Origin: Kiloniellaceae bacterium
GTDB taxonomy: Bacteria; Pseudomonadota; Alphaproteobacteria; Kiloniellales; J153
DNA length: 64,000 nucleotides
Assembly (NCBI GenBank): GCA_021776115.1
Contig: JAJFGN010000069.1
Location: 1-64,000 of the forward strand
Reading direction: 5' to 3'
Below are positions 1 through 64,000 of the stretch, piece by piece (position 1 is the first letter of the stretch; each line of letters begins with the position of its first letter). A model generated the notes under the pieces. It did no database searches. It worked only from the letters and a program-made list of their open reading frames with translations, and was not told the DNA's origin. The position numbers and the translations under genes were made by a program.

Positions 1-142
1 GAGGGAACACCGCGGAAGCGTGAAAAAGGGCCCCATGATGCTTGCGGCAGTCGAGACAGTGACAAAGGCCGACCCGGTATGGGAGTCCCGACGCCACAAT
101 TCGGACGTTGCCGCACAGGCAACCGCCGGTGAATCGGTCCAT
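1..142 (-). CDS. GFA family protein (CENP-V/GFA domain), 5' part only
   Basis: Only the N-terminal 47 residues lie in the window; the gene runs off the left edge. The ATG at 142 is preceded by an AGGAG ribosome binding site about 8 bases upstream. The translated piece begins with a GGCLCGNVR segment and continues to CHCLDCRK, so it carries Cys8 and Cys10 followed by Cys27, Cys29 and Cys32. These are the paired zinc-binding cysteines that open the glutathione-dependent formaldehyde-activating (GFA) fold. Many GFA-family proteins have no proven formaldehyde role, so the substrate is left open. It is transcribed away from the neighbouring acidic protein, which lies upstream on the same strand. 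Confidence 0.8.
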   Translation of the reverse strand, partial: MDRFTGGCLCGNVRIVASGLPYRVGLCHCLDCRKHHGALFHASAVFP

Positions 143-311
143 GCCGCGTCTCCTCTAAAATCAAGCGGTCGGAATGGTTACAACGAACAGCACTGTCATT
201 GCAATTGCCCGCTGCGGGCGGGGACGCGTCGTTCTTCCGTAGCGGGCGATTCAGCAGGTGCGAGATCTTCGGTAGTGTCCAGAATCTTTCGCACTACGAT
301 CGGAAGACGCT

Positions 312-1583
312 CTAGCCGCCGGTCGCGGATTCTTGCGCGGCGGCCGGCTCCGAAGCCTGGGCCTCCGCGCCTTCCGCGCCGACGCCGATTTGAACGCCAC
401 CTGCCGCAAGCGGTCCCAGGGCACCCTCTTCCTCAACCAATTTGCTGACACGGCGCATGATGTCTTCCAAGCTGGAGGCCTCGGGCTTCTGCTCCCCGCC
501 ATCCGCCACCACAGGGACACTTAGAACCGCGTCGTCCTCATCGACGAGATTTTCCATGGCGGCATCGGCCGCCAGCGGAATCGCTTCGAGCGCCTCGTCG
601 CCTCCGTCGCCAATCACCATCTCCTCGTCGATCATGGTGACATTCGCGTCACTGACGGGGATGTCCATGATTTCGGGCGCGGCGGTTTCTGCCTCAAGTT
701 CGGGTTCGGGAGCTGGCGTGGGCGCTGCTTGAATATCCTCCGCCGCATCGGATGCTAGGGCGGTTAGGACCTCTTCCGGCTCATCTACTACCCCGGCACT
801 GGCCTCTATCTCCTGAGACCCGTCAGCCGTGGTGTCCTCGGCGTCATCGGGCGCATCGGCTATCGCTTCGGCGGCGACCTCGGGCTCGGGGACAGCGACC
901 TCGGGCTCGGGGACAGCGGCCTCGTCGACGGCCTCGATTATCTCGTCCGTCTCAGCAGCCTCTAGTTCTGGCGCGGCGCCTTCTTCTTCAAGCGGGTCAG
1001 GACCGCCCTCTTCCAAGCCGGCTGCGTCAGCCGTTTCCACTTCTGGGGCTTCGGCCTCGATCGTCACCGTATCGGAGACTTCGTCCTCAGGCGCTTGGGC
1101 TTCGGCCGGTTCCGCCGCGGACACTTCTGTTTCAGCCGCTTCCATCTCCAGCGGCTCCGCCTCCGGCGCGACTGCATCGTCCGACCCGACTTCGGGTTCT
1201 TCGGGCGTGGAGACTTCCTCGGGCGCCGCCACAGGGGTGCTGGAGCCGGCGATCAGGGCGCTGATTTTGGCATCCATGACCTGCATGGCTTGGCCTAGGG
1301 CATCGCTATTGCCCAACTCTATAGCGTTTAACAAAGACTGGAGCATGCCGCGCAGCAATTTGTTCTCGGCCGAATCCTGACGCAGCACCTCAAGCTCCTC
1401 GGCCTGAGATGCCGCCGCCGTTGCCTGGCTCTCGATCTCGGCTTGCTGATCCCTGAGACGGGTTTCGATCGCGTCGATCAAACCCATAAGGCGTTCGCTG
1501 TATTTGGCGCGCTCCGCGTTGATCAGTCCGAAACGTTCTTCGGCCTCGACAACGCGTTGCTGCAGCTCTTCGATGCTGCTCAT
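312..1583 (-). CDS. Acidic Ala/Glu/Pro-rich protein with N-terminal coiled coil, function unknown
   Basis: I do not recognise this 423-residue protein. Residues 1-100 are heptad-rich (SSIEELQQRVVEAEERFG and onward) and should form a coiled coil. Roughly 130-350 is a low-complexity, strongly acidic Ala-Glu-Pro-Val-Asp stretch that is probably disordered. A short more ordered C-terminal piece contains SLEDIMRRVSKLVEEE and ends in a Gly/Ala-rich tail. There is no signal peptide or membrane segment. A TTG at 1616 and an ATG at 1607 are also in frame, but the ATG at 1583 has a GGTGGGA site just upstream and is preferred. An exact 21-base tandem duplication lies inside the acidic region. The architecture suggests a scaffold or polar adaptor role, but that is only inference. 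Confidence 0.6.
   Translation of the reverse strand: MSSIEELQQRVVEAEERFGLINAERAKYSERLMGLIDAIETRLRDQQAEIESQATAAASQAEELEVLRQDSAENKLLRGMLQSLLNAIELGNSDALGQAMQVMDAKISALIAGSSTPVAAPEEVSTPEEPEVGSDDAVAPEAEPLEMEAAETEVSAAEPAEAQAPEDEVSDTVTIEAEAPEVETADAAGLEEGGPDPLEEEGAAPELEAAETDEIIEAVDEAAVPEPEVAVPEPEVAAEAIADAPDDAEDTTADGSQEIEASAGVVDEPEEVLTALASDAAEDIQAAPTPAPEPELEAETAAPEIMDIPVSDANVTMIDEEMVIGDGGDEALEAIPLAADAAMENLVDEDDAVLSVPVVADGGEQKPEASSLEDIMRRVSKLVEEEGALGPLAAGGVQIGVGAEGAEAQASEPAAAQESATGG
874..915. repeat. Perfect 21-bp tandem duplication in the acidic-protein gene
   Basis: Two identical 21-base units, 874-894 and 895-915, lie head to tail. Each adds seven codons (VPEPEVA on the minus strand), so the frame is kept. 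It looks like a recent slippage or unequal-exchange event in a disordered region. Confidence 0.85.
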
Positions 1584-1700
1584 ATTGATCCCACCCGTTT
1601 CACTCATTACGGGCAATTAAGGTCAAGAAATGGTTTGAAATTCCTTAACCACAATGAAAAGCGGCCGGAGTTGAGCCGCAACTTTCGCGTTTCGTTTGAA

Positions 1701-2510
1701 TCAAGGCTTCTCGGGAAGGCTCTCGCGGACAAACCCGAGAACCCGATCGACCACCCGCACATGATCGAGCAGATCGACGTGCCCGCTGCCAGCCATCACA
1801 ATCATGTCCTTTGGCTCCGGCGCGGCGTCGAACAAGGCTTGGCCGAACCGCAGAGGAACTGTCGCGTCCTTGCCGCCATGCAGAACCAGCAAAGGGGCGG
1901 AAATCCGGGCGATTCTGGCCAAGGAATCCCATTTATCGAGGACCAGCCAGCGTGCCGGCAAATACCAATAGTGTAGCTGCGATACCGCCGCGATCGAGGT
2001 ATAGGGCGATTCCAGCAGAACTGCCGCCACCGGCCGCTCGGCCGCCATTTTGACCGCGAGCCCCGTCCCCAGAGATTCGCCGTAAAGGACCGTCCGCTCC
2101 GGTCCGACGCCCTGGCCCGCCAACCAATCCAGCACGCCGCGGGCATCGGCCGAAAAATCATCCTCGGTCGGGCTCCCCGGATTGCCGCTGTAACCCCGGT
2201 AGCCGACAAACAGCAGACCGAACCCCGCGCCGATCAGGGGCCGCAGCTTGGGCACGCGGTCGCCCAGATGCCCGGCATTACCGTGAAAGACCACCACAAC
2301 CGGCCCCTCAGGGCTGTCGGGAGGCCGATACCAGTGAGTCAGCACCAAGCCGTCTCCGGTTTGGGTCGTCACTTCCCCGATCCCCTGCCCAGAATACAGA
2401 GCCAGATCGGGGGCATCCTTGGCCCCGGGATAGAGCAGCGTCCTTTGCATCACGAAGACGGCCCCGGTCAGGAGCAGATAAACGCCAAGGGTTGCGCCGA
2501 TCAGGTGCAT
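1701..2510 (-). CDS. Membrane-anchored alpha/beta hydrolase (BEM46/YfhR-like)
   Basis: This 269-residue serine hydrolase has an uncleaved N-terminal membrane segment (about 7-23) and an alpha/beta hydrolase fold. The FHGNAGH oxyanion-hole region is near 75-81. The nucleophile Ser146 sits in GESLG, the acid Asp215 in HGGKD and the base His244 in GSGH, so the catalytic triad is complete. This layout matches the BEM46/YfhR/ABHD13 group, whose members sit on the cytoplasmic membrane with largely undefined esterase or peptidase activity. It appears to be a single-gene unit. The upstream region 2511-2657 carries two GTGC/GCAC dyads that may be regulatory. The substrate cannot be told from sequence. 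Confidence 0.85.
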   Translation of the reverse strand: MHLIGATLGVYLLLTGAVFVMQRTLLYPGAKDAPDLALYSGQGIGEVTTQTGDGLVLTHWYRPPDSPEGPVVVVFHGNAGHLGDRVPKLRPLIGAGFGLLFVGYRGYSGNPGSPTEDDFSADARGVLDWLAGQGVGPERTVLYGESLGTGLAVKMAAERPVAAVLLESPYTSIAAVSQLHYWYLPARWLVLDKWDSLARIARISAPLLVLHGGKDATVPLRFGQALFDAAPEPKDMIVMAGSGHVDLLDHVRVVDRVLGFVRESLPEKP

Positions 2511-2657
2511 GCTATGAGCCGATCCGATTGCCGGTCACGGTAGTGTGCAAAAAGTAGCACGGTCCACCGCACGAATTTCATGCGATATAGCGTCCCGCAC
2601 TACACAAAAAGCGCACAATTTAGTGCAGGAAATGTTGAAATCGCCGGGCCAAGGCCG

Positions 2658-3800
2658 TCATCCGGACGCGGTCAGGAACGCCCTGAACCGGCGCGCGACT
2701 TCGTGGGGCTTGACGCTTGGCCGGCCGAGTTCGCTCAGCGAACCCGGCGCGATGCGAAGATGAATAAGCTGGGGCCCAGTGCCTGCCAGGGCTTGATTCA
2801 GGGCCGTCTCAAAGCCTTCCAGGCTATCGCATACCGCCGCCGCCGCGTAACCGCAGGCCAAGGCCACCTGGGCAAAATCGACGTTCGCGGACACCGTGGC
2901 CTGCCCACCGGTCGAATCGTGGGTGCCGTTATCGAGCAGGATGTGAACCAGGTTCTCCGGCGCATAGGCGCCTATGGTCGCCAGGTTGCCAAGCTTCATG
3001 AGAGCGGCGCCGTCGCCATCCAGAACCACGACCGGGCGTTTCACGTTCAAGGCCACGCCCAGGCCCATGGCGCTGGCACACCCCATGGACCCAACCTGAT
3101 AGAGATGCTGCGGCCGGTCGGCGAGGGTGAAGAGCTCGCGCCCGCACTTTCCGGTGGTCGCGATGATCGCCGCCTGTTCCGGCACGACACCGAGCAATCT
3201 CTCCAAGGCGTCGAAGCGGCGCGGCGGCGCGCCATCACCCCGCAGATCCGAGAATTTTCCTCGCGGCCGGGGGGTGCGCGGCGTCTGGTCCAGAGCCTCT
3301 TCCACAACGCTGCCCTTTGCCATGACCAAGGCATAAGGCAAGCCGCTGTCCGCCATGGCGCCGCAAGCCCGGTCCAAAGCCGGCCCGATGTCCGCCTCGG
3401 CGCGCGGAAAGACACCGTGACGCACATCGGCCGCGTCCAGAAAGCGGTGCGTCGCCTGCCCCATCAATTCGTGCTGCGGCTCGTCCTTCAAACCGGGCTG
3501 GCCGCGCCAAGTCACAACCAATAAAGCTGGGATTCTGAACGGCCAGTTGAGTGAGGTGATCGGGTTTATCATATTCCCGAGGCCCGAGTTCTGACACATC
3601 ACGACCGTGCCCCGGCCGGCCAGCCAAGCCCCAGCCGCAATGGCCACCGCCTCGCCCTCGCTCGCCGCACCGACATAGCGCGTCGCCGGATCGCTAATCG
3701 TGCGGTTGATGATCGGTGTTAGGAATGAGCAGGGGACGCCGCAAAAGAAGTCTAGGCCGCGCGCTTGGGCGGCCCCTAGAAAGGCTCCCACTTCAATCAT
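2658..3800 (-). CDS. aepY: Phosphonopyruvate decarboxylase
   Basis: A ThDP-dependent enzyme of 380 residues that converts phosphonopyruvate to phosphonoacetaldehyde, the step that pulls the unfavourable PEP mutase reaction forward. The N-terminal pyrimidine-binding domain has Glu48 in SEGEAV, followed by QNSGLGN (70-76) and KDEPQH (105-110), which are hallmarks of AepY-type enzymes. The C-terminal domain has the ThDP motif beginning GDGAALMKLGN at 262 and closing with DNGTHDSTGGQ. The start lies 30 bases after the PEP mutase gene, so the two are very likely one operon. The length is normal for the family. No aminoethylphosphonate transaminase follows it in this window. Confidence 0.93.
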   Translation of the reverse strand: MIEVGAFLGAAQARGLDFFCGVPCSFLTPIINRTISDPATRYVGAASEGEAVAIAAGAWLAGRGTVVMCQNSGLGNMINPITSLNWPFRIPALLVVTWRGQPGLKDEPQHELMGQATHRFLDAADVRHGVFPRAEADIGPALDRACGAMADSGLPYALVMAKGSVVEEALDQTPRTPRPRGKFSDLRGDGAPPRRFDALERLLGVVPEQAAIIATTGKCGRELFTLADRPQHLYQVGSMGCASAMGLGVALNVKRPVVVLDGDGAALMKLGNLATIGAYAPENLVHILLDNGTHDSTGGQATVSANVDFAQVALACGYAAAAVCDSLEGFETALNQALAGTGPQLIHLRIAPGSLSELGRPSVKPHEVARRFRAFLTASG

Positions 3801-3830
3801 CTCGGCAGAAACTCCGACAGGCCCTACCCC

Positions 3831-5495
3831 CTATATGACGTTGCGCGCCCGGGCCAAGTCGAAAGCGTCGTTGATATCCAGCCAGTGACCCGTGATGTAG
3901 ACGATCCGTGCTGCCATACCCTTGCTTGCCAGGCGAGTGAAGAGATCGGGCAGGTTGGTCTTTTCCAATGTTCCCTCGGCACGCAGGACGTCGACTTCAT
4001 CGCGAAGAGCCTCCAATCCGGCGCGCGAGACCCTGGCCAAGCCGATCCATTCCCCGTGCGCGGACAAATCGTCTTGATCGTTCGTGAAGCGTTCCAGCAT
4101 GACAGACCGCTCGTCGAGGAACTGATCCTCGGCATACGGCCGATCGCATACGACCAGATCGGGGGCATGCTTGCGCCCGCCTTCGGCATGGTCCTGCCAC
4201 TTGGCATCGACCGCCAGCACGATGTCGGCATCGCTCTGCAACAGCAGATCGAGCACATAATCGCGGAATACGATATCGCCGTAGCTGATCACAGCCGGGC
4301 CGCTCACGGCACCGAGCGCGCAGGCGAGCGACGACACTTCGCCGCTGGTCTCAAAGGATTGGTTCACCACTTTCTTGATGTTCGGCAGATCGACGGCTTC
4401 CGGCTTGTACCCACACACCACGGTGACGTCGCGTACTTCGGCATTGTTAAGTGTGCGGACAAGGCGCCGCAGCAAGGGCTCGCCGCGCAGGTCCAGCATG
4501 CACTTTGGCCGCTCCTCGGTCAGCTCCGCCAAGGCGCTGCCCCGCGTGGCGGCCAAGACCACGGCTTGGGTCTCGACCGTTTTCGCACTCAGGTAGCGCC
4601 GCTCCGCCTCCACCATCTCGCTATTTCCAGCCAGCGCGAAGACCTCCTTGAGCGATGCGACCTCGCCCTCGACGTCATTCAGACTTTGCTTGGCAAAAAT
4701 TCGGCCGCTGATCTCACGCATCGCGGATATCGAGGCGCGCAGATTATGATTGGCCCAGATCGCCATCGACAGACCTGCTTCGCGGAAGCGCTCGGTCGGG
4801 GTCGCGTAGTAGGTCGTGGGCACGATGACCAGCGGCGAGCGGCCGGCCCATTCCTTGGCGAAGGCAAGAATTTCGTCGGGCGCCGGTTTCTTGGAATGAA
4901 TCAGGATCGCGTCGGCGCCGGCCTCGTGATAGGCCTCGGCACGGCGCAAGGCCTCGTCCATGCCCCAACCGGCGATCAATGCCTCAATCCGCGCGACGAC
5001 CGAAAAATCGTCATCGAGTTGGCTGTCTTTCCCGGCCCTGATCTTGCCGCAGAACTCCTCAATATCGGCGAGAACCTGCTTGCCATCGATCAATGAATTA
5101 GTCTTGGGGAAAACTTTGTCCTCGATACAGACTGCTGCAATGCCGCGCTGGCAGAGTTTCACCACCAAACGCCGAAAATTGTTGAAATCGCCGTAGCCGG
5201 TGTCGCCGTCCAGCATGATGGGGACCGAAGTCGCGTCGGACATGAATTCCAGCGTTTCGATAACTTGCGTCCATGACGCCTCGTTGCGGTCGCGCACGCC
5301 AAGCGCCGTCGCCATGGAAAGGCCCGAGGCCCAGATTCCCTTAAACCCCGCCTCCTCGACGATTTTGGCGGAAAGCCCATTATGGGCCTCCATCAGGAAT
5401 TCCAATTCGCTCGACGTGAGAAGCGCACGGAATTTGGATGCTTTGGAATTCTGGGACGATTCTGGGACTGGATAGACCAACGCAGGGTGCGGCAC
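3831..5495 (-). CDS. aepX: Phosphoenolpyruvate mutase fused to a nucleotidyltransferase domain
   Basis: A 554-residue two-domain protein. Residues about 20-300 are a PEP mutase of the isocitrate lyase superfamily. They carry the Mg-binding LDGDTGYG (Asp96, Asp98) and the diagnostic [10 protein letters not shown] (125-134), which separates C-P bond-forming PEP mutases from lyases. Residues about 309-554 are a sugar-nucleotidyltransferase-type domain, with [18 protein letters not shown] as the nucleotide and phosphate loop and SYGD as a probable metal site. Fused or neighbouring cytidylyltransferases in phosphonate clusters activate a small phosphonate as a CMP ester for transfer to a lipid or glycan, so that is the likely role here. 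The start is a GTG with AAAGG about 10 bases upstream. It is the first gene of the aepX-aepY unit. Confidence 0.92.
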
Positions 5496-5728
5496 GATAA
5501 AATGACCTTTGGATTGCGGATTGACGAAATTCTCACGACATCCCTAGCGCGACGCGCTGAGACCCTCAATACCCATTCGATCAATTGATTTTGACCTTAC
5601 AACCCTTGAAATGGGCGACCGCTGCACCGTCCTTGCGTTTCGCGATAGGGGCTGGAAGGATGCGGCCATCCGCGCGCAATCGAAGCGTCGCCGTGTACTG
5701 AATCCACGAACCCAAGACGACAAACACT

Positions 5729-6412
5729 ATGGCGGCGCAAAACCCAACGAAAGTACGGCTCGCGGAGACCGAGATCGAGATCTGGCCCAACGATGTCGCA
5801 GTCCAGGATTGGGTCGAGCCGAACGTTAAGATCGCGGTCTTCAATGATACCGCGGCCTTTCACTCCCGCTTGGTTGAACGCACCTTGGCCCTGGAAAGCG
5901 ATCCGGCGTTGGCGAAGCCGTTTCCCGGATACGCCGGCAGCGCCAAAGTCTATCATTTGGAGCGCTGGGACTGCCCCGAGGCCGAGCTTATCCATCGGCG
6001 CGCAATCGAGCTGTTCAAGCGCTCACTGGGTACGCAGAACGCGGCAGTGGATCTCAGTTGGGCCAACATTTACCGCGAGGGCGATTACTGCCTGCCGCAC
6101 AGCCACGTGCGCGCGACCGCTAGCATCGTCTATTTTCTCGAGCTCGGCCTAGACCCCGGATCGGATTCGGCCTCAGGCGATGCGGGGCAAGGCCGTTTTT
6201 GCTTCGCCGACCCGCGTCTCAAAGTGTGCTGCCGGGAAGAAGAACACGCTATGACGACGCCGGGAGGCCCCACCGCCTGCAACGGCATGATGATCATGTT
6301 TCCCGGCAAGATCGTCCACATGGTCGATGTCTTCAAACGGCCCGGCCCGCGCATTACCCTGTCCTGGAACGTCAACGAATATCCGGTTCCAGGTTCGCCA
6401 TTTCCAGAATGA
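5729..6412 (+). CDS. Putative 2OG-Fe(II) oxygenase (2OG-FeII_Oxy_5-like)
   Basis: A 227-residue soluble protein. The segment starting SWANIYREGDY (110-120) continues into PHSHVRATASIVYFL and then GRFCFADPRL. A later GKIVHMVDVF and RITLSWNV complete the pattern of the small double-stranded beta-helix oxygenases grouped as 2OG-FeII_Oxy_5. His124 or His126 and His197 are the candidate iron ligands, and Arg208 is placed to bind the 2-oxoglutarate carboxylate. The gene is divergent from the phosphonate cassette with about 230 bases between them. Hydroxylation of a phosphonate intermediate is therefore possible, but this rests on position alone. The ATG at 5729 has only a weak ribosome binding site. 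Confidence 0.65.
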   Translation: MAAQNPTKVRLAETEIEIWPNDVAVQDWVEPNVKIAVFNDTAAFHSRLVERTLALESDPALAKPFPGYAGSAKVYHLERWDCPEAELIHRRAIELFKRSLGTQNAAVDLSWANIYREGDYCLPHSHVRATASIVYFLELGLDPGSDSASGDAGQGRFCFADPRLKVCCREEEHAMTTPGGPTACNGMMIMFPGKIVHMVDVFKRPGPRITLSWNVNEYPVPGSPFPE

Positions 6413-6545
6413 GCAGCAGCCGGGCCCCGGCCGCGCCGCCCCCTAAATTACACAGCTGAAAGCGGTGCGTGAGGACATCCTTGGGGCGACCCTGTGTTAG
6501 AGTTTTCCCGAGAGCCGTCACAAGCCCGTAGGAAGGAGAATAACC

Positions 6546-7403
6546 TTGGCCCCGACCAGCACGATCGAGGTTTTAAGCGAGCAGCGCTGCTTCGACGGCC
6601 TGCAAGGCGTCTACCGCCACGAGTCGAAGGCTTGCGCCGGCGCCATGCGCTTTGCCGTATTTCAACCGCGCCAAGCCATGAACGGAGCAAAGGTCCCGGT
6701 TTTGACCTATCTAGCCGGGCTGACTTGCACCGAGGAAACATTCGTTATCAAGGCAGGCGCCCAGCGGGTGGCCGCCCAGTTGGGTCTCATGCTGGTCGCC
6801 CCCGATACCTCGCCGCGCGGCGCCGGGCTGCCCGGAGAGGACGACGATTGGGATTTCGGCACCGGGGCGGGATTCTATCTCGATGCGAGCCAAGCGCCAT
6901 GGAACCAGCACTACAATATGTATAGCTACATCACTCGCGACCTGCCCGCGGCGATCGAGGCGCGTTTTCCCGCAGACCTCGGCCGGCAGGGCATTTTCGG
7001 CCACTCCATGGGTGGACACGGCGCCTTAACAATCCACCTCAAGAACCCGGATACCTACCGCTCGGTCTCCGCTTTCGCCCCTATCGGCGCGCCGACTAGG
7101 TGTCCCTGGGGGGTCAAGGCGTTCACAAGTTATCTCGGCGAGGACCGAGAGGCTTGGCGCCGTCACGACGCCAGCGAGTTGATCCGGGCCCGGCCCAGCA
7201 AGGCGAAACTGCTCATAGATCAGGGCAGCGCCGACCAATTCATGGACGAACAGCTGAAACCGGAGTTGCTGGCGGCGGCTTGCGAGACAGCCGGTCAGCG
7301 CATCGAACTGCGCATGCAACCGGGTTATGACCATAGCTACTTTTTCATACAATCCTTCATGGAGGACCACTTGCGTCATCATGCGGAGGTACTCGGCGCA
7401 TAA
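6546..7403 (+). CDS. fghA: S-formylglutathione hydrolase
   Basis: This enzyme hydrolyses S-formylglutathione to formate and glutathione, the last step of glutathione-dependent formaldehyde oxidation in the cytoplasm. The 285-residue chain matches the usual length of the esterase D family. The triad is visible: Ser154 in GHSMGG, Asp230 in GSADQF and His263 in YDHSYFF. The LAGLTCTEETF segment (56-66) forms the oxyanion side. The start is a TTG at 6546 with a strong AGGAAGGAGA site 6 bases before it. No glutathione-dependent formaldehyde dehydrogenase is adjacent; the GFA-family gene at the left edge is 6 kb away. The desaturase follows after 25 bases, so co-transcription is likely. Confidence 0.95.
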   Translation: MAPTSTIEVLSEQRCFDGLQGVYRHESKACAGAMRFAVFQPRQAMNGAKVPVLTYLAGLTCTEETFVIKAGAQRVAAQLGLMLVAPDTSPRGAGLPGEDDDWDFGTGAGFYLDASQAPWNQHYNMYSYITRDLPAAIEARFPADLGRQGIFGHSMGGHGALTIHLKNPDTYRSVSAFAPIGAPTRCPWGVKAFTSYLGEDREAWRRHDASELIRARPSKAKLLIDQGSADQFMDEQLKPELLAAACETAGQRIELRMQPGYDHSYFFIQSFMEDHLRHHAEVLGA

Positions 7404-7428
7404 CCAGTCCGTCGGTCTTTAAGAGGCA

Positions 7429-8361
7429 ATGGATACAAGTTTTTCCGACACAATCGTAAAGGGGGCGCTTAAACCCCTCACGCACCGCTCGGACCTGAAG
7501 GGTGCATTGCATCTCGCGGGACACTTGGCCTTCCTGGCCGTGACGGCTTGGTTGATCGCGCAGTCGCGCGGCACACCCTGGCTCATTCTGACTTGGCCAG
7601 TGCACGGACTTGGGCTGGTTTTTCTTTTCGCACCCCTGCACGAGACAATTCATCGCACCGCATTCCGGACGCGCTGGCTCAACGATGTCGTCGCCTGGCT
7701 GTGCGGCGCCGTCTTGGTCCTGCCGCCAGCCTATTTCCGCGCCTTTCATTTCGCGCACCACCGCTACACGCAGGACCCGGAACGCGATCCAGAACTCTTA
7801 ACGCCAAAGCCCGCGTCCCTGGGCGCCTACCTGCGCCACGCCAGCGGGCTGGTTTATTGGCGGGCACAGGTACCTGGCCTTCTCCGACACGCGGCCGGGC
7901 GGGTCGAAGAGCCCTTCATCGCCAGAACCCAGCGCCGCGCCATCGTGATCGAGGCGCGTCTTTACGCCACGTTTTACCTTGGCCTCGCTGCCGCTTCGCT
8001 GGCCGTCGGTTCCTGGGCGGCGGTTGTTTACTGGATGGTCCCGGTCGCGGTGGCCCAGCCTGCGCTGCGCCTTTACCTGCTGACGGAGCACATGGGATGC
8101 CCCTTGGGGCCGGACATGTTCCGCAACACGCGCACGACCCGAACGACCTGGGCCCTACGCGCCCTGGCGTGGAACATGCCGTTCCACGTCGAACACCATG
8201 CCTACCCCGGCATTCCCTTTCACGCGTTACCGGCGGCGCACAAGATGCTCAAGGACCGCATCGCCGTGCTGGCCCCCGGTTACATCGCGGTGCACCGCCA
8301 GATCATCGCGGACTTGATCGGCCCAGGGACAGAAACCGATCTAGGACCCGGTATCGGCTAG
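7429..8361 (+). CDS. Membrane fatty acid desaturase family protein
   Basis: A 310-residue integral membrane di-iron enzyme. The three histidine boxes are present in order: HETIH (71-75), HFAHH (107-111) and HVEHH (253-257). An extra His221 in TEHMG is typical of the FA_desaturase superfamily. Hydrophobic segments around 30-70, 85-103 and 175-215 fit four membrane crossings, with the boxes on the cytoplasmic face. The spacing of the first two boxes is short, and the third is HxxHH, as in acyl-lipid desaturases and hydroxylases, so regiochemistry cannot be assigned. An AAGAGG site precedes the ATG. The 3' end overlaps the convergent bactofilin gene by 21 bases. Confidence 0.88.
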   Translation: MDTSFSDTIVKGALKPLTHRSDLKGALHLAGHLAFLAVTAWLIAQSRGTPWLILTWPVHGLGLVFLFAPLHETIHRTAFRTRWLNDVVAWLCGAVLVLPPAYFRAFHFAHHRYTQDPERDPELLTPKPASLGAYLRHASGLVYWRAQVPGLLRHAAGRVEEPFIARTQRRAIVIEARLYATFYLGLAAASLAVGSWAAVVYWMVPVAVAQPALRLYLLTEHMGCPLGPDMFRNTRTTRTTWALRALAWNMPFHVEHHAYPGIPFHALPAAHKMLKDRIAVLAPGYIAVHRQIIADLIGPGTETDLGPGIG

Positions 8362-8859
8362 CCCTGTATTAGCCAAGCTGGGGCGCTCGCTCCGGTCTTC
8401 GGTCTCTCCGGCCCTGGCGACGGTCCCAACAATGGCGCCGCCCGCCTCGATCGTTATCTTGGCGTAGCGGGTCTCACCGCGCACCAATCCGCCGGCGGCC
8501 ACGTTCAGCTGCCCGGTCGCGTTTAAGGTTCCCTCGAAGGTTCCAGCGATGTCGGCATGTTCGACCTCCGCCGAACCGACAAAAGTCCCGCCCTTTCGGA
8601 CCTCTAGGCGATCCGTCTTCAGGGTCGCCTCAACCCGGCCTTCAACCACGAGCGCGCGGCAATCGTCGATTTGCCCCTTAACGTGAATGTCCCGCCCAAC
8701 GATCAAAGTCCCCTCCGGCGCGCGATTCGGCGCGGCCGGGCCTGACCTTGGCTGGGTTTGGGCGATCCCGACGATGCCTTTGGGCAAAGGCCGATTGCCG
8801 ATCGGCTCGCGGGGGCGGCTGGGGATAGGCGGTCGCGGCGGCTGGGTAATAGGATTCAT
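8341..8859 (-). CDS. Bactofilin (polymer-forming cytoskeletal protein)
   Basis: A 172-residue protein with a Pro/Arg-rich N-terminal tail (MNPITQPPRPPIPSRP) and a central bactofilin domain from about 50 to 145. The domain opens with GTLIVGRDIHVKGQID and consists of short beta-strand repeats with alternating hydrophobics and glycines, as expected for the right-handed beta-helix that self-assembles into nucleotide-free filaments. Bactofilins position envelope enzymes at poles or stalks. The ATG at 8859 is chosen over upstream in-frame starts because a GGGAGAG site precedes it and the extra residues do not look like protein. Bactofilins often neighbour an M23 peptidase gene; none is seen here. 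Confidence 0.9.
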   Translation of the reverse strand: MNPITQPPRPPIPSRPREPIGNRPLPKGIVGIAQTQPRSGPAAPNRAPEGTLIVGRDIHVKGQIDDCRALVVEGRVEATLKTDRLEVRKGGTFVGSAEVEHADIAGTFEGTLNATGQLNVAAGGLVRGETRYAKITIEAGGAIVGTVARAGETEDRSERPSLANTGLADTGS

Positions 8860-9277
8860 TGTTTTGCTCTCCCGGGGCGCGCGTGGCGCGCTTCTTGTCC
8901 CCAAGGTTAGCGGAGCCGGACCCAGCCAGACCAGGATAAAATTATGACATTTGTCCCCAGACATAAGCGGCGGCAATGATCTCGTCAGGTGGCTTTATCA
9001 TCATGTTGTTTAGCAAATGAAACATACAACCAATTGACATTAATACGATTAATGTGATTTTGAGTTACCTGCCGGTGTACAAAGCGCTTAGATCATGGGT
9101 TTCAGGGGTGCCAATCCTGATATCACGAACCCGACTGCACCAGGCCTGTCGTTATCAAGCCGGTGTTCCCCTAGTAGACGGCCCTCGATCCACCCATTTT
9201 TTCATAGTAAACCTACCATTCGGCCCTCAACCGCGCCCCCAACGCCTTAACTCTTGACCAGGATTAACGGAGAACAC
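8860..9277. other. 418-base divergent intergenic region
   Basis: No gene is seen between the bactofilin and the patatin-like gene, which are divergent. The middle part (about 8935-9070) is clearly AT-richer than its surroundings. It holds a 19-base dyad and a TTGACA box annotated separately. The rest shows no hairpin, tRNA or recognisable riboswitch. Confidence 0.6.
9037..9055. promoter_or_regulatory. Operator-like 8-3-8 dyad overlapping a TTGACA box
   Basis: The sequence ACATTAATacgATTAATGT has perfect 8-base arms around a 3-base centre. A TTGACA hexamer at 9034-9039 overlaps the left arm, and an ATTTTG at 9057-9062, spaced 17 bases away, is a weak candidate -10. The arrangement fits a promoter firing toward the patatin-like gene with a homodimeric repressor site over the spacer. 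Promoter activity and regulator are inferred. Confidence 0.45.
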
Positions 9278-10342
9278 ATGGCGCGACGCCCCGCCACTAC
9301 CCAGGGACCGGCAAGCAAAGGCGCGCCCAAGCGCCGAAAAACCATCTGCTTGGCCCTCCAGGGGGGCGGCTCCCACGGCGCGTTCACCTGGGGGGTGCTT
9401 GACCGGCTATTGCAAGACGAGCGGATCGAGATCGAAGGAATCAGTGGGACCAGCGCCGGGGCGATGAATGCGGCGGTCGCCGCCGACGGTCTCGTGCGCG
9501 ATGGGCGCAACGGCGCTCGCGCGGCGCTGATGCAATTCTGGGAAGCGGTTGCGCGTCTCGGCCGCTTTGGGCCGATCCAACGCGGGCCGTTCGAGGTCGC
9601 GAGCGGCACCTGGAATTTACAAGACTCACCCAGCCACATCATGCTGGATTGGGTCAGCCGTTTTCTTTCGCCCTATCAATTCAACCCTCTGAACTACAAT
9701 CCCTTGCTTGAAACGCTACGCAGCACGATCGATTTCGATAACGTCCGGCGGTGCACGAAGTTGCACTTGTTCATCGCCGCAACCAGCGTGCGCAGCGGCA
9801 AGATCCGGATATTCGAGAACCAAGATTTATCCGCCGAGGCCATCATGGCCTCCGCTTGCCTGCCGCACCTGTTCCAGGCTGTCGAAGTGGATGGCGAGCC
9901 GTACTGGGACGGCGGATACATGGGCAATCCGGCACTGTATCCCCTGATTTATAATTGCGAGACGCGCGATGTCGTCATTATCCAGGTCAATCCCATGGTC
10001 CGAAACGAGGTTCCGACGACAACGCCGGATATCCTGGACCGCCTCAACGAGATCAGTTTCAACTCCAGCCTCATGCGCGAGATGCGGGCGATTGCCTTCG
10101 TCTCGCGCCTCGTGGAAGAGAACCGTCTCGACCAATCGCGCTACAAGCGAATGTTGATCCATCGGATTGACGTGGCCGAAGAGATGAACGCCCTGGGCGC
10201 CTCAAGCAAACTCAACGCCGAGTTAAAATTTCTGCACTATCTGCGCGACCTGGGCCGAGCCGAGGCCGATACCTGGCTGGCCCGGAATTTCGATGCACTG
10301 GGCGAACGCTCCACGGTCGATATTGGCACGGACTACTTATGA
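9278..10342 (+). CDS. Patatin-like phospholipase family protein
   Basis: A 354-residue serine lipase-like protein. It has the glycine-rich oxyanion loop GGGSHGAF (29-36), the nucleophile Ser59 in GTSAG, and the catalytic-dyad Asp211 in the DGG motif (WDGGYMGNP). These are the complete set for bacterial patatins, which release fatty acids from phospholipids. No signal peptide or membrane segment is seen, so it is probably cytoplasmic or peripherally bound. A TTG at 9254 is in frame, but ATG 9278 with ACGGAGA just upstream is preferred. The stop overlaps the convergent membrane-fusion-protein gene by 6 bases. The physiological substrate is unknown. Confidence 0.9.
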   Translation: MARRPATTQGPASKGAPKRRKTICLALQGGGSHGAFTWGVLDRLLQDERIEIEGISGTSAGAMNAAVAADGLVRDGRNGARAALMQFWEAVARLGRFGPIQRGPFEVASGTWNLQDSPSHIMLDWVSRFLSPYQFNPLNYNPLLETLRSTIDFDNVRRCTKLHLFIAATSVRSGKIRIFENQDLSAEAIMASACLPHLFQAVEVDGEPYWDGGYMGNPALYPLIYNCETRDVVIIQVNPMVRNEVPTTTPDILDRLNEISFNSSLMREMRAIAFVSRLVEENRLDQSRYKRMLIHRIDVAEEMNALGASSKLNAELKFLHYLRDLGRAEADTWLARNFDALGERSTVDIGTDYL

Positions 10343-11551
10343 GTCACGCCGGCCGACGATGCGCGCGCCCTCGACCACCCGATCGCTCGGATACACGACG
10401 ACCGCCTCGCCCTCCCGAAGTCCATCGGTAATCTCCGCCTCCCGCCCGCTCAAGTGCCCCAAACTCACGGTGCGGCGCGTGGCACGCCCTTCCTGTTCGA
10501 CGAAAACCGACCAATCGTCACCGTTGCGGAACAGGGCGCTTAACGGCAATTTGAGGACACTATCGCTTTCCCATAAAACCACGCGCGTCTCGACGCGGTA
10601 TCCGTGTCCCAAGCCGCGCCAACGCTCAGCCTCCCCCGTGAAGTTGACGACAATATTGACTCTCTGCTCCTCGATCCCCAAGGCAGATACCTTCGTGAAT
10701 CCGGTCGGCTCCACTCTCAAGACTATGCCGGAAAGTAGCTCTGCCCCGCCCCAGTCGTCGATGATGACGCGCTGACCGGGCACAACCTGAACCGCGTCCG
10801 ACGACAAGAGATCGGTAACGATCTCCAGATTGCTCGGGTTTCCGATCTCAACCAAGGGATCGCCAGCCTCCACCACACCTTCGCTCTTATGAAGGATGCG
10901 CAAGATACGGCCACTCACCGGCGAGGTAATCGACACACATTCGCAGGTGCCGCGTTTCGTCGTAGCGGTCACGGGTGACAGCAATTCCGCTCGGGCCCGC
11001 TCTAGCTCCGATCCACGCATGCGCAGCGATGCCCGCGCCGTCGCCACCGCGGCCTGTGCCGTCTTGAATGCCAGCTTCGCGCGGTCGTAGTTCCGTACCG
11101 AGATGGTTTCGCCGCGTACCAGCTTGCGGGCGCGCTGAAACTCGGCACTGGCATACTCCAACTCGGCTTCGGCACGCTCGAGCTCGGCCGCGGCCAAGGC
11201 CCGCGCCGCCTTCGCCGCGTCAATCGCCGCCTGGGCCTGCGCTTCGCTGCGCAGGTCGAGAAAGGCCGGATCGATCGGCTCGATCCGCGCCACGACAGTC
11301 TCGTTGGCGGCGACTGGGTCGCCGACCTCTGCGTCGATCCGCAGGGCACGCCCGGAAACCGGCGCCGAGAGCCTATAGACATCCTTGACCCGGGTTTCGC
11401 CTTCCTCGTCCACGGTCACGACCAAGGGGCCGCGCGTTGCAACGAGTAGATCGACGGGCACGCTCTGAGGCCGAAAGGCGTAGGCGAGTCCGGCAATGAG
11501 GGCGCCAATGAGTACGCTCCAGAACGCGAGCCGCCGCCAACTGTTAGCCAT
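10337..11551 (-). CDS. Periplasmic adaptor (HlyD/membrane fusion protein) of an ABC exporter
   Basis: A 404-residue membrane fusion protein with one N-terminal anchor (about 8-26). A split lipoyl/barrel-sandwich region follows: one half near 58-90, the other resuming at ITSPVSGRILRI. A long alpha-helical hairpin between about 100 and 190 is rich in Ala, Glu and Arg. The C-terminal beta-barrel and membrane-proximal part ends with an IVGRRDS tail. Its job is to link an inner-membrane transporter to an outer-membrane channel. It lies 7 bases after the permease gene, so ATPase, permease and adaptor form one operon. No outer-membrane factor gene is present here. The GTCEC insert before the second lipoyl half is unusual, and its role is unknown. 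Confidence 0.88.
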   Translation of the reverse strand: MANSWRRLAFWSVLIGALIAGLAYAFRPQSVPVDLLVATRGPLVVTVDEEGETRVKDVYRLSAPVSGRALRIDAEVGDPVAANETVVARIEPIDPAFLDLRSEAQAQAAIDAAKAARALAAAELERAEAELEYASAEFQRARKLVRGETISVRNYDRAKLAFKTAQAAVATARASLRMRGSELERARAELLSPVTATTKRGTCECVSITSPVSGRILRILHKSEGVVEAGDPLVEIGNPSNLEIVTDLLSSDAVQVVPGQRVIIDDWGGAELLSGIVLRVEPTGFTKVSALGIEEQRVNIVVNFTGEAERWRGLGHGYRVETRVVLWESDSVLKLPLSALFRNGDDWSVFVEQEGRATRRTVSLGHLSGREAEITDGLREGEAVVVYPSDRVVEGARIVGRRDS

Positions 11552-11558
11552 TCCCTTC

Positions 11559-13925
11559 CTACTCCCGTGTCTTGAGAACAGCGATCAGATCCAAACGATC
11601 AATGCGCATTCGAACCAGAGCCGCCGTGACGATCGACGCGGCAAGTCCCAAAAGAACCGCGTATCCGTAGGTTGAGTCCTCGATGATGAGCGGGAGCCTG
11701 AACAACTCCGTATCGAAGGCGTTTGTGATGACCCAGGCCACCAGGCCGTAACCCGCGAGGCAGCCCAAGGGCATGGCCAAGAGAGTCAGAATCGCGACTT
11801 CGCCCAAAAGGATATACGACACCTCCGCCCTGCTGAACCCCAAGACCCTTAGTGTCGCCAAATCGCGGCCGCGCTCGGACAAGGCGATGCGCGCGCTGTT
11901 ATAGGTCGTCCCAACCGCCAGAGTAGCCGCGAAGCCGGCGAAGAAAGACACGAACACCAGCAAGAGCTTGCCCATGGTCTCTTCGAAGGTATCGATCACC
12001 GCTCGACGCAAAAGCACGCCCGACACCTTCGGCGTCTTCTTCAAGGCGCGGAACAGTGCCGGCATGGCGGTTGGATCAACCAAAAGGTGCGCGCCGTCGA
12101 TGGCTGGGCGCTCGCGCATGACACGGTTTAGCGTGCCGATCTCCATGTAGACCGGGGTGCCGATATAAGTCTCGAAAAGGTCCATAACCGGGACCTCGAA
12201 CACCGGACGGCGGTCTTCCAGAACTTCAACCGTGATCATATCGCCACGGCCGACCCCCAGAACCTCGGCCAACTTGGTCGACATAACCAGTCCCCCGGGC
12301 GAGACGCTGACCGGGCGCTCTGAAGTATCGTAGACGAGGTTCAATCTCGGCGTATTCGGAACCCCTTCGATCGCGATCCTTTTGTGCCGTGACCCGGCGC
12401 GGAGCCGCGCCGCGACCGCGCGGAATGGCTCCACCGTTAAAACGCCGGGCAGACGGGCGAATTCGCGCAGGATTTCGCTCGACCGCGACTCCACCAGGCC
12501 GACCGAGACATCTTGGCGCTGCGCCTGTTGGAAATTTACGTCAATCATGCGATTAATGGCGTCGACCCATTGCAGGGCGGTGATCATGACCGCCACCGAC
12601 ATGGCGATGCCTGCCGTGGTCAGGAACGAGCGGACGGGCCATCGCAAAATCTGCCGTATCACGATCCGGGTCGGCTGATCGAACCAGCGGGCCAAGATTA
12701 GGCTGAACCACGTCCGGCTATAGGCTGGCGGCGCCGGCGGGCGCATGGCCACCGCTGGCGGCAAGGCGGCGGCGTGGCGCACGGAGCCGAGGGCGCCGAG
12801 CATGGCGACCGCCAAGCTGATCAAGGCGACGACAATGAAGACCGCCGGGCTCGGCCGGTAATAGAGAAAGGGGAAATCGAAGTTCTCGGCATAAAGCCGC
12901 GTGTTGATCAAGCCCAACCAGTATCCGACCCCCCAACCTAGCAGGATGCCGATACCGGCCATCGCGAAGACCAGCTTGATATAGTGCCAGGCTACCGCCC
13001 AATTGCTGTATCCGAAGGCCTTCAGAAGGCCTATCTCCTCCCGCTCGGTCGCGATCAGCCGCGCCAGAATCATATTGGTCAGAAAGGCCGCCACGGCCAG
13101 AAAGATCGTCGGCAGTATCGCGGACATGGTGCGCATCTGCTCGATCTCGTTCATGAGGAACCAGTTGGAGATCTGATCCGCCCGCTCAATTGCCCCGATT
13201 CCGCCATGGCGCGCCAGGATCTGATCGAGACGGTCGATTACCTCTTGTGGTTGCGCCCCGCGCATGAGCGATAGGGAGACATCGTTAAAGGCGCCGTCCA
13301 GATCGAAGGCGGCGGCCAGCGCCTCGCGGCCCATCCAAAGAATGCCGAAACGCTTGTCGTCGGGCATGAGAGCGCCAGGTCCGATGGCATAGACGAACTC
13401 CGGCGACAGCGCGATACCGACGATCTCCAGGTTGCGCCAATGGCCGTTCAGAATGGCGCCGACGCGATCCCCCGGCGTCAAGCTATGGGCGAGCGCAAAA
13501 GGCTCGCTGATCACGACCTCATCGGGCCGGCCCGGCGCGACCAAACGCCCGGCGCGCAGTGCCAGACGATTCAGGAGCGGCTCTCCCTGTTCTGGAATTG
13601 AGACGATAGACCCGAGAAGCGGCTCCTCGAACCCGGCAATATCCAGGATCGCGAATTCGAAAATTCGCGTTTCGACGGCCTGGACACCTGGAATCTTTCC
13701 GATTTTTCGGGCCAAACGTTCTGGCGCCCGCTTGACTGTCGCGAAAACCTGGGCGAAGCCATAACGCTCATAATACGCCCGCGCCGTTTCGTCGAGCGAC
13801 TGCATGGTGCCGAGCGACATCACCAACATGGCCACGCCAGAGGCGATGACGATCGCGACCGCCAGTATCTGGCCGCGCATGTGCCAGATGTCGCGGGTTA
13901 ATTTTCGGTTCAGTGCGGTCGTCAT
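11559..13925 (-). CDS. ABC transporter permease, FtsX-like (two FtsX domains)
   Basis: A 788-residue membrane protein with an N-terminal transmembrane helix (about 19-40), a large periplasmic domain, then three helices near 275-380. A second copy of the same plan follows: a helix near 440-460, another periplasmic domain, and three helices in the last 130 residues ending VLKTRE. This duplicated FtsX arrangement is that of MacB/LolCE-related type VII ABC systems, which work mechanically on substrates in the periplasm rather than pumping across the membrane. The ATG at 13925 lies 4 bases after the ATPase stop; upstream in-frame codons belong to the ATPase gene region and are rejected. The substrate is unknown. 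Confidence 0.88.
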
Positions 13926-13929
13926 CGGT

Positions 13930-14736
13930 CTACCAAGCAATTTCCTTTGCCGGACGCTTGCGCGTATTCTCTCGAACCTCCGCGATCCGGCCATCGGCGA
14001 AGGATAGGACACGATCGGCCATATCGGCGATGCCCGCATTGTGCGTGATCAATGCGGTCGTCGTGCCCAGTACTTTGTTCACCCGCTCGATTGCCTCCAG
14101 GACCCGCACACCGGTGCGGCTATCCAAAGCGCCCGTCGGCTCATCGCACAGCAGGATCGCGGGCCGTTTCGCGATCGCCCGGGCGATCGCGACCCGCTGC
14201 TGCTCGCCGCCGGAAAGTTGCGCCGGAAAATGGTTTCGCCGCTCCTCCAGGCCGACCAGGCTAAGCGCCTCGCCGGGGTCCATAGGATCCCGCGATATCT
14301 CAGTCACGAGGGCGACGTTCTCTTCCGCGGTCAAGCTGGGGATCAGGTTATAGAACTGAAAAACGAAGCCGACATGGTCGCGGCGGTACCGGGTCAGGGC
14401 CGCCTCGCCGCAGGAGGCCAAATCGAGATCACCGAACAGGACCTGGCCCGCCGTCGGCTGATCCAATCCGCCTAAAATGTTGAGCAGTGTCGATTTACCG
14501 CTGCCTGAAGGACCGACCAGAACAATCAGTTCCGAGACAAGCATATCCAGATCGACGCCGCGCAGCGCCAGAACCTCAAGCGAATCGGTGCGGTACACCT
14601 TGGTCACGCCGCGCACGCGTAAGGCAAACTTTCTTGGATCTTCTGAAGATGTCCCGGTACTTGCCATACTTGTCACGCCCGATGCCGTCGCTTCGCCTGC
14701 CGGGCCCCTACCCGAAACGCCCGGTAATGTAGCCAT
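13930..14736 (-). CDS. ABC transporter ATP-binding protein (MacB/LolD type)
   Basis: A 268-residue ATPase with Walker [11 protein letters not shown]-loop [12 protein letters not shown], signature LSGGEQQR, Walker [14 protein letters not shown] and the H-loop in LITHN. The DEPTGALD and FQFYNLIP variants are typical of the LolD/MacB/FtsE subfamily that energises FtsX-like permeases. It stands directly before such a permease gene. The start at 14736 would overlap the upstream pstB stop by 29 bases. An internal ATG at 14667, just before the conserved fold, is an alternative; neither has a strong ribosome binding site. It heads the three-gene exporter unit. Confidence 0.92.
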
Positions 14737-15532
14737 GGGTGCGCTCGTCCCGCGGCTGAGTGAAAATCTCTTCGGTCGGCCCGACCTCGACCAACTCTCC
14801 TAAGTGAAAAAATGCGGTTGCCTGGGATACGCGCGCGGCCTGCTGCATGTTGTGCGTTACGATCAGAATGGTCAGCGCCGTGCGCAATTCGTCGATCAAC
14901 TCCTCTATCGTGGCGGTGGCGATGGGATCCAAAGCCGAACAGGGCTCGTCCATCAGCAAGATCTCGGGATTGACCGCTATCGCCCGGGCGATGCAGAGGC
15001 GTTGCTGCTGGCCACCGGACAGGCTCGTCCCCGGTTCCTGCAGCCGGTCCTTTACTTCGTCCCAGAGGGCCGCGCGCCGCAGGCTCGATTCGACAATGGC
15101 CGCCAGATCCGCCTTGCTCTCGGCCATGCCGTGGATGCGTGGGCCATAGGCGATATTGTCGAAGATCGATTTCGGAAAGGGATTGGGTTTCTGAAAGACC
15201 ATGCCGACGCGGGCCCGTAGCTGCACGACATCCAGATCGGCCGCGTAAATATCCCGCCCGTCGATGGCGATCTCCCCTTCAACTCGGCATTCCGGGATCA
15301 CGTCGTTCATCCGGTTGATACAGCGAATGAAGGTCGACTTGCCGCATCCCGACGGGCCGATCAGGGCCATGACGCCGTTTCGGGCGATCTCGACATTGAC
15401 CCCGAAAAGCGCCTGCTTGTTGCCATAGAAAACATTCAAGTCGCGCACCACGATGGCAATATCGGGCGTCACCGGGGCCGTCTTCGCCTCGGGCTCAGGA
15501 CTGTCAAAACTTAAAGGGACCGCATTCGCCAT
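14708..15532 (-). CDS. pstB: Phosphate ABC transporter ATP-binding protein
   Basis: A 274-residue ATPase with Walker [10 protein letters not shown], the PstB-specific INRMNDVIP segment, [11 protein letters not shown] in the Q-loop, signature LSGGQQQR and Walker [13 protein letters not shown]. The tail near [17 protein letters not shown] matches the usual PstB C-terminus. PstB powers PstSCA phosphate import, but no pstS, pstC, pstA or phoU lies near it. It therefore either works with a permease encoded elsewhere or is a relocated duplicate. An acidic and Pro-rich leader of about 25 residues precedes the fold. The 80 bases before it hold no other gene. Confidence 0.93.
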
Positions 15533-15614
15533 CGCGATGATCCAAGCACCCTTGCCGTCACGAGGCGCACCCTAGTCTGACCGCGCCGCGAGACAAGATC
15601 GAACTTGGCTATCT

Positions 15615-16469
15615 TCAACCTCCGGCCGCGAGGGTCCGATACAACTCCGGCCGCCGCTGGGTCATGAGGGGATAACGCGCGCGGACTTCTTGGATGAAAT
15701 CGAGATCGATGAAGGCGGTCACGCAATCCTCGTTATCGGAAGCGGTGGCGACGACTACCCCCCAAGGATCGACAATCATGCTGCGTCCCACGAAGCCAAT
15801 ACCCGACTTCGGCTCCACGCCGTACTGCCCCGAGGCGACCACGAAAGCCTGGTTCTCGGTCGCGCGGGCGCGCAGGAAGAACTCCCAATGATCGATCCGT
15901 GGGCTCAGGAAGGCCGAGGCGCAAACCAAGATTTCCGCGCCGTTGAGGGCCATCTCCCGGTAAACCTCGGGGAAACGCAGATCGGAGCACACGGAAAGCC
16001 CGATACGCGCAAGATTGGTGCCGTAAACATCCAAGTTGCCGCCCGGCGATATGGCGTCGGATTCACGTATGCCGCCCTTGATGTCGGTCCGGTTCGGCGC
16101 GTCGAACAAGTGGGTCTTGCGGTAGACCCCGATTATCTCACCCTGGGGAGAGATCAGCGGCACAGAGTTGTAGTAGGCACCGTCAGCACCGCGTTCGTAC
16201 ATGGACCCGGCGATAAACATGCCATAGCGGCGCGCCTTGTCCGCCAACATCTCGGTCGTTGGCCCGGGAAACGCTTCGGCAATTTTTTCGTGCAGGCCCT
16301 TCTCGCTGAATCCCAGACCGGTCCACAACTCGGGCAGAACCGCCAGGTCGGAACCGCGCCCGCCCGCAACGTCGAGCCAGCCCGCCATCTTGTCCACGGT
16401 CGCCGCCTTTTCGCCATCGACCGCGGTAATCTGAATGGCCGATACCGTCAGTTGACGCTTTTCATCCAT
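15615..16469 (-). CDS. Carbon-nitrogen hydrolase (nitrilase superfamily amidase)
   Basis: A 284-residue cytoplasmic hydrolase of the nitrilase fold. The catalytic Glu-Lys-Cys set is present: Glu47 in LPELW, Lys118 in YRKTHLFD and Cys161 in SVCSDLRFPE. The CSDLRFPE form and YRKTHLFD favour the amidase/omega-amidase-like branches over true nitrilases, so C-N bond cleavage of a small amide is likely. The exact substrate is unknown. ATG 16469 has a GGGAGG site 6 bases upstream and fits the family start; the in-frame extension to 16535 is rejected. It lies 75 bases after soeC on the same strand, so read-through from the sulfite dehydrogenase operon is possible. Confidence 0.9.
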   Translation of the reverse strand: MDEKRQLTVSAIQITAVDGEKAATVDKMAGWLDVAGGRGSDLAVLPELWTGLGFSEKGLHEKIAEAFPGPTTEMLADKARRYGMFIAGSMYERGADGAYYNSVPLISPQGEIIGVYRKTHLFDAPNRTDIKGGIRESDAISPGGNLDVYGTNLARIGLSVCSDLRFPEVYREMALNGAEILVCASAFLSPRIDHWEFFLRARATENQAFVVASGQYGVEPKSGIGFVGRSMIVDPWGVVVATASDNEDCVTAFIDLDFIQEVRARYPLMTQRRPELYRTLAAGG

Positions 16470-16544
16470 GAGTGCCTCCCGTGCCGCCGCTACGTTCGGA
16501 GCGCATCGTAGCAGGGCACTACCCCAGACCGCCACACAGGAGAG

Positions 16545-17495
16545 TCAGGCCGATTCCGCGCCGTAGTAAAGCGTGACGACATGTTGCGCCTCGGCAAAGA
16601 AGAGCCAACGCTCGATCAACATGCCGAGCATGGACACAGCCGCCGCCAGGAATGCCAAAATTGCGGCGGCCCGCCCTTCCTCCATGGCGACCACGCTCAA
16701 GCAGAGAAATAGAGGAACAATAAACCCTGCGAGCAAGGCGTAGACGCGCAGCTTGTGGGCATGCTTGCGGGCGATCTGGAAGCCCATCTCACGCTGCACA
16801 TAATTGGCCTGGGTGTGCGCCGTCTCCCATTGCCGCACAGTACCCAGCCGAGCCAAGCCGGTCGCATGCCCGGGGGTGCGCAGGGCTTTACCGGTATCGA
16901 TGCTGTGCCAGTACCCGAATTTCGCCACCATCCCAAGCGACAGAACCGATACGCACAGCCAGGTAAACAAGCTCCTGCCCTCGCCGAACGCAAGCACCAA
17001 GGCGTTGAACCAAAGGGCGCCGGTCGCGATGGCCAAGAGAAGGTAGATCGGGGTAACCCAGTCGTTATGCCATTGGCTGATAGTTCTCAGCGATTGATAG
17101 ATCATCCCAGTGCAGTAGACGGTCAGAACCGCACCGACGGCCGCTGCGACGCCAAACAGCGCCCAGACGCCGCTCGTATCTCCCATAGTTATCCATCCGA
17201 TCGCGAACAGCCCGGCCGGCACATAAGTGATCAGCGCCAACACGCCTTCGCGCGACAACCAGGAACTGCGCCATTGCGTCACCGCCCGCCAGGCGCGTTC
17301 CGGATGGCCCAAATGAAAAGCCGAGGACATCAATCCGAAAGTCACCAGGCCGAATGAAAAGCCAAAGCCGAGCAGACCCATCACGGGATCCGAGGATATG
17401 ACCCCGGCGACGCCAAACAAGCAGAGCAAGATCATCAGGCCGTATCCCGCGCCGGAGAGCGTGGTAAAGAGCAGCACGGAATAGGCGGGATGCAT
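16545..17495 (-). CDS. soeC: Membrane anchor subunit of sulfite dehydrogenase (DmsC/NrfD-like)
   Basis: A 316-residue protein with about eight hydrophobic helices and short loops, in the DmsC anchor family. FHLGHPERAW in the second loop and the paired WFFAEAQHVV-type tail are familiar elements of these anchors. The subunit would pass electrons between the iron-sulfur subunit and membrane quinone. It starts 14 bases after soeB in the order A-B-C, which is the SoeABC arrangement described from purple sulfur bacteria and roseobacters. DmsABC has the same plan, so the identification relies mainly on the molybdenum subunit. Confidence 0.82.
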   Translation of the reverse strand: MHPAYSVLLFTTLSGAGYGLMILLCLFGVAGVISSDPVMGLLGFGFSFGLVTFGLMSSAFHLGHPERAWRAVTQWRSSWLSREGVLALITYVPAGLFAIGWITMGDTSGVWALFGVAAAVGAVLTVYCTGMIYQSLRTISQWHNDWVTPIYLLLAIATGALWFNALVLAFGEGRSLFTWLCVSVLSLGMVAKFGYWHSIDTGKALRTPGHATGLARLGTVRQWETAHTQANYVQREMGFQIARKHAHKLRVYALLAGFIVPLFLCLSVVAMEEGRAAAILAFLAAAVSMLGMLIERWLFFAEAQHVVTLYYGAESA

Positions 17496-17509
17496 TTTCG
17501 CCGGCTCTC

Positions 17510-18268
17510 CTAACGAGACAACGCACGGTCTAACCAGCGGAATACGCGATCCCCCGCCGCACCGGGTCCGGTGTCGGCCGGCTTCAGCGCAGCCAGCTCA
17601 GTATCCGCGCCAACACGCCGTTCGCGCGGCGGCAGGTATTTGTTGACCGGGCGATATCCCAGACCGGGCATCAGATCGAAACCGCCGCGTTCACGCACCA
17701 GGGTCGAGACCGCGCTTTCCGGATCGCCCAAATCGCCGAAATGGCGCGCGCCGGTCGGGCAGGCTCTCACACAAGCCGGTTGGCGGTCTTCCGGTTCCAG
17801 GTTCTCATTGTAGATTCGATCGACACACAGCGTGCATTTCTTCATCACACCGTCGTCTTCGTCGTATTCCCGCGCCCCGTAAGGACAAGCCCAGGAACAC
17901 AGCTTACACCCGATACAGGTATCCGGATTGACCAGGACGATACCATCCTCGGCCCGCTTGTAGGACGCACCGGTCGGACAAACGGTCACGCACTCTGGCT
18001 CCTCGCAATGCAGACAAGAGCGCGGAAAGTTAACCGTCATGCCGCCAGAGCCGTGTGTGCCGGGGCTGACTTCGTAGCTATGAATTCGGTTTAGCCATAC
18101 GCCGGTAGCCTCTGCTCCATAAGGATTTTGGTCAGTCAGGGGCGCTGTATGCCCGGTCGTGTTCCATTCCTTGCAGCTGACCGCGCAGGCCTGACAGCCG
18201 ACGCAGGTATCCAGGTCAATGACCAAGCCCAGTTTCTTGCCGCTCGACGATTCTGGCAGGCTGGTCAT
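17510..18268 (-). CDS. soeB: Four-cluster ferredoxin subunit of sulfite dehydrogenase
   Basis: A 252-residue electron-transfer subunit with four cysteine groups. Group I is Cys22, 25, 28, 32. Group II is Cys85, 88, 93, 97. Group III is Cys118, 121, 124, 128. Group IV is Cys145, 148, 166, 170. Each contributes to a [4Fe-4S] cluster, the DmsB/NrfC pattern. All four sets are complete, so none of the clusters should be a [3Fe-4S] variant. No Tat signal is visible, which agrees with a cytoplasm-facing SoeABC complex. The ATG overlaps the soeA stop as ATGA, indicating translational coupling. The KYLPPRERRV stretch near 210 follows the last cluster. Confidence 0.88.
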   Translation of the reverse strand: MTSLPESSSGKKLGLVIDLDTCVGCQACAVSCKEWNTTGHTAPLTDQNPYGAEATGVWLNRIHSYEVSPGTHGSGGMTVNFPRSCLHCEEPECVTVCPTGASYKRAEDGIVLVNPDTCIGCKLCSWACPYGAREYDEDDGVMKKCTLCVDRIYNENLEPEDRQPACVRACPTGARHFGDLGDPESAVSTLVRERGGFDLMPGLGYRPVNKYLPPRERRVGADTELAALKPADTGPGAAGDRVFRWLDRALSR

Positions 18269-21174
18269 GTCCGGCCCCTACGCCCGCCCATGCCCTTGGG
18301 CTTGTCCAGAAACTGTTCGCCAAAGCGTGAAATCGCCGGCGGCGGCTCGAGCCCGGGCAAACGATCCAAGGCGGCCAATGCCGGCGCGCTACGCTGTGCA
18401 TCGGCAGGGCCAACCCTCTCGACCTTGACGCGCAGATCGTACCAGGCCGCCTGTCCGGTTACCGGATCGCTGTTGGAGTAGCGGTATCCACCCTCGCGTT
18501 CGGGCAAGAGTTCGGAAATTAGATGGTTGAGCAGGAAACCTTTGGTCGCCTCCGGTGAGTCCGGGGCCAGGTTCCAGGCCCCAGCCCGTTTTCCGATCGC
18601 GTTCCAGGTCCACACGGTGTTCGCGTTAACCCCGTCCATAAGCCGAACTTGACCCCGGACCTTGCCGTGGGCGCTGGTGACCCAGACCCAATCGTCCTCT
18701 CCAATGCCGAGCCGCGTTGCCGTCTCCCGGTTCATGTACAGGCGATTGGCCCCATGAATCTGGCGCAGCCAAGCGTTCTGCGACCCCCAGGAGTGGTACA
18801 TGGCCATAGGCCGCTGAGTGACCGCGTGCAGTGGGAAAGCTTCGGTCTCAATGCCGGCGTCTTCAAGCGGTGCGTACCAAATCGGCAACGGATCGAAATA
18901 GGTTTCGACCCGCGCGCGGTCACGCTCCGGCGGTTGACGCTCGCCGTGGCCCCGCGCGGCCAGGCGGAATTTCTGTAAGGCCTCGGAATAGATCTGCATG
19001 ACGATCTGATCGGCATGGCCAATCAGGCCGAAAGAAACCGCCCAGTCCAGATATTCCTTGTTGGCGTGCCTAAAGTACCGCTGCGACTCCGGCATTTTCA
19101 TGTGCCAGAAGCACCCGTTTTCGATGTATTTCTCTAGCTGTTTCGGGTTCGGCGCGCCCCGGCCGTGGCTGTCGCCCGCTGCGCCGCGCCAGCCCGCCAG
19201 GGGACCAATACCGGGCGCACGTTCGTGGTTGACCAAGTAGTCCGCGTATCCGCCGGGATACTTCGCGCCGCCATCCTCGGCGGTGAATCCGGGCAGTCCA
19301 ATGCGCGCGCCGAGGTCGATCAGAACGTCCTGAAACGGCCGGACGTTCCGGTCCGGATCGACCACCGGCTGACGGATCGAATCGCCGGGCCCATCGGCCT
19401 CGCAGATGGGCCGGTCCAGCAAGGAAATGCAGTCCCAGCGCTCCAGGTACGTGGTATCGGGCAGGATCAGATCGGCATAGGGGATCATCTCCGAAAAAAA
19501 GGCGTCGGAATAGATGATCTTGGGGATCGCGTACTCGCCCGTTTCGGGGTCCATCTCAGTCAAGGACTTCAGCACGCTGGACACGCTCATCGACGAATTC
19601 CAGCTCATGTTCGCCATGAACATGAACAAAACGTCGATGGCGTAAGGATCGCGCTTTGCGGCGTTGGTGATGACCATGTGCATCATGCCGTGGGCGGCGA
19701 TCGGCGCCTCCCAAGAATACGCTTTGTCGATCCGCCGCGGCGTGCCGTCGGGATCGATCAACAAGTCTTCCGGTCCGGTGGGGAAACCTAGCGGCGGCCC
19801 GCCCAAGGGCTTATCGGGACCAATCTGATCTTCGTGGCCGGCGGGCTTAAGTCCGGGTGGGATAGGTTTGGGAAACGGCGGTTTGTAGCGGAACCCCCCA
19901 GGACAATCGATGCTGCCGAGCAAAAGCTGAAGGACGTGGATCGCCCGGCAGGTATGGAAGCCATTAGAGTGGGCCGAGATGCCGCGCATGGCATGCATCG
20001 CGACCGGCCGCCCGATCATCTTGTCGTGCCGCCGCCCCGCCCAGTCGGTCCAGGGGATGTCGAGAACGACCTCTTCCTCAAAGGCCGCCTGGGCCAACTC
20101 TGCCGCGATGCGCTTGATCGTTGCGGCCGGAATGCCAACCCGGTCTGCCACAGCCTCGGGCGCATACCGCGAGTCGGAATAACGTTCGACCAGATGATTG
20201 AATGACGGGACCGCCTTGCGCCCATCGGGCAAGGTGTACGCGCCGCTTAGGGCCGGCGTGATATCCGGAAGCGCGGCATCCACGGGCCCATCGCTCTCGC
20301 GGTCCCACGCCAGCGGATGTCCCTCCGCGTCGCGCGCGAACAAGCCATCGTCGGCCGCGCCCGGGTCGTCGATTACCAGCCAAGGCGCGTTGGTGTAACG
20401 CACCAGGTAGTCCAGATCGATCTTGCCCGCGTGCAGCAGCTCATGGATCAAGGCGAACACGAGCAGGCCGTCGGTGCCGGGACGGATGCCGATCCATTCG
20501 TCGGCGATCGAGGAATAGCCGCTGCGCACCGGGTTGACCGAAACGAACTTCGCGCCGCGCTGCTTGAGCTTACCCAATCCGATCTTGATCGGGTTGGAGT
20601 CGTGGTCCTCGGCAACGCCGAACATCAGGAAATAGCGGGTATGGCTCCAATCGGGCTCGCCAAACTCCCAGAACGAGCCACCGATGGTGTACAGCCCGGC
20701 GGCCGCCATGTTGACCGAGCAAAAGCCGCCGTGGGCGGCATAATTGGGAGTGCCGAATTGGCTCGCCCACCAGCCGGTCAAGGCTTGGCTTTGATCGCGG
20801 CCGGTAAAGAAGGCCAGCTTGCGCGGATCGCGCGCGCGCACCTCACCCAGCCAACCGGCGGCGGTCGAAAGCGCCTCGTCCCAGGAAACTTCCTTGAATT
20901 CGCCGGAACCGCGCGGACCGACCCGCATCAAGGGGTTGCGCAGGCGCGCCGGGGAATAGTGCTGCATGATTCCGGCCGAGCCCTTGGCACAGAGGACGCC
21001 CTTATTGACCGGGTGGTCGCGGTTGCCCTCGATGTAGCGGACCGTGCCGTCCTTCAGGTAGACCTTAATACCGCAGCGGCAGGCGCACATATAGCAGGTG
21101 GTGCACTTGACCTCGTCCGCGATATTGGGCGAGGTCTCGACCTTCGGCTCGCCAGGCGCGGGGCCCTCGGCCAT
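18265..21174 (-). CDS. soeA: SoeA-type sulfite dehydrogenase, molybdopterin catalytic subunit
   Basis: A 969-residue bis-MGD molybdoenzyme of the DMSO reductase superfamily. The N-terminal [4Fe-4S] site is Cys27, Cys30, Cys34 and Cys62 within CYMCACRCGIKVYL and GVLCAKG. There is no twin-arginine signal, so it should face the cytoplasm, as SoeA does and unlike DmsA or periplasmic PhsA/PsrA. Its length and the CTTCYMCACRCG opening fit the SoeA group, which oxidises sulfite to sulfate and feeds electrons to quinone. The ATG at 21174 has AGGAGAG about 9 bases upstream and is chosen over 21255. It is the first gene of soeABC. Other cytoplasmic molybdoenzymes of this branch cannot be fully excluded. 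Confidence 0.82.
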   Translation of the reverse strand: MAEGPAPGEPKVETSPNIADEVKCTTCYMCACRCGIKVYLKDGTVRYIEGNRDHPVNKGVLCAKGSAGIMQHYSPARLRNPLMRVGPRGSGEFKEVSWDEALSTAAGWLGEVRARDPRKLAFFTGRDQSQALTGWWASQFGTPNYAAHGGFCSVNMAAAGLYTIGGSFWEFGEPDWSHTRYFLMFGVAEDHDSNPIKIGLGKLKQRGAKFVSVNPVRSGYSSIADEWIGIRPGTDGLLVFALIHELLHAGKIDLDYLVRYTNAPWLVIDDPGAADDGLFARDAEGHPLAWDRESDGPVDAALPDITPALSGAYTLPDGRKAVPSFNHLVERYSDSRYAPEAVADRVGIPAATIKRIAAELAQAAFEEEVVLDIPWTDWAGRRHDKMIGRPVAMHAMRGISAHSNGFHTCRAIHVLQLLLGSIDCPGGFRYKPPFPKPIPPGLKPAGHEDQIGPDKPLGGPPLGFPTGPEDLLIDPDGTPRRIDKAYSWEAPIAAHGMMHMVITNAAKRDPYAIDVLFMFMANMSWNSSMSVSSVLKSLTEMDPETGEYAIPKIIYSDAFFSEMIPYADLILPDTTYLERWDCISLLDRPICEADGPGDSIRQPVVDPDRNVRPFQDVLIDLGARIGLPGFTAEDGGAKYPGGYADYLVNHERAPGIGPLAGWRGAAGDSHGRGAPNPKQLEKYIENGCFWHMKMPESQRYFRHANKEYLDWAVSFGLIGHADQIVMQIYSEALQKFRLAARGHGERQPPERDRARVETYFDPLPIWYAPLEDAGIETEAFPLHAVTQRPMAMYHSWGSQNAWLRQIHGANRLYMNRETATRLGIGEDDWVWVTSAHGKVRGQVRLMDGVNANTVWTWNAIGKRAGAWNLAPDSPEATKGFLLNHLISELLPEREGGYRYSNSDPVTGQAAWYDLRVKVERVGPADAQRSAPALAALDRLPGLEPPPAISRFGEQFLDKPKGMGGRRGRT

Positions 21175-21326
21175 GCTTGCACTCTCCTGCTGTGTCAGAA
21201 AAACAGATAGGCGTTGAAACGAATCGAATTGCGGCTCCGCAACGTCAATATGCACGACCTATCATGGCCTTAACAACTGTCGAGGCCTGTTGGCCCTAAC
21301 GAATCCCGCGTGTTGCCGCCATATCG

Positions 21327-22259
21327 CTAACCCGCGCCGGTCACCAGCGCCAACCAAGGCAGCATGGTCGCGATCGCCGCCAGGGTGGTTACCGTGATCA
21401 GGCGCGCCATGAGATTGGCGTCGCCGCCGAGTTGCGCGGTCATGATGTAAGACGAGGTTGCCGCCGGAACCGACGCACAGACGATGCCAACCAGCAAGGC
21501 TTGGCCGTCAAGCGCCAAGACCGTAGCCAAGGCCTGGAACGCCGCCGGCAAAGCAATTAACTTTAGCGCGCAGGTAGCGGCCACAATCCGGCCGTCGGCG
21601 AACAGCCTTCGTGGCTCCAGCGCCGCCCCGACCGAGAGCAAGGCCACACCGACGGCCGCCGAGCCGACGAACGAAAGGGGCGCCCCGATCAACGCCGGCA
21701 CCGGGGCGCCGGAAACCGTCCAGGTGACCCCAACCAGGCAAGCCAATATTAGGGGGTTCCCTGCAATCGACCGCAGGAGGCGCGCGGGGGTCGACACGCC
21801 GCCCCCGGTATGGTCGCCATAGCGAACCAGGACCACGACCGAGAGGACGTTCACCAGGACAATCATGAAGGCGAGCGCCAAGCTCGCCAACGCGACCCCG
21901 GGGGGGCCGATCAGGGTGCCGCTCACGCCTAAAACGACATAGGTGTTCATGCGGATCGAACCCTGGAACATGCTGGCGAAGGCGGGGCCCAGCAGTCCCA
22001 GCGGCCGGCGCAAGATAAACGCCATCCCCGATGTCACGACGATCGCGCCCAGAGTCGCGGCGATCAGGCGCCAGGCCGCGCCGGGCGAGATGTCCGCCGT
22101 CGCCAGCGAATGGACCAGCAAGGCCGGAAACAGCACAAAATACGCCAAGCGCTCCAGCCCGGTCCAAACCACCCGGTCCGGCAGCAGGAAACGCCGCAAG
22201 GCGGTGCCAAGCAGAATGGTCACGAAGACCGACAGCAAGCTTTCGACGATGGGAGTCAC
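21327..22259 (-). CDS. AEC-family transporter (auxin efflux carrier/malate permease-like)
   Basis: A 310-residue membrane protein with about ten hydrophobic segments in two halves, beginning PIVESLLSVFVTILLGTALR. The second half contains ILACLVGVTWTVSGAPVP and a VCASVPAATSSYIMTAQLGG segment. The ASVPAATSSY block is the conserved signature near the ninth helix in AEC carriers. Bacterial members include malate and malonate permeases (MleP, MdcF). The gene follows the fumarase beta subunit gene after 15 bases on the same strand, which supports a dicarboxylate substrate such as malate or fumarate. This specificity is inferred from context only. Confidence 0.85.
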   Translation of the reverse strand: MTPIVESLLSVFVTILLGTALRRFLLPDRVVWTGLERLAYFVLFPALLVHSLATADISPGAAWRLIAATLGAIVVTSGMAFILRRPLGLLGPAFASMFQGSIRMNTYVVLGVSGTLIGPPGVALASLALAFMIVLVNVLSVVVLVRYGDHTGGGVSTPARLLRSIAGNPLILACLVGVTWTVSGAPVPALIGAPLSFVGSAAVGVALLSVGAALEPRRLFADGRIVAATCALKLIALPAAFQALATVLALDGQALLVGIVCASVPAATSSYIMTAQLGGDANLMARLITVTTLAAIATMLPWLALVTGAG

Positions 22260-22274
22260 GGCGTCAGCGGGCGC

Positions 22275-22955
22275 TCAAATCAGCTCGTCCTTGCGCTCGT
22301 CGGTTTCGCCGTAGCGGCGCAGGGCCGGTGCTTTCAGGCCTTCGTAGAGGGCGTCCAGATTCTTCGCGACCTCGGCATTCGCGCGCTCGAACAGGCTATT
22401 ACCTTGCAAATCGCTTTCGACCAGGAACGGACCGAAATTCTCGACATCGAAGACCCATAGGGCTTGAGCGATTCCCAGGTCCTCCAACCAATGGGCGGCG
22501 GCGACATTTTTGACGCCCCGGCCCAGCAGCGCGCCGGTCCCATAACCGACCGTGGTCAAATAGATCGCGCCGTTGGGCACGAAGTACTTGCGGTAAGCCT
22601 CGCTGGTCATGCCGCCCTTGCCGATGATGACCTTGCACCCGGACACCTCGAACCAGCGCTCCAGCCATTTCGCGAAACGGAAGGAGGCGGTCGCGGTCAC
22701 CGCGCCGACCTTGAAAGAGCCGTCGTCCTGTACGGCGGCGGCGGGTGAGCAATGGAAGTTCACGTTCCCCACCTCCGCCGGATCGACCGGCAGGTCGGCG
22801 CCCTCGTCGATCACGCGCTGGTAGACCCCTTCGCGACCGGTGTAGACCCGCCCGTCGAGGTAGACGACATCGCCGAGCCGCAGGCCCGCGATGGCCTCCG
22901 CGCTGACCGGCGTGGTCAGGCGGACTGTGCGGAGCTTGTCCGGCTTGTCTCCCAT
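22275..22955 (-). CDS. Class I fumarate hydratase/tartrate dehydratase, beta subunit
   Basis: A 226-residue beta subunit of the two-chain class I hydro-lyases (TtdB-like swivelling domain). It opens with RLTTPVSAEAIAGLRLGD and DVVYLDGRVYTGREG. A VGNVNFHCSPAAAV segment and GKGGMTSEAY with the following YLTTVGYGTGALL complete the fold. With the alpha subunit it would interconvert malate and fumarate, or act on tartrate or a methylated analogue. The ATG at 22955 has GGGAG upstream and lies inside the alpha gene, giving a 40-base overlap typical of tight coupling. The longer frame to 23123 is rejected because those residues only shadow the alpha subunit. Confidence 0.88.
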   Translation of the reverse strand: MGDKPDKLRTVRLTTPVSAEAIAGLRLGDVVYLDGRVYTGREGVYQRVIDEGADLPVDPAEVGNVNFHCSPAAAVQDDGSFKVGAVTATASFRFAKWLERWFEVSGCKVIIGKGGMTSEAYRKYFVPNGAIYLTTVGYGTGALLGRGVKNVAAAHWLEDLGIAQALWVFDVENFGPFLVESDLQGNSLFERANAEVAKNLDALYEGLKAPALRRYGETDERKDELI

Positions 22956-23881
22956 TCGACCGTCTCCCGGCGCATGTAGGGGGTGAACCACTGCGGATCG
23001 TGGCGGTATTCGATTCGGCCGTCGGCGTGAACCCGCGCGGTGGCGCGGCGCGAGGACAGGCAAAACGCATGCACGCTCATCGGCATGCCGCCGGTATGGG
23101 TATAGCCGACCTCGATGTGGCAATCGACCACCATGGAGCTGCCAACGAAACCCATGGCGCCCATGCCGATCTTGTTGCCCAGGTCTTTCAGCTCCAACTC
23201 CAGTTCCGCGACGCGCGGGTCGGGGTTGCGGTTCCCCACGGTGCGCAGGCAGGCCGCCTGCTTGCCCAAGGTCATGCAGATGTCCTTGGAGCCGCCGAGG
23301 CCGATGCCGACGATGGCTGGCTGACAGGCCAAACCGCGCTTGCCGAAGGCGATCAGGGTATCGAGGGTGAAGCGCTTGATGCCGTCGATGCCGTCGCCGG
23401 GAAACAACATGCGGTAGTCGGTCCCAAAGAGACCACCCTTATGTACGGTGGTCAGCTCGATCCAGTCGGCCTCGGGCTCGAAGCTGTATTCGATCTCCGG
23501 CGCATTGATGCCGACGTTGTTGTTGTGGTCGGTGCGCCACAGCGGATGCACCCGGTTTGGGCGCAGCGGCACGTCGTGCGTCGCCTTGGCTGTCGCGCGG
23601 CGCAGAGTTGCTTCCAGCGCGACCGGTCCGCCCTCGATACCCGCCTCGTTGCCGTATTTCACATACCAGCGCGGGATGCCGGTATCGGCGCACATGGCGC
23701 GGCGGTCTTCCTTGGCGGCCTCATAGTTCTCCAGCATGGCCCGAAGCACGAAGGCCGAAAGATCGCCCTCCTCCTGCTCGGCCATCGCCTTGATCCCGGT
23801 AAGGTAGTCGTCCGGTATCTCGATCGCCGCCTTGGCCATGAGCTGCTCGGCCACGCCTTGCAATGTTTGGGTCGGGATCAT
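22916..23881 (-). CDS. Class I fumarate hydratase/tartrate dehydratase, alpha subunit
   Basis: A 321-residue alpha subunit carrying the catalytic [4Fe-4S] cluster. The ligands are Cys64 in MCADTGIP, Cys186 in LACQPAIVG and Cys254 in VDCHIE. The second is followed by IGLGGSKD and the third by GYTHTGGMP, as in TtdA and archaeal or clostridial two-chain fumarases. It partners the overlapping beta gene downstream. Neighbouring fumarate reductase-like genes favour fumarate as the substrate over tartrate, but the two cannot be separated by sequence alone. A second, unrelated-length class I fumarase of 544 residues is encoded at 31255-32889. Confidence 0.9.
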   Translation of the reverse strand: MIPTQTLQGVAEQLMAKAAIEIPDDYLTGIKAMAEQEEGDLSAFVLRAMLENYEAAKEDRRAMCADTGIPRWYVKYGNEAGIEGGPVALEATLRRATAKATHDVPLRPNRVHPLWRTDHNNNVGINAPEIEYSFEPEADWIELTTVHKGGLFGTDYRMLFPGDGIDGIKRFTLDTLIAFGKRGLACQPAIVGIGLGGSKDICMTLGKQAACLRTVGNRNPDPRVAELELELKDLGNKIGMGAMGFVGSSMVVDCHIEVGYTHTGGMPMSVHAFCLSSRRATARVHADGRIEYRHDPQWFTPYMRRETVEWETSRTSSAQSA

Positions 23882-23929
23882 TGACTAGCTCTCCAGCAAA
23901 ACAACTTGCTCCAGTGGATTCACAATTAA

Positions 23930-23962
23930 GTCCTCATGCTGAGCCTGTCGAAGCATGAGGAC
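23930..23962. repeat. REP-like palindrome, 11-bp arms with 11-base loop
   Basis: GTCCTCATGCT at 23930-23940 is the exact reverse complement of AGCATGAGGAC at 23952-23962, around the loop GAGCCTGTCGA. From memory, this CTTCGACAGGCTCAGCATGAGG-type element is scattered through many alphaproteobacterial genomes. Here it sits between the flavoprotein and fumarase alpha genes, where a transcript hairpin could protect or split the mRNA. There is no T-tract on the minus strand, so it is not a classical terminator. Confidence 0.75.
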
Positions 23963-23969
23963 AAGGTCG

Positions 23970-25715
23970 TTACTGCACGGAAATCGCCTCCGGCGCGCCT
24001 GCTTCATCGTCAATAAGGGACTCGCCCGGCTTCACGATCGTGAAATCGACCGGCGCCTGTTCGACCGAGATTGACTCTCCTACCCGGCTTACCAGCGTGA
24101 ACGAAGAGGACTCAAGATCGCCGGCCTCCGGGAAATCCTCGCGGTAGTGGGCGCCCCGCGAGTTCTCGCGGGCCAGAGCGGCACGGGCAATGGCCTCGCT
24201 CACCTCGACCAGGCTGCGCAGGTTCAGCCAGTCATGCCAGGTCAGGTTAAAGACACGGTCCCGATCGGCCAGGCCGGTCTTCAGGAGTTCGGCCTCCAAG
24301 TCGGCCAGGCGCGCGATGCCGCGTTGCAAGCCTTCCGCCGTGCGCATCACCCCGACATCCTCCCACATCACGTCCAGCAGGCGCTCGCGAAGCGCGTTGA
24401 GATCGCCCGCCGGTTTGTCAAAAGGATGAAGCGCCCGCGCGATCTCGGCCTCGATCAGGGCTTCGTCGGGTTCGCGCAAGTTTTCCTTGGCCGCGAAGTC
24501 CGCCATGGCCTCGCCCGCGATCCCGCCGAACACGGTGGAGTTGGCAACCCCGTTACCGCCCAGGCGGTTGGCCCCGTGCACACCGCCAGCGTCCTCCCCG
24601 GCGACGAACAGGCCGGGCAATTCGGTCAAGGTCTCGGTATCGCAGATAAGTCCGCCCATGAGGTAATGAGCCGTCGGCACAACCTCGACCAGCCCGCCGG
24701 CCAGATCGAAGCCGCAGTCGGCGCAACGCTCGACCATGCCCTTGAAGCCACGGCGCACCTTGTCGGGTCCGAGGTGACTCATCTGGATGAAGAGGCCGCC
24801 GTTTTCCGTCGTGCGGCCCTTGCGCATCTCGGCGTACATGGCGCGGCTGACCACGTCGCGCGTGGCCCGTTCGCCCTGCGGGTCGTAGTCGAGCATGAAG
24901 CGCCGATGCTCCGCGTCCAAAAGGTAGCCGCCCGCGCCCCGCAGGCCTTCCTCCAACACCGTCCCGGTCATGCGCGTCTCGGTCCCGGCAAGCAAGCCCG
25001 TGGGGTGGAACTGAACCATTTCCATATCGCGCAACGGCAGGCCAATTCTCAAGGCCATCGCCAAGCCATCCATGCTCTTGTCGCCGGAGGGCGTGTGATA
25101 GCGGTACATGGTCGGCCCGCCCCCGGTCGCCAGCAGCACCGCCTTGGCGCGCACGAAGCGGAATACGCCGCTACGCATATCGACCAGGAGGACACCAGCC
25201 AGCGCCGCGCCGTCCGCCGTGGGGATCAGGGCCAAGGCCCGGTGCTCCTCCATCCGCGTGACCGGACGAGCCCAGACCTGTTCCATCAGGCGGTTGATGA
25301 TCTCGATCCCGGTCAGGTCGCCCTTGTGCACGGTGCGGTCGAAGCTTTGCCCGGCGAAAGCCTTGCCGTGCAGGGTGCCGTCGGCCTTACGGTCGAAGAA
25401 GCATCCGACCTCGTTCTCCAACTCGCGCACCCGTTCGACCGCCGTTTGGCACAAGCGCCACGCCAGATCCTGATTGGGCAGCCACTTGCCGCCGACGATG
25501 GTGTCCATGAAATGCCGCTCGACCGAATCGCCGGGCAACAGCGCGACATTGTAGCCGCCTTGAACCATGCGGGTGCAGCCCGACTTGCCGATCAGGCCCT
25601 TGACCGCGAGTGTGACCTTGAGCCCCGGGTTGGTCTGGCCGGCATGCAGCGCGGCGAACAACCCGGCGCCGCCACTGCCCAGAATCAAGATATCAGTGTC
25701 GTGATACTCGAGCAT
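23970..25715 (-). CDS. Succinate dehydrogenase/fumarate reductase-like flavoprotein subunit
   Basis: A 581-residue FAD subunit. The dinucleotide loop is ILGSGGAGL (11-19). Substrate-site elements are MVQFHPTGLL, the PTAHYLMGG segment and GANRLGGNGVANSTVFGG, all as in SdhA/FrdA. The RSHT motif whose His binds FAD covalently in Sdh/Frd is replaced by KSGCT (44-48), so FAD is probably non-covalent, as in L-aspartate oxidase, or bound in another way. The adjacent iron-sulfur and two membrane genes argue against NadB. ATG 25715 lies 4 bases after the preceding membrane-subunit stop and fits the family start. Reaction direction, succinate oxidation or fumarate reduction, is open. Confidence 0.9.
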   Translation of the reverse strand: MLEYHDTDILILGSGGAGLFAALHAGQTNPGLKVTLAVKGLIGKSGCTRMVQGGYNVALLPGDSVERHFMDTIVGGKWLPNQDLAWRLCQTAVERVRELENEVGCFFDRKADGTLHGKAFAGQSFDRTVHKGDLTGIEIINRLMEQVWARPVTRMEEHRALALIPTADGAALAGVLLVDMRSGVFRFVRAKAVLLATGGGPTMYRYHTPSGDKSMDGLAMALRIGLPLRDMEMVQFHPTGLLAGTETRMTGTVLEEGLRGAGGYLLDAEHRRFMLDYDPQGERATRDVVSRAMYAEMRKGRTTENGGLFIQMSHLGPDKVRRGFKGMVERCADCGFDLAGGLVEVVPTAHYLMGGLICDTETLTELPGLFVAGEDAGGVHGANRLGGNGVANSTVFGGIAGEAMADFAAKENLREPDEALIEAEIARALHPFDKPAGDLNALRERLLDVMWEDVGVMRTAEGLQRGIARLADLEAELLKTGLADRDRVFNLTWHDWLNLRSLVEVSEAIARAALARENSRGAHYREDFPEAGDLESSSFTLVSRVGESISVEQAPVDFTIVKPGESLIDDEAGAPEAISVQ

Positions 25716-25719
25716 GGCT

Positions 25720-26061
25720 TCATATTGCATTGAAAAGAAAAGCGAATGCGATGACGGCGGATGCGCTTCCCGCAACCGCGGCCAGGGTCGCCTGTCCGTC
25801 CCGCCAAGGCAGAAATTCCAGTGCCAGCAGGCGCAGCCCACCGAGCAAATGAAGTGCGAGGAGAAAGACCAAGCCCATCTCGGCCAGCTTCACGAGGCCA
25901 AAATCGCTCCAGGCCAAAACGCCGTCAAAGACCGCTTCGCCGTTCAGGGCGCTGCCCAGAACCAGGAAATGCAACGGCAGAAAAACGGCTAAGGCCAAGC
26001 CCGAGAGCCGATGCAATGCAAAGGCCCACCACAAGGGTTGATGGCGGTGCGGCCGGATCAT
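25720..26061 (-). CDS. Second membrane anchor subunit of the Sdh/Frd-like complex
   Basis: A 113-residue protein with three hydrophobic helices (about 13-32, 47-69 and 88-108). ALHRLSGLALAVFLPLHF near 14-31 has the H-R-x-S-G pattern and histidines found in SdhC/SdhD heme- and quinone-binding anchors. Its ATG overlaps the stop of the other anchor gene as ATGA, and the flavoprotein gene follows after 4 bases. The alternative start at 26151 would run far into the other anchor gene and is rejected. Assignment rests on topology, size and operon position as much as sequence. Confidence 0.8.
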   Translation of the reverse strand: MIRPHRHQPLWWAFALHRLSGLALAVFLPLHFLVLGSALNGEAVFDGVLAWSDFGLVKLAEMGLVFLLALHLLGGLRLLALEFLPWRDGQATLAAVAGSASAVIAFAFLFNAI

Positions 26062-26393
26062 AGCACAACCGCCGCGACGGCGCGGGCGCCAAGCGTCATT
26101 AACAGCAGCGCGGCACCGTACGTCAAAGCGTCCAGCCGCGCCCCGCGCCAAGCCAGATTCTCCGCCGCGATCGACCGCAGCCCAATAGCGGCATGGATCG
26201 CCGCCGCGATCACGAAGGCACTATAAAATCCCGCCCAAACGAAGCTGCCGCGCGTGCGCGAGAGGATCTCGGCCGCCGAGAGGCCATCTTGAATGGCATA
26301 GACGATCAATCCCAGGTGGACCAGAACCAAGGGCGCCAGGACAGCGGCGCTGAGACGCTGCAATACATATAGTTGGGCGGAAGTCAGATTCAT
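26058..26393 (-). CDS. First membrane anchor subunit of the Sdh/Frd-like complex
   Basis: A 111-residue membrane protein with three helices (about 15-36, 50-70 and 88-108). LQRLSAAVLAPLVLVHLGLIVYA includes an R-x-S pair and a histidine like those at the quinone and heme sites of SdhC-type anchors. IHAAIGLRSI in the second helix supplies another possible heme ligand. It is joined by 4-base ATGA overlaps to the iron-sulfur gene before it and the second anchor gene after it, so the four subunits are translationally linked. Heme content cannot be determined from sequence. Confidence 0.8.
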   Translation of the reverse strand: MNLTSAQLYVLQRLSAAVLAPLVLVHLGLIVYAIQDGLSAAEILSRTRGSFVWAGFYSAFVIAAAIHAAIGLRSIAAENLAWRGARLDALTYGAALLLMTLGARAVAAVVL

Positions 26394-27115
26394 ACTTCCC
26401 CTCGTAGCGCGGCCATAAAGACGGCGCGCTTCAGGCCCGCAATCGAGGCGGTCGGGTTGAGCGACATGGGGCAATGGGTCGTGCAGCCCTGTTGGCTGTG
26501 GCAATTGTGGCAGCCGGCCTCCCCGGCAACAGCGGCCAGCCGCTCGGCCTGAGCCGCATCGCGGGTATCGTTCTGTAGTGTCCAGACACGGTTGAGGGCG
26601 GCCGGCCCCAGGTAATCCGGTTTCCAGGCGACGACATCGCAGGCCGCATAGCAAACCGCGCAGTTGATACACTCGATACCGGCATCGACGGCCTGCCGCG
26701 CCGGCGTTTCGGGCGCTATGCACTCGATATCATCGTACCGGGTCGCCCGCCCCTCGAAGCGGCCGCGCGCATCCCGCCATTTCTCGAAAAAGACCGTCAT
26801 GTCGCAGGCCAGATCCTTGACGATCGGCAGGTTGCGGAGCGGCTCGATCGTCAAGCGGCTGTCTTGCGCGACCTTTGCGACATGGGTGCGGCAGGTCCAG
26901 CGCGGCTTGCCGTTGACCGTCATGGCGCAGGACCCACACATCCCGACCCGGCAGGCGAAGCGGTAGGCCAACCCCGGATCGCGATGACGCTGAACCCAGG
27001 TGACGACGTCCAGCACGGTCTGATTGGCGCGTTGAGGCGCCTCGAATTCGATCAAGCGGCCGCCCGCACCGCCCTTCCAAATCCGCACCGAGAGATTGCC
27101 GCCGTCAGCGCCCAT
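26390..27115 (-). CDS. Iron-sulfur subunit of the Sdh/Frd-like complex
   Basis: A 241-residue electron-transfer subunit. Cys55, 60, 63 and 75 (CRVGMCGSC and later WTC) bind the [2Fe-2S] cluster in a plant-ferredoxin fold. CINCAVCYAAC supplies Cys149, 152, 155 and 159, and CHNC with GCTTHCP supplies Cys202, 205, 211 and 215, for the [4Fe-4S] and [3Fe-4S] or second [4Fe-4S] clusters. The extra Cys202 and the CD instead of CP after Cys159 differ from standard SdhB. ATG 27115 follows GGAAGG by about 11 bases; a GTG at 27151 has no site. It is first in the unit that continues through anchors, flavoprotein, fumarase and permease. Confidence 0.88.
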   Translation of the reverse strand: MGADGGNLSVRIWKGGAGGRLIEFEAPQRANQTVLDVVTWVQRHRDPGLAYRFACRVGMCGSCAMTVNGKPRWTCRTHVAKVAQDSRLTIEPLRNLPIVKDLACDMTVFFEKWRDARGRFEGRATRYDDIECIAPETPARQAVDAGIECINCAVCYAACDVVAWKPDYLGPAALNRVWTLQNDTRDAAQAERLAAVAGEAGCHNCHSQQGCTTHCPMSLNPTASIAGLKRAVFMAALRGEV

Positions 27116-27190
27116 ATCCGCCGAATCCTTCCAGCCCGCAGACTGCCGCACGAGACGATGCCGGGAAAGTCATTTGGTTTAGCCGTCGCT

Positions 27191-28180
27191 TTAGGACGGA
27201 GCCGGCGAGCGGCGGCTCCAGAGCTGAGCGATCAATATTCCCGCCACAACCAAAACGGCGCCGGAGACCTGACCCAAGCTCGGTGGAATACCCATGATCA
27301 TAAGAATCGCGAGCGTCACCGCCGGAATCAGATTGAGGTACAGGCTGGCCAGCGGCAAACCCAGGCGCGCGACCCCATTGTTCCACATCACGACCGCGAT
27401 CACGATCACGCCATAAGCGAGTAAAGCCATGAGCGATATGTCCAAGCCCGTGACCGCGTTCCAGGCGCCATAGGTCTGACCGCTGGCGGCGGCGATACCG
27501 TAGACGACGAGAAGGACGAGACTGGCGGCGCTTGAGGTGCGCGCGGTGATCTGAAGTTGCGACACACCGCTCATCCAGCGCTGCGCCATGAGGGAATACC
27601 AACTCCAACAAACCATAGCGAGGACGATCAAGGGCTCGCCGCCACCCAGGCGCAAGGGCGCGTCCATCCTGAAATCATCGAACATGGCCAGCATGGCGCC
27701 CGGCACAACGAAGGCAATGCCCAGATACAATCCCCTGCCCGGCGCGGCGCTCTGCACCACGCGCGCAACCAGGTTGGCGACGATCGGCATAGAAGCCCCA
27801 AAGACGACGGCCGTAACCGGATGGCTGTACGCAATGCCTAAAGTATAGAGGGTCGCGAACGCCGCCATCGCCGTACCCAGGGTCATCAGACGCCACGGCC
27901 GAATGGCCGCGTGGGGAGCCCCCGGCCGTTCCAGCAATCGCAGTAACAGCCAGAAGACCGGCAAGGCCGCGACATAACGGATCATGGCCAGGAAATACGG
28001 GTCCCAGCGGACGCTCAGAACCGATATCGCCGGGACCGTCGACCCCCAAATCAACACGGTCACGATCAAGCCGAGAATACCGGGCCAACGTGCTAGACCG
28101 CCAGCAGACGGGGTAATGGGCACATCCGGGCCCACCTCTTGCCGTGCCAGAGTTCTGGCATCGTCATCCATCATACGCAT
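27191..28180 (-). CDS. DMT superfamily permease (EamA domains)
   Basis: A 329-residue membrane protein with ten hydrophobic segments forming two EamA repeats. The first begins LGLIVTVLIWGSTVPAISVL, and the second contains LAMVCWSWYSLMAQRW. The end of each repeat carries the usual short conserved pattern, such as GIAYSHPVTAVVFGASMPIV and ASLYLNLIPAVTLAILMI. These drug/metabolite transporters usually export amino acids, nucleosides or other metabolites; the substrate here is unknown. The gene lies 75 bases before the iron-sulfur subunit gene on the same strand and could be co-transcribed, though no functional link is evident. Confidence 0.88.
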   Translation of the reverse strand: MRMMDDDARTLARQEVGPDVPITPSAGGLARWPGILGLIVTVLIWGSTVPAISVLSVRWDPYFLAMIRYVAALPVFWLLLRLLERPGAPHAAIRPWRLMTLGTAMAAFATLYTLGIAYSHPVTAVVFGASMPIVANLVARVVQSAAPGRGLYLGIAFVVPGAMLAMFDDFRMDAPLRLGGGEPLIVLAMVCWSWYSLMAQRWMSGVSQLQITARTSSAASLVLLVVYGIAAASGQTYGAWNAVTGLDISLMALLAYGVIVIAVVMWNNGVARLGLPLASLYLNLIPAVTLAILMIMGIPPSLGQVSGAVLVVAGILIAQLWSRRSPAPS

Positions 28181-28378
28181 CGCCCACTAACTTCGCGCGC
28201 CACCGGAAACGGGCCTAAAGATAGCGCTTTCCCCCCGGCTCTACCTTCCCTATTTTGGATCGATCGATAAGATGTAAGAACTTGTTTTTGCTCCCACGTT
28301 TGGGAATCGGCTTAGCCACCCAGTGACTTGGATGCCAAGCGTACAGGATAAACTGCGTCGCTCGGCAGGGAGGATATA

Positions 28379-28876
28379 GTGTCGTCTTTCGAACTCGCTC
28401 AGCTAAATATCGCGCAACTGATAGCCCCGATCGACTCTCCGACCTTGGCGGACTTTGTGGCCAACTTGGATCGCGTCAATGCCATCGCGGAGCGGTCGCC
28501 GGGCTTCGTTTGGCGCTTACAGAGCGATGACGGCAATGCGACCGCGATCAGGCATTTCGGGGCGGACGTGCTGGTCAACATGTCCGTTTGGAAAGATGTG
28601 CGGTCGCTAAACGACTACATTTACAAGTCCGCGCACGTTGAAATCATGCGCCGCCGCAAAGAATGGTTCGAATTAATGCGGGAATTTTACACGGTGCTGT
28701 GGTGGGTTCCCGAAGGCCACCGTCCGGGCCTAGAAGAAGCGGAAGCCAAACTGACGCAGCTTCGCGAGTATGGCCCGGCGCCTGAAGCCTTCACATTCAA
28801 GAAGGCCTTTCCACCACCCGGCAGCGGGCCCAAGGCGCGCCCGACGGAGTTCACCGAGTCCTGCCCAGCCTGCTAA
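28379..28876 (+). CDS. DUF3291 domain protein
   Basis: A 165-residue soluble protein matching the DUF3291 family. It opens with ELAQLNIAQLIAPIDSP and has the family core SPGFVWRLQSDDGNA. VNMSVWKDVRSLNDYIYKS and the later WWVPEGHRPGLEEA complete the pattern. The fold is a dimeric alpha/beta-barrel like that of antibiotic-biosynthesis monooxygenases and heme-degrading enzymes, but no activity is established. The start is a GTG with GGGAGGA about 5 bases upstream. The 200 bases before it hold no other gene and should contain its promoter and that of the divergent DMT permease. Confidence 0.85.
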   Translation: MSSFELAQLNIAQLIAPIDSPTLADFVANLDRVNAIAERSPGFVWRLQSDDGNATAIRHFGADVLVNMSVWKDVRSLNDYIYKSAHVEIMRRRKEWFELMREFYTVLWWVPEGHRPGLEEAEAKLTQLREYGPAPEAFTFKKAFPPPGSGPKARPTEFTESCPAC

Positions 28877-28927
28877 AGCGGCCAAGACCCGGATATCGGA
28901 CTCCGATTGCCAAGAGATGAGGTGACA

Positions 28928-29566
28928 ATGCGTCGGCCCCCCCTAATCCCGGTATTGGCCGCCCTCGCGGCCATAGCGATGGCGGGCGTCATCGCCTGGC
29001 AACTGACCCCCATGCCGGACGCGCAGCGGCAAGCCTTCGACACCTCGATGCCCAGCCGGACACCGATCGAAATTGGCGGCCCCTTCGAGATGACCGCCCA
29101 CACCGGCGAGACAGTCACGGACAAGACCTTCGAGGGAAAATTGCGGCTGGTCTTTTTCGGCTACACCTTCTGCCCGGACGTGTGCCCCACGACCTTGAAC
29201 CGGGTCGCGTTGGCGCTCGACGAATTAGGCAAGAACGCGGCATCCGTCCAACCGCTGTTCATTTCCGTGGACCCGGCCCGCGACACGCCGGCGGTTTTGG
29301 CTGCCTACGCCCCGGCGTTTCATCCCAGCATCCTGGGCCTGAGTGGAACTCCAGAGGAAACCGCGCGAGTCGCGGAAACCTATCGGGCCTACTTCGCCAA
29401 GGCCGAAAGCGACGAAGATGATCCCGACACCTACCTGATGGATCACTCTGTCTTCATTTACCTGATGGGCCGGGATGGCAAATATCTAACCATGTTCTCG
29501 CACACCACAGATCCAAAGGACATCGCGGCGGGAATCGCCAAGTATCTGCGGGGCGCGACGAGCTGA
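28928..29566 (+). CDS. SCO1/SenC family copper protein
   Basis: A 212-residue protein with an N-terminal membrane anchor (about 8-25) and a periplasmic thioredoxin-like domain. The copper site is complete: Cys82 and Cys86 in FCPDVCP plus His173 in MDHSVF. SCO proteins deliver copper to or reduce the CuA site of cytochrome c oxidase. It is directly followed by a PCu(A)C chaperone gene, 15 bases on, a pairing that supports CuA assembly. ATG 28928 with AGATGAGG upstream is preferred to the TTG at 28907. No cytochrome oxidase gene is in the window. Confidence 0.93.
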   Translation: MRRPPLIPVLAALAAIAMAGVIAWQLTPMPDAQRQAFDTSMPSRTPIEIGGPFEMTAHTGETVTDKTFEGKLRLVFFGYTFCPDVCPTTLNRVALALDELGKNAASVQPLFISVDPARDTPAVLAAYAPAFHPSILGLSGTPEETARVAETYRAYFAKAESDEDDPDTYLMDHSVFIYLMGRDGKYLTMFSHTTDPKDIAAGIAKYLRGATS

Positions 29567-29580
29567 ACCTGGAGACAACA

Positions 29581-30081
29581 ATGAAACGGTTGATTATCGC
29601 GGGCGCGTTCCTTGCGGCCGTTGCCACCGGTGGGCAAGCCTTTGCGGGCGACGTGTCGGTCGGGACCTTGACCCTCCATCAAGCTTGGGCGCGCGCCTCG
29701 ATCGGCCCGGCCAAGGCCGGCGCCGCCTATTTGACCATCGTCAATAAGGGGGACGAGGTAGATCGCCTCCTGTCCATCGAGACGCCGGTCGCCAAGGTGG
29801 CGCAAATACATACCAACATCATGACAAACGGCATCATGAAAATGCGCCGGGTAGAGGCGGTCGAGATCGCGCTGGGTGAGCCCGTCGTGCTTGGGCCGGG
29901 CGGCCTGCACATTATGTTGATGGGCCTAAAGGCGCCGCTGCGGGAAGGCGAAAGCTTTCCCCTTGTCTTGACCTTTGAGAACGCGGGCCCGATCGAGATC
30001 CCGGTCGAGATCGAAGCGCCCACCGCCATGGAACCGACCGGCGACTCATCCATGCCAGGCGATCACGTTCAGGGTTCGTAG
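29581..30081 (+). CDS. Periplasmic copper chaperone PCu(A)C
   Basis: A 166-residue secreted protein with a signal peptide (MKRLIIAGAFLAAVA, cleaved near AFA-GD at 23). The family's H-x10-M-x21-H-x-M copper motif is met exactly by His77, Met88, His110 and Met112. The cupredoxin-like domain spans about 27-145 and is followed by a short acidic tail. PCu(A)C hands Cu(I) to the CuA centre of cytochrome oxidase in partnership with Sco1, encoded immediately upstream. It ends 20 bases before the convergent carboxypeptidase gene. Confidence 0.93.
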   Translation: MKRLIIAGAFLAAVATGGQAFAGDVSVGTLTLHQAWARASIGPAKAGAAYLTIVNKGDEVDRLLSIETPVAKVAQIHTNIMTNGIMKMRRVEAVEIALGEPVVLGPGGLHIMLMGLKAPLREGESFPLVLTFENAGPIEIPVEIEAPTAMEPTGDSSMPGDHVQGS

Positions 30082-30101
30082 CGCCCCGGACACCGGCCAA
30101 A

Positions 30102-31229
30102 TCAGCGCAGACGGTCTAGGATCGCATAGAGCGCGTCCAGGTTGGCGGCGCCGAGCTTGCGGCTGCGCTCCGGCGACCACCCCTCGGCCGCGTGCGGTGT
30201 GTCCAAGGTGTCGTTGAACGGCATTTCCAAAGTCATTGAGAGGCAGCCGAAGGCCTCGGCAAGGTACTTGCCGCACATCCTGGTGTTGGCCTTGCCGGGG
30301 CCCGGGATCGGATAGCCGCGCTCGATCTGAAAATCCGGGCTGACCTGCTTGAGAGCTTTCTTGTAATCGAGAAGCAGATCGCCCAGGCGATCGCTCCAAC
30401 TTGGGATTCCTTCAGGCCCGATCAGAAAATTGAAGTGCCGGCCCTCATCGCCGTGCACGTCGAGGCAGAAATCGACACCGGTCTCTTCCATCTTTCGCCG
30501 CACCAGAAACACCTCGGGGCTTTTCTCCAGGCTTGGTTCAGCCCATTGCCGATTGAGGTCGGTGCCAAGGGCATTGCCGCGCAGGTGGCCGCGCCGGCTG
30601 CCGTCCGGGTTCATGTTCGGAACGACATAGAAGACGGCCTTGCTCAACAGTTCGCGGGCCATGGGATCGTCCTCATCAAGCAAACGCCCGAGGAATCCCT
30701 CCATCCACCACTCGGCCATGGTTTCCCCGGAATGTTGCCGGGCGACGACCCAGCATGTCCGTTTCCCCTCCCCGTCCTCGCCAATTCGCAGAAGATCCAT
30801 GTCTTGCCCATCGAGGGTCGCGCCCAGCACGCTCAGCCGCACGCGCGGCGACCCCTGCACTTCCGCGATCATGTCCGCATGACGTTCCATGGAATAGGGC
30901 GCGAAGTACGCGAAATAGACGGAATCGGTCGCCGGTGTGTGCCGGATTGTGAGCGTTTGGCCGTCATAGCTGGTCTCGGCCCGGAACCAGGTCTCACGGT
31001 CTTCCGAGGCAACCGCCCGGTAGTCGCGCCAGCCGTCCGGATAGGACGACGCGCCGGCATTGGTCAACTTCACGTGGCAGTCCTGACCCGCCGCGCCGGT
31101 CAAACGAAAGTAAAACCACTGATAGAACTCGGTTCCCCGATCCTTTTGGATCTCAAGGCGAATATCGGACGGGTTTTCACATGCAAGGCACGAGATATTC
31201 CCACCATCGAAACTGCTGCTGATCTTCAC
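30102..31229 (-). CDS. M14 family metallocarboxypeptidase
   Basis: A 375-residue protein of the cytosolic carboxypeptidase-like M14 group. Residues 1-125 form the beta-rich N-terminal domain of that group. The zinc site is His166 and Glu169 in RQHSGE plus His259 in LDVHGDEG. The DLNRQW motif near 224 binds the substrate carboxylate, and Glu335 in MTLEMPFND is the catalytic base. No signal peptide is seen, so it should act in the cytoplasm on peptides or protein C-termini. It is followed by no co-directional gene; the fumarase gene lies 25 bases upstream on the same strand, so the two may share a transcript. Confidence 0.9.
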   Translation of the reverse strand: MKISSSFDGGNISCLACENPSDIRLEIQKDRGTEFYQWFYFRLTGAAGQDCHVKLTNAGASSYPDGWRDYRAVASEDRETWFRAETSYDGQTLTIRHTPATDSVYFAYFAPYSMERHADMIAEVQGSPRVRLSVLGATLDGQDMDLLRIGEDGEGKRTCWVVARQHSGETMAEWWMEGFLGRLLDEDDPMARELLSKAVFYVVPNMNPDGSRRGHLRGNALGTDLNRQWAEPSLEKSPEVFLVRRKMEETGVDFCLDVHGDEGRHFNFLIGPEGIPSWSDRLGDLLLDYKKALKQVSPDFQIERGYPIPGPGKANTRMCGKYLAEAFGCLSMTLEMPFNDTLDTPHAAEGWSPERSRKLGAANLDALYAILDRLR

Positions 31230-31254
31230 GTGTGGGCCTCCAAGGAAAATTGAT

Positions 31255-32889
31255 TTAGGAAATCTTGAACTTGGCGAAGAAGTCGTTGCCTTTATCGTCG
31301 ATCACGATGAAGGCCGGAAAGTCTTCAACCTCGATGCGCCAGATCGCTTCCATGCCGAACTCCGGATAGGCAATACAATCGACCTGCTTGATGCAATCCT
31401 GGGCCAGGCGTGCGCCCGGACCGCCGATGGAGGCCAGGTAGAAGCCGCCGTGCTTCTTGCAGGCCACACGCACCTGCGGACTGCGATTGCCCTTGCCCAG
31501 GCTGACCATGGAGCCACCGGCGGCTTGAAGCGCGTCCATGTAGCTATCCATACGCCCCGAGGTCGTGGGTCCGAAGGAACCGGTGGCGTAACCGGCCGGG
31601 GTCTTAGCCGGACCGGCGTAGTAGATCGGAAAATCGCGGAAGTAGTCGGGCAAGGGTTGGCCCGAATCCATGACCGAGAGCACCTTCGCATGGGCCAGAT
31701 CGCGCGCCACCGTGAGCGCGCCGGTGAGCGACAACCGTGTGCCGACTGGGTGCTTTGTCAGTTCCGCTAGGGTTTCCGTCATGGGCCGGTTGAGGTCGAT
31801 ATTCACCGGCGCGTCGACCATGTTCTCCTGCGCCACATCAGGTAAGTATTTAGCCGGATTGGTTTCCAAGGCTTCGAGGAAGACGCCCTCGGCCGTGATC
31901 TTACCCAAGGCCTGGCGGTCGGCCGAGCAGGACACGCCAATGCCGATCGGCAAGCTGGCGCCGTGGCGCGGTAAGCGGATCACGCGCACATCGTGGCAAA
32001 AGTACTTGCCGCCGAACTGAGCGCCGATACCCATGTTCCGCGTCATTTCGTGGATATCTGCCTCCATTTCCAGATCGCGGATGGCGTGTGCTTGACCGGT
32101 GCCCTCGGTCGGCAAGCTGTCGAGGTAGCGGCAACTCGCCAACTTTACCGTCTTTAGAGTCATCTCGGCGCTGGTCCCGCCGATCACCACCGCGAGGTGA
32201 TAGGGCGGGCAAGCAGCGGTGCCGAGCGAGCGAATCTTCTCGTCCAGAAACGGCATCAACTTTTCTTTGTTCAGCAGCGCCGGCGTACCCTGAAATAGGA
32301 ATGTCTTGTTCGCCGAACCACCGCCCTTGGCGATGAACAGGAACTTGTAGGCGTCCTCGCCCTCGGCATAGATCTCGATCTGCGCCGGCAGATTGTCGCC
32401 ACTGTTCGATTCCTCGAAAGTGGATTTCGGAATAAGCTGGCTATAACGCAGGTTCTTGTTCAGGTAGGCATCGCGCACACCGCCCGCCAAGGCGGCTTCG
32501 TCGCCGCCCTCGGTCCAGACCCGGCGTCCCTTCTTACCCATGACGATCGCCGTGCCGGTGTCCTGACACATCGGCAAGATGCCGCCGGCGGAAATGTTCG
32601 CGTTCTTCAAAAGCTCGAAGGCGACGAAACGATCCTGGGGCGAGGCCTCGGGATCGTCCAGGATCTTACGCAACTGCCGCAGGTGACCGGGCCGCAGGAG
32701 GTGATTGATGTCGGCGAAGGCTTGCTCCGCCAGGGCCCGCAGGGCCTCCGGCGCCACCTTCAGGATCCTTTGCCCAATGAAGCTGTCGGTTTCCACGCCG
32801 CCCAACTCCAACTTACGGTAAGGAGTCTCGTCCTCGCCCAAGGGAAACATCGACACGTGATCCGATTTCCGGGCCGCCGCCTTGCTCAT
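31255..32889 (-). CDS. Class I fumarate hydratase, single chain
   Basis: A 544-residue FumA/FumB-type enzyme that fuses the alpha and beta parts of class I fumarases. The cluster cysteines are Cys108 in PMCQDTG, the Cys of TAACPPYHL and the Cys of GVSCSADRQ. The C-terminal swivelling domain starts near [18 protein letters not shown] and contains [11 protein letters not shown]. It hydrates fumarate to malate in the TCA cycle and is oxygen-sensitive. The ATG is followed by a short basic leader. With the two-chain enzyme at 22-24 kb this gives two class I fumarases within 10 kb. Confidence 0.94.
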
Positions 32890-33080
32890 GCTGCACTCCG
32901 AGGTTCGTCATGCCCCCCGCCGGGGCTTCCGCACCATAGCGAGGCAGTCCAGGGTCGCTCAAGCGTTGCCGCCATCCTGATGCGCGCTGGGTGCCTCGGT
33001 TTTCCGCGTTGCGGCACTTCCGGCCACATGTAAAAAGGGAAATCCTGTCGAATTGCATGACTTTAGGGAGGCTATTTCGA

Positions 33081-34121
33081 GTGTCCGCCGGAACAAATAG
33101 CGGTATCGACTATCACCCAGCCGAAATGCCGGCGGCGGGCGAGCTCGCGACCCTGGCCGAGGGTGTGCATTGGCTGCGTATGCCCCTGCCCTTCGCGCTC
33201 GACCATATCAACCTCTGGATTCTTGACGAAGACGACGGCTGTACCCTGGTCGATTGCGGCCTGGCAACGGCCGAGACCCGCGAAGCCTGGGAGGCGGTGT
33301 TCCGAGACCCCGCCTTCAAGGGCCCGGTCCAGCGTGTGATCTCGACCCACTTCCACCCCGACCATGTGGGCTTGGCGGGCTGGCTATGCGCGCGCTGGGG
33401 CGTGCCGTTGTACATGACTCACGCCGAGTGGTTGACCGGCCGCATGATCTCGCTCGATACGTCGCCGGATTTCGCGCCCCGTCAGATCGAGTTCTATCGC
33501 GACGCAGGCTGCGGCGCCGATTTTCTGAGCGCGGTCGAGGCGCGCGGCAATGCCTATGCCGCCCGGATCAGCCCGATCCCCAATGCGTTCCGTCGCTTGC
33601 GCGACGGCGACACCTTGCGGATCGGCGGGCGAGCCTGGCAGGTGATCGTCGGACACGGACACGCGCCGGAGCACGCAACCCTCTATTGCGCAGCGCTAGA
33701 TATGTTGATTTCGGGCGACCAGATCTTGCCGCGCATCTCACCCAATGTCGGGGTCTGGGCCAACGAGCCGGAGGCCGAACCGTTAAGCGACTTTCTTGGC
33801 TCGCTGGAGCGCTTCAAGGCCCTGCCCGCCGATACCTTAATCCTGCCCTCGCACGACCGGCCCTTTCACGGCCTGCACGCCCGGCTCGACAATCTCGCGG
33901 CCCATCACGACGCGCGCCTGGCCGATCTGCTGGCCGCGCTCGACCGGCCCAAAACCGCGATGGAGGCGGCCCCGGCCCTGTTCCGCCGGAAACTCGACCA
34001 TCACCAGACCGGTTTCGCGGTCGGCGAGACCCTAGCGCACCTGCACCTGCTACGCGCCCGCGGTCAAATCACGCGGACCCGGGACGCAGAGGGGCCATAC
34101 CGGTATCTGCGCACGGCCTAA
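33081..34121 (+). CDS. MBL-fold metallo-hydrolase
   Basis: A 346-residue metallo-beta-lactamase-fold protein. The dinuclear metal motif is HFHPDH (90-95), with further ligands likely in GHAPEH, SGDQILP and the SHDRPFHG segment. A C-terminal winged-helix-like tail (about 285-346, with HHQTGFAVGETLAHLHLLRA) resembles that of LACTB2-like hydrolases. The substrate is not predictable; thioesters and RNA are both possible for this branch. The GTG at 33081 is chosen because AGGGAGG stands 9 bases before it; ATG 33057 and GTG 32991 lack such a site. It overlaps the convergent HAD gene by 4 bases. Confidence 0.88.
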   Translation: MSAGTNSGIDYHPAEMPAAGELATLAEGVHWLRMPLPFALDHINLWILDEDDGCTLVDCGLATAETREAWEAVFRDPAFKGPVQRVISTHFHPDHVGLAGWLCARWGVPLYMTHAEWLTGRMISLDTSPDFAPRQIEFYRDAGCGADFLSAVEARGNAYAARISPIPNAFRRLRDGDTLRIGGRAWQVIVGHGHAPEHATLYCAALDMLISGDQILPRISPNVGVWANEPEAEPLSDFLGSLERFKALPADTLILPSHDRPFHGLHARLDNLAAHHDARLADLLAALDRPKTAMEAAPALFRRKLDHHQTGFAVGETLAHLHLLRARGQITRTRDAEGPYRYLRTA

Positions 34122-34822
34122 TACCGGTCTAAAACGCTTTCCAGATCGGCGATGCTGTCGAGCACATGATCGGCCAAGACCTCCAAGTCGCCCCGCTGTC
34201 CGGTCCCTGTCAGGACCCCGACCAAAAGCCCCGCGCCCGCCGCCCGGCCCATGGCCAGGTCGTGCAGGTTGTCGCCGACCACGGCAATTTGCTCCGTGGG
34301 CAGGCCTAGCTCATCGCAAAAAGCGTGAACCATCCCAGGTTCCGGCTTCACGCCATGGCCGCTATCGTAGCCGGCAAAAAAATCGAAATGGCCGAGGACG
34401 CCCGACGAGTCCAGGGTCGCCTCAATCCCAGCCACGCTATCGCTGGTCGCGACACCCAACTTAAGGCCGCGCGCCTTGAGTTGGGTCAGAGTGCGCGCAA
34501 GGCCGGGCACCGGCGCGGCGTGGGCACGGCCTTGGGTTTGAAAAATAACGTCGATCTCCGCCACCAACTCGTTGAGGTCCCAGCCAGGCGCGTGCGCGTG
34601 CCAGGCAGCAGCGATCTCGATGGTGTTTCCGGCGGCCAGCACCGCGTTGCCCGCGATTCGGCCGCTCTCGGGATCGTAGCCGCCGATATGCAGGAGGCGT
34701 TCGCACAGACCGGTATCGCCACGCGCTGTGGCCAGAGCGGCGGCCCGATTCGCCGGCATCCAGGTCGCGGCATAATCGAGCAGGGTTCCGTCTTTGTCGA
34801 AGAGGATGCCGCGTATGGTCAT
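34118..34822 (-). CDS. HAD family hydrolase (phosphoglycolate phosphatase-like)
   Basis: A 234-residue HAD phosphatase. Motif I is DKDGTL with nucleophile Asp9 and Asp11, motif II is the ATSD segment, the motif III Lys lies in GVKPEPG, and motif IV is VVGDNLHD. The helical cap lies between motifs I and II, as in phosphoglycolate phosphatases and beta-phosphoglucomutase relatives. It probably dephosphorylates a small sugar- or acid-phosphate. The ATG at 34822 gives the proper HAD start (MTIRGILFDKDG). The gene follows the betaine transporter ATPase gene after 17 bases, so it may be the last member of that operon. Confidence 0.88.
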   Translation of the reverse strand: MTIRGILFDKDGTLLDYAATWMPANRAAALATARGDTGLCERLLHIGGYDPESGRIAGNAVLAAGNTIEIAAAWHAHAPGWDLNELVAEIDVIFQTQGRAHAAPVPGLARTLTQLKARGLKLGVATSDSVAGIEATLDSSGVLGHFDFFAGYDSGHGVKPEPGMVHAFCDELGLPTEQIAVVGDNLHDLAMGRAAGAGLLVGVLTGTGQRGDLEVLADHVLDSIADLESVLDRY

Positions 34823-34839
34823 GGACCGGGCGGACGCTC

Positions 34840-36060
34840 TTAGGTTGGATGCGGCTGGTGCGCGGCCAGGTCGGCCTGACGCAGGATGCCCCGATAGATT
34901 TCCTCGTCCCCGCATACCCCAACCAACTTGCCGTTATCGACCAGGGCGACCGGGTGTCCGCTCGCCTGACGCAAACGAATCGCGCCATGCATCGACATGT
35001 CGACCGGCCCGACGATGAGGGCCGCACCGACGATTGCCAAGTTGTATAGGGACTCTGAATCGGCATCGGGATCGAAGTGCATCAGCTTCCCGGCCCGGCC
35101 GTCCAGCGTCACGCCCTGCGGCGCGCCATCGCCATCCAGCGTGACCCGGAACCGCCCAGCACGATCCAGAAGCACGGAATCGCCATCGCGCTTCAGATCG
35201 TCGAGCGCGGTCATGAGCGAGGCGCCGCGCAGAACGTTCAGCGGATTCATATGGGCGACGAATTCGGCCACGTATTCGTTGGCCGGATTGAGGACGATCT
35301 CCTCCGGCTCCCCGTATTGGACGATCCGGCCTCCCTCCATGATCGCGATGTGGGAGCCGATCTTGAGTGCCTCGTCGAGATCGTGACTCACGAAAATGAT
35401 GGTCTTGCGAAGCGACCTTTGCAGGTCCAGTAACTCATCCTGCAGGTGGTTCCGGATCAGGGGATCGAGCGCGGAAAAAGGCTCGTCCATCAGCAGGATA
35501 TCGGCGTCGGTGGCGAAAGCCCGGGCTAGCCCCACACGCTGCTGCATGCCGCCCGACAGCTCATGCGCATACTTGTCCTTCCATTGGTCCAGGCTAACGA
35601 GGCGCAGCTTTTCCTCGACGATCCGCGTGCGCTCCGCCTTCGTCATGCCGCGAAGTTCGAGGCCGAAACCGACGTTTTCCGCCACGGTCCGCCACGGCAG
35701 CAAGGCGAATTGCTGAAACACCATGGCGATCCGGTTCATGCGCAGACGCCGGAGGGTCGCGGGATCGCAGCTCGCAACGTCGACGGTCGTTTCGCCGTCC
35801 TTGACCAAAACCTGCCCCCGGCTGGTCTCGTTCAAGCCGTTGACGCAGCGCAGAAGCGTGGACTTGCCGGAGCCGGACAGACCCATCAAGACACAGATCT
35901 CGCCTTCTTCGATGGCGATTGACGCCCCGGCGACGCCGACCACGCTGCCGGTCTCCGCCAGGATCGCGTCGCGATCACGCCCCTGGTCGAGCAGCGTCAG
36001 CGCGCGCCGCGGATCTTTGCCGAAGATGACATCGACGTCGCGGAACTCAACCACGGCCAT
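34840..36060 (-). CDS. Choline/glycine betaine ABC transporter ATP-binding protein
   Basis: A 406-residue ATPase of the ProV/OpuA/ChoV type. Walker A is GLSGSGKST (60-68), the Q-loop region is MVFQQFALLPWRTV, the signature is LSGGMQQR and Walker B is ILLMDEPFSALDP. FVSHDLDEALK holds the H-loop. The ALLPWRTV and FSALDPLIR variants are those of quaternary-amine importers. Residues 280-406 form a regulatory tail with remnant CBS-type repeats (MHFDPDADSESL, ALVDNGKLVGV), as in ionic-strength-sensing ProV proteins. The start is 3 bases before the permease stop. Together with the next two genes it forms a complete osmoprotectant or choline importer. Confidence 0.92.
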   Translation of the reverse strand: MAVVEFRDVDVIFGKDPRRALTLLDQGRDRDAILAETGSVVGVAGASIAIEEGEICVLMGLSGSGKSTLLRCVNGLNETSRGQVLVKDGETTVDVASCDPATLRRLRMNRIAMVFQQFALLPWRTVAENVGFGLELRGMTKAERTRIVEEKLRLVSLDQWKDKYAHELSGGMQQRVGLARAFATDADILLMDEPFSALDPLIRNHLQDELLDLQRSLRKTIIFVSHDLDEALKIGSHIAIMEGGRIVQYGEPEEIVLNPANEYVAEFVAHMNPLNVLRGASLMTALDDLKRDGDSVLLDRAGRFRVTLDGDGAPQGVTLDGRAGKLMHFDPDADSESLYNLAIVGAALIVGPVDMSMHGAIRLRQASGHPVALVDNGKLVGVCGDEEIYRGILRQADLAAHQPHPT

Positions 36061-36063
36061 GGT

Positions 36064-36912
36064 CTAGTTCCCCTCGCCCTTGGGTTCGCGCTGCTTGCAG
36101 ATCCGATCCAGCAGGATGGCCACGATAACGATTGCCAAACCGGCTTCGAAGCCTTTGGCGATGTTGACCGTGTTGAGCGCTCGCACCACTGGCTTGCCCA
36201 AACCGTCGGCGCCGACCAAGGCCGCGATCACGACCATCGACAGAGACAGCATGATGCACTGCGTCAGTCCGGCCATGATCGTCGGCATGGCATGTGGCAA
36301 CTCGACCTTCCAGAGCAACTGGCGCTTGGTCGCGCCGAAAGACTGGCCCGCCTCAATCAACGGCGTCGGTACCGAGGACACACCCAAGTGCGTCAGGCGA
36401 ATGGGCGCGGGTATCGCGAAAATCACGGTCGAGATGAGCCCGGGCACGACCCCCAGGCCAAACAGGATCAGGGTCGGAATCAAATAGACGAAGGTCGGAA
36501 TCGTCTGCATCAGGTCCAGAACCGGACGTAATCCCGTATAGAGCCAGGGCCGGTGGGCAGCGGCGATACCGACCGGCACGCCGATCGCCATACACACCGC
36601 CGTGGAGAACACAACGAGCGACAGGGTCTCGATGGTCTCTTCCCAATAGCCAAGATTTATGATGAGTAACAACGCCCCGATCATAGCCAGGGCCATTTTC
36701 CAGGACCGGTGCAGCCCGTAGGCCAGGGCCGCGATCAGGGCGACCAGAACAAGCGGCGGGAACCATTGGAGCACATCGATCAGACCTTCGATCAAGAAGC
36801 CAAGAACGTCTGCTATAAGATTGAAAACCCAGGCCGCATGATCGTTGAGAAAATCGACGAAGGCGCGAATCCACTGACCCAGCGGAATCTTATTGTCAGT
36901 CAACCATTCCAT
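36064..36912 (-). CDS. Choline/glycine betaine ABC transporter permease
   Basis: A 282-residue permease of the ProW/OpuAB/ChoW type with about seven helices. The binding-protein-dependent loop EAGQSFGATKRQLLWKVELP (about 191-210) carries the EAA-motif contact with the ATPase. PTFVYLIPTLILFGLG and AIPAPIRLTHLGV are characteristic of betaine permeases. The N-terminal part has two helices before the conserved core. It lies between the ATPase and binding-protein genes; a hairpin separates it from the latter. The length is typical for the choline-specific subgroup. Confidence 0.92.
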   Translation of the reverse strand: MEWLTDNKIPLGQWIRAFVDFLNDHAAWVFNLIADVLGFLIEGLIDVLQWFPPLVLVALIAALAYGLHRSWKMALAMIGALLLIINLGYWEETIETLSLVVFSTAVCMAIGVPVGIAAAHRPWLYTGLRPVLDLMQTIPTFVYLIPTLILFGLGVVPGLISTVIFAIPAPIRLTHLGVSSVPTPLIEAGQSFGATKRQLLWKVELPHAMPTIMAGLTQCIMLSLSMVVIAALVGADGLGKPVVRALNTVNIAKGFEAGLAIVIVAILLDRICKQREPKGEGN

Positions 36913-36950
36913 GACGCCCCCGGCCTAAGGATGCTGTCGCGTATCCTCAG

Positions 36951-36989
36951 CAAAACGAAAAGCGGCCAGACCGCGACGAGTCTGGCCGC
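36951..36989 (-). terminator. Intrinsic terminator-like hairpin between binding-protein and permease genes
   Basis: GCGGCCAGAC at 36962-36971 pairs perfectly with GTCTGGCCGC at 36980-36989 around an 8-base loop. On the minus strand the stem is followed by TTTTCGTTTTG (36961-36951), a usable U-tract. It lies 16 bases after the stop of the binding-protein gene. Partial termination would give much more binding protein than permease and ATPase. The plus-strand side also has T-rich sequence after a 3-base gap. Confidence 0.75.
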
Positions 36990-37005
36990 GCCTTTTCGCT
37001 TTTGG

Positions 37006-37965
37006 TTAGAGCCCTAAGTGTGACTTGGCCGCGGCCAGTCCATCCTTGCCATCCAAGGTCGTAACACCGTCTAGCCACTTGTTCAGAACCGATGGGTTTT
37101 TCTGAAGCCAGGCTTTGGCAGCATCGTCCGGCTCTACGCTATCGTTCAGAATCGCGCCCATGATCTCGTTTTCCATGGCCAGCGTGAACTCCAAATTCGA
37201 CAGCAGCTTGCCAACGTTCGGGCAGTCCGCGCTATAGCCCTTGCGGGTGTTGGTGAAGACCGTCGCGCCACCGAAGTTGGGGCCAAACCAGTCGTCGCCA
37301 CCCGAGAGATAGACCATCTCGAAGTTAGCGTTCATCGGATGCGGCTCCCACCCGAGGAACACCACAGGGTCCTTGCTGCGCACCGAGCGGGCGACTTGTG
37401 CCAGCATGCCCTGCTCCGAGGATTCCACAACCGAGAAGCCTTTCAAGCCGAAAGCGTTGTCGTCGATCATGCTCTGGATCAGGCGGTTGCCGTCGTTGCC
37501 CGGCTCAATCCCGTAAATTTTTCCGTCCAGCTTGTCCTTGAACTTGGCAATGTCGGCAAAGCTCTTGAGACCCGCGTCCGCCGTCGCTCTGTTGACGGCC
37601 AAGGTATACTTGGCACCTTCCAGATTCGCTTTCTCTAGTACCGTAACCGAGCCGTCATCTCGGTAAGGCGCGAGATCGGCCTCCATGGTCGGCATCCAAT
37701 TACCGAGGAATACGTCGATGTCGCCATTCTTCATGCTGGCATAAGTTACCGGCACCGACAGAATCTGGGCCTTCGGCTTATAGCCTAGCCCCTCGAGGAC
37801 GACGGAAGTCGCCGCGGTCGTCGCCGTGATATCGGTCCAGCCGACGTCGGAAAATCGGACTTCCTTGCACGCCGCCGGGTCGGCCGCCTGAGCCGCCGGT
37901 GCCGCCAGCAAGGCGCCCGAGACCGCCCCCAGGGCCAAAAAACTCCTTAGTGTCATTGCAGTCAT
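37006..37965 (-). CDS. Choline/glycine betaine substrate-binding protein
   Basis: A 319-residue periplasmic binding protein with a signal peptide (LRSFLALGAVSGALLAAPAA, cleaved after AQA near 27). Its OpuAC-type fold includes FSDVGWTDITATTAA, FLGNWMPTM and VFLGWEPHPMN, whose tryptophans are placed to form the aromatic cage for a quaternary ammonium group. Two cysteines (AACKEV near 33 and YSADCPNV) match the disulfide seen in ChoX-like proteins. This favours choline or betaine as the ligand. ATG 37965 has AGGAGG 10 bases upstream; ATGs at 37992 and 37956 are less well placed. It is the first gene of the importer operon. Confidence 0.92.
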   Translation of the reverse strand: MTAMTLRSFLALGAVSGALLAAPAAQAADPAACKEVRFSDVGWTDITATTAATSVVLEGLGYKPKAQILSVPVTYASMKNGDIDVFLGNWMPTMEADLAPYRDDGSVTVLEKANLEGAKYTLAVNRATADAGLKSFADIAKFKDKLDGKIYGIEPGNDGNRLIQSMIDDNAFGLKGFSVVESSEQGMLAQVARSVRSKDPVVFLGWEPHPMNANFEMVYLSGGDDWFGPNFGGATVFTNTRKGYSADCPNVGKLLSNLEFTLAMENEIMGAILNDSVEPDDAAKAWLQKNPSVLNKWLDGVTTLDGKDGLAAAKSHLGL

Positions 37966-38135
37966 TTCGATCTTGCCTCCTGCTTTTTTCATTTTGCGCC
38001 GCCACACAAGCGTTCTAAACGCGAATTGAACGGCGAAACTTCCCCAAGATCAATGACAATGCGCCGCGCACCGCTCGGCTAGCCACTCAGCGCCGCTTTC
38101 AAGCGCTATCGCGCCGAGGCCGGAATCCACGGGTT

Positions 38136-38768
38136 TTATGTAACGCCGCGGCGCGGATCGGCCAGGGCGACGGCGCTGGCGCTGAACAGATAGAATCCGG
38201 CCGCGGCCCGGTTGAACAGACGCAGCCGCTTGACCGAAGTAAGGAGGCGGCCCAGCGGCGCCCCCAGGATCACCCAACCGCAGTATATAATAAGAACGAT
38301 CCCGCTCGCCGTCGGCATGAGGATCGCGAGCTGCGGCGCCAGCGGTTGTTCCGGCGCAATGGATTGAGTGAATACCGCCAGGTACATCAGGGCGGCCTTG
38401 GGATTACTCATCGAAACGAGAAAGCCGCGCCTCAACAAATGCGTGCGCCCGGCCGGAATCTTTGCACTCCCCCGCAACTCCCGTACTGGTGCACGCCAGA
38501 GTGCCACCCCCATCCAAAGTAGGTAAGCCACGCCAAGCCACTTCATGAGGTAGAATACCTCGGCATAGGCGAGCAGAAGCACCCCGAAACCGAACGCCGC
38601 CACCAGTGAATGCGCAACACTCGCCAAGGTGATCCCGAGGGCGACCCAGAGCCCGCGACCCGGACCATGCGAGACGGAGGCGGTCACGCAAGTCACGGCA
38701 TTGGGCCCAACCGGAAGGCCGACAGCGATCCAAATCGCGACGAAGGCTAGCCATTCGTTCAAGGTCAT
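38136..38768 (-). CDS. LysE/RhtB family exporter
   Basis: A 210-residue membrane protein with about six helices. The N-terminal AIWIAVGLPVGPNAVTCVTA segment holds the GPN signature of LysE/RhtB transporters. LGVAYLLWMGVALWR and GFLVSMSNPKAALMYLAVF are further conserved blocks, the latter with the SNPK motif. Such proteins export amino acids or related compounds. It is divergent from an ArsR-type regulator gene with about 100 bases between, so the regulator may control it. The substrate is not identifiable. Confidence 0.9.
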   Translation of the reverse strand: MTLNEWLAFVAIWIAVGLPVGPNAVTCVTASVSHGPGRGLWVALGITLASVAHSLVAAFGFGVLLLAYAEVFYLMKWLGVAYLLWMGVALWRAPVRELRGSAKIPAGRTHLLRRGFLVSMSNPKAALMYLAVFTQSIAPEQPLAPQLAILMPTASGIVLIIYCGWVILGAPLGRLLTSVKRLRLFNRAAAGFYLFSASAVALADPRRGVT

Positions 38769-38871
38769 GTCCGAGGATTTCCTTTCGTTTGCACCGGCGC
38801 TCGTTACTTTGGCCAGGATCGGCTCCGCCCTGGCTCTTGTCGAGCCGGAACGCTTCGCCTATGATCGAAGT

Positions 38872-39576
38872 ATGGTTGAAGGACCCTATATCGCCGAGGC
38901 TGGCGCCCTGATCGGAGACCCAGCGCGCGCCAATATCCTCATTGCCTTGATGGACGGCAAGGCACGGACCGCGACCGAGCTTGCCTATGTCGCGGGGGTT
39001 TCGCCGCAGACAACCAGCAGTCATTTAGCCAAGCTGGTCGAGGGGCGCTTCTTGGCCATGGCCCGGCAAGGGCGCCACCGCTATTACCGTATCGCCACGC
39101 CCCAAGTTGCCGAAGCCATAGAGGTCTTGACCCGGTTAGCCAACGATGGCCCGCGCCGTTATCGCAGGCCAGGGCCGCGCGACGAGGCCATGAGGGCGGC
39201 TCGGCTTTGCTACGATCACTTCGCTGGGCGCTTGGGCGTCATGCTAGCCGACGCCCTGACCGTGCAGGGATACCTAACTCCCCAAGGCAATGACTATACC
39301 GTAACGGCGGCCGGCAAGGTGTTCTTCGCTGACTTCGGCGTCGATCTCACCGCAGCGCGAGGGCGCAGACGGGCCTTCGCCCGGTCCTGCATCGACTGGA
39401 GCGAGCGCCGCCGCCATGTCGCGGGCGCCGTTGGCGCCGCTTTGGCAGCTAGATGTATCGAGCTCGGATGGGTCAAGCAGGTACGCGACAGCCGCACCCT
39501 CGACATCACTGAGACTGGGCACAAGGGTCTTCTCGATACCTTTGGCCTGATCCTCAGCGTCAGGCAGGCGGCCTGA
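38872..39576 (+). CDS. ArsR-type winged-helix transcriptional regulator with C-terminal extension
   Basis: A 234-residue regulator. Residues 1-85 are an ArsR winged helix: IGDPARANILIALMDGKART opens it. TATELAYVAGVSPQTTSSHLAKL is the recognition region and RHRYYRIATPQVAEAIE the wing. No metal-binding ELCVC-type cysteines are seen in the DNA-binding helix, so it is not a classical metal sensor. The remaining 150 residues form an extension unlike short ArsR proteins and may sense a metabolite. The ATG at 38872 puts the start just before the winged helix. Upstream in-frame codons run into the divergent LysE gene and are rejected. LysE is its likely target. Confidence 0.82.
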   Translation: MVEGPYIAEAGALIGDPARANILIALMDGKARTATELAYVAGVSPQTTSSHLAKLVEGRFLAMARQGRHRYYRIATPQVAEAIEVLTRLANDGPRRYRRPGPRDEAMRAARLCYDHFAGRLGVMLADALTVQGYLTPQGNDYTVTAAGKVFFADFGVDLTAARGRRRAFARSCIDWSERRRHVAGAVGAALAARCIELGWVKQVRDSRTLDITETGHKGLLDTFGLILSVRQAA

Positions 39577-39648
39577 GGCTTGCTCCCACCCGCTTGAAGC
39601 GGCTAAGAGGAAACCTCGCCGCGGGACAAATTCGACAGCAGCCGGCCT

Positions 39649-41316
39649 ATGCCCAACACAGAAATTTTCGATTACATCATTGTCGGCGCCGGGTCGGCTG
39701 GTTGCGTTCTCGCCAACCGCCTGAGCGAAGACGCCAAGGCGACGGTGCTGCTGATCGAGGCCGGCGGATCGGACCGCAGCATCTTCGTACAGATGCCGAC
39801 CGCGCTCTCGATTCCCATGAACATGCGGCGCTTCAACTGGTTCTTCGAATCGGAGCCTGAGCCCTTCATGGACGGCCGACGTCTGCACTGCCCGCGCGGC
39901 AAGGGGCTGGGCGGCTCGTCCTCGATCAATGGCATGGTCTACGTCTGTGGTCATGCTTGCGACTTCGACGAGTGGGAAGAGCACGGCGCAACCGGCTGGG
40001 CTTATCGCGACTGCCTGCCCTATTTCCGCCGAGCAGAAACTTGGAAGGGAGGCGCGAACGCCTATCGTGGCGGCGAAGGTCCCTTGGCCACCTGCAACGG
40101 CAACGAGATGAAGAACCCGCTCTACCGCGCCTTCATCGAGGCAGGGCGGCAAGCCGGATACCCCGAAACCCAAGATTACAACGGCGAACAGCAGGAAGGC
40201 TTCGGCGCGATGCACATGACCGTCAAGGACGGTGTGCGCAGCTCTGCCTCCAGAGCTTACTTAGACCCGGCCCGGTCCCGACCCAATATGAAGGTCATCA
40301 CCGGCGCGCTGACACATCGTGTTGTGTTGGATGGGCGACGCGCGATCGGCGTTGAGTACGAGCGGGGCCGCCAAACCATCGTCGCGCACGCCCGGCGCGA
40401 AGTGATCCTTTCCGCCGGCTCGATCGGCTCGCCCGTATTGCTGCAAGTCTCCGGTATCGGGCCGGCAGAGATCTTGAGAGACGCAAACGTGCCGGTCGTC
40501 CACGACTTGCCCGGCGTCGGCGAGAATCTCCAAGACCATCTGGAGGTCTATTTCCAGTACCGCTGCACCCAACCGATCACGCTGAACGGCCAACTCGATC
40601 TCTGGCACAAGTTCCTGATTGGGGCGCGCTGGATCCTGTTCAAGGACGGCCTGGGCGCGACCAACCACTTTGAATCCTGCGCCTTCATCCGTTCGCGTGC
40701 CGGGCTCAAGTGGCCGGATATCCAGTACCACTTCCTGCCCGCCGCCATGCGTTACGACGGCAACGCGGCCTTCAAGGGTCACGGCTTTCAGGTTCACGTC
40801 GGCCCGAACAAGCCGAAAAGCCGGGGCCACGTCCGCATCGCCTCGCCCGACCCGCGCGCCAAGCCGCGCATCCTGTTCAATTACCTGGAACACGCCGACG
40901 ACCGGGCGGCCTTTCGCGCCTCGATCCGCCTGACCCGCGGGATCATCGGCCAACGGGCCTTCGATCCCTATCGCGGCCCGGAGATCCAGCCGGGCGCGGA
41001 GATCGCCGAGGACGAGGCCATCGATGCCTGGATCCGGCAGAATGCCGAGAGTGCCTATCACCCCTCCTGCACCTGCAAGATCGGCGCGGCGAACGATCCG
41101 ATGGCCGTGCTCGATCCCGAGTGCCGGGTCCGCGGCATCGAGGGTTTACGCGTCGTCGACTCCTCGATCTTTCCGACCATCACCAACGGCAACCTCAACG
41201 CGCCAAGCATCATGGTCGGGGAGAAGGCCGCCGACATCATCCTCGGCCGCGCACCGCTTGCTCCCTCCAAAGCCCCGGTCGCGATCGTGCCGGAGTGGGA
41301 GACGAAGCAGAGGTAG
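39649..41316 (+). CDS. betA: Choline dehydrogenase-like GMC oxidoreductase
   Basis: A 555-residue FAD enzyme of the glucose-methanol-choline family. The FAD-binding loop is [16 protein letters not shown] (10-25). The second GMC signature lies near [16 protein letters not shown]. The catalytic His471 is in [12 protein letters not shown], and [11 protein letters not shown] follows. The [12 protein letters not shown] form and length match BetA, which oxidises choline to betaine aldehyde at the membrane. Its place near a choline/betaine importer supports this role. No betaine-aldehyde dehydrogenase or BetI gene is near, so another alcohol substrate is possible. Confidence 0.83.
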
Positions 41317-41337
41317 GCTCTTTAGTTGGCGTCAACT

Positions 41338-42168
41338 CTATGCACAGAGGAATCCTATTACGGCGCCCAAGTTAGATTCTGAGGCCACAAGTTTCCGTTC
41401 GAAACTTGTCCACAACAGTTTTGCCGCTTCACTACCTTTGACACCAAATCTTGACAAACCCTTTTCCACTATGCAAAAGGCGTCCTTCCCGTGAAGGATT
41501 TGGTTGTTGGGGATTTCCTTAAATTCTTCCTCGAGATTTTTGACTTCAATCGCGATGTCTGACGCATGGGTGAGACTAATATCTACATTTTGTAAAAGGG
41601 CTCTTATGTAGGCGTTTAACTGTAATTCTATTGCGCCATCGTTCAATTTTAGAAATCTATTTAGTACCGTATTCTGGAAGGGTAGATTCAGATCCCTTTT
41701 TTCAGATAAAAGACGCAAGAACCCGAGCTTTCGACCTAAACGATAAATTGTTTGAAGAAGATCATCTGCCCTTAACTTCTCGGTCGCAACGCCTACTCGC
41801 AGCACCTTGTCAAGGCACTCAACTCGAATCACATACCCTTCCAGATCGCGACCATCCGTCAACCAAACAAGTTTCGGAGTCGCATGGTTCAGAATGCGAT
41901 CAAAATCAGCATCAGCAAAAAATTTAGTCGACTCGACCTTCCCGTCAAGAAATTCTGCAAATTTTAGCAACCGCATACGGTTGCCCCCGTAGCTTGTATT
42001 CGGCAATTTTACAGTATCAATTTCGAGTATTGTAGAATTTGGATTTTTGTTGTCGCTAACTAACCAGCTCAAGAAAAGTCTATCACGTGGGCCTTCGACG
42101 TAAACTTGGCGTCGCTCAGGGTCCATCTTCATAGCAACGAGAATAGACTCAGGATCTCGCCTAATCAT
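41338..42168 (-). CDS. DUF4435 (TOPRIM-like) protein, candidate AriB-like effector
   Basis: A 276-residue protein with a TOPRIM-type N-terminal half: VYVEGPRDRLFLSWL has Glu25 and Asp29, and FFADADFDRIL has Asp86, Asp88 and Asp90 as the acidic metal site. The rest, with ATEKLRADDLL and NLEEEFKEI, is helical and acidic. The pattern matches DUF4435, the family of AriB, the nuclease effector of the PARIS anti-phage system. It lies 9 bases after a partner ATPase gene, as AriB does after AriA. Its base composition is unlike the neighbours, suggesting transfer. Other ATPase plus DUF4435 modules of unknown role exist, so the PARIS label is provisional. Confidence 0.7.
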   Translation of the reverse strand: MIRRDPESILVAMKMDPERRQVYVEGPRDRLFLSWLVSDNKNPNSTILEIDTVKLPNTSYGGNRMRLLKFAEFLDGKVESTKFFADADFDRILNHATPKLVWLTDGRDLEGYVIRVECLDKVLRVGVATEKLRADDLLQTIYRLGRKLGFLRLLSEKRDLNLPFQNTVLNRFLKLNDGAIELQLNAYIRALLQNVDISLTHASDIAIEVKNLEEEFKEIPNNQILHGKDAFCIVEKGLSRFGVKGSEAAKLLWTSFERKLVASESNLGAVIGFLCA

Positions 42169-42177
42169 TTACCAGCC

Positions 42178-43449
42178 CTAGTGCAACTCGATCATCGCGT
42201 CTGGAAGTGAAGCCGCAATATCTGGCGAATGAGTAGCAAAAATAAAGAGAGGTTCTGCACCAGATGCGCATTTTACCAGGGCAGGAATCAACTTTCGTTG
42301 CCAAGCAATATGCATCGACATCTCAGGTTCGTCGATCGCAATCACAGTACCCCTACGCTTGGTAACCAGCGCAGCCACCATAAGAAAAAGAAGATGGTAT
42401 TCGCCTGAACTCAACTGATTTTCCCGAAGCTGTTCTCCGTTTTTGGTCACGATCTCTAAACCAGATTCCGTATTCACCCGAATTTCTTTGCCGGTCATGA
42501 ATTCGGAGATTAAATATTCGAAAGTAAGTAATCGATCAGCCACTAATGCGCGCTCAGCGGCTCGAGATTCAAGCAGTTCTACGTACGAGCCAAGAACAGT
42601 TAGAGCCTGCTCACGTGCAACACCCCGCCCCTTTGCAAGCAAGCTCAGTTGCGCAATTAATTGACTGTAATCCCAATGATCTGGTTCAAGCCCAAACCTC
42701 TCTGTTTTCTCATCTTGATCTCGTATTTTTGTGAGTCTCGATCTTAGATTTGCTGGAGCGAAGACTTGTTTTTCCTTAGATGTCAATCGCTCGATGATTC
42801 GGGGAAACAGGTCGGGCTCCGTTGTAGAAAAAAATGTTCTATAATTTACTTGTGCCTCTCGAATAAAGCGAGCAACACGTGAGGACAGGCTTGGCTCGAG
42901 TCTGACTTGTCTCGCCTTCGGGTTATGCAAAGGACGTCTTTCCACTCTCCGCCCATCTGGAGTAACGATTACTCGAATAGCTTCTTCGGAAGAATCGTCA
43001 GGCTTCTGCAACTGAGAAAGTCGTTCGGTATCTATAAACTCAAAGGTAACCGCCTTTGTCGCTGCAAAGAATTTTTCGCGGAATGATTCAACACTGGGCC
43101 AGTCCTTTTCGGTAAGCGGCCCTGAATGCTCTGGGTTCAGCTTTACGACGGTTTTTCCAAAAGTAACTTCTAATGCTTCGAGCGTTTTCTTTTTGACCGA
43201 CCTTACCGAAATGGCTGGTCCGATCGTAAAACTGAGAGAACAGGATGAGAAAGGAATTGTTCGGAACAAATTGAAATCCAAGCGTATTAAACCGTCCAGC
43301 ATCCGGAGCGCTGTAGTTTTACCGACTCCATTTCGACCATGAACTATCACAACTGATGGACGTGCATCTTCGTCTTCAGGTACTGCGAACGGGATCGTAT
43401 GATTATGTGAGCCAAACAGACCCTTCACGGAGAATTGCTTTAGTTGCAT
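42178..43449 (-). CDS. AAA/ABC-type ATPase, candidate AriA-like sensor
   Basis: A 423-residue SMC/ABC-like ATPase of the AAA_15/AAA_21 kind. Walker A is GRNGVGKTT (38-46). The ABC-like signature LSSGEYHLL starts at 346, Walker B IAIDEPE places Asp373 and Glu374, and the H-loop is ATHSP with His407. The middle, about 100-330, is an insert with helical segments. Such ATPases partner with TOPRIM or nuclease effectors in OLD, Gabija and PARIS defence systems. The separate DUF4435 gene downstream points to the PARIS-like arrangement. It begins the AT-rich module, with a 210-base leader before the ATG. The trigger is unknown. Confidence 0.75.
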   Translation of the reverse strand: MQLKQFSVKGLFGSHNHTIPFAVPEDEDARPSVVIVHGRNGVGKTTALRMLDGLIRLDFNLFRTIPFSSCSLSFTIGPAISVRSVKKKTLEALEVTFGKTVVKLNPEHSGPLTEKDWPSVESFREKFFAATKAVTFEFIDTERLSQLQKPDDSSEEAIRVIVTPDGRRVERRPLHNPKARQVRLEPSLSSRVARFIREAQVNYRTFFSTTEPDLFPRIIERLTSKEKQVFAPANLRSRLTKIRDQDEKTERFGLEPDHWDYSQLIAQLSLLAKGRGVAREQALTVLGSYVELLESRAAERALVADRLLTFEYLISEFMTGKEIRVNTESGLEIVTKNGEQLRENQLSSGEYHLLFLMVAALVTKRRGTVIAIDEPEMSMHIAWQRKLIPALVKCASGAEPLFIFATHSPDIAASLPDAMIELH

Positions 43450-43661
43450 GGAACGGCCCTACCGTATTTGAATTTTCGTCTCATGACTCGCTTCTCGCCC
43501 AAATCTTAACACGGCAAATTAGGACATTCGACTATTTGAGAGATTTGACTGAATCTATCCCAGAATTGCCTTTAAAATATTTCGCACATGTTTATTTTTT
43601 TGCGCATATTTTTCGTGTGGAAATCCTTAGTTTGCAAATAAACGCATTCGTAGCAAAATTT

Positions 43662-44111
43662 TCACGCCTTCTTCTCCCACTTGCCGCTTTCGTCCTGCTG
43701 CCAGTAGGTCACCTCGTGGCCGGCGTCCTTGAGGAGTCGCCACTGGTCGCGCGAGGCCGAGACCGCGTCGGGGTCGTTGCCGTCGAACAATACGGCGCAA
43801 AGTTCGTAGTCCCCAACCAGCGCCGATTGCGCCCCGTCGGTCAGGAACAGGACTTGGGCGCCGTTCGGGCGCTCGTCCTTGTCGCTTAGCCAGATCGGCT
43901 GGTCTTCGGCGTGGCCGTCCTTGGCCGACCCGTGCGGCAGAAAGCCCCGGTCGTTGTAGGTCCAAAGATAAGATGCCAAGGCCTCGACCCTCTCGGGCGA
44001 GCCCGCCTGGACGACCGCGCGCTGGCCACGTTCCAGCGTCTTCTCCAGCATCTTGGGTAGCGCGGTTTCCAGCGTACTGCGTGTCAGGTGATAGAATCGG
44101 ACCTCGGTCAT
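43662..44111 (-). CDS. holC: DNA polymerase III subunit chi
   Basis: A 149-residue HolC protein. It opens with MTEVRFYHLTRSTLETALP and carries KMLEKTLERGQRAVVQAGSP. LASYLWTYNDRGFLPHGSA and PIWLSDKDERPNGAQVLFL are the conserved blocks of alphaproteobacterial chi. Chi links the clamp loader to single-strand binding protein at the replication fork. The ATG overlaps the pepA stop as ATGA, and the pepA-holC order is common in this class. The codon use returns to the GC-rich style of the genome, in contrast to the island beyond its 3' end. Confidence 0.92.
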   Translation of the reverse strand: MTEVRFYHLTRSTLETALPKMLEKTLERGQRAVVQAGSPERVEALASYLWTYNDRGFLPHGSAKDGHAEDQPIWLSDKDERPNGAQVLFLTDGAQSALVGDYELCAVLFDGNDPDAVSASRDQWRLLKDAGHEVTYWQQDESGKWEKKA

Positions 44112-45631
44112 TTGCTTTCGTGGTTGTCGGCGATCCAACGGTCGAGCAGCCGAACGCCAAAGCCGGTCCCGCCCTTGGGCACAGTCGGTTTATCCTGACT
44201 CGACCAAGTCGTCCCGGCGATATCGAGATGGGCCCAGGGCGTCCCCTTCTTGACGAAACGCTGCAGAAATTGCGCCGCCGTGATCGAGCCGCCGGCGCGG
44301 TTGCCCACGTTCTTCATGTCGGCGGCCTGGCTATCGATCGCCTTGTCATAAGATTCGCCGGGCGCGGCCAGCGGCATACGCCAGATCGCCTCGCCCACGG
44401 ATTTTCCGGCGGCGGTCAGTTGATCCGATAACTTGTCGTCGTTGCTGAAAAGGCCGGCATGATCGTGGCCGAGGGCGACGATAATCGCCCCGGTCAGGGT
44501 CGCCAGATCGACAATGGCGCTCGGCTTGTATTTTTCCTGCACGTACCAAAGGGCGTCGGCGAGAACCAGGCGGCCTTCCGCGTCCGTATTGATCACCTCG
44601 ATGGTCTGGCCGGACATGGAAGTCACAATGTCGCCGGGGCGCTGAGCGGTCGAGGACGGCATGTTTTCCGCCAAAGCACAGATCCCAATGGCATCGACCT
44701 TCGCCTTGCGCCCGGCCAGCGCGCGCATCAGGCCGGTCACGACGCCGGCCCCGCCCATATCCCACTTCATGTCTTCCATGCCGCCGGCCGGCTTGATCGA
44801 AATGCCGCCGGTATCGAAGGTAACGCCCTTGCCGACAAAGGCGATTGGACCTGCCTTTTTGCCCTTGGAAGCACCCGCGCCCTTCCATTGCATGACCAGA
44901 AGCTGAGATTCCTGCGCCGACCCCTGGCCGACGCCGAGAAGCGCGCCCATGCCGAGCTTGCGCATCTCGCGCTCGCCGAGAGCCTGAACGGTCACACCAA
45001 GTTTCTCTAGTTTCTTAGCCTCGGCCACCAAGCTCTTGGGAAAAATCGCATTAGCCGGTTCGGACACCAGATCTCGTGTGAAAGTTACACCCTCAGCGAC
45101 TTTCTCCATCACCGCGAAGGCACGCTTGGCCGCGGCAGGATTCGCGACCATAACGGTGACGCTTTTCAAGCTCGGCTTGTCCTCCGGCTTTTCCTTGGTC
45201 TTGTACTTGTCGAAACGGTAGGACCGCAGGCTGGCCCCCAGAGCATAGCGCGCGGCCCGCTCCGCTGGCGCCGGCGCCACTCCCTCTAGTGAGTCGACCA
45301 TGAGGGTGACACCTTGCTCACCGGTGCCGCCCATACGGGCGACAATGGAACCACCTGTGTTCTCGAAGTCCAAGTCCTTCAGATCTTTCGTCTTCCCCAA
45401 GCCGACCAAGAGGACGCGGCTGTTACTCAGGCCAGCGGGGGCCACGAGATCCAGGATTTGCCCCTTCTTTCCTGAGAAGCGGCCCTGCTTGACGGCCCGG
45501 CTCAGCGCGCCACCGGCCGCCTTGTCCAAGGTTTCCGCGCTCGGCGAGAGCTTGCGGCCCTCCATCACCTCAACGGCGACGGCGCCGGTCTTCGGCAGCT
45601 TGGGCGCGGCGAAGTTGATTTTGACTTGCAT
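44108..45631 (-). CDS. pepA: Leucyl aminopeptidase (cytosol aminopeptidase, M17)
   Basis: A 507-residue M17 peptidase. The N-terminal macro-like domain spans about 1-165. The catalytic domain has VGKGVTFDTGGISIKPAGGM, with a metal and catalytic Lys. The M17 signature NTDAEGRL supplies Asp and Glu metal ligands and the catalytic Arg. It removes N-terminal residues from peptides in the cytoplasm, probably as a hexamer with two metals per subunit. The ATG at 45631 gives the family-typical MQVKINFA start; the frame reaching 45850 is rejected. It is divergent from lptF, so the 209 bases between them must hold both promoters. Confidence 0.95.
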   Translation of the reverse strand: MQVKINFAAPKLPKTGAVAVEVMEGRKLSPSAETLDKAAGGALSRAVKQGRFSGKKGQILDLVAPAGLSNSRVLLVGLGKTKDLKDLDFENTGGSIVARMGGTGEQGVTLMVDSLEGVAPAPAERAARYALGASLRSYRFDKYKTKEKPEDKPSLKSVTVMVANPAAAKRAFAVMEKVAEGVTFTRDLVSEPANAIFPKSLVAEAKKLEKLGVTVQALGEREMRKLGMGALLGVGQGSAQESQLLVMQWKGAGASKGKKAGPIAFVGKGVTFDTGGISIKPAGGMEDMKWDMGGAGVVTGLMRALAGRKAKVDAIGICALAENMPSSTAQRPGDIVTSMSGQTIEVINTDAEGRLVLADALWYVQEKYKPSAIVDLATLTGAIIVALGHDHAGLFSNDDKLSDQLTAAGKSVGEAIWRMPLAAPGESYDKAIDSQAADMKNVGNRAGGSITAAQFLQRFVKKGTPWAHLDIAGTTWSSQDKPTVPKGGTGFGVRLLDRWIADNHESK

Positions 45632-45840
45632 GAACGACCCCTTGGCAATGCGGGAGAGAGCGATTGGGGATGACCCAGCGTACGGCCCGCTCCCGCAGGT
45701 AAAGCGACGCAAGGCGACCCGGGTACTGCGATATCCGGCGCGCCGGGGATGTGTCAATGTTTTGTCGCGCGTGGGCGGCGGCAAATGACCCGACGAAGCC
45801 GCTTTTCCTTTATGTCGCCCGCGTTTATCGTGTGCATCAG

Positions 45841-46965
45841 ATGCGGGCAATCAACAGATACATCTTCACGCAGGCCTTTGTGGCAACAATTGCGATCACT
45901 CTTGGCCTGACCTTCGCCGTCTGGCTGACACAGTCATTGCGGCTGATCGATTTCATCGTCAATCGCGGCTTGCCCGCCAGCACGTTCTTTTCATTTATCG
46001 TGCTTCTGGTGCCATCCTTTGTCGGCATCGTCTTGCCGATCGCAGCCTTCTGCTCGGTGCTTTTCGTCTACTACAAGCTGACCATGGATAGCGAACTTGT
46101 CGTATTGCGCGCCGCAGGGTTATCGCAACTTCAACTGGCCCGCCCGGCGCTGCGCTTGGGCCTACTGGTCACCTTGGCGGTCTACAGCATCTCACTCTAT
46201 TTTTTGCCCGTCTCCTACCGGGCCTTCAAGGACTTGCAATACCGTCTGCGAAGCGACTTCACGACGGTCCTGCTGCAAGAAGGCGCCTTCAACACCGTGA
46301 CTGACGGCATTACGGTCTACGTCCGGGATCGCACCCCACAGGGTGAGCTTCTGGGTATTCTGGTGCATGACACCCGAGACCTTGAGAATCCCGTGACGAT
46401 GATGGCCGAACGCGGGGCGCTTGTTCGTAGCGATGACGGCCCGCGAGTCGTCATGTTCAATGGCAATAGGCAGCAACGGGATCCGGGTAACGGGCGGGTC
46501 TCATTACTCTATTTTGACCAGTACACAGTGGAGTTGGCCCAACTTAAGGAGACCGAGCTTACGCGCTGGCGCGAGCCCAAGGAACGCTTCATTACGGAAC
46601 TGTTCATCCAGGGCAGTCACCTGGGCGACAAGGAGTACCGGAAAGAGCTTGTAGCCGAGGGACATCAACGTCTGGTCATGCCTCTTTATAGTCTTTCTTT
46701 TGTCCTAATTGGCCTCGCCGCGATCCTAGCTGGAGAGTTCGACCGCCGTGGTCAAACGCGGCGGGTCCTATTTGCGATTCTTCTGATCGCGATTCTGGAG
46801 GGGCAGGCTCTCGCCCTGCACGACCTCGCGACCCGTACGGTCAACGCGATTCCGGCCATGTACGCGGGTGCAATCCTCCCGATTTTGGGAAGCCTGTACG
46901 CGCTTGTCCGGGTGCCACGTCGCCCAAGCCAACGCGCAGCGCCCCTTCCGGCGGCGCCGACATGA
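45841..46965 (+). CDS. lptF: LPS export ABC transporter permease
   Basis: A 374-residue YjgP/YjgQ-family permease. It begins RAINRYIFTQAFVATIAITL and has three N-terminal helices. A large periplasmic beta-jellyroll domain lies between about 125 and 265, and three further helices end near 355. LRAAGLSQLQLARPAL is the cytoplasmic coupling-helix region that contacts LptB. With LptG and LptB it extracts lipopolysaccharide from the inner membrane and pushes it along the LptA bridge. The ATG has only a weak ribosome binding site; the longer frame to 45751 enters the region of the pepA promoter. It overlaps lptG as ATGA. Confidence 0.93.
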   Translation: MRAINRYIFTQAFVATIAITLGLTFAVWLTQSLRLIDFIVNRGLPASTFFSFIVLLVPSFVGIVLPIAAFCSVLFVYYKLTMDSELVVLRAAGLSQLQLARPALRLGLLVTLAVYSISLYFLPVSYRAFKDLQYRLRSDFTTVLLQEGAFNTVTDGITVYVRDRTPQGELLGILVHDTRDLENPVTMMAERGALVRSDDGPRVVMFNGNRQQRDPGNGRVSLLYFDQYTVELAQLKETELTRWREPKERFITELFIQGSHLGDKEYRKELVAEGHQRLVMPLYSLSFVLIGLAAILAGEFDRRGQTRRVLFAILLIAILEGQALALHDLATRTVNAIPAMYAGAILPILGSLYALVRVPRRPSQRAAPLPAAPT

Positions 46966-48089
46966 CTCGCGCTCTTAGCGTTCCCGGGATGCGCCGGCTG
47001 CGCCTTTCCAGCACTATATCGGCCTATTTGGCGCGGCAGTATACGTTTTGGTACTTCGGCTTCCTGTTCGGCCTGACCGGAATCATCTTCTTGGTCAGCA
47101 CCGTCGATCTGCTAGACCGTCTCGCTAGTAAGAATGCCTCGCTTGGCGTGGTGTTTCGGATGGTGCTGTTGAAACTTCCGTACCTGGCAATCGAGGTAAT
47201 GCCCTTTACCGTGCTTCTGGCCGGCCTGACTTGTTTCTGGCGGCTAACCAGGGCCCATGAACTCGTCGTGACCCGTGCCGCCGGTGTATCGATCTGGCAA
47301 CTACTGGCGCCGGTTCTGGGTGTTGCGATATTTGTCGGTGTCGTCACCGTGGGCTTGCTGAATCCGGTGGCTTCCGTTCTCTTGGGGCGTTTCGAACAAC
47401 TCGAAGCGCGCTACGTCCGCAATCAGGCGAGCACTTTGGCGGTCTCTCAGAGCGGCCTGTGGCTGCGTCAGGCTGACCAAGATGGGCAGTCCGTGATCCA
47501 CGCCAGGCGCGTAACCAGCGATCCCTTAGTGCTTTATGGAGTTACGGTGTTTCACCTTACCCCGCAGGATCGGTTTCGCGCGCGCGTTGACGCTGAGCGG
47601 GCCGAGTTAGGGGATAAAGAGTGGCGTTTTTATAATGCTTTGCGGTCCACCCCTGGCGGAACGCCGCAAGAATTCAAGCAGCTAGAACTCGCCACGGAGC
47701 TGACGCACGAGAAAATACTGGATAGCTTCGCGCCGCCCGAAACAATCTCGTTTTGGAGTCTGCCCGGTTTTATCAAGCTCCTCGAAAACGCTGGGTTTTC
47801 AGCGGTCCGCCACAAATTGCAGTTGCACCGCCTGCTCGCGATACCGGTGCTCTTTGCCGCCATGATCTTACTAGCAGCCACTTTTTCGCTGCGTACCCAG
47901 CGGCGCGGGCGTGTCGGTCTGGTGATTCTGGGCGGCGTTTTGACGGGGTTTCTGGTTTATTTCCTGTCAAACTTCGTTTTCGCGCTCGGTCTCTCGGCCA
48001 AGATTCCAGTCATCCTCGCGGCTTGGACTCCCGCCGGCGTTAGCCTCATGCTCGGTGTCGCGATGCTGCTTCACTTGGAAGACGGATAG
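46962..48089 (+). CDS. lptG: LPS export ABC transporter permease
   Basis: A 375-residue partner of LptF with the same plan: three N-terminal helices, a periplasmic jellyroll domain and three C-terminal helices. ISAYLARQYTFWYFGFLFGL opens the core, and TRAAGVSIWQLLAPVLG is the coupling region. The heterodimer forms the lateral gate for lipopolysaccharide. The start overlaps lptF by 4 bases, and lptD follows after 9 bases, so the three export genes are one transcription unit. The LptB, LptC and LptA partners are encoded elsewhere. Confidence 0.93.
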   Translation: MTRALSVPGMRRLRLSSTISAYLARQYTFWYFGFLFGLTGIIFLVSTVDLLDRLASKNASLGVVFRMVLLKLPYLAIEVMPFTVLLAGLTCFWRLTRAHELVVTRAAGVSIWQLLAPVLGVAIFVGVVTVGLLNPVASVLLGRFEQLEARYVRNQASTLAVSQSGLWLRQADQDGQSVIHARRVTSDPLVLYGVTVFHLTPQDRFRARVDAERAELGDKEWRFYNALRSTPGGTPQEFKQLELATELTHEKILDSFAPPETISFWSLPGFIKLLENAGFSAVRHKLQLHRLLAIPVLFAAMILLAATFSLRTQRRGRVGLVILGGVLTGFLVYFLSNFVFALGLSAKIPVILAAWTPAGVSLMLGVAMLLHLEDG

Positions 48090-48098
48090 CGCCGGGCC

Positions 48099-50306
48099 AT
48101 GCCGGGGGGCGGAAGGGTAGCGTATCGGAGTCTCGCGGGCGCGGTCATGCTCCTGGGCGCTTTGGCGATTGGGGCCACGTCGGTCTCCGCGCAGGCCCCT
48201 GGGAGCGATGAGCCCGCCCTTATTAGCGCTGACAAGATGTCTTACGACGAAAATCTCAGTGTGGTGACAGCCACGGGCAATGTCGAGGTATCCCAGGGCG
48301 GGCGCGTCTTGCTGGCCGATACAGTCTCCTACAACCAGCGGACTGAGGTCGTCACGGCATCCGGCAGCGTCACCCTGATGGAACCCGGCGGCGATATTAT
48401 TTTTGCCGACTTTGTCGAACTCACCGACGATATGCGCGAAGGTTTCATCCGCGACATTCGAGTCTTGATGGCGGATCGCAGTCGTCTCGCAGCGGCTAGC
48501 GGTTTGCGAAGCGGCGGCCGCAAGACCGTATTCCGTAAAGGCGTGTTCAGCCCGTGCGAGTTGTGCCGAGACGATCCGAACCGGGCGCCGCTTTGGCAGC
48601 TGAAAGCCCTGGAAATCGAGCACGACCAGGAGGAGCGGGTGATCCGCTATCGCGATGCCTGGATGGAGATTTTCGGCGTGCCGGTCATGTATGTGCCGTA
48701 CTTTGAGCATCCCGACCCCACGGTAGAACGCAAGTCGGGTTTTTTGGCGCCGTCTTTCGGCAGTACGGAGATCCTCGGTACGACCTTTCAGCAACCCTAC
48801 TACTGGGTCATAGGGTCGAACAGCGATGTCACCATTGCCCCTATCATCACCGGTGAACAGGGTGCTGTCTTGACCGGCCAATACCGGCACCTATTTCCGC
48901 GCGCAAGACTCGACCTGCGTGGCAGCGCCACCATCGCGGACCGCGAGAACAACGACGGCACCATCGAGACAGACCAATTCCGGGGTCACATCGACAGCAC
49001 CCTACGCTTCGATATCAACGATACTTGGCGCGCCGGCGCCGATATTCAGCGCTCGACCGACGATACCTACCTTCGAATTTATAACTTCTCGGACGATCGT
49101 ACTTTGACCTCGCGGGCCTTCGTAGAGGGGTTCAATGGCCGCAACTATTTGAGCGCTAACAGTTACGCCTTTCAGGGGCTACGCGCGACGGACCGCCAAG
49201 CGGAATCGCCCATCGTCCTGCCCTTTGTGGGGTACAACTTCACCAGCGAACCGGGCGCCGGCGGCGGCCGCTACAAATTCGACGGCGACCTCTTGGTGCT
49301 GACTAGGGAAGAAGGCCGAGACAGCCGGCGCATATCGACCCTCACCGGTTGGGAACTCCCCTATACCGGCGCGCTCGGCGATATTTACACCTTCACGGCG
49401 CAAGTCCAGGCGGACGCGTACTGGACTAACGGCGTCGATCCGGAAAGCAACGACGTCAACCCCAGCGTCCCTACGTCTAGCGATGCGACTGGCCGTATTT
49501 TCCCTCAGTTGGCGGCGAACTGGCGATATCCCTGGGTTCGTAGCTCCACCGGTGTTCACCAGGTTATCCAACCGATGGCCCAACTTGTCCTGGCGCCGGG
49601 AGGAGCGAATCCGGACGAGATACCGAACGAGGACAGCCTGGATTTCGAGTTCGACGATACGAACTTGTTTAGTCTGAACCGCTTTCCGGGCCGCGATAGG
49701 GTCGACCCGGGATCCCGAGTGGACTACGGTTTGAAGTGGACCGCGAACGGCGAGGAAAGTGGTTTTGTGAGCGCCTTTCTAGGGCAAAGCTACCGTCTGA
49801 ACGAGCCGGACGTTTTTCCCGAGGGCTCTGGAATATCGGAAAACCTGTCTGATATTGTGGGGCGGATTCAGGTCGCTCCGATTCGCCAACTCGATCTCAC
49901 TTACCGGACGCGCTTGGATAAGGACGACTTTACGGCGCGACGAAGCGAGGTCGATCTTCAGGTTGGCCCACCGGCTTTAAGCCTCAATCTCAACTACATA
50001 TTCGTCGATTCCCAGACCGGGGAAGACGAGTTCGAGGACCGGGAGGAAGTGAATTGGACCCTGAGATCCCAAATCTCTAGATATTGGTCTCTTTTCGGCG
50101 GCCAGCGGATCGATCTGGAAGCGGATGAAACTCGGCAGATCCGGATCGGCGCCAACTATCACGATGAGTGCTTCCAGATTCAAGTCGTTGCCGAACGAAA
50201 CTTCTTCTCCGACCGAGAAATCGAGCCTGAGGACGCCTTTTTCGTCAACGTCGTATTCAAGTACCTGGGCGGGGTGTCCAGCACCGGGCTCGGCGCGGCG
50301 CAATAA
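48099..50306 (+). CDS. lptD: Outer-membrane LPS assembly protein
   Basis: A 735-residue outer-membrane translocon for lipopolysaccharide. The signal peptide (about 1-31) ends near SVSAQA. Residues about 40-150 form the OstA/LptA-like jellyroll (ISADKMSYDENLSVVTATGN). The remainder is the large beta-barrel, with alternating hydrophobic strands and aromatic turns. FSPCELCRDD and the C-terminal HDECFQIQ give cysteines that probably form the inter-domain disulfides. It works with the LptE lipoprotein, which is not seen here. lptFG upstream and surA downstream make a compact envelope-biogenesis cluster. Confidence 0.94.
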   Translation: MPGGGRVAYRSLAGAVMLLGALAIGATSVSAQAPGSDEPALISADKMSYDENLSVVTATGNVEVSQGGRVLLADTVSYNQRTEVVTASGSVTLMEPGGDIIFADFVELTDDMREGFIRDIRVLMADRSRLAAASGLRSGGRKTVFRKGVFSPCELCRDDPNRAPLWQLKALEIEHDQEERVIRYRDAWMEIFGVPVMYVPYFEHPDPTVERKSGFLAPSFGSTEILGTTFQQPYYWVIGSNSDVTIAPIITGEQGAVLTGQYRHLFPRARLDLRGSATIADRENNDGTIETDQFRGHIDSTLRFDINDTWRAGADIQRSTDDTYLRIYNFSDDRTLTSRAFVEGFNGRNYLSANSYAFQGLRATDRQAESPIVLPFVGYNFTSEPGAGGGRYKFDGDLLVLTREEGRDSRRISTLTGWELPYTGALGDIYTFTAQVQADAYWTNGVDPESNDVNPSVPTSSDATGRIFPQLAANWRYPWVRSSTGVHQVIQPMAQLVLAPGGANPDEIPNEDSLDFEFDDTNLFSLNRFPGRDRVDPGSRVDYGLKWTANGEESGFVSAFLGQSYRLNEPDVFPEGSGISENLSDIVGRIQVAPIRQLDLTYRTRLDKDDFTARRSEVDLQVGPPALSLNLNYIFVDSQTGEDEFEDREEVNWTLRSQISRYWSLFGGQRIDLEADETRQIRIGANYHDECFQIQVVAERNFFSDREIEPEDAFFVNVVFKYLGGVSSTGLGAAQ

Positions 50307-50432
50307 ACTTTCCAAGGCGCAGAACCGGTCGACCCGCGTTGTGCCAGCGCGGTGCGGGCATTATATTTCTCGGGCCGGAACCGACCGGTGAGACCTACGC
50401 CAAAGGGATCTGGGAGGGGCACGCTACCAGCC

Positions 50433-51680
50433 ATGCTGAAGCCGATCAAAATTGCGTTAGCGGCCGTGTTTTTCTTGTTTACCGCGAGCCTCGCGGCTCC
50501 GGCGCAGGAAATTTCGCGTGCGGCCGCGGTGGTCAACGACGACATCGTCTCTATGCTCGATGTGAAGCAGCGCCTTCTGCTGTCAATTCTTTCGACCGGC
50601 CAGCAGGACACACCGGAGCTGCGCCAGCGCATGTTGTCGCAAGTGGTTCGCGGCCTCATAGACGAGCGACTTCAGGCACAGGAAGCGGAACGTCTGGATA
50701 TCAAGGTTTCCGACGCGCAAATTGAGACCGCGATCGACGACATTTCCAGCAATAACAAAATGACCAAAGCGGACTTCCTGAAAGCCCTGGATTCGAGGGG
50801 CATAATGCCCGAGTCCTTCACCGACCAAGTTCGGGCGCAAATAGTCTGGCAATCCCTTATTGCCCGCCGAATCCGTCCCTCCGCGCAGGTTTCCGAAGAC
50901 GAGATCGAAGATGCGATACGGCGGGTGCAGGCTAACCGTGGCACAACCTTGCGTCGTATTTCGGAGATTTTCATGTCGGTCGACAATCCGGACCAGGATG
51001 AGGAGATCCGGCGCAACGCCGAGAGGATTGTCGAGCAGCTGCGTGCGAAAGCCGAGTTTGGCGCCCTGGCGCGCCAGTTCTCTGAATCCGCGACGGCACT
51101 GCGCAATGGGGACATCGGCTGGGTGCAAAAAGGCCAGTTGCCGGACGAGATAGATCGGACCCTGGAATCGATGGAGCCTGGGCAAGTATCGAAGCCTATT
51201 CGGACCCTGGCCGGGTACCACATCATCTGGCTGCGCGACGAACGCCAAAGCGCGGAAGGCGACGTTACGCTGGAGCTGAAGCAGCTCCTCTTTGCCCTCC
51301 CTCCGGATTCAAACGCCGCGCAGCAAGAGGACGCTCTCGCGCGCGCCCAGAATGCCCGCACCAAGGTGACCGGCTGTCAGGATGTCGAGTCCTTGGCCCA
51401 ATCGGTCGGCTCGCCAGGTTCAGGCAGCCTTGGAAAAATGAAGCTGGCCGAATTGCCGCCAGCGATTCAAGGGGCGGTTCGCGGGCTCGCTACCGGTCAA
51501 ACCAGCGAACCCATTGCCCTGCCCGCCGGCATCAGCCTCTTGGTCGTGTGCAATCGCGAGGACAGTGGAATTGACCGGGACCGAATCGGCAAAAGGCTGT
51601 CGGAAGAACGGCTGAACGTGGAAGCACGAAAGTTCATGCGTAATTTGCGGCTCGATGCCAACGTGGACATCCGGATATGA
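50433..51680 (+). CDS. surA: Periplasmic peptidyl-prolyl isomerase and chaperone
   Basis: A 415-residue SurA-like protein. The signal peptide is LKPIKIALAAVFFLF-type and is cleaved near APA-QE at 24. The N-terminal chaperone domain spans about 25-165. A parvulin domain follows, with ISEIFMSV, ALARQFSES, GDIGWV and PIRTLAGYHIIWL as its hallmarks. A second, degenerate parvulin-like part and a C-terminal helix complete it. It helps fold outer-membrane barrels such as LptD, encoded just before it. ATG 50433 is preferred because the signal peptide begins there. The stop overlaps pdxA by 4 bases. Confidence 0.92.
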   Translation: MLKPIKIALAAVFFLFTASLAAPAQEISRAAAVVNDDIVSMLDVKQRLLLSILSTGQQDTPELRQRMLSQVVRGLIDERLQAQEAERLDIKVSDAQIETAIDDISSNNKMTKADFLKALDSRGIMPESFTDQVRAQIVWQSLIARRIRPSAQVSEDEIEDAIRRVQANRGTTLRRISEIFMSVDNPDQDEEIRRNAERIVEQLRAKAEFGALARQFSESATALRNGDIGWVQKGQLPDEIDRTLESMEPGQVSKPIRTLAGYHIIWLRDERQSAEGDVTLELKQLLFALPPDSNAAQQEDALARAQNARTKVTGCQDVESLAQSVGSPGSGSLGKMKLAELPPAIQGAVRGLATGQTSEPIALPAGISLLVVCNREDSGIDRDRIGKRLSEERLNVEARKFMRNLRLDANVDIRI

Positions 51681-52747
51681 CCGGCGGCCGGCCGACGGCC
51701 GGTCGCGCCGCGAAAACGCCTCTAGCGGTGACTATGGGAGAGCCGGCCGGAATAGCGGCCGAGATCACGCTTATGGCGTGGCGCGCCGCGCATGCCGCTT
51801 CGGCTGGATCAAACGGCCCAAGTAGCGCCTTCTTCACGATTGCCGACCCCGAAGCCCTGAAAAGCATGTCGGGCAGGCTTGGCCTATCGGTTCCCGTCGC
51901 CACGATTTCGGCAGCCAAGGAAGCGGTGGCGGTTTTTGAGCACGCGCTACCCGTCCTACCGCTGACTCTGGCCGCGCCCGTCCGTGTGGGGTTCCCAAAT
52001 CCTGGGCACGCCCCTGCCGTGGTTGAGTCGGTTGAGCGCGCCGTTGCGCTTGTCAGCGCCGGAGACGCCGCGGCCATCGTGACCAACCCGGTCCACAAGA
52101 AAGTTCTTTATGGCACGGGCTTCCGGCACCCCGGCCACACCGAATTCTTGGCCGCTCTGGCAGGTGGCGGCGAGGCGCCCGTCATGATGCTGGCCTGCCC
52201 CGGCCTGCGCGTCGTCCCGGTCACCGTACATTTGCCCCTCGCCAAGGCCCTCGCGGCGCTCACCAAAGACGTTATCGTCCACGCTGGGCGGGTTACCGCC
52301 GCCGCGCTGCGCCGGGATTTTGGGATCGCCAAGCCGCGTCTGGCAGTCGCCGGATTGAACCCACACGCGGGAGAACACGGCGCCCTGGGCGACGAGGAAA
52401 TACAAATCATAGCCCCGGCCGTGGCGGCCTTGCGCGCGGAAGGATTCCTGGTCACCGGCCCGGAGCCGGCCGATACCTTATTTCACGCCGAGGCGCGCCA
52501 AGGTTACGACGCGGTCTTATGCATGTACCACGATCAGGCCCTGATCCCGCTTAAAACCATAGATTTTGAAAATGGCGTGAATATTACGCTGGGCTTGCCC
52601 TTCGTCCGCACCTCTCCCGACCATGGCACGGCCTTGAGCATCGCCGGTCAGGGTATCGCCAGCCCAGCCAGCTTAATCGCCGCTCTGGCCACCGCCCGCC
52701 GCATGTTCGACGCGCGCGCTAAAGTATCGCAAGGCGCACTTGCCTAG
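51677..52747 (+). CDS. pdxA: 4-hydroxythreonine-4-phosphate dehydrogenase
   Basis: A 356-residue enzyme of the DXP-dependent pyridoxal phosphate pathway. It oxidises 4-phosphohydroxy-L-threonine with NAD, and the product decarboxylates. AVTMGEPAGIAAEIT is the N-terminal phosphate-binding block. VTNPVHKKVLYGTGFRHPGH carries the first zinc-ligand histidine. LNPHAGEHGALGDEE and MYHDQALIPLK carry the others, and TSPDHGTALSIAGQG follows. The start forms an ATGA overlap with surA, and the 3' end overlaps rsmA by 8 bases, an order shared by many proteobacteria. Confidence 0.95.
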   Translation: MTGGRPTAGRAAKTPLAVTMGEPAGIAAEITLMAWRAAHAASAGSNGPSSAFFTIADPEALKSMSGRLGLSVPVATISAAKEAVAVFEHALPVLPLTLAAPVRVGFPNPGHAPAVVESVERAVALVSAGDAAAIVTNPVHKKVLYGTGFRHPGHTEFLAALAGGGEAPVMMLACPGLRVVPVTVHLPLAKALAALTKDVIVHAGRVTAAALRRDFGIAKPRLAVAGLNPHAGEHGALGDEEIQIIAPAVAALRAEGFLVTGPEPADTLFHAEARQGYDAVLCMYHDQALIPLKTIDFENGVNITLGLPFVRTSPDHGTALSIAGQGIASPASLIAALATARRMFDARAKVSQGALA

Positions 52748-53594
52748 CACGGATCCAGAGCTTCCGCCGCTTCGCGACGTCATTGCCCGCTACGGCCTCG
52801 GCGCACGTAAAAGCCTGGGCCAGCATTTTCTGCTCGACCTCAACCTAACCGCGCGCGTTGCGCGCGCCGCAGGGGACCTTGAACGCGGTACGGTCATTGA
52901 GGTCGGCCCCGGTCCCGGTGGCCTAACCCGCGGCCTCTTGGCCGCGGGGGCGCACCGGGTCATCGCGATCGAAAAAGACGCGCGGTGCCTTTCGGCGCTG
53001 GGGGATTTGGCCCTAGCCTATCCGGGCCGCCTGGAGATCATCGCAGGCGACGCGCTGCGGATCGATGCCGCGAGCTTGGGTGCGCCACCGCGCCGTATCG
53101 TGGCCAACCTGCCCTACAATGTCGCCACGCCCTTGCTGGTGCGTTGGCTGGAGTCCATTGCCCAAACACCGGACTCTTTCGCGTGCCTGGTGCTGATGTT
53201 CCAAAAGGAAGTTGCGGACCGCCTGGTCGCTGTGCCGAGGACCAAGGCCTATGGCCGCCTCAGCATTCTCACCCAATGGCTCTGTGAGGTCCGCCCCTTA
53301 TTCGACGTGCCGGCCCGCGCCTTCACGCCGCCGCCCAAGGTTACCTCGAGTGTTGTCGGCCTATGGCCAAGACCGACCCCCCTTGCCCCAGCGCGCTTGG
53401 AGACCTTGGCGCGTGTGACCGCCGCAGCTTTCGGACAGCGGCGCAAGATGCTGCGCCAGAGTCTGAAGAGCCTGGGCGTCGATGTCGGGCCTCTAATCGC
53501 CGCGGCCGAAGTGCCGGAAACCGCGCGCGCCGAGGAACTGGACGTGGCGTCATTTTGCGCCATGGCGCGGGCCCTGGACGATACGGCGTCCTAG
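52740..53594 (+). CDS. rsmA: 16S rRNA (adenine1518/1519-N6)-dimethyltransferase
   Basis: A 284-residue KsgA-type enzyme that dimethylates two adjacent adenines in the helix 45 loop of 16S rRNA, late in small-subunit assembly. SLGQHFLLDLNLT opens the fold. The SAM motif is VIEVGPGPGGLTRGLL, the acidic residue of motif II is in IAIEKDARC, and the catalytic NLPYN motif is present. Its C-terminal helical domain ends near ASFCAMARAL. The start appears to be TTG at 52740, inside the end of pdxA, with CAAGGCG just upstream. It is the last gene of the lptF-to-rsmA block. Confidence 0.94.
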   Translation: MPSTDPELPPLRDVIARYGLGARKSLGQHFLLDLNLTARVARAAGDLERGTVIEVGPGPGGLTRGLLAAGAHRVIAIEKDARCLSALGDLALAYPGRLEIIAGDALRIDAASLGAPPRRIVANLPYNVATPLLVRWLESIAQTPDSFACLVLMFQKEVADRLVAVPRTKAYGRLSILTQWLCEVRPLFDVPARAFTPPPKVTSSVVGLWPRPTPLAPARLETLARVTAAAFGQRRKMLRQSLKSLGVDVGPLIAAAEVPETARAEELDVASFCAMARALDDTAS

Positions 53595-53635
53595 CTCACC
53601 GCCGGCATGTTTCAACGAGGATTCCGTCCGATTCG

Positions 53636-53667
53636 ATTTCCCTGTTATTCCCTCAGAACAGGGAAAT
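53636..53667. repeat. Inverted repeat with perfect 11-bp arms between convergent genes
   Basis: ATTTCCCTGTT at 53636-53646 pairs with AACAGGGAAAT at 53657-53667 around a 10-base loop that itself contains ATTCCCT. It lies between rsmA and gmk, which converge, so it could end or stabilise both transcripts. No U-tract follows on either strand, which separates it from a standard terminator. The nearby 130 bases hold no gene. Confidence 0.7.
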
Positions 53668-53795
53668 AAAAACTCCGGAATCGGAGCCACCGCCCAAACC
53701 TCGCGGGCCAAGACTAGCACCCGCTCCAACCCAGGCAACATATAACCTGGGGAAAACGAGAGGCCTAGGAGAGAGGCCGTGATGGGCGAATCCGC

Positions 53796-54446
53796 TTAAC
53801 TCCCCGCCCGTAGCACCTCGACGAAGTCGCGCAGGCCCTTCTGGCGTTCGCGCTTTAGCCGCTCGGCGTGGAGGACTTCCCGGACCTCGGCGACGCTGGC
53901 CTCGATGTCGGTGTTCACGATCACGTAGTCGTACTCGGCCCAGTGACTCATCTCGTCGGCCGCCTTGGCCATGCGCCCACGTACCACCTCTTCCGGATCC
54001 TGGGCACGCGCGCGCAAACGCCGCTCCAGCTCCTCGGTGCTGGGTGGCAAGACGAACACGCTGACCAAATCGTCGCGCGCCTTTTCGGTCAATTGCTGGG
54101 TCCCTTGCCAATCGATGTCGAAGAGCACGTCGCGACCTTGGTCCAATGCTTGAGATACCGTGGCGCGGGGCGTGCCGTAGGCGTTGCCGAATACATTCGC
54201 GTATTCCAACAACTCATCGCCTTGGACCATGCGGTCGAAGGCGGCCTGGTCAATGAAGTGGTAATCCACGCCGTCACGCTCTTTGGGCCGCTTGGGCCGC
54301 GTGGTGACGGAAATCGACAACATCAGGTCCGCTTCGCGTTCCAGCAACATGCGAGAGATCGTCGTCTTCCCCGCGCCCGAGGGCGAGGACAGGACGAGCA
54401 TCAGGCCGCGCCGCTTGATCGGTCCTTGCCTAACTGCCTCGACCAT
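53796..54446 (-). CDS. gmk: Guanylate kinase
   Basis: A 216-residue kinase that phosphorylates GMP to GDP with ATP. The P-loop is SSPSGAGKTT. SVTTRPKRPKERDGVDYHFI is the GMP-binding segment, and FDIDWQGTQQL carries the second substrate-binding block. RLRARAQDPEEVVRGRM is the lid region with conserved arginines. The protein is of normal length. It starts 20 bases after yicC on the same strand, the usual neighbour of gmk in this class. GMP for this enzyme would come from guaB and guaA, encoded 4-9 kb away. Confidence 0.95.
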   Translation of the reverse strand: MVEAVRQGPIKRRGLMLVLSSPSGAGKTTISRMLLEREADLMLSISVTTRPKRPKERDGVDYHFIDQAAFDRMVQGDELLEYANVFGNAYGTPRATVSQALDQGRDVLFDIDWQGTQQLTEKARDDLVSVFVLPPSTEELERRLRARAQDPEEVVRGRMAKAADEMSHWAEYDYVIVNTDIEASVAEVREVLHAERLKRERQKGLRDFVEVLRAGS

Positions 54447-54465
54447 AATTAGTGCGCACGCTCCC

Positions 54466-55368
54466 CTACTCGATGTTCTGAACCTGCTCGCGCAGTTGGT
54501 CGATGACGGCCTTCAGATCCAGACCGATGCGCGTTAAGGTGACATCGCCGGCCTTCGAACACAGCGTGTTGGCCTCGCGATTGAACTCCTGACACAGAAA
54601 ATCGAGACGCCGGCCGACCGCACCGCCGTCCGCGACCAGGTCCCGCGCCGCGGCGACATGGGCATGCAGGCGATCCAATTCCTCCCGGATATCCGCCTTG
54701 GTCGCCAGCAGCGCCGCCTCCTGCGCCAGGCGCTCCTCCGGCAAGGCCGGCGAGGTTTGCAGAAGCTCCTCGACCTGCTTGCGCAGGCGCGCGCGCAGCG
54801 CTTCCGGCTGGGTCGCGGCACAAGCGGCCGCGGATTCACTCAAGCTGCCGATTTCGTCCAGTTGCCCGGTCACCAAGGTCTTGAGCCGCGCCCCCTCGTT
54901 CCGCCGCATCGCGGTCAGGGCCTCGAGCGCCAGAATAAGGTCCTCCTCCATCGCCGACTCTCGGATGTCGAGCTGCTCCTTGGTCTCCTCTTCCTCGCTC
55001 GTCTCAATGACGCCGGGAAAAGCCAACAGGCCGTCGAGGCGGGGCGGCTCCGCACGAACATTGGTTTCTAGAGACCTAACCATCTCGACCACCTGGTCCA
55101 GAACTTCCCGGTTTAGTTGGAGTTTCCGGGGCAACTTGCCGCGGTTGACGGTCAGGGAGATCTGCACATTGCCGCGGGCGCAGTGCTTTTGAACGATCGC
55201 GCGGGCGACCGGTTCCAAGGCTTCGTAGCCGGAATAAACCCGGCACCGCACATCCAAGGAGCGCCCGTTCACGCTTTTGATTTCCCAACTCCAGGTCAGT
55301 TGGCCATCGCCACCTTCCTGTCGGGCGTAGCCGGTCATGCTGGCGATAGGTGCGGTCTTAGCGGTCAA
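54466..55368 (-). CDS. yicC: YicC family endoribonuclease
   Basis: A 300-residue YicC-like protein. The conserved opening is SMTGYARQEGG with WEIKSVNGRSLDVRCR. The C-terminal DUF1732 part has ADIREELDRLHAHVAAARDL, then GRRLDFLCQEFNREANTLCSK and a closing VIDQLREQVQNIE. E. coli YicC has been described as an RNase that takes part in small-RNA turnover. A long acidic helical insert (EEEETKEQLDIRESAMEEDL) lies in the centre. The gene precedes gmk in an operon and is divergent from the SDR gene. Confidence 0.92.
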   Translation of the reverse strand: MTAKTAPIASMTGYARQEGGDGQLTWSWEIKSVNGRSLDVRCRVYSGYEALEPVARAIVQKHCARGNVQISLTVNRGKLPRKLQLNREVLDQVVEMVRSLETNVRAEPPRLDGLLAFPGVIETSEEEETKEQLDIRESAMEEDLILALEALTAMRRNEGARLKTLVTGQLDEIGSLSESAAACAATQPEALRARLRKQVEELLQTSPALPEERLAQEAALLATKADIREELDRLHAHVAAARDLVADGGAVGRRLDFLCQEFNREANTLCSKAGDVTLTRIGLDLKAVIDQLREQVQNIE

Positions 55369-55531
55369 GGAAGATGTCCTAGATATGCGAGGGTGGTTAC
55401 GGGATGCGCGCCTTTATAACCGTCGGCCTATCTGGCAACAAGGCGGCCGGAACCGTAGGCAAGATGCCGCTGAAGCCGTTAGACTACCCGTTCCCGTTCT
55501 GGCTCACGCAATCGAATCGGTATTTACTCGC

Positions 55532-56299
55532 ATGGCTCTCGTCCGGCCCAAGTCGATCCTCATCACCGGCGCCTCCAGCGGCCTGGGCGCGGCTCTGGCG
55601 CGCGGCTACGCTGGTCCCGGCGTCGAATTGGCCCTTAGTGGGCGCGACCCGGACCGGCTTGAGGCGGTCGCGAAGGCGTGCCGCGATGCCAGCGCCGCCG
55701 TCCGCGCACAGCCGATCGACGTTTTGGAAAAGGAACCGCTGTTCGATTGGGTCGCGGAGATCGACGGCCGGTCCCCTCTCGACCTAGTGATTGCCAATGC
55801 GGGAATTTCCGCCGGCACGGGCGGTATCGGCGAAACCGACGCCCAGACCCGGCGGATCATGGCGGTCAACCTTGACGGGGTTATCAACACGGTCCTGCCC
55901 GCTGTCGCCCTCATGCGCCCGCGCGGCCAAGGCCAGATCGCGATCATGGCCTCCCTGGCCGCCTTTCGCGGCTTCCCCGGCGCCCCGGCCTATTGCGCCA
56001 GCAAGGCCGCCGTACGCGTCTGGGGCGAGGCCCTGCGCGGGCACCTCAGTGGCGCGGGCATCGGGGTCAGCGTCATCTGTCCCGGCTACGTCGAGACACC
56101 CATGACCGCCGTAAACACCTTTCCCATGCCGATGCTGATGAGCGCCGAAAAGGCTGCCCGGATCATCCGGCGCGGCCTCGCGCGCGACCGGGGCCGCATC
56201 GCCTTTCCCTGGCCCATGTACGCCCTGGTCCGCCTGATCGCCGCTCTGCCGCCGGCCTTGAGCGACCGCCTGTTAAGCCGTTTACCCGAAAAGGATTGA
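55532..56299 (+). CDS. Short-chain dehydrogenase/reductase
   Basis: A 255-residue classical SDR. The cofactor loop is ITGASSGLGAALA (about 10-22), the strand motif is NAG in VIANAGISAG, and the catalytic Ser and YxxxK lie in IMASLAAF and YCASK. ICPGYVETPM follows the active site. The arginine in SGRDPDRL after the second strand suggests NADP preference. The C-terminal hydrophobic stretch (WPMYALVRLIAALPPAL) may associate with membrane, as in acyl-lipid-linked SDRs. ATG 55532 removes an upstream extension without protein character. The substrate is unknown. Confidence 0.88.
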   Translation: MALVRPKSILITGASSGLGAALARGYAGPGVELALSGRDPDRLEAVAKACRDASAAVRAQPIDVLEKEPLFDWVAEIDGRSPLDLVIANAGISAGTGGIGETDAQTRRIMAVNLDGVINTVLPAVALMRPRGQGQIAIMASLAAFRGFPGAPAYCASKAAVRVWGEALRGHLSGAGIGVSVICPGYVETPMTAVNTFPMPMLMSAEKAARIIRRGLARDRGRIAFPWPMYALVRLIAALPPALSDRLLSRLPEKD

Positions 56300-56393
56300 G
56301 CACAGGGACCGGCGTACCGCCTGGCCGATCTAGGCCGATGTCCGAGCCTGGATGAAGTGAACCGGCGGTAACACGAAGGGCAAAGCAAACATA

Positions 56394-57665
56394 TTAAGCG
56401 GCCCTGAAATCCGAGAGGAAGCTGTCTACTTCTTCGCTGAGAGTCTTTGCCTGCTGACTTAACTTGCCGGCCGAGGACAGCACCTCCTCGGCGGCCATGC
56501 CGGTCTTCTCCGACGCGTCGGTAATCCCGGAAATGTTCTCGGAAACGCTTCGAATGCCTTGCGCGGCGCGGTCCACATTTCCGCTAATTTCGCTAGTCGA
56601 GGCCGATTGCTGTTCGATCGCCGAAGCGATGGCCGTGGCGATTCCACTAATTTGATCGATTCGGTCCCCAATACCGCCGATGGCATCGGCCGTATGCGTG
56701 CTGGCCTCCTGGATGCCGTGGACCTTCGATCCAATGTCCTTGGTCGCATCGCCGGTCTGTTGTGCGAGTGTCTTCACCTCGGCGGCAACGACCGCGAAGC
56801 CCCTGCCGGCATCGCCTGCGCGCGCCGCCTCGATCGTCGCGTTGAGCGCCAAGAGGTTGGTCTGGCCGGCCACGCCCCGGATGAATTCAACCACCTTGTC
56901 GATCTCCTGCGCGGCCCCGGCCAAGGTCTGTACAGCCTCGTTGACCTGGTTCATGCCGTCGACGGCGCCGGTCGTCGCCGTGGCAGACTCCGCCACCTGC
57001 CGGCTGATCTCGCCGATCGAAGTGGCGAGTTCCTTAGTCGCCGCCGAGACCATTTGCGAATTGTTCGTGGCTTCCTGCGTCGCTGTCGCGACGGTGAGGC
57101 TTTGCTCGTGCGCCGCACCCGCAAGGATCGTCATTTGATTGGCTGTCGATTCCAAGCCGCCGGCAGCCTCTGTGAGCGATTGAACCACGGTCGCGACCTT
57201 GGACCCGAAACTCTCGGCAACCCGGACCCGCTTCTCGTTGGCTTCGGCGTGCTCCAATTCGCGCTGGCGTTGAGTCTCCGCCTGCGCTTCGGCCTCCGCC
57301 GCCAAACGCGCTTTTTCTTCCATGCTCTCGCGCGCTTCATTGATCACCGCGGCGCCGCGGCGAAAGTCGCCGAGCATGCCGCGCACCAGGAAGCTGCGAA
57401 AGAACTTGCCTTCGCTGGCGTACTTCAGAGAAGTCCCCGCTTCGCGCACGAAGGCATCGGTCTGATCGAGCATCTGATTGATCGCGTTCAAAAGCTCCCC
57501 GATTTCACCGAACTCCTCGATCTCGGTGATGCGGGCCTCAAGGTTGCCCTTTGCGGCCTCATTGCAGACGGCCGCCGCCTTCTCAAACGCCTTCTTATAG
57601 AGCCCCAATTCGGAGCCCGTGTTTCCGCGCCGTTTCTCCAAGACTGGACTGGAGGAATCACTCAT
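56394..57665 (-). CDS. Soluble methyl-accepting chemotaxis protein
   Basis: A 423-residue chemoreceptor without any transmembrane helix. Residues about 35-95 ([20 protein letters not shown]) resemble a HAMP-like linker, and about 110-155 is a charged coiled coil. The remainder is the signalling domain, with the tip [20 protein letters not shown] and [15 protein letters not shown]. The tip should bind CheW and CheA. A Glu/Gln- and Ala-rich helix on each side offers methylation sites. It has no sensory domain of its own, and an Aer-like PAS protein is encoded 78 bases upstream on the same strand, so that protein may supply the input. Confidence 0.9.
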
Positions 57666-57743
57666 TTTTATCTCCGCATACTCACTTGGTCGAAGAGACC
57701 GGCTCGGCCGTCAAGCCATTGATCCGATGCCTAATGCTTGCCG

Positions 57744-58268
57744 CTAGAGAGAAAACACGAATTCGTCGTATCCAGTACCCTGCTCTTTCAATAGGCCCAC
57801 CAGGGTGTTGAAGCTGGCCATCATTCCTGCCTTGCGGTCCTGGTGGCTGTTTTCCTCGGCCAGTAATTGCCGATAGAGGGGCTCAACCTTGGCCACGGCT
57901 TCGGGCTGGGGTACACGGCGATTGGAATGATAGGCGACGATGTTTCCCGAGGCGTCGAAACTGGGGGTCACGTGTGCAAACACCCAGTAATAGTCGCCGT
58001 TCTTCGCCATGTTCTTCACATAGGCGAAGATTTCGTTGCCTTGCTCAAGCGTGTCCCAGAGAAGTTTAAAGACGCAGCGCGGCATGTCTGGATGCCGCAG
58101 CAGGCTATGGGGCTGCCCTAGAAGCTCATGCTCCGAGTAAGACGCGATGTGTTGAAAGATCTCATTGGCATAGGTGATCCGGCCCTTGGTATCGGTCTTG
58201 CTGACGATGATCTCGTCCTCACCGAAGGTACGCTCCGTCGTGGTCGGACTTACCGCGTATTTAGTCAT
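57744..58268 (-). CDS. Aer-like PAS domain protein
   Basis: A 174-residue protein that is almost entirely one PAS domain (about 15-125). IVSKTDTKGRITYANEIF begins it. LLGQPHSLLRHPDMPR is the block seen in the FAD-binding PAS of Aer aerotaxis receptors, and AKNGDYYWVFAHVTPSFD closes it. A short helical tail (about 125-174) replaces the HAMP and signalling parts of full Aer. Its neighbour is a soluble chemoreceptor lacking a sensor. Together they could form a redox or oxygen receptor in two pieces. FAD binding is inferred from similarity, not shown. Confidence 0.85.
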   Translation of the reverse strand: MTKYAVSPTTTERTFGEDEIIVSKTDTKGRITYANEIFQHIASYSEHELLGQPHSLLRHPDMPRCVFKLLWDTLEQGNEIFAYVKNMAKNGDYYWVFAHVTPSFDASGNIVAYHSNRRVPQPEAVAKVEPLYRQLLAEENSHQDRKAGMMASFNTLVGLLKEQGTGYDEFVFSL

Positions 58269-58566
58269 ACCATCGCCCTCGGTATCTATTCTGGCCGCCC
58301 AAGATTTTTAGCTGAAATCCGCGCTATTGAGCACATCCGTACGGCAATCAACTGCACTTGACGGTATGCTTATGCTGTTAAAATTCCCTTGATATTTTAT
58401 GGGTATTGCCGGGCATCAGCCTAGTCAGGGCTCAATGCGGATCAAACGCGGCGCCAGAGCACCACTTGCGTGTCATCTATGAGTACTTGCGGCCAAGTAT
58501 TTGAATCGGCGCCGAAAAATGGACTGTGCGTCGTCGTGGGTTTGGGCAAGCGGACTCGACCGCCCC
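58269..58566. other. 298-base intergenic region between PAS gene and guaA
   Basis: No gene is seen. The left two-thirds (about 58300-58420) is AT-richer and should carry the promoter of the PAS/chemoreceptor pair on the minus strand; a TAAAAT-type hexamer is present, but no convincing -35 partner. A short ACTTGcggcCAAGT hairpin near 58487-58500 follows guaA but lacks a U-tract. Confidence 0.5.
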
Positions 58567-60111
58567 CTACTCCCACTCGATCGTGCCGGGGGGTTTCGAG
58601 GTTACGTCGTAGACCACGCGGTTGATGCCGCGCACCTCGTTGACGATACGGGTCGCGACCTGAGCTAGGAAGGCGTGGTCGAAGGCATAGCTTTCGGCGG
58701 TCATGCCGTCGCTCGAGGTCACGGCGCGCAGCGCGCAGACCGCCTCGTAGGACCGTGCGTCGCCCATGACGCCGACGGTCTTGACCGGCAGCAGGACCGC
58801 GAAGGCCTGCCAGATGGCGTCGTAAAACCCCGCCTTGCGGATCTCGTCGAGATAGATCGTATCGGCCTTGCGCAAGACGTCGCAGCGCTCGGCCGTGACC
58901 TCCCCCAGCACGCGAATAGCCAGGCCCGGTCCCGGAAACGGATGGCGGCCGACCAGGCTGTCGGGCATGCCCAGTTCGCGCCCTAGAGCCCGCACCTCAT
59001 CCTTGAACAACTCGCGCAGGGGTTCGACCAGGGCGAGCTTCATGTGCTCAGGCAAGCCGCCGACGTTGTGGTGCGACTTAATGGTGACCGAGGGCCCGCC
59101 GGTGAAAGAGACCGATTCGATGACGTCGGGGTACAGGGTGCCTTGGGCCAGGAAGTCGGCGCCGATCCGGCTGGCGTCTTCGTCGAAAACATCGATGAAG
59201 GTGGCGCCGATAATCTTTCGCTTGGTCTCCGGGTCGCTAACCCCCGCCAGCTTACCCAAGAACAGCTCACCGGCATCGCGGTGGACGAGCGGAATGTTGT
59301 AGTGGTCGCGGAACAGGGTCACGACCTGCTCCGCCTCGCCGGCGCGCAACAGGCCATGGTCGACGAAGACGCAGGTCAGCTGATCGCCGATCGCCTCGTG
59401 AATGAGAACCGCGGCGACCGAGGAGTCGACCCCGCCCGACAGACCGCAAACCACCTTGCCGCGGCCGACCTGGTCCCGGATTTTGGCGATGGCCCGATCG
59501 CGGAACGCAGCCATGCTCCAGTCGCCGGCGCAGCCCGCCACGCGCCCGGTGAAATTGGCGAGCAGCTTGGCCCCATCCGGCGTGTGCACGACCTCGGGGT
59601 GAAACTGCACCGCGTAGATGCGCCGCGCGTCGTCGGCTATCATCGCGTAAGCGGCGCCCTCGGAAGTGCCGACCACCCGAAAACCCGCCGGCAAGCGCAT
59701 GATCCGGTCGCCGTGGCTCATCCAGACCTGGTGCCGCTCGCCTTTGGCCCAAAGACCCTCGGTCAGGCCACAGACGTCGGTAACCTCGACCATGGCACGG
59801 CCAAACTCGTGATGTTCCGAGGTCTCGACCGATCCGCCAAGCTGCTGGCAAATCGCCTGCTCACCGTAACAGATGCCCAAGATGGGTAAGCCCAACTCAA
59901 AGACGATATCCGATACTCGGGGCGATTCGTCGGTTGTGATTGAGGCCGGACCGCCCGACAGGATGATGCCCTTGGCCCCGAAGTCCCGGATACGGGCCGG
60001 ATCGGCGTTAAAGGGGATGACCTCACAGTAGACACCGCTCTCCCGCACCCGGCGCGCGATCAGTTGGGTCACCTGAGAGCCAAAGTCGAGAATCAGAATG
60101 CGGTCCGACAT
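58567..60111 (-). CDS. guaA: GMP synthase (glutamine-hydrolysing)
   Basis: A 514-residue enzyme that aminates XMP to GMP. Residues about 5-195 are the class I glutamine amidotransferase, with nucleophile Cys in [10 protein letters not shown] and the His and Glu of FHPEVVHT. The ATP pyrophosphatase domain has the PP-loop [11 protein letters not shown]. The C-terminal dimerisation domain ends with the family signature [12 protein letters not shown] 60111 gives the standard start ([20 protein letters not shown]); the frame to 60150 is rejected. It acts after GuaB, encoded 2 kb upstream on the same strand. Confidence 0.96.
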
Positions 60112-60174
60112 GGCGCTTCTATAAGGACTTTGCGCGCCGTGTCCAGGCACGAATGGGGGGGGTCTTATGCCCGC

Positions 60175-60729
60175 TCAAATCCGCCCACCGCGCCTGGCTA
60201 GCCAAGCTTGAAGGTCGGGCCAGACGTAAGCCGTTTCGTCCAGTGCGGTGCCGGCGAAACGTTCTTTTCGCTCCGCTCGGCGCACACCGCCCATGGCTTC
60301 GTAGAAGAAACGCGAAGGATTACCGCTCAAGACCCAGATCGCCGCGCTGCCTATCTTTCGGCCGGCCAAGACCTCGAAAAGACCGGTCAGCAAACGGCCG
60401 CCAATGCCATGGTTTTGCCAATCGCTGCAAACATAGAGGGTGAAAACCTCGCCCTTCATCGGCCCGATTCGGGCGCGGCCGCAGTTGCCGAAACCAACGA
60501 TTTTGGGTCCCGCAGGTCCGACAACCTCGGCCACCAGCACCATATCGGCCCGTCGCGCCCCGCGTATTGCCGCGGCCCACTGCGCCGCTTGCCCGGCTTC
60601 GGTCATATGCAGCAGGTAGTCATCCGGCACCAAACCGGCGTAAGTAGTGCGCCAGGTCTCGACATGGACCCGCGCGATTCCCGATGCATCGCGGGGCGCC
60701 GCCGGGCGAAGGGAGATCGTCTCACTCAT
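60175..60729 (-). CDS. GNAT family N-acetyltransferase
   Basis: A 184-residue acetyltransferase. ISLRPAAPRDASGIARVHVE begins the fold, and GEVFTLYVCSDWQNHGIGGR holds the acetyl-CoA pyrophosphate loop (QxxGxG-type QNHGIG). The later WVLSGNPSRFFYEAMGG matches the acceptor-side strand and helix, with the conserved N-P-R-x-F-Y-E pattern. The start forms an ATGA overlap with the rsmB stop, so the two are co-translated. The acceptor, such as a ribosomal protein, amino acid or polyamine, is unknown. Confidence 0.88.
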   Translation of the reverse strand: MSETISLRPAAPRDASGIARVHVETWRTTYAGLVPDDYLLHMTEAGQAAQWAAAIRGARRADMVLVAEVVGPAGPKIVGFGNCGRARIGPMKGEVFTLYVCSDWQNHGIGGRLLTGLFEVLAGRKIGSAAIWVLSGNPSRFFYEAMGGVRRAERKERFAGTALDETAYVWPDLQAWLARRGGRI

Positions 60730-62090
60730 CCTGCCGCGCGGCATTCCAGAACGGCCACGAAAAATCCGTCGGTTCCATGCCGCGCCGGGGTCAGGTGCAG
60801 GCAATCTTCGCGGAAGGTTCCTGGATCCGGATCTTCGGTTTCCACCATCCCCAAGGTTTCGCTCCAAACTATTGCCGCCGGTCGCAAAGCGAATTCATCC
60901 TGCCGGCTCAAAAAGGCCTCGATCTGGCGTTCGTTTTCCTCCGGCAAGACTGAGCAGGTAACATAAACCAAACGGCCGCCCGGCCGCACCAGTGTTGCAG
61001 CCTTGTCCAGGGATTCCGCTTGGGCCGCGCGGTAGCGCGCAAGCCGGTCGGGGGTCAGTTGCCATCGTGCGTGAGGATCGCGCCGCCAGGCGCCGGAGCC
61101 GGAACAAGGCGCGTCGACCAGGACCCGATCGAATTTCCCGGCGAATTTCCCGGCGAATTTCCCGGTGAATTTCCCGGCCTGGGATTTCAACCAGTCCTCG
61201 CCTTGCAGAACCTGACGCTGGACCAAGCTCGCGCCGGCCCGGCGGAGGCGCGCCGCCGCACGGTCAAGCCGGGCTTGATCAATGTCGAGCGCGATCAATT
61301 CGCCTCGGTTTTCCATGCGTGCAGCCAGGGCCAGGGACTTGCCACCCGCCCCGGCACAGAGGTCCGCAACCGCCATGCCGGGTCGCGCGTCGCACATGAG
61401 GGCCGCAATCTGGGAGCCCGCGTCCTGAATCTCGACTAAACCCTCGCGATAGGCTTGGGTGTTCCTTACCGCCACCTGCCGGCCGACGCGTAAGCCAAGC
61501 GGCAGAAATGGAATGGGCGCGGCTTCAATGCCAGCTTGCGCCAGGGCGGCCCGAGCGGTGTCCCGGTCCGACTTGAGAGCGTTGACGCGAAGGTCGAGCG
61601 GCGCCACCGCGTTCAAGGCAGCCATTTCGGCCTCAAGATTGGGACCGAAGGCCTCCGTCAGGCGCGGCGCCAGCCAGGCGGGCAACTCCAGGCGAATCGC
61701 CGTGTCTTGGTCCGGATGATCGAGGCTTTGCCCGCCAAGGGCCGCCGCCAGCGTCCGCTCGCGGTCGTCCAGCTGCACAGGACTGTATTGCGCGCCATCG
61801 AAAAGAGTGCGCACCAAGTCCGCGCCTTGTTCCATCAACAAAGCGGCGATCGTCAAGTCCCGGCCGGCGGGTTCACCTGAGACCCCGTCAACACGCGCGC
61901 ACCACCAGGAAAGCCGCGCGCGCCGACGCAAGATCGCATACACGCCTTCAGTGACCGCCCGGCGGTCCTTGGACCCCATGTAACGGCGCGCGCGCGTATA
62001 AGCATCCAGAACCCGGTCGGCCGGCTTCTCCCCCGCCCCGATCAAATCCAAAATCTCGATCTGGGCTTGGATACGGGCGGCGGGCTTCAT
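60726..62090 (-). CDS. rsmB: 16S rRNA (cytosine-C5)-methyltransferase, RsmB/Sun-like
   Basis: A 454-residue m5C RNA methyltransferase. The N-terminal 140 residues form a NusB-like helical RNA-binding domain. The Rossmann domain has the SAM loop ADLCAGAGGKSLALA, the motif IV VDAPCSGSGAWRR and the motif VI YVTCSVLPEEN, whose Cys is the expected nucleophile. Just before motif IV there is a repeated GKF-T/A insert coded by four 12-base repeats, not seen in typical family members. RsmB methylates C967 in E. coli 16S rRNA; alphaproteobacterial members may differ in target. It is followed by an overlapping GNAT gene. Confidence 0.88.
   Translation of the reverse strand: MKPAARIQAQIEILDLIGAGEKPADRVLDAYTRARRYMGSKDRRAVTEGVYAILRRRARLSWWCARVDGVSGEPAGRDLTIAALLMEQGADLVRTLFDGAQYSPVQLDDRERTLAAALGGQSLDHPDQDTAIRLELPAWLAPRLTEAFGPNLEAEMAALNAVAPLDLRVNALKSDRDTARAALAQAGIEAAPIPFLPLGLRVGRQVAVRNTQAYREGLVEIQDAGSQIAALMCDARPGMAVADLCAGAGGKSLALAARMENRGELIALDIDQARLDRAAARLRRAGASLVQRQVLQGEDWLKSQAGKFTGKFAGKFAGKFDRVLVDAPCSGSGAWRRDPHARWQLTPDRLARYRAAQAESLDKAATLVRPGGRLVYVTCSVLPEENERQIEAFLSRQDEFALRPAAIVWSETLGMVETEDPDPGTFREDCLHLTPARHGTDGFFVAVLECRAAG
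61131..61178. repeat. Four 12-bp in-frame tandem repeats inside rsmB
   Basis: Copies of GAATTTCCCGGC lie at 61131-61142, 61143-61154, 61155-61166 (last base T) and 61167-61178. On the coding strand they add a repeating AGKF/TGKF tetrapeptide between the SAM-binding part and motif IV. Because the unit is a multiple of three, copy number can change without breaking the frame. Confidence 0.9.
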
Positions 62091-62111
62091 CCCCTGTCAG
62101 CCGAAACCGCG

Positions 62112-63602
<1,491 letters not shown>

Positions 63603-63650
63603 TCATACACATCGGCTCTGGGTTGCCAAGGGCGACGCCCCGAAACCGCT

Positions 63651-64000
63651 TCAAGCCTGGGTATCCCCCCGCCCTCGAAACCCCGTCGCCACGACATACA
63701 TTTCGGCCGATTCGCTGCGGCTGGCCGGCGGTTTGACGTGGCGCACGCTGGTGAAGCCTTGCTTCAAGCGGGCGAGCAGGCCGGCTTCGGTCCCACCCTG
63801 AAGAACCTTGGCCACGAAAGCGCCACCGGGGGCCAGGACCAGCTCAGCGAAGTCCAGAGCCACCTCGATCAGGCCCATGATCCGCAGGTGATCGGTTTTA
63901 GCGTGACCGGTCGAGGGCGCGGCCATGTCTGAGAGGACGACGTCGGCCTCACCATCGAGCGCTGTGCGCACCTGGGTTAATGACTCGTCCGACCGAACGT
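63651..64000 (-). CDS. rlmE: 23S rRNA (uridine2552-2'-O)-methyltransferase, C-terminal part
   Basis: The last 116 codons of an FtsJ/RrmJ-type methyltransferase; the 5' part lies beyond the right edge. The frame is open through to base 64000. The visible segment has [15 protein letters not shown], with the catalytic Asp in LSDMAAP, then TDHLRIM and the [12 protein letters not shown] block with the catalytic Lys. The [13 protein letters not shown] end is typical. RlmE methylates U2552 in the A-loop of 23S rRNA. A GTG at 63971 is not the true start, since the coding frame clearly continues upstream of it. Confidence 0.92.

Follow-up and report, generated by a model that had tools for sequence, protein, structure and literature searches.

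The window, as we call the whole 64,000-nucleotide stretch of Kiloniellaceae DNA analysed here, carries on its minus strand, at 21327–27115, seven genes of the succinate dehydrogenase, fumarase and AEC carrier families, six of which recur as a core in related loci. Judged from its sequence, this core is probably a paralogous complex II together with a class I fumarase, both re-targeted to act on sulfonates. If true, it would supply the missing genes to degrade a natural organosulfur compound and free its sulfur, complex II and class I fumarase would have been jointly re-purposed for a sulfonate, and many proteins of soil and marine bacteria would be wrongly annotated as "fumarate reductase" or "fumarate hydratase".

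The seven-gene array and its conserved core

TIGR and Pfam profile matches place all seven co-strand genes in the Sdh, fumarase and AEC families to which an earlier note had assigned them. The first gene of the conserved order encodes an SdhB/FrdB-like iron-sulfur subunit (26390..27115; TIGR00384 at 184 bits, cut-off 88; PF13085), and it is followed by an SdhD-like membrane anchor (26058..26393; Sdh_cyt PF01127, TIGR02968 below cut-off), an SdhC-like anchor of the cytochrome b type (25720..26061; Sdh_cyt PF01127, TIGR02970 at 50.0 bits, cut-off 52.3) and an SdhA/FrdA-like flavoprotein of a separate clade, the proposed 3-sulfopropionate dehydrogenase (23970..25715; PF00890, PF02910). Thereafter come the alpha chain of a class I fumarase-like hydro-lyase, the proposed 3-sulfoacrylate hydratase (22916..23881; PF05681, TIGR00722), its beta chain (22275..22955; PF05683) and an AEC-family carrier, the proposed substrate importer (21327..22259; PF03547, 55 bits); the refined starts are 27115, 26393, 26061, 25715, 23881, 22955 and 22259, respectively. 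The many 4-base overlaps reported earlier were overstated: within the set they occur at B/D, where the ATG at 26393 lies on the sdhB stop, and at D/C, while the other junctions are a 4-bp gap (C/A), an 88-bp gap (A/alpha), a 40-bp overlap (alpha/beta) and a 15-bp gap (beta/AEC).

Of 89 loci, 67 share the order B-D-C-A-alpha-beta and 4 more have B-D-C-alpha-beta-A, the remainder being mostly cut by contig ends; an arrangement retained so widely is far beyond chance. The earlier view of the genes as co-operonic is supported. This conservation belongs to the six-gene core: the full set of seven, with the AEC gene beside it, is confined to three loci, that of the window and those of two close relatives (L003 and L004).

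Three further same-strand genes, absent from the earlier note, lie straight downstream of the AEC gene. They encode a SoeA-like molybdopterin catalytic subunit (18265..21255, alternative ATG 21174; PF04879, PF00384, PF01568), which begins 71–152 bp beyond the AEC gene depending on the start chosen, a SoeB-like ferredoxin-type Fe-S subunit (17510..18268; PF13247), joined to the former by another 4-base overlap, and a SoeC-like membrane anchor of the DmsC family (16545..17495; PF04976 at 57.8 bits, cut-off 22.3). Set against the published cofactor pattern and orientation of SoeABC (PMC8076601), the trio, with its Mo-bisPGD/Fe4S4 subunit, ferredoxin-type subunit, DmsC/NrfD-like anchor and cytoplasmic orientation, looks by its architecture like a putative SoeABC sulfite dehydrogenase. 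In these respects, including a single Fe4S4 cluster, it resembles the sulfite:quinone oxidoreductases of Allochromatium vinosum, Aquifex aeolicus and Ruegeria pomeroyi, and no twin-arginine signal was seen in the SoeA-like protein when judged by eye. Unlike other SoeABC systems it is tied to the core, with the genes following AEC on the same strand, but this holds for the window and its two near relatives only. As these are just 3 loci of one lineage, linkage to SoeABC was dropped as general evidence.

Divergence of the flavoprotein and the hydro-lyase

By its domains and residues the first part of the core has the make-up of a complex II (SQR/QFR), i.e., a FAD subunit with the catalytic Arg/His/Glu, a three-cluster Fe-S subunit and membrane anchors. 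It thus parallels SdhABCD and FrdABCD in having four subunits, the same flavoprotein and Fe-S families and a two-anchor membrane part, and is probably quinone coupled. However, the core flavoprotein occurs in 24 of 289 genomes at 64–100% identity, with the best other matches at only about 35–39%, so that on identity it forms a clade sharply separated from canonical SdhA (<40% identical). Equivalents of FrdA Arg287, His232, Glu245, His355 and Arg390 are kept in 81/81 core flavoproteins, whereas Thr244, a dicarboxylate-binding position, is replaced by Glu in every one, and the FAD-linking His (FrdA His44) is missing from all 81, the motif there being GK[C/S]GCTRMVQGG. The Thr244 replacement shows that specificity has changed, although taken alone it does not single out a sulfonate. 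The gene order B-D-C-A, the shared operon with a hydro-lyase and the sulfonate context further set the core apart from complex II as it is otherwise known.

The hydro-lyase likewise forms a sharply separated clade with conserved substrate-site changes. Like TtdAB and the M. jannaschii-type fumarase it has alpha and beta chains, with the three 4Fe-4S cluster Cys and the catalytic Asp/Thr/Arg/Lys all kept. Unlike them, it carries altered motifs around these residues, beside the intact cluster Cys of the alpha chain as well as the intact catalytic Thr/Arg/Lys of the beta chain. The Gln that adjoins the first of the cluster Cys has become Gly or Ala in 70 of 73 core hydro-lyases, TTxxRM is replaced by ATASFRF and ARDxAH by REGVY, and the glycine loop is altered; overall, the substrate-contacting motifs (CQDTG, GPTT.xRM, ARDxAH) are changed in more than 90% of core members. 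All equivalog scores fall below their cut-offs, both for alpha (203/276 for fumarase, 157/365 for tartrate) and for beta (125/269 and 119/264).

Sulfonate genes around related loci

The related core loci are embedded in organosulfonate islands. Members of the TauE-type exporter family lie near the core in 30/81 loci and near canonical sdhA in 0/40 (p 6e-7), and a sulfonate or sulfite marker of any type in 41/81 against 0/40 (p 6e-10); the TauE- and YeiH-type families are broad, and these Fisher tests, like those for co-occurrence below, ignore kinship among genomes. Among the 66 core loci at least 10 kb long, 28 had no marker within reach. Other neighbours include sulfate exporters, sulfite dehydrogenases, SuyAB, and SlcC/ComC-like and CuyA-like proteins.

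Some single islands hold entire pathways. On a Methylobacterium oryzae plasmid the core is accompanied by TauE, a SuyA/SuyB-type UxaA pair, SlcC-like and ComC-like (Ldh) proteins, a sulfate exporter and a SorA scoring above its cut-off. About 36 kb of Paracoccus versutus pTAV3 combine the core with YeiH, TauE, Ldh, a hydroxyacid dehydrogenase, TctABC, an HpsN-like protein, a UxaA pair, a sulfate exporter and a sulfite oxidase. The UxaA pair is read as SuyAB because it matches at 85% the pair adjoining hpsN/hpsO in Cupriavidus pinatubonensis. Plasmids of Pseudomonas MPC6 and M. nodulans have the core with sulfite oxidases and sulfate exporters, and in the former a CoA-acylating (methyl)malonate-semialdehyde dehydrogenase directly follows it (TIGR01722 at 695 bits, cut-off 448.5).

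The association extends to whole genomes. Among 289 alphaproteobacteria, SuyB (sulfolactate lyase) is found in 15 of 24 core-positive and 12 of 265 core-negative genomes (p 4e-12), and any of SuyB, Xsc or CuyA in 20/24 versus 48/265; in a second set of core-positive genomes the latter figure is 48/50. A parallel exists with described sulfolactate catabolism (SlcHFG-SlcC/ComC-SuyAB, with Xsc and CuyA branches, as in Paracoccus, Chromohalobacter and Roseovarius), which shares with the core its islands, its co-occurrence, and nearby Tct transporters, TauE/SuyZ-type exporters and sulfite oxidation. As described, that system is without an Sdh/fumarase-like core, which would extend it upstream from 3-sulfopropionate.

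Linkage to MmsA was not retained as general evidence, since 7/40 controls also match at a threshold that admits other aldehyde dehydrogenases. For a recurring ThDP enzyme, identity with Xsc or with a sulfopyruvate decarboxylase of known type was not supported, every model scoring far below cut-off.

A candidate route from 3-sulfopropionate and its rivals

3-Sulfopropionate, 3-sulfoacrylate and 3-sulfolactate correspond to succinate, fumarate and malate, respectively, as their sulfonate isosteres. The membrane Sdh-like complex would oxidise the first to the second, passing electrons to quinone, and the Fe-S hydro-lyase would add water to yield 3-sulfolactate. In most carriers known enzymes would then free sulfite, either SuyAB or a sulfolactate dehydrogenase working with Xsc or CuyA. 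This sulfite might be exported (TauE) or oxidised (SorA, SoxC) and leave as sulfate; in the window's organism the AEC carrier may move the substrate, and the adjoining SoeABC may oxidise the sulfite. The gene content and order, the separate clade, the changed active-site residues and the genomic ties to sulfolactate and sulfite genes are observed, whereas in this scheme we infer the substrate identity, the direction, hydration at C2, and the AEC and SoeABC roles. The oxidation-then-hydration of a succinate-like acid suggested by the earlier note survives as chemistry, but most likely on sulfonate isosteres rather than dicarboxylates.

A passage in a 2024 paper (PMC11489063), citing a thesis, has Roseovarius nubinhibens ISM degrading homotaurine via 3-sulfopropionate, sulfoacrylate and sulfolactate, i.e., the very intermediates predicted here, and this strain carries the core (L052). 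The same paper describes bacterial degradation of 3-sulfopropionate as previously unreported save in a thesis, and our literature search found no paper naming genes for its conversion through sulfoacrylate to sulfolactate. In a Paracoccus growing on sulfofucose, nine proteins from a "fumarate and tartrate" cluster, which has a TauE homologue as well, were up and were read as Krebs-cycle linked (PMC12421959). With 3-sulfopropionate arising from homotaurine and from the bacterial breakdown of sulfoquinovose, an abundant plant sulfosugar, the core offers candidate genes and signature residues for its breakdown in culturable bacteria.

The window's own genome fits the sulfolactate branch less neatly: SuyB was not found, the best CuyA-like match reaches 351 bits (cut-off 450), Xsc is present but within a taurine-type cluster, and there is no orthologue of the recurring ThDP enzyme and no clear ComC. 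Here an unlikely variant of the scheme deserves mention, in which the divergent hydro-lyase, in its majority form, would place water on the sulfonate-bearing carbon, giving a bisulfite adduct of malonate semialdehyde that falls apart into sulfite and malonate semialdehyde. Such direct, fumarase-type desulfonation would dispense with SuyAB, Xsc and CuyA, and would explain this genome, which combines the core and SoeABC yet lacks SuyB, as well as the Pseudomonas MPC6 operon, wherein the semialdehyde dehydrogenase follows the core.

It is very unlikely that the enzymes run in reverse, with the hydro-lyase dehydrating sulfolactate to sulfoacrylate and an Frd-like complex reducing this with quinol to 3-sulfopropionate as an anaerobic electron sink. 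In E. coli FrdA, loss of the FAD-linking His spares fumarate reduction but not succinate oxidation, and its loss in all 81 core flavoproteins may argue for this direction; sulfolactate genes are close by, and TauE-type proteins can export sulfonates, as probably for 3-sulfopropionate in E. gilvus (PMC11489063). Yet the carriers are mostly aerobic proteobacteria, the sulfite dehydrogenases, sulfate exporters and uptake systems beside their cores are in keeping with net desulfonation, and the Roseovarius route, in the passage noted above, proceeds from 3-sulfopropionate to sulfolactate.

Comparably low odds attach to another sulfonated acid as substrate, e.g., sulfosuccinate, whose oxidation to sulfofumarate and subsequent hydration would finally give oxaloacetate and sulfite. 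The enzyme chemistry would be identical, sulfite oxidation genes adjoin, and SuyAB would not be needed, in keeping with the genome of the window. Sulfosuccinate, which the SoeABC neighbour had suggested as the main substrate, was nevertheless demoted: the neighbouring and co-occurring enzymes elsewhere belong to sulfolactate and C3 sulfonates, the route outlined in PMC11489063 for a carrier strain goes via 3-sulfopropionate, and a literature search gave no paper on sulfosuccinate catabolic genes.

Least probable among these is an ordinary dicarboxylate module, in which AEC imports malate for a fumarase or tartrate dehydratase and a second fumarate reductase/succinate dehydrogenase. Homology at the family level accords with it, malate and malonate are known substrates of AEC carriers, the Tct and DctA transporters of related loci can carry dicarboxylates too, and some neighbours score highest as 4-hydroxybutyrate or succinate-semialdehyde dehydrogenases, which would also fit a C4 series. 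Against it stand the equivalog scores, far under cut-off, the conserved substrate-site changes, the core's surroundings of sulfonate and sulfite genes, and the co-occurrence with SuyB; given those changes and the islands, malate, fumarate and succinate, the substrates first proposed, are unsupported. Finally, the lack of any other Sdh in the genome, which the earlier note had named as counting against it, did not materialise. That the cluster is simply the organism's TCA succinate dehydrogenase is contradicted by a separate canonical sdhCDAB, with the SHT FAD-binding motif, on contig C79 (G000:C79) of the same genome, as the earlier distinction of the operon's Sdh from the TCA enzyme had anticipated.

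Gene set and its conservation

The operon at 21327-27115 (- strand), whose gene starts were refined, begins with genes for an SdhB-like Fe-S subunit and two Sdh_cyt anchors, followed by those for an SdhA/FrdA-like flavoprotein, both chains of a hydro-lyase resembling class I fumarase/tartrate dehydratase and, last, an AEC carrier. The earlier note rightly placed seven genes of these families on one strand, overstated their 4-base overlaps as "many", and ended the set too soon: with a gap of 71-152 bp past the AEC gene, three more genes on the same (-) strand code for a molybdopterin oxidoreductase, an Fe-S protein of the ferredoxin type and an anchor of the DmsC type. As judged from their sequences, these match SoeABC in cofactor make-up, anchor family and the lack of a visible Tat signal. 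SoeABC is a sulfite:quinone oxidoreductase with a catalytic part thought to face the cytoplasm (PMC8076601), and SoeA and SoeB of R. pomeroyi are annotated as cytosolic (PMC4334477); its linkage to the core stems from one lineage.

The six-gene core, i.e., the operon without the AEC gene, is real and conserved. At least 80 core loci, most at 69–88% identity, were recovered in a scan of one genome per species (84,980 species), and among 89 loci (80 from the scan, eight annotated plasmid loci and the window) the order B-D-C-A-alpha-beta is seen in 67 and B-D-C-alpha-beta-A in four, the remaining loci being mostly truncated by contig ends. The core flavoprotein occurs in 24 of 289 alphaproteobacterial genomes (64–100% identity), with a clean gap to the best other matches at 35–39%. 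The seven-gene order is widely kept in its six core genes but not in the seventh: the AEC gene adjoins the core only in the window and in two other loci (L003 and L004), and Tct, TRAP, ABC or DctA-type transporters occur elsewhere, suggesting that the carrier is exchangeable, as for an uptake step. In a second locus subtype (L059, L064, L077 and L093) the flavoprotein is the same, but the fumarase pair is shorter, closer to canonical and located before sdhA; a SuyA/SuyB pair is nearby in three of these loci.

Active sites and genomic context

In all 81 core flavoproteins, the equivalents of E. coli FrdA His232, Glu245, Arg287, His355 and Arg390 are retained, while the position of Thr244, which in FrdA touches a carboxylate of the substrate, is Glu. 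The covalent-FAD His is likewise absent from all 81, the motif there being GK[C/S]GCTRMVQGG, and its loss would be compatible with either direction of the reaction. The hydro-lyase retains the three cluster Cys and the Asp, Arg, Thr and Lys of class I fumarase, with the motifs flanking these residues altered in >90% of members. Hence, both enzymes look catalytically intact with altered specificity.

TauE-family exporters are found at 30/81 core loci vs 0/40 canonical-sdhA neighbourhoods, and at least one of ten sulfonate/sulfite markers at 41/81 vs 0/40. Some of the islands are complete. The one in Methylobacterium oryzae is a run of ~18 kb comprising the core, TauE, a UxaA pair, SlcC-like and ComC-like dehydrogenases, a sulfate exporter and SorA (685 bits against a cut-off of 600); that of Paracoccus versutus pTAV3 fits within ~36 kb and combines the core with YeiH, TauE, the same two kinds of dehydrogenase, TctABC, HpsN-like genes, a UxaA pair, a sulfite oxidase and a sulfate exporter. 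The large UxaA chain is taken here as SuyB, since it is 85% identical to one adjoining hpsN and hpsO in Cupriavidus pinatubonensis, which degrades DHPS through SuyAB (PMC6278857). Plasmids of Pseudomonas MPC6 and M. nodulans carry the core together with sulfite oxidases and sulfate exporters, and in Pseudorhizobium NT-26 the region downstream of the core encodes a succinate-semialdehyde dehydrogenase-like enzyme and a protein that falls just short of the cut-off for sulfolactaldehyde 3-reductase.

Across the alphaproteobacteria (n=289), SuyB orthologues occur in 15/24 core-positive vs 12/265 core-negative genomes (p 4e-12, a value inflated, as are all such co-occurrence p-values, by genome kinship, the effect being nonetheless large), Xsc in 10/24 vs 29/265, CuyA in 6/24 vs 21/265, and any of the three in 20/24 vs 48/265. 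In a second core-positive set (49 genomes of another collection and the window's own), 48/50 have at least one.

A proposed route from 3-sulfopropionate

Sulfolactate is malate with a sulfonate in place of one carboxylate, and the known enzymes adjoining the core act on it. Tracing back from it by one hydration and one oxidation gives a route from 3-sulfopropionate that needs an Sdh-like complex and a fumarase-like pair. The core is most likely a sulfonate counterpart of the succinate-fumarate-malate segment: 3-sulfopropionate (isosteric to succinate) would be oxidised by the Sdh-like complex to 3-sulfoacrylate (isosteric to fumarate), which the fumarase-like pair would hydrate to sulfolactate. 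The succinate-semialdehyde- and 4-hydroxybutyrate-type feeder enzymes of some loci would be isosteric to enzymes for 3-sulfopropanal and 3-hydroxypropanesulfonate.

This route was drawn from the neighbourhoods independently of the literature. Exactly the same intermediates (3-sulfopropionate, sulfoacrylate and sulfolactate) are reported in a 2024 paper, on the authority of a thesis, for the breakdown of homotaurine by Roseovarius nubinhibens ISM (PMC11489063), a strain that carries the core (L052); degradation of 3-sulfopropionate was otherwise unreported as of that 2024 paper (PMC11489063). In a Paracoccus growing on a sulfosugar via sulfolactate, a cluster labelled "fumarate and tartrate", which includes a TauE homologue, has nine of its proteins induced (PMC12421959); by description rather than sequence, its make-up is the same as in the Paracoccus core loci. 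The outline of the pathway is known from that thesis; among the papers searched, none was found to name genes for the steps from 3-sulfopropionate to sulfolactate. The core enzymes represent a novel variant within families already known.

The dicarboxylate substrates of the earlier note are probably wrong, given the altered substrate sites and the sulfonate/sulfite gene context. Nor is the core complex the TCA enzyme of this organism, a reading for which the earlier note asked that there be no other Sdh and that expression be constitutive and aerobic: a separate canonical sdhCDAB is present in the genome (4.3 Mb; 98.7% complete), its flavoprotein 37% identical to that of the core and bearing the usual FAD-binding motif.

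Fate of sulfolactate and accompanying genes

Neither SuyB nor CuyA was found above cut-off in the window's 98.7% complete genome, and its xsc (G000:C24:20404-22131, in L102) lies in a taurine-type cluster; therefore, either the genes were missed by the assembly, or the exit is a different one, or hydration at the sulfonate carbon releases sulfite directly. The neighbours of xsc, judged from sequence, are a TauE-like transporter and genes for an acetate kinase-like protein and a GntR/MocR-like regulator, the cluster looking like one for taurine catabolism.

At other core loci, a ThDP-dependent enzyme of ~541 aa recurs (L010:5656-7281 and 17 others; 18/81 vs 0/40 controls); it is acetolactate synthase/oxalyl-CoA decarboxylase-like with every model far below cut-off, is a candidate sulfopyruvate decarboxylase, and has no orthologue in the window's genome. 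A small NIPSNAP protein (L010:13555-13890 and seven others; 8/81 vs 0/40) often adjoins a sulfate exporter, and an aconitase X catalytic protein, mostly with a DUF126-type partner, is near the core in L009, L017, L023, L045 and L100. In Pseudomonas sp. MPC6, the gene right after the core (L095:15409-16899) encodes a (methyl)malonate-semialdehyde dehydrogenase of the CoA-acylating type, a hint that the route may leave through malonate semialdehyde. The gammaproteobacterial loci L014, L020, L021 and L053 have a glutamine synthetase-like protein and an iron-containing alcohol dehydrogenase that scores best, though below cut-off, as 4-hydroxybutyrate dehydrogenase; the two possibly feed 3-hydroxypropanesulfonate or homotaurine into the route.

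Elsewhere in the window, a 554-aa fusion of PEP mutase with a MobA-like nucleotidyltransferase domain adjoins a phosphonopyruvate decarboxylase-like ThDP enzyme (together 2658-5495, - strand), probably for phosphonate biosynthesis.
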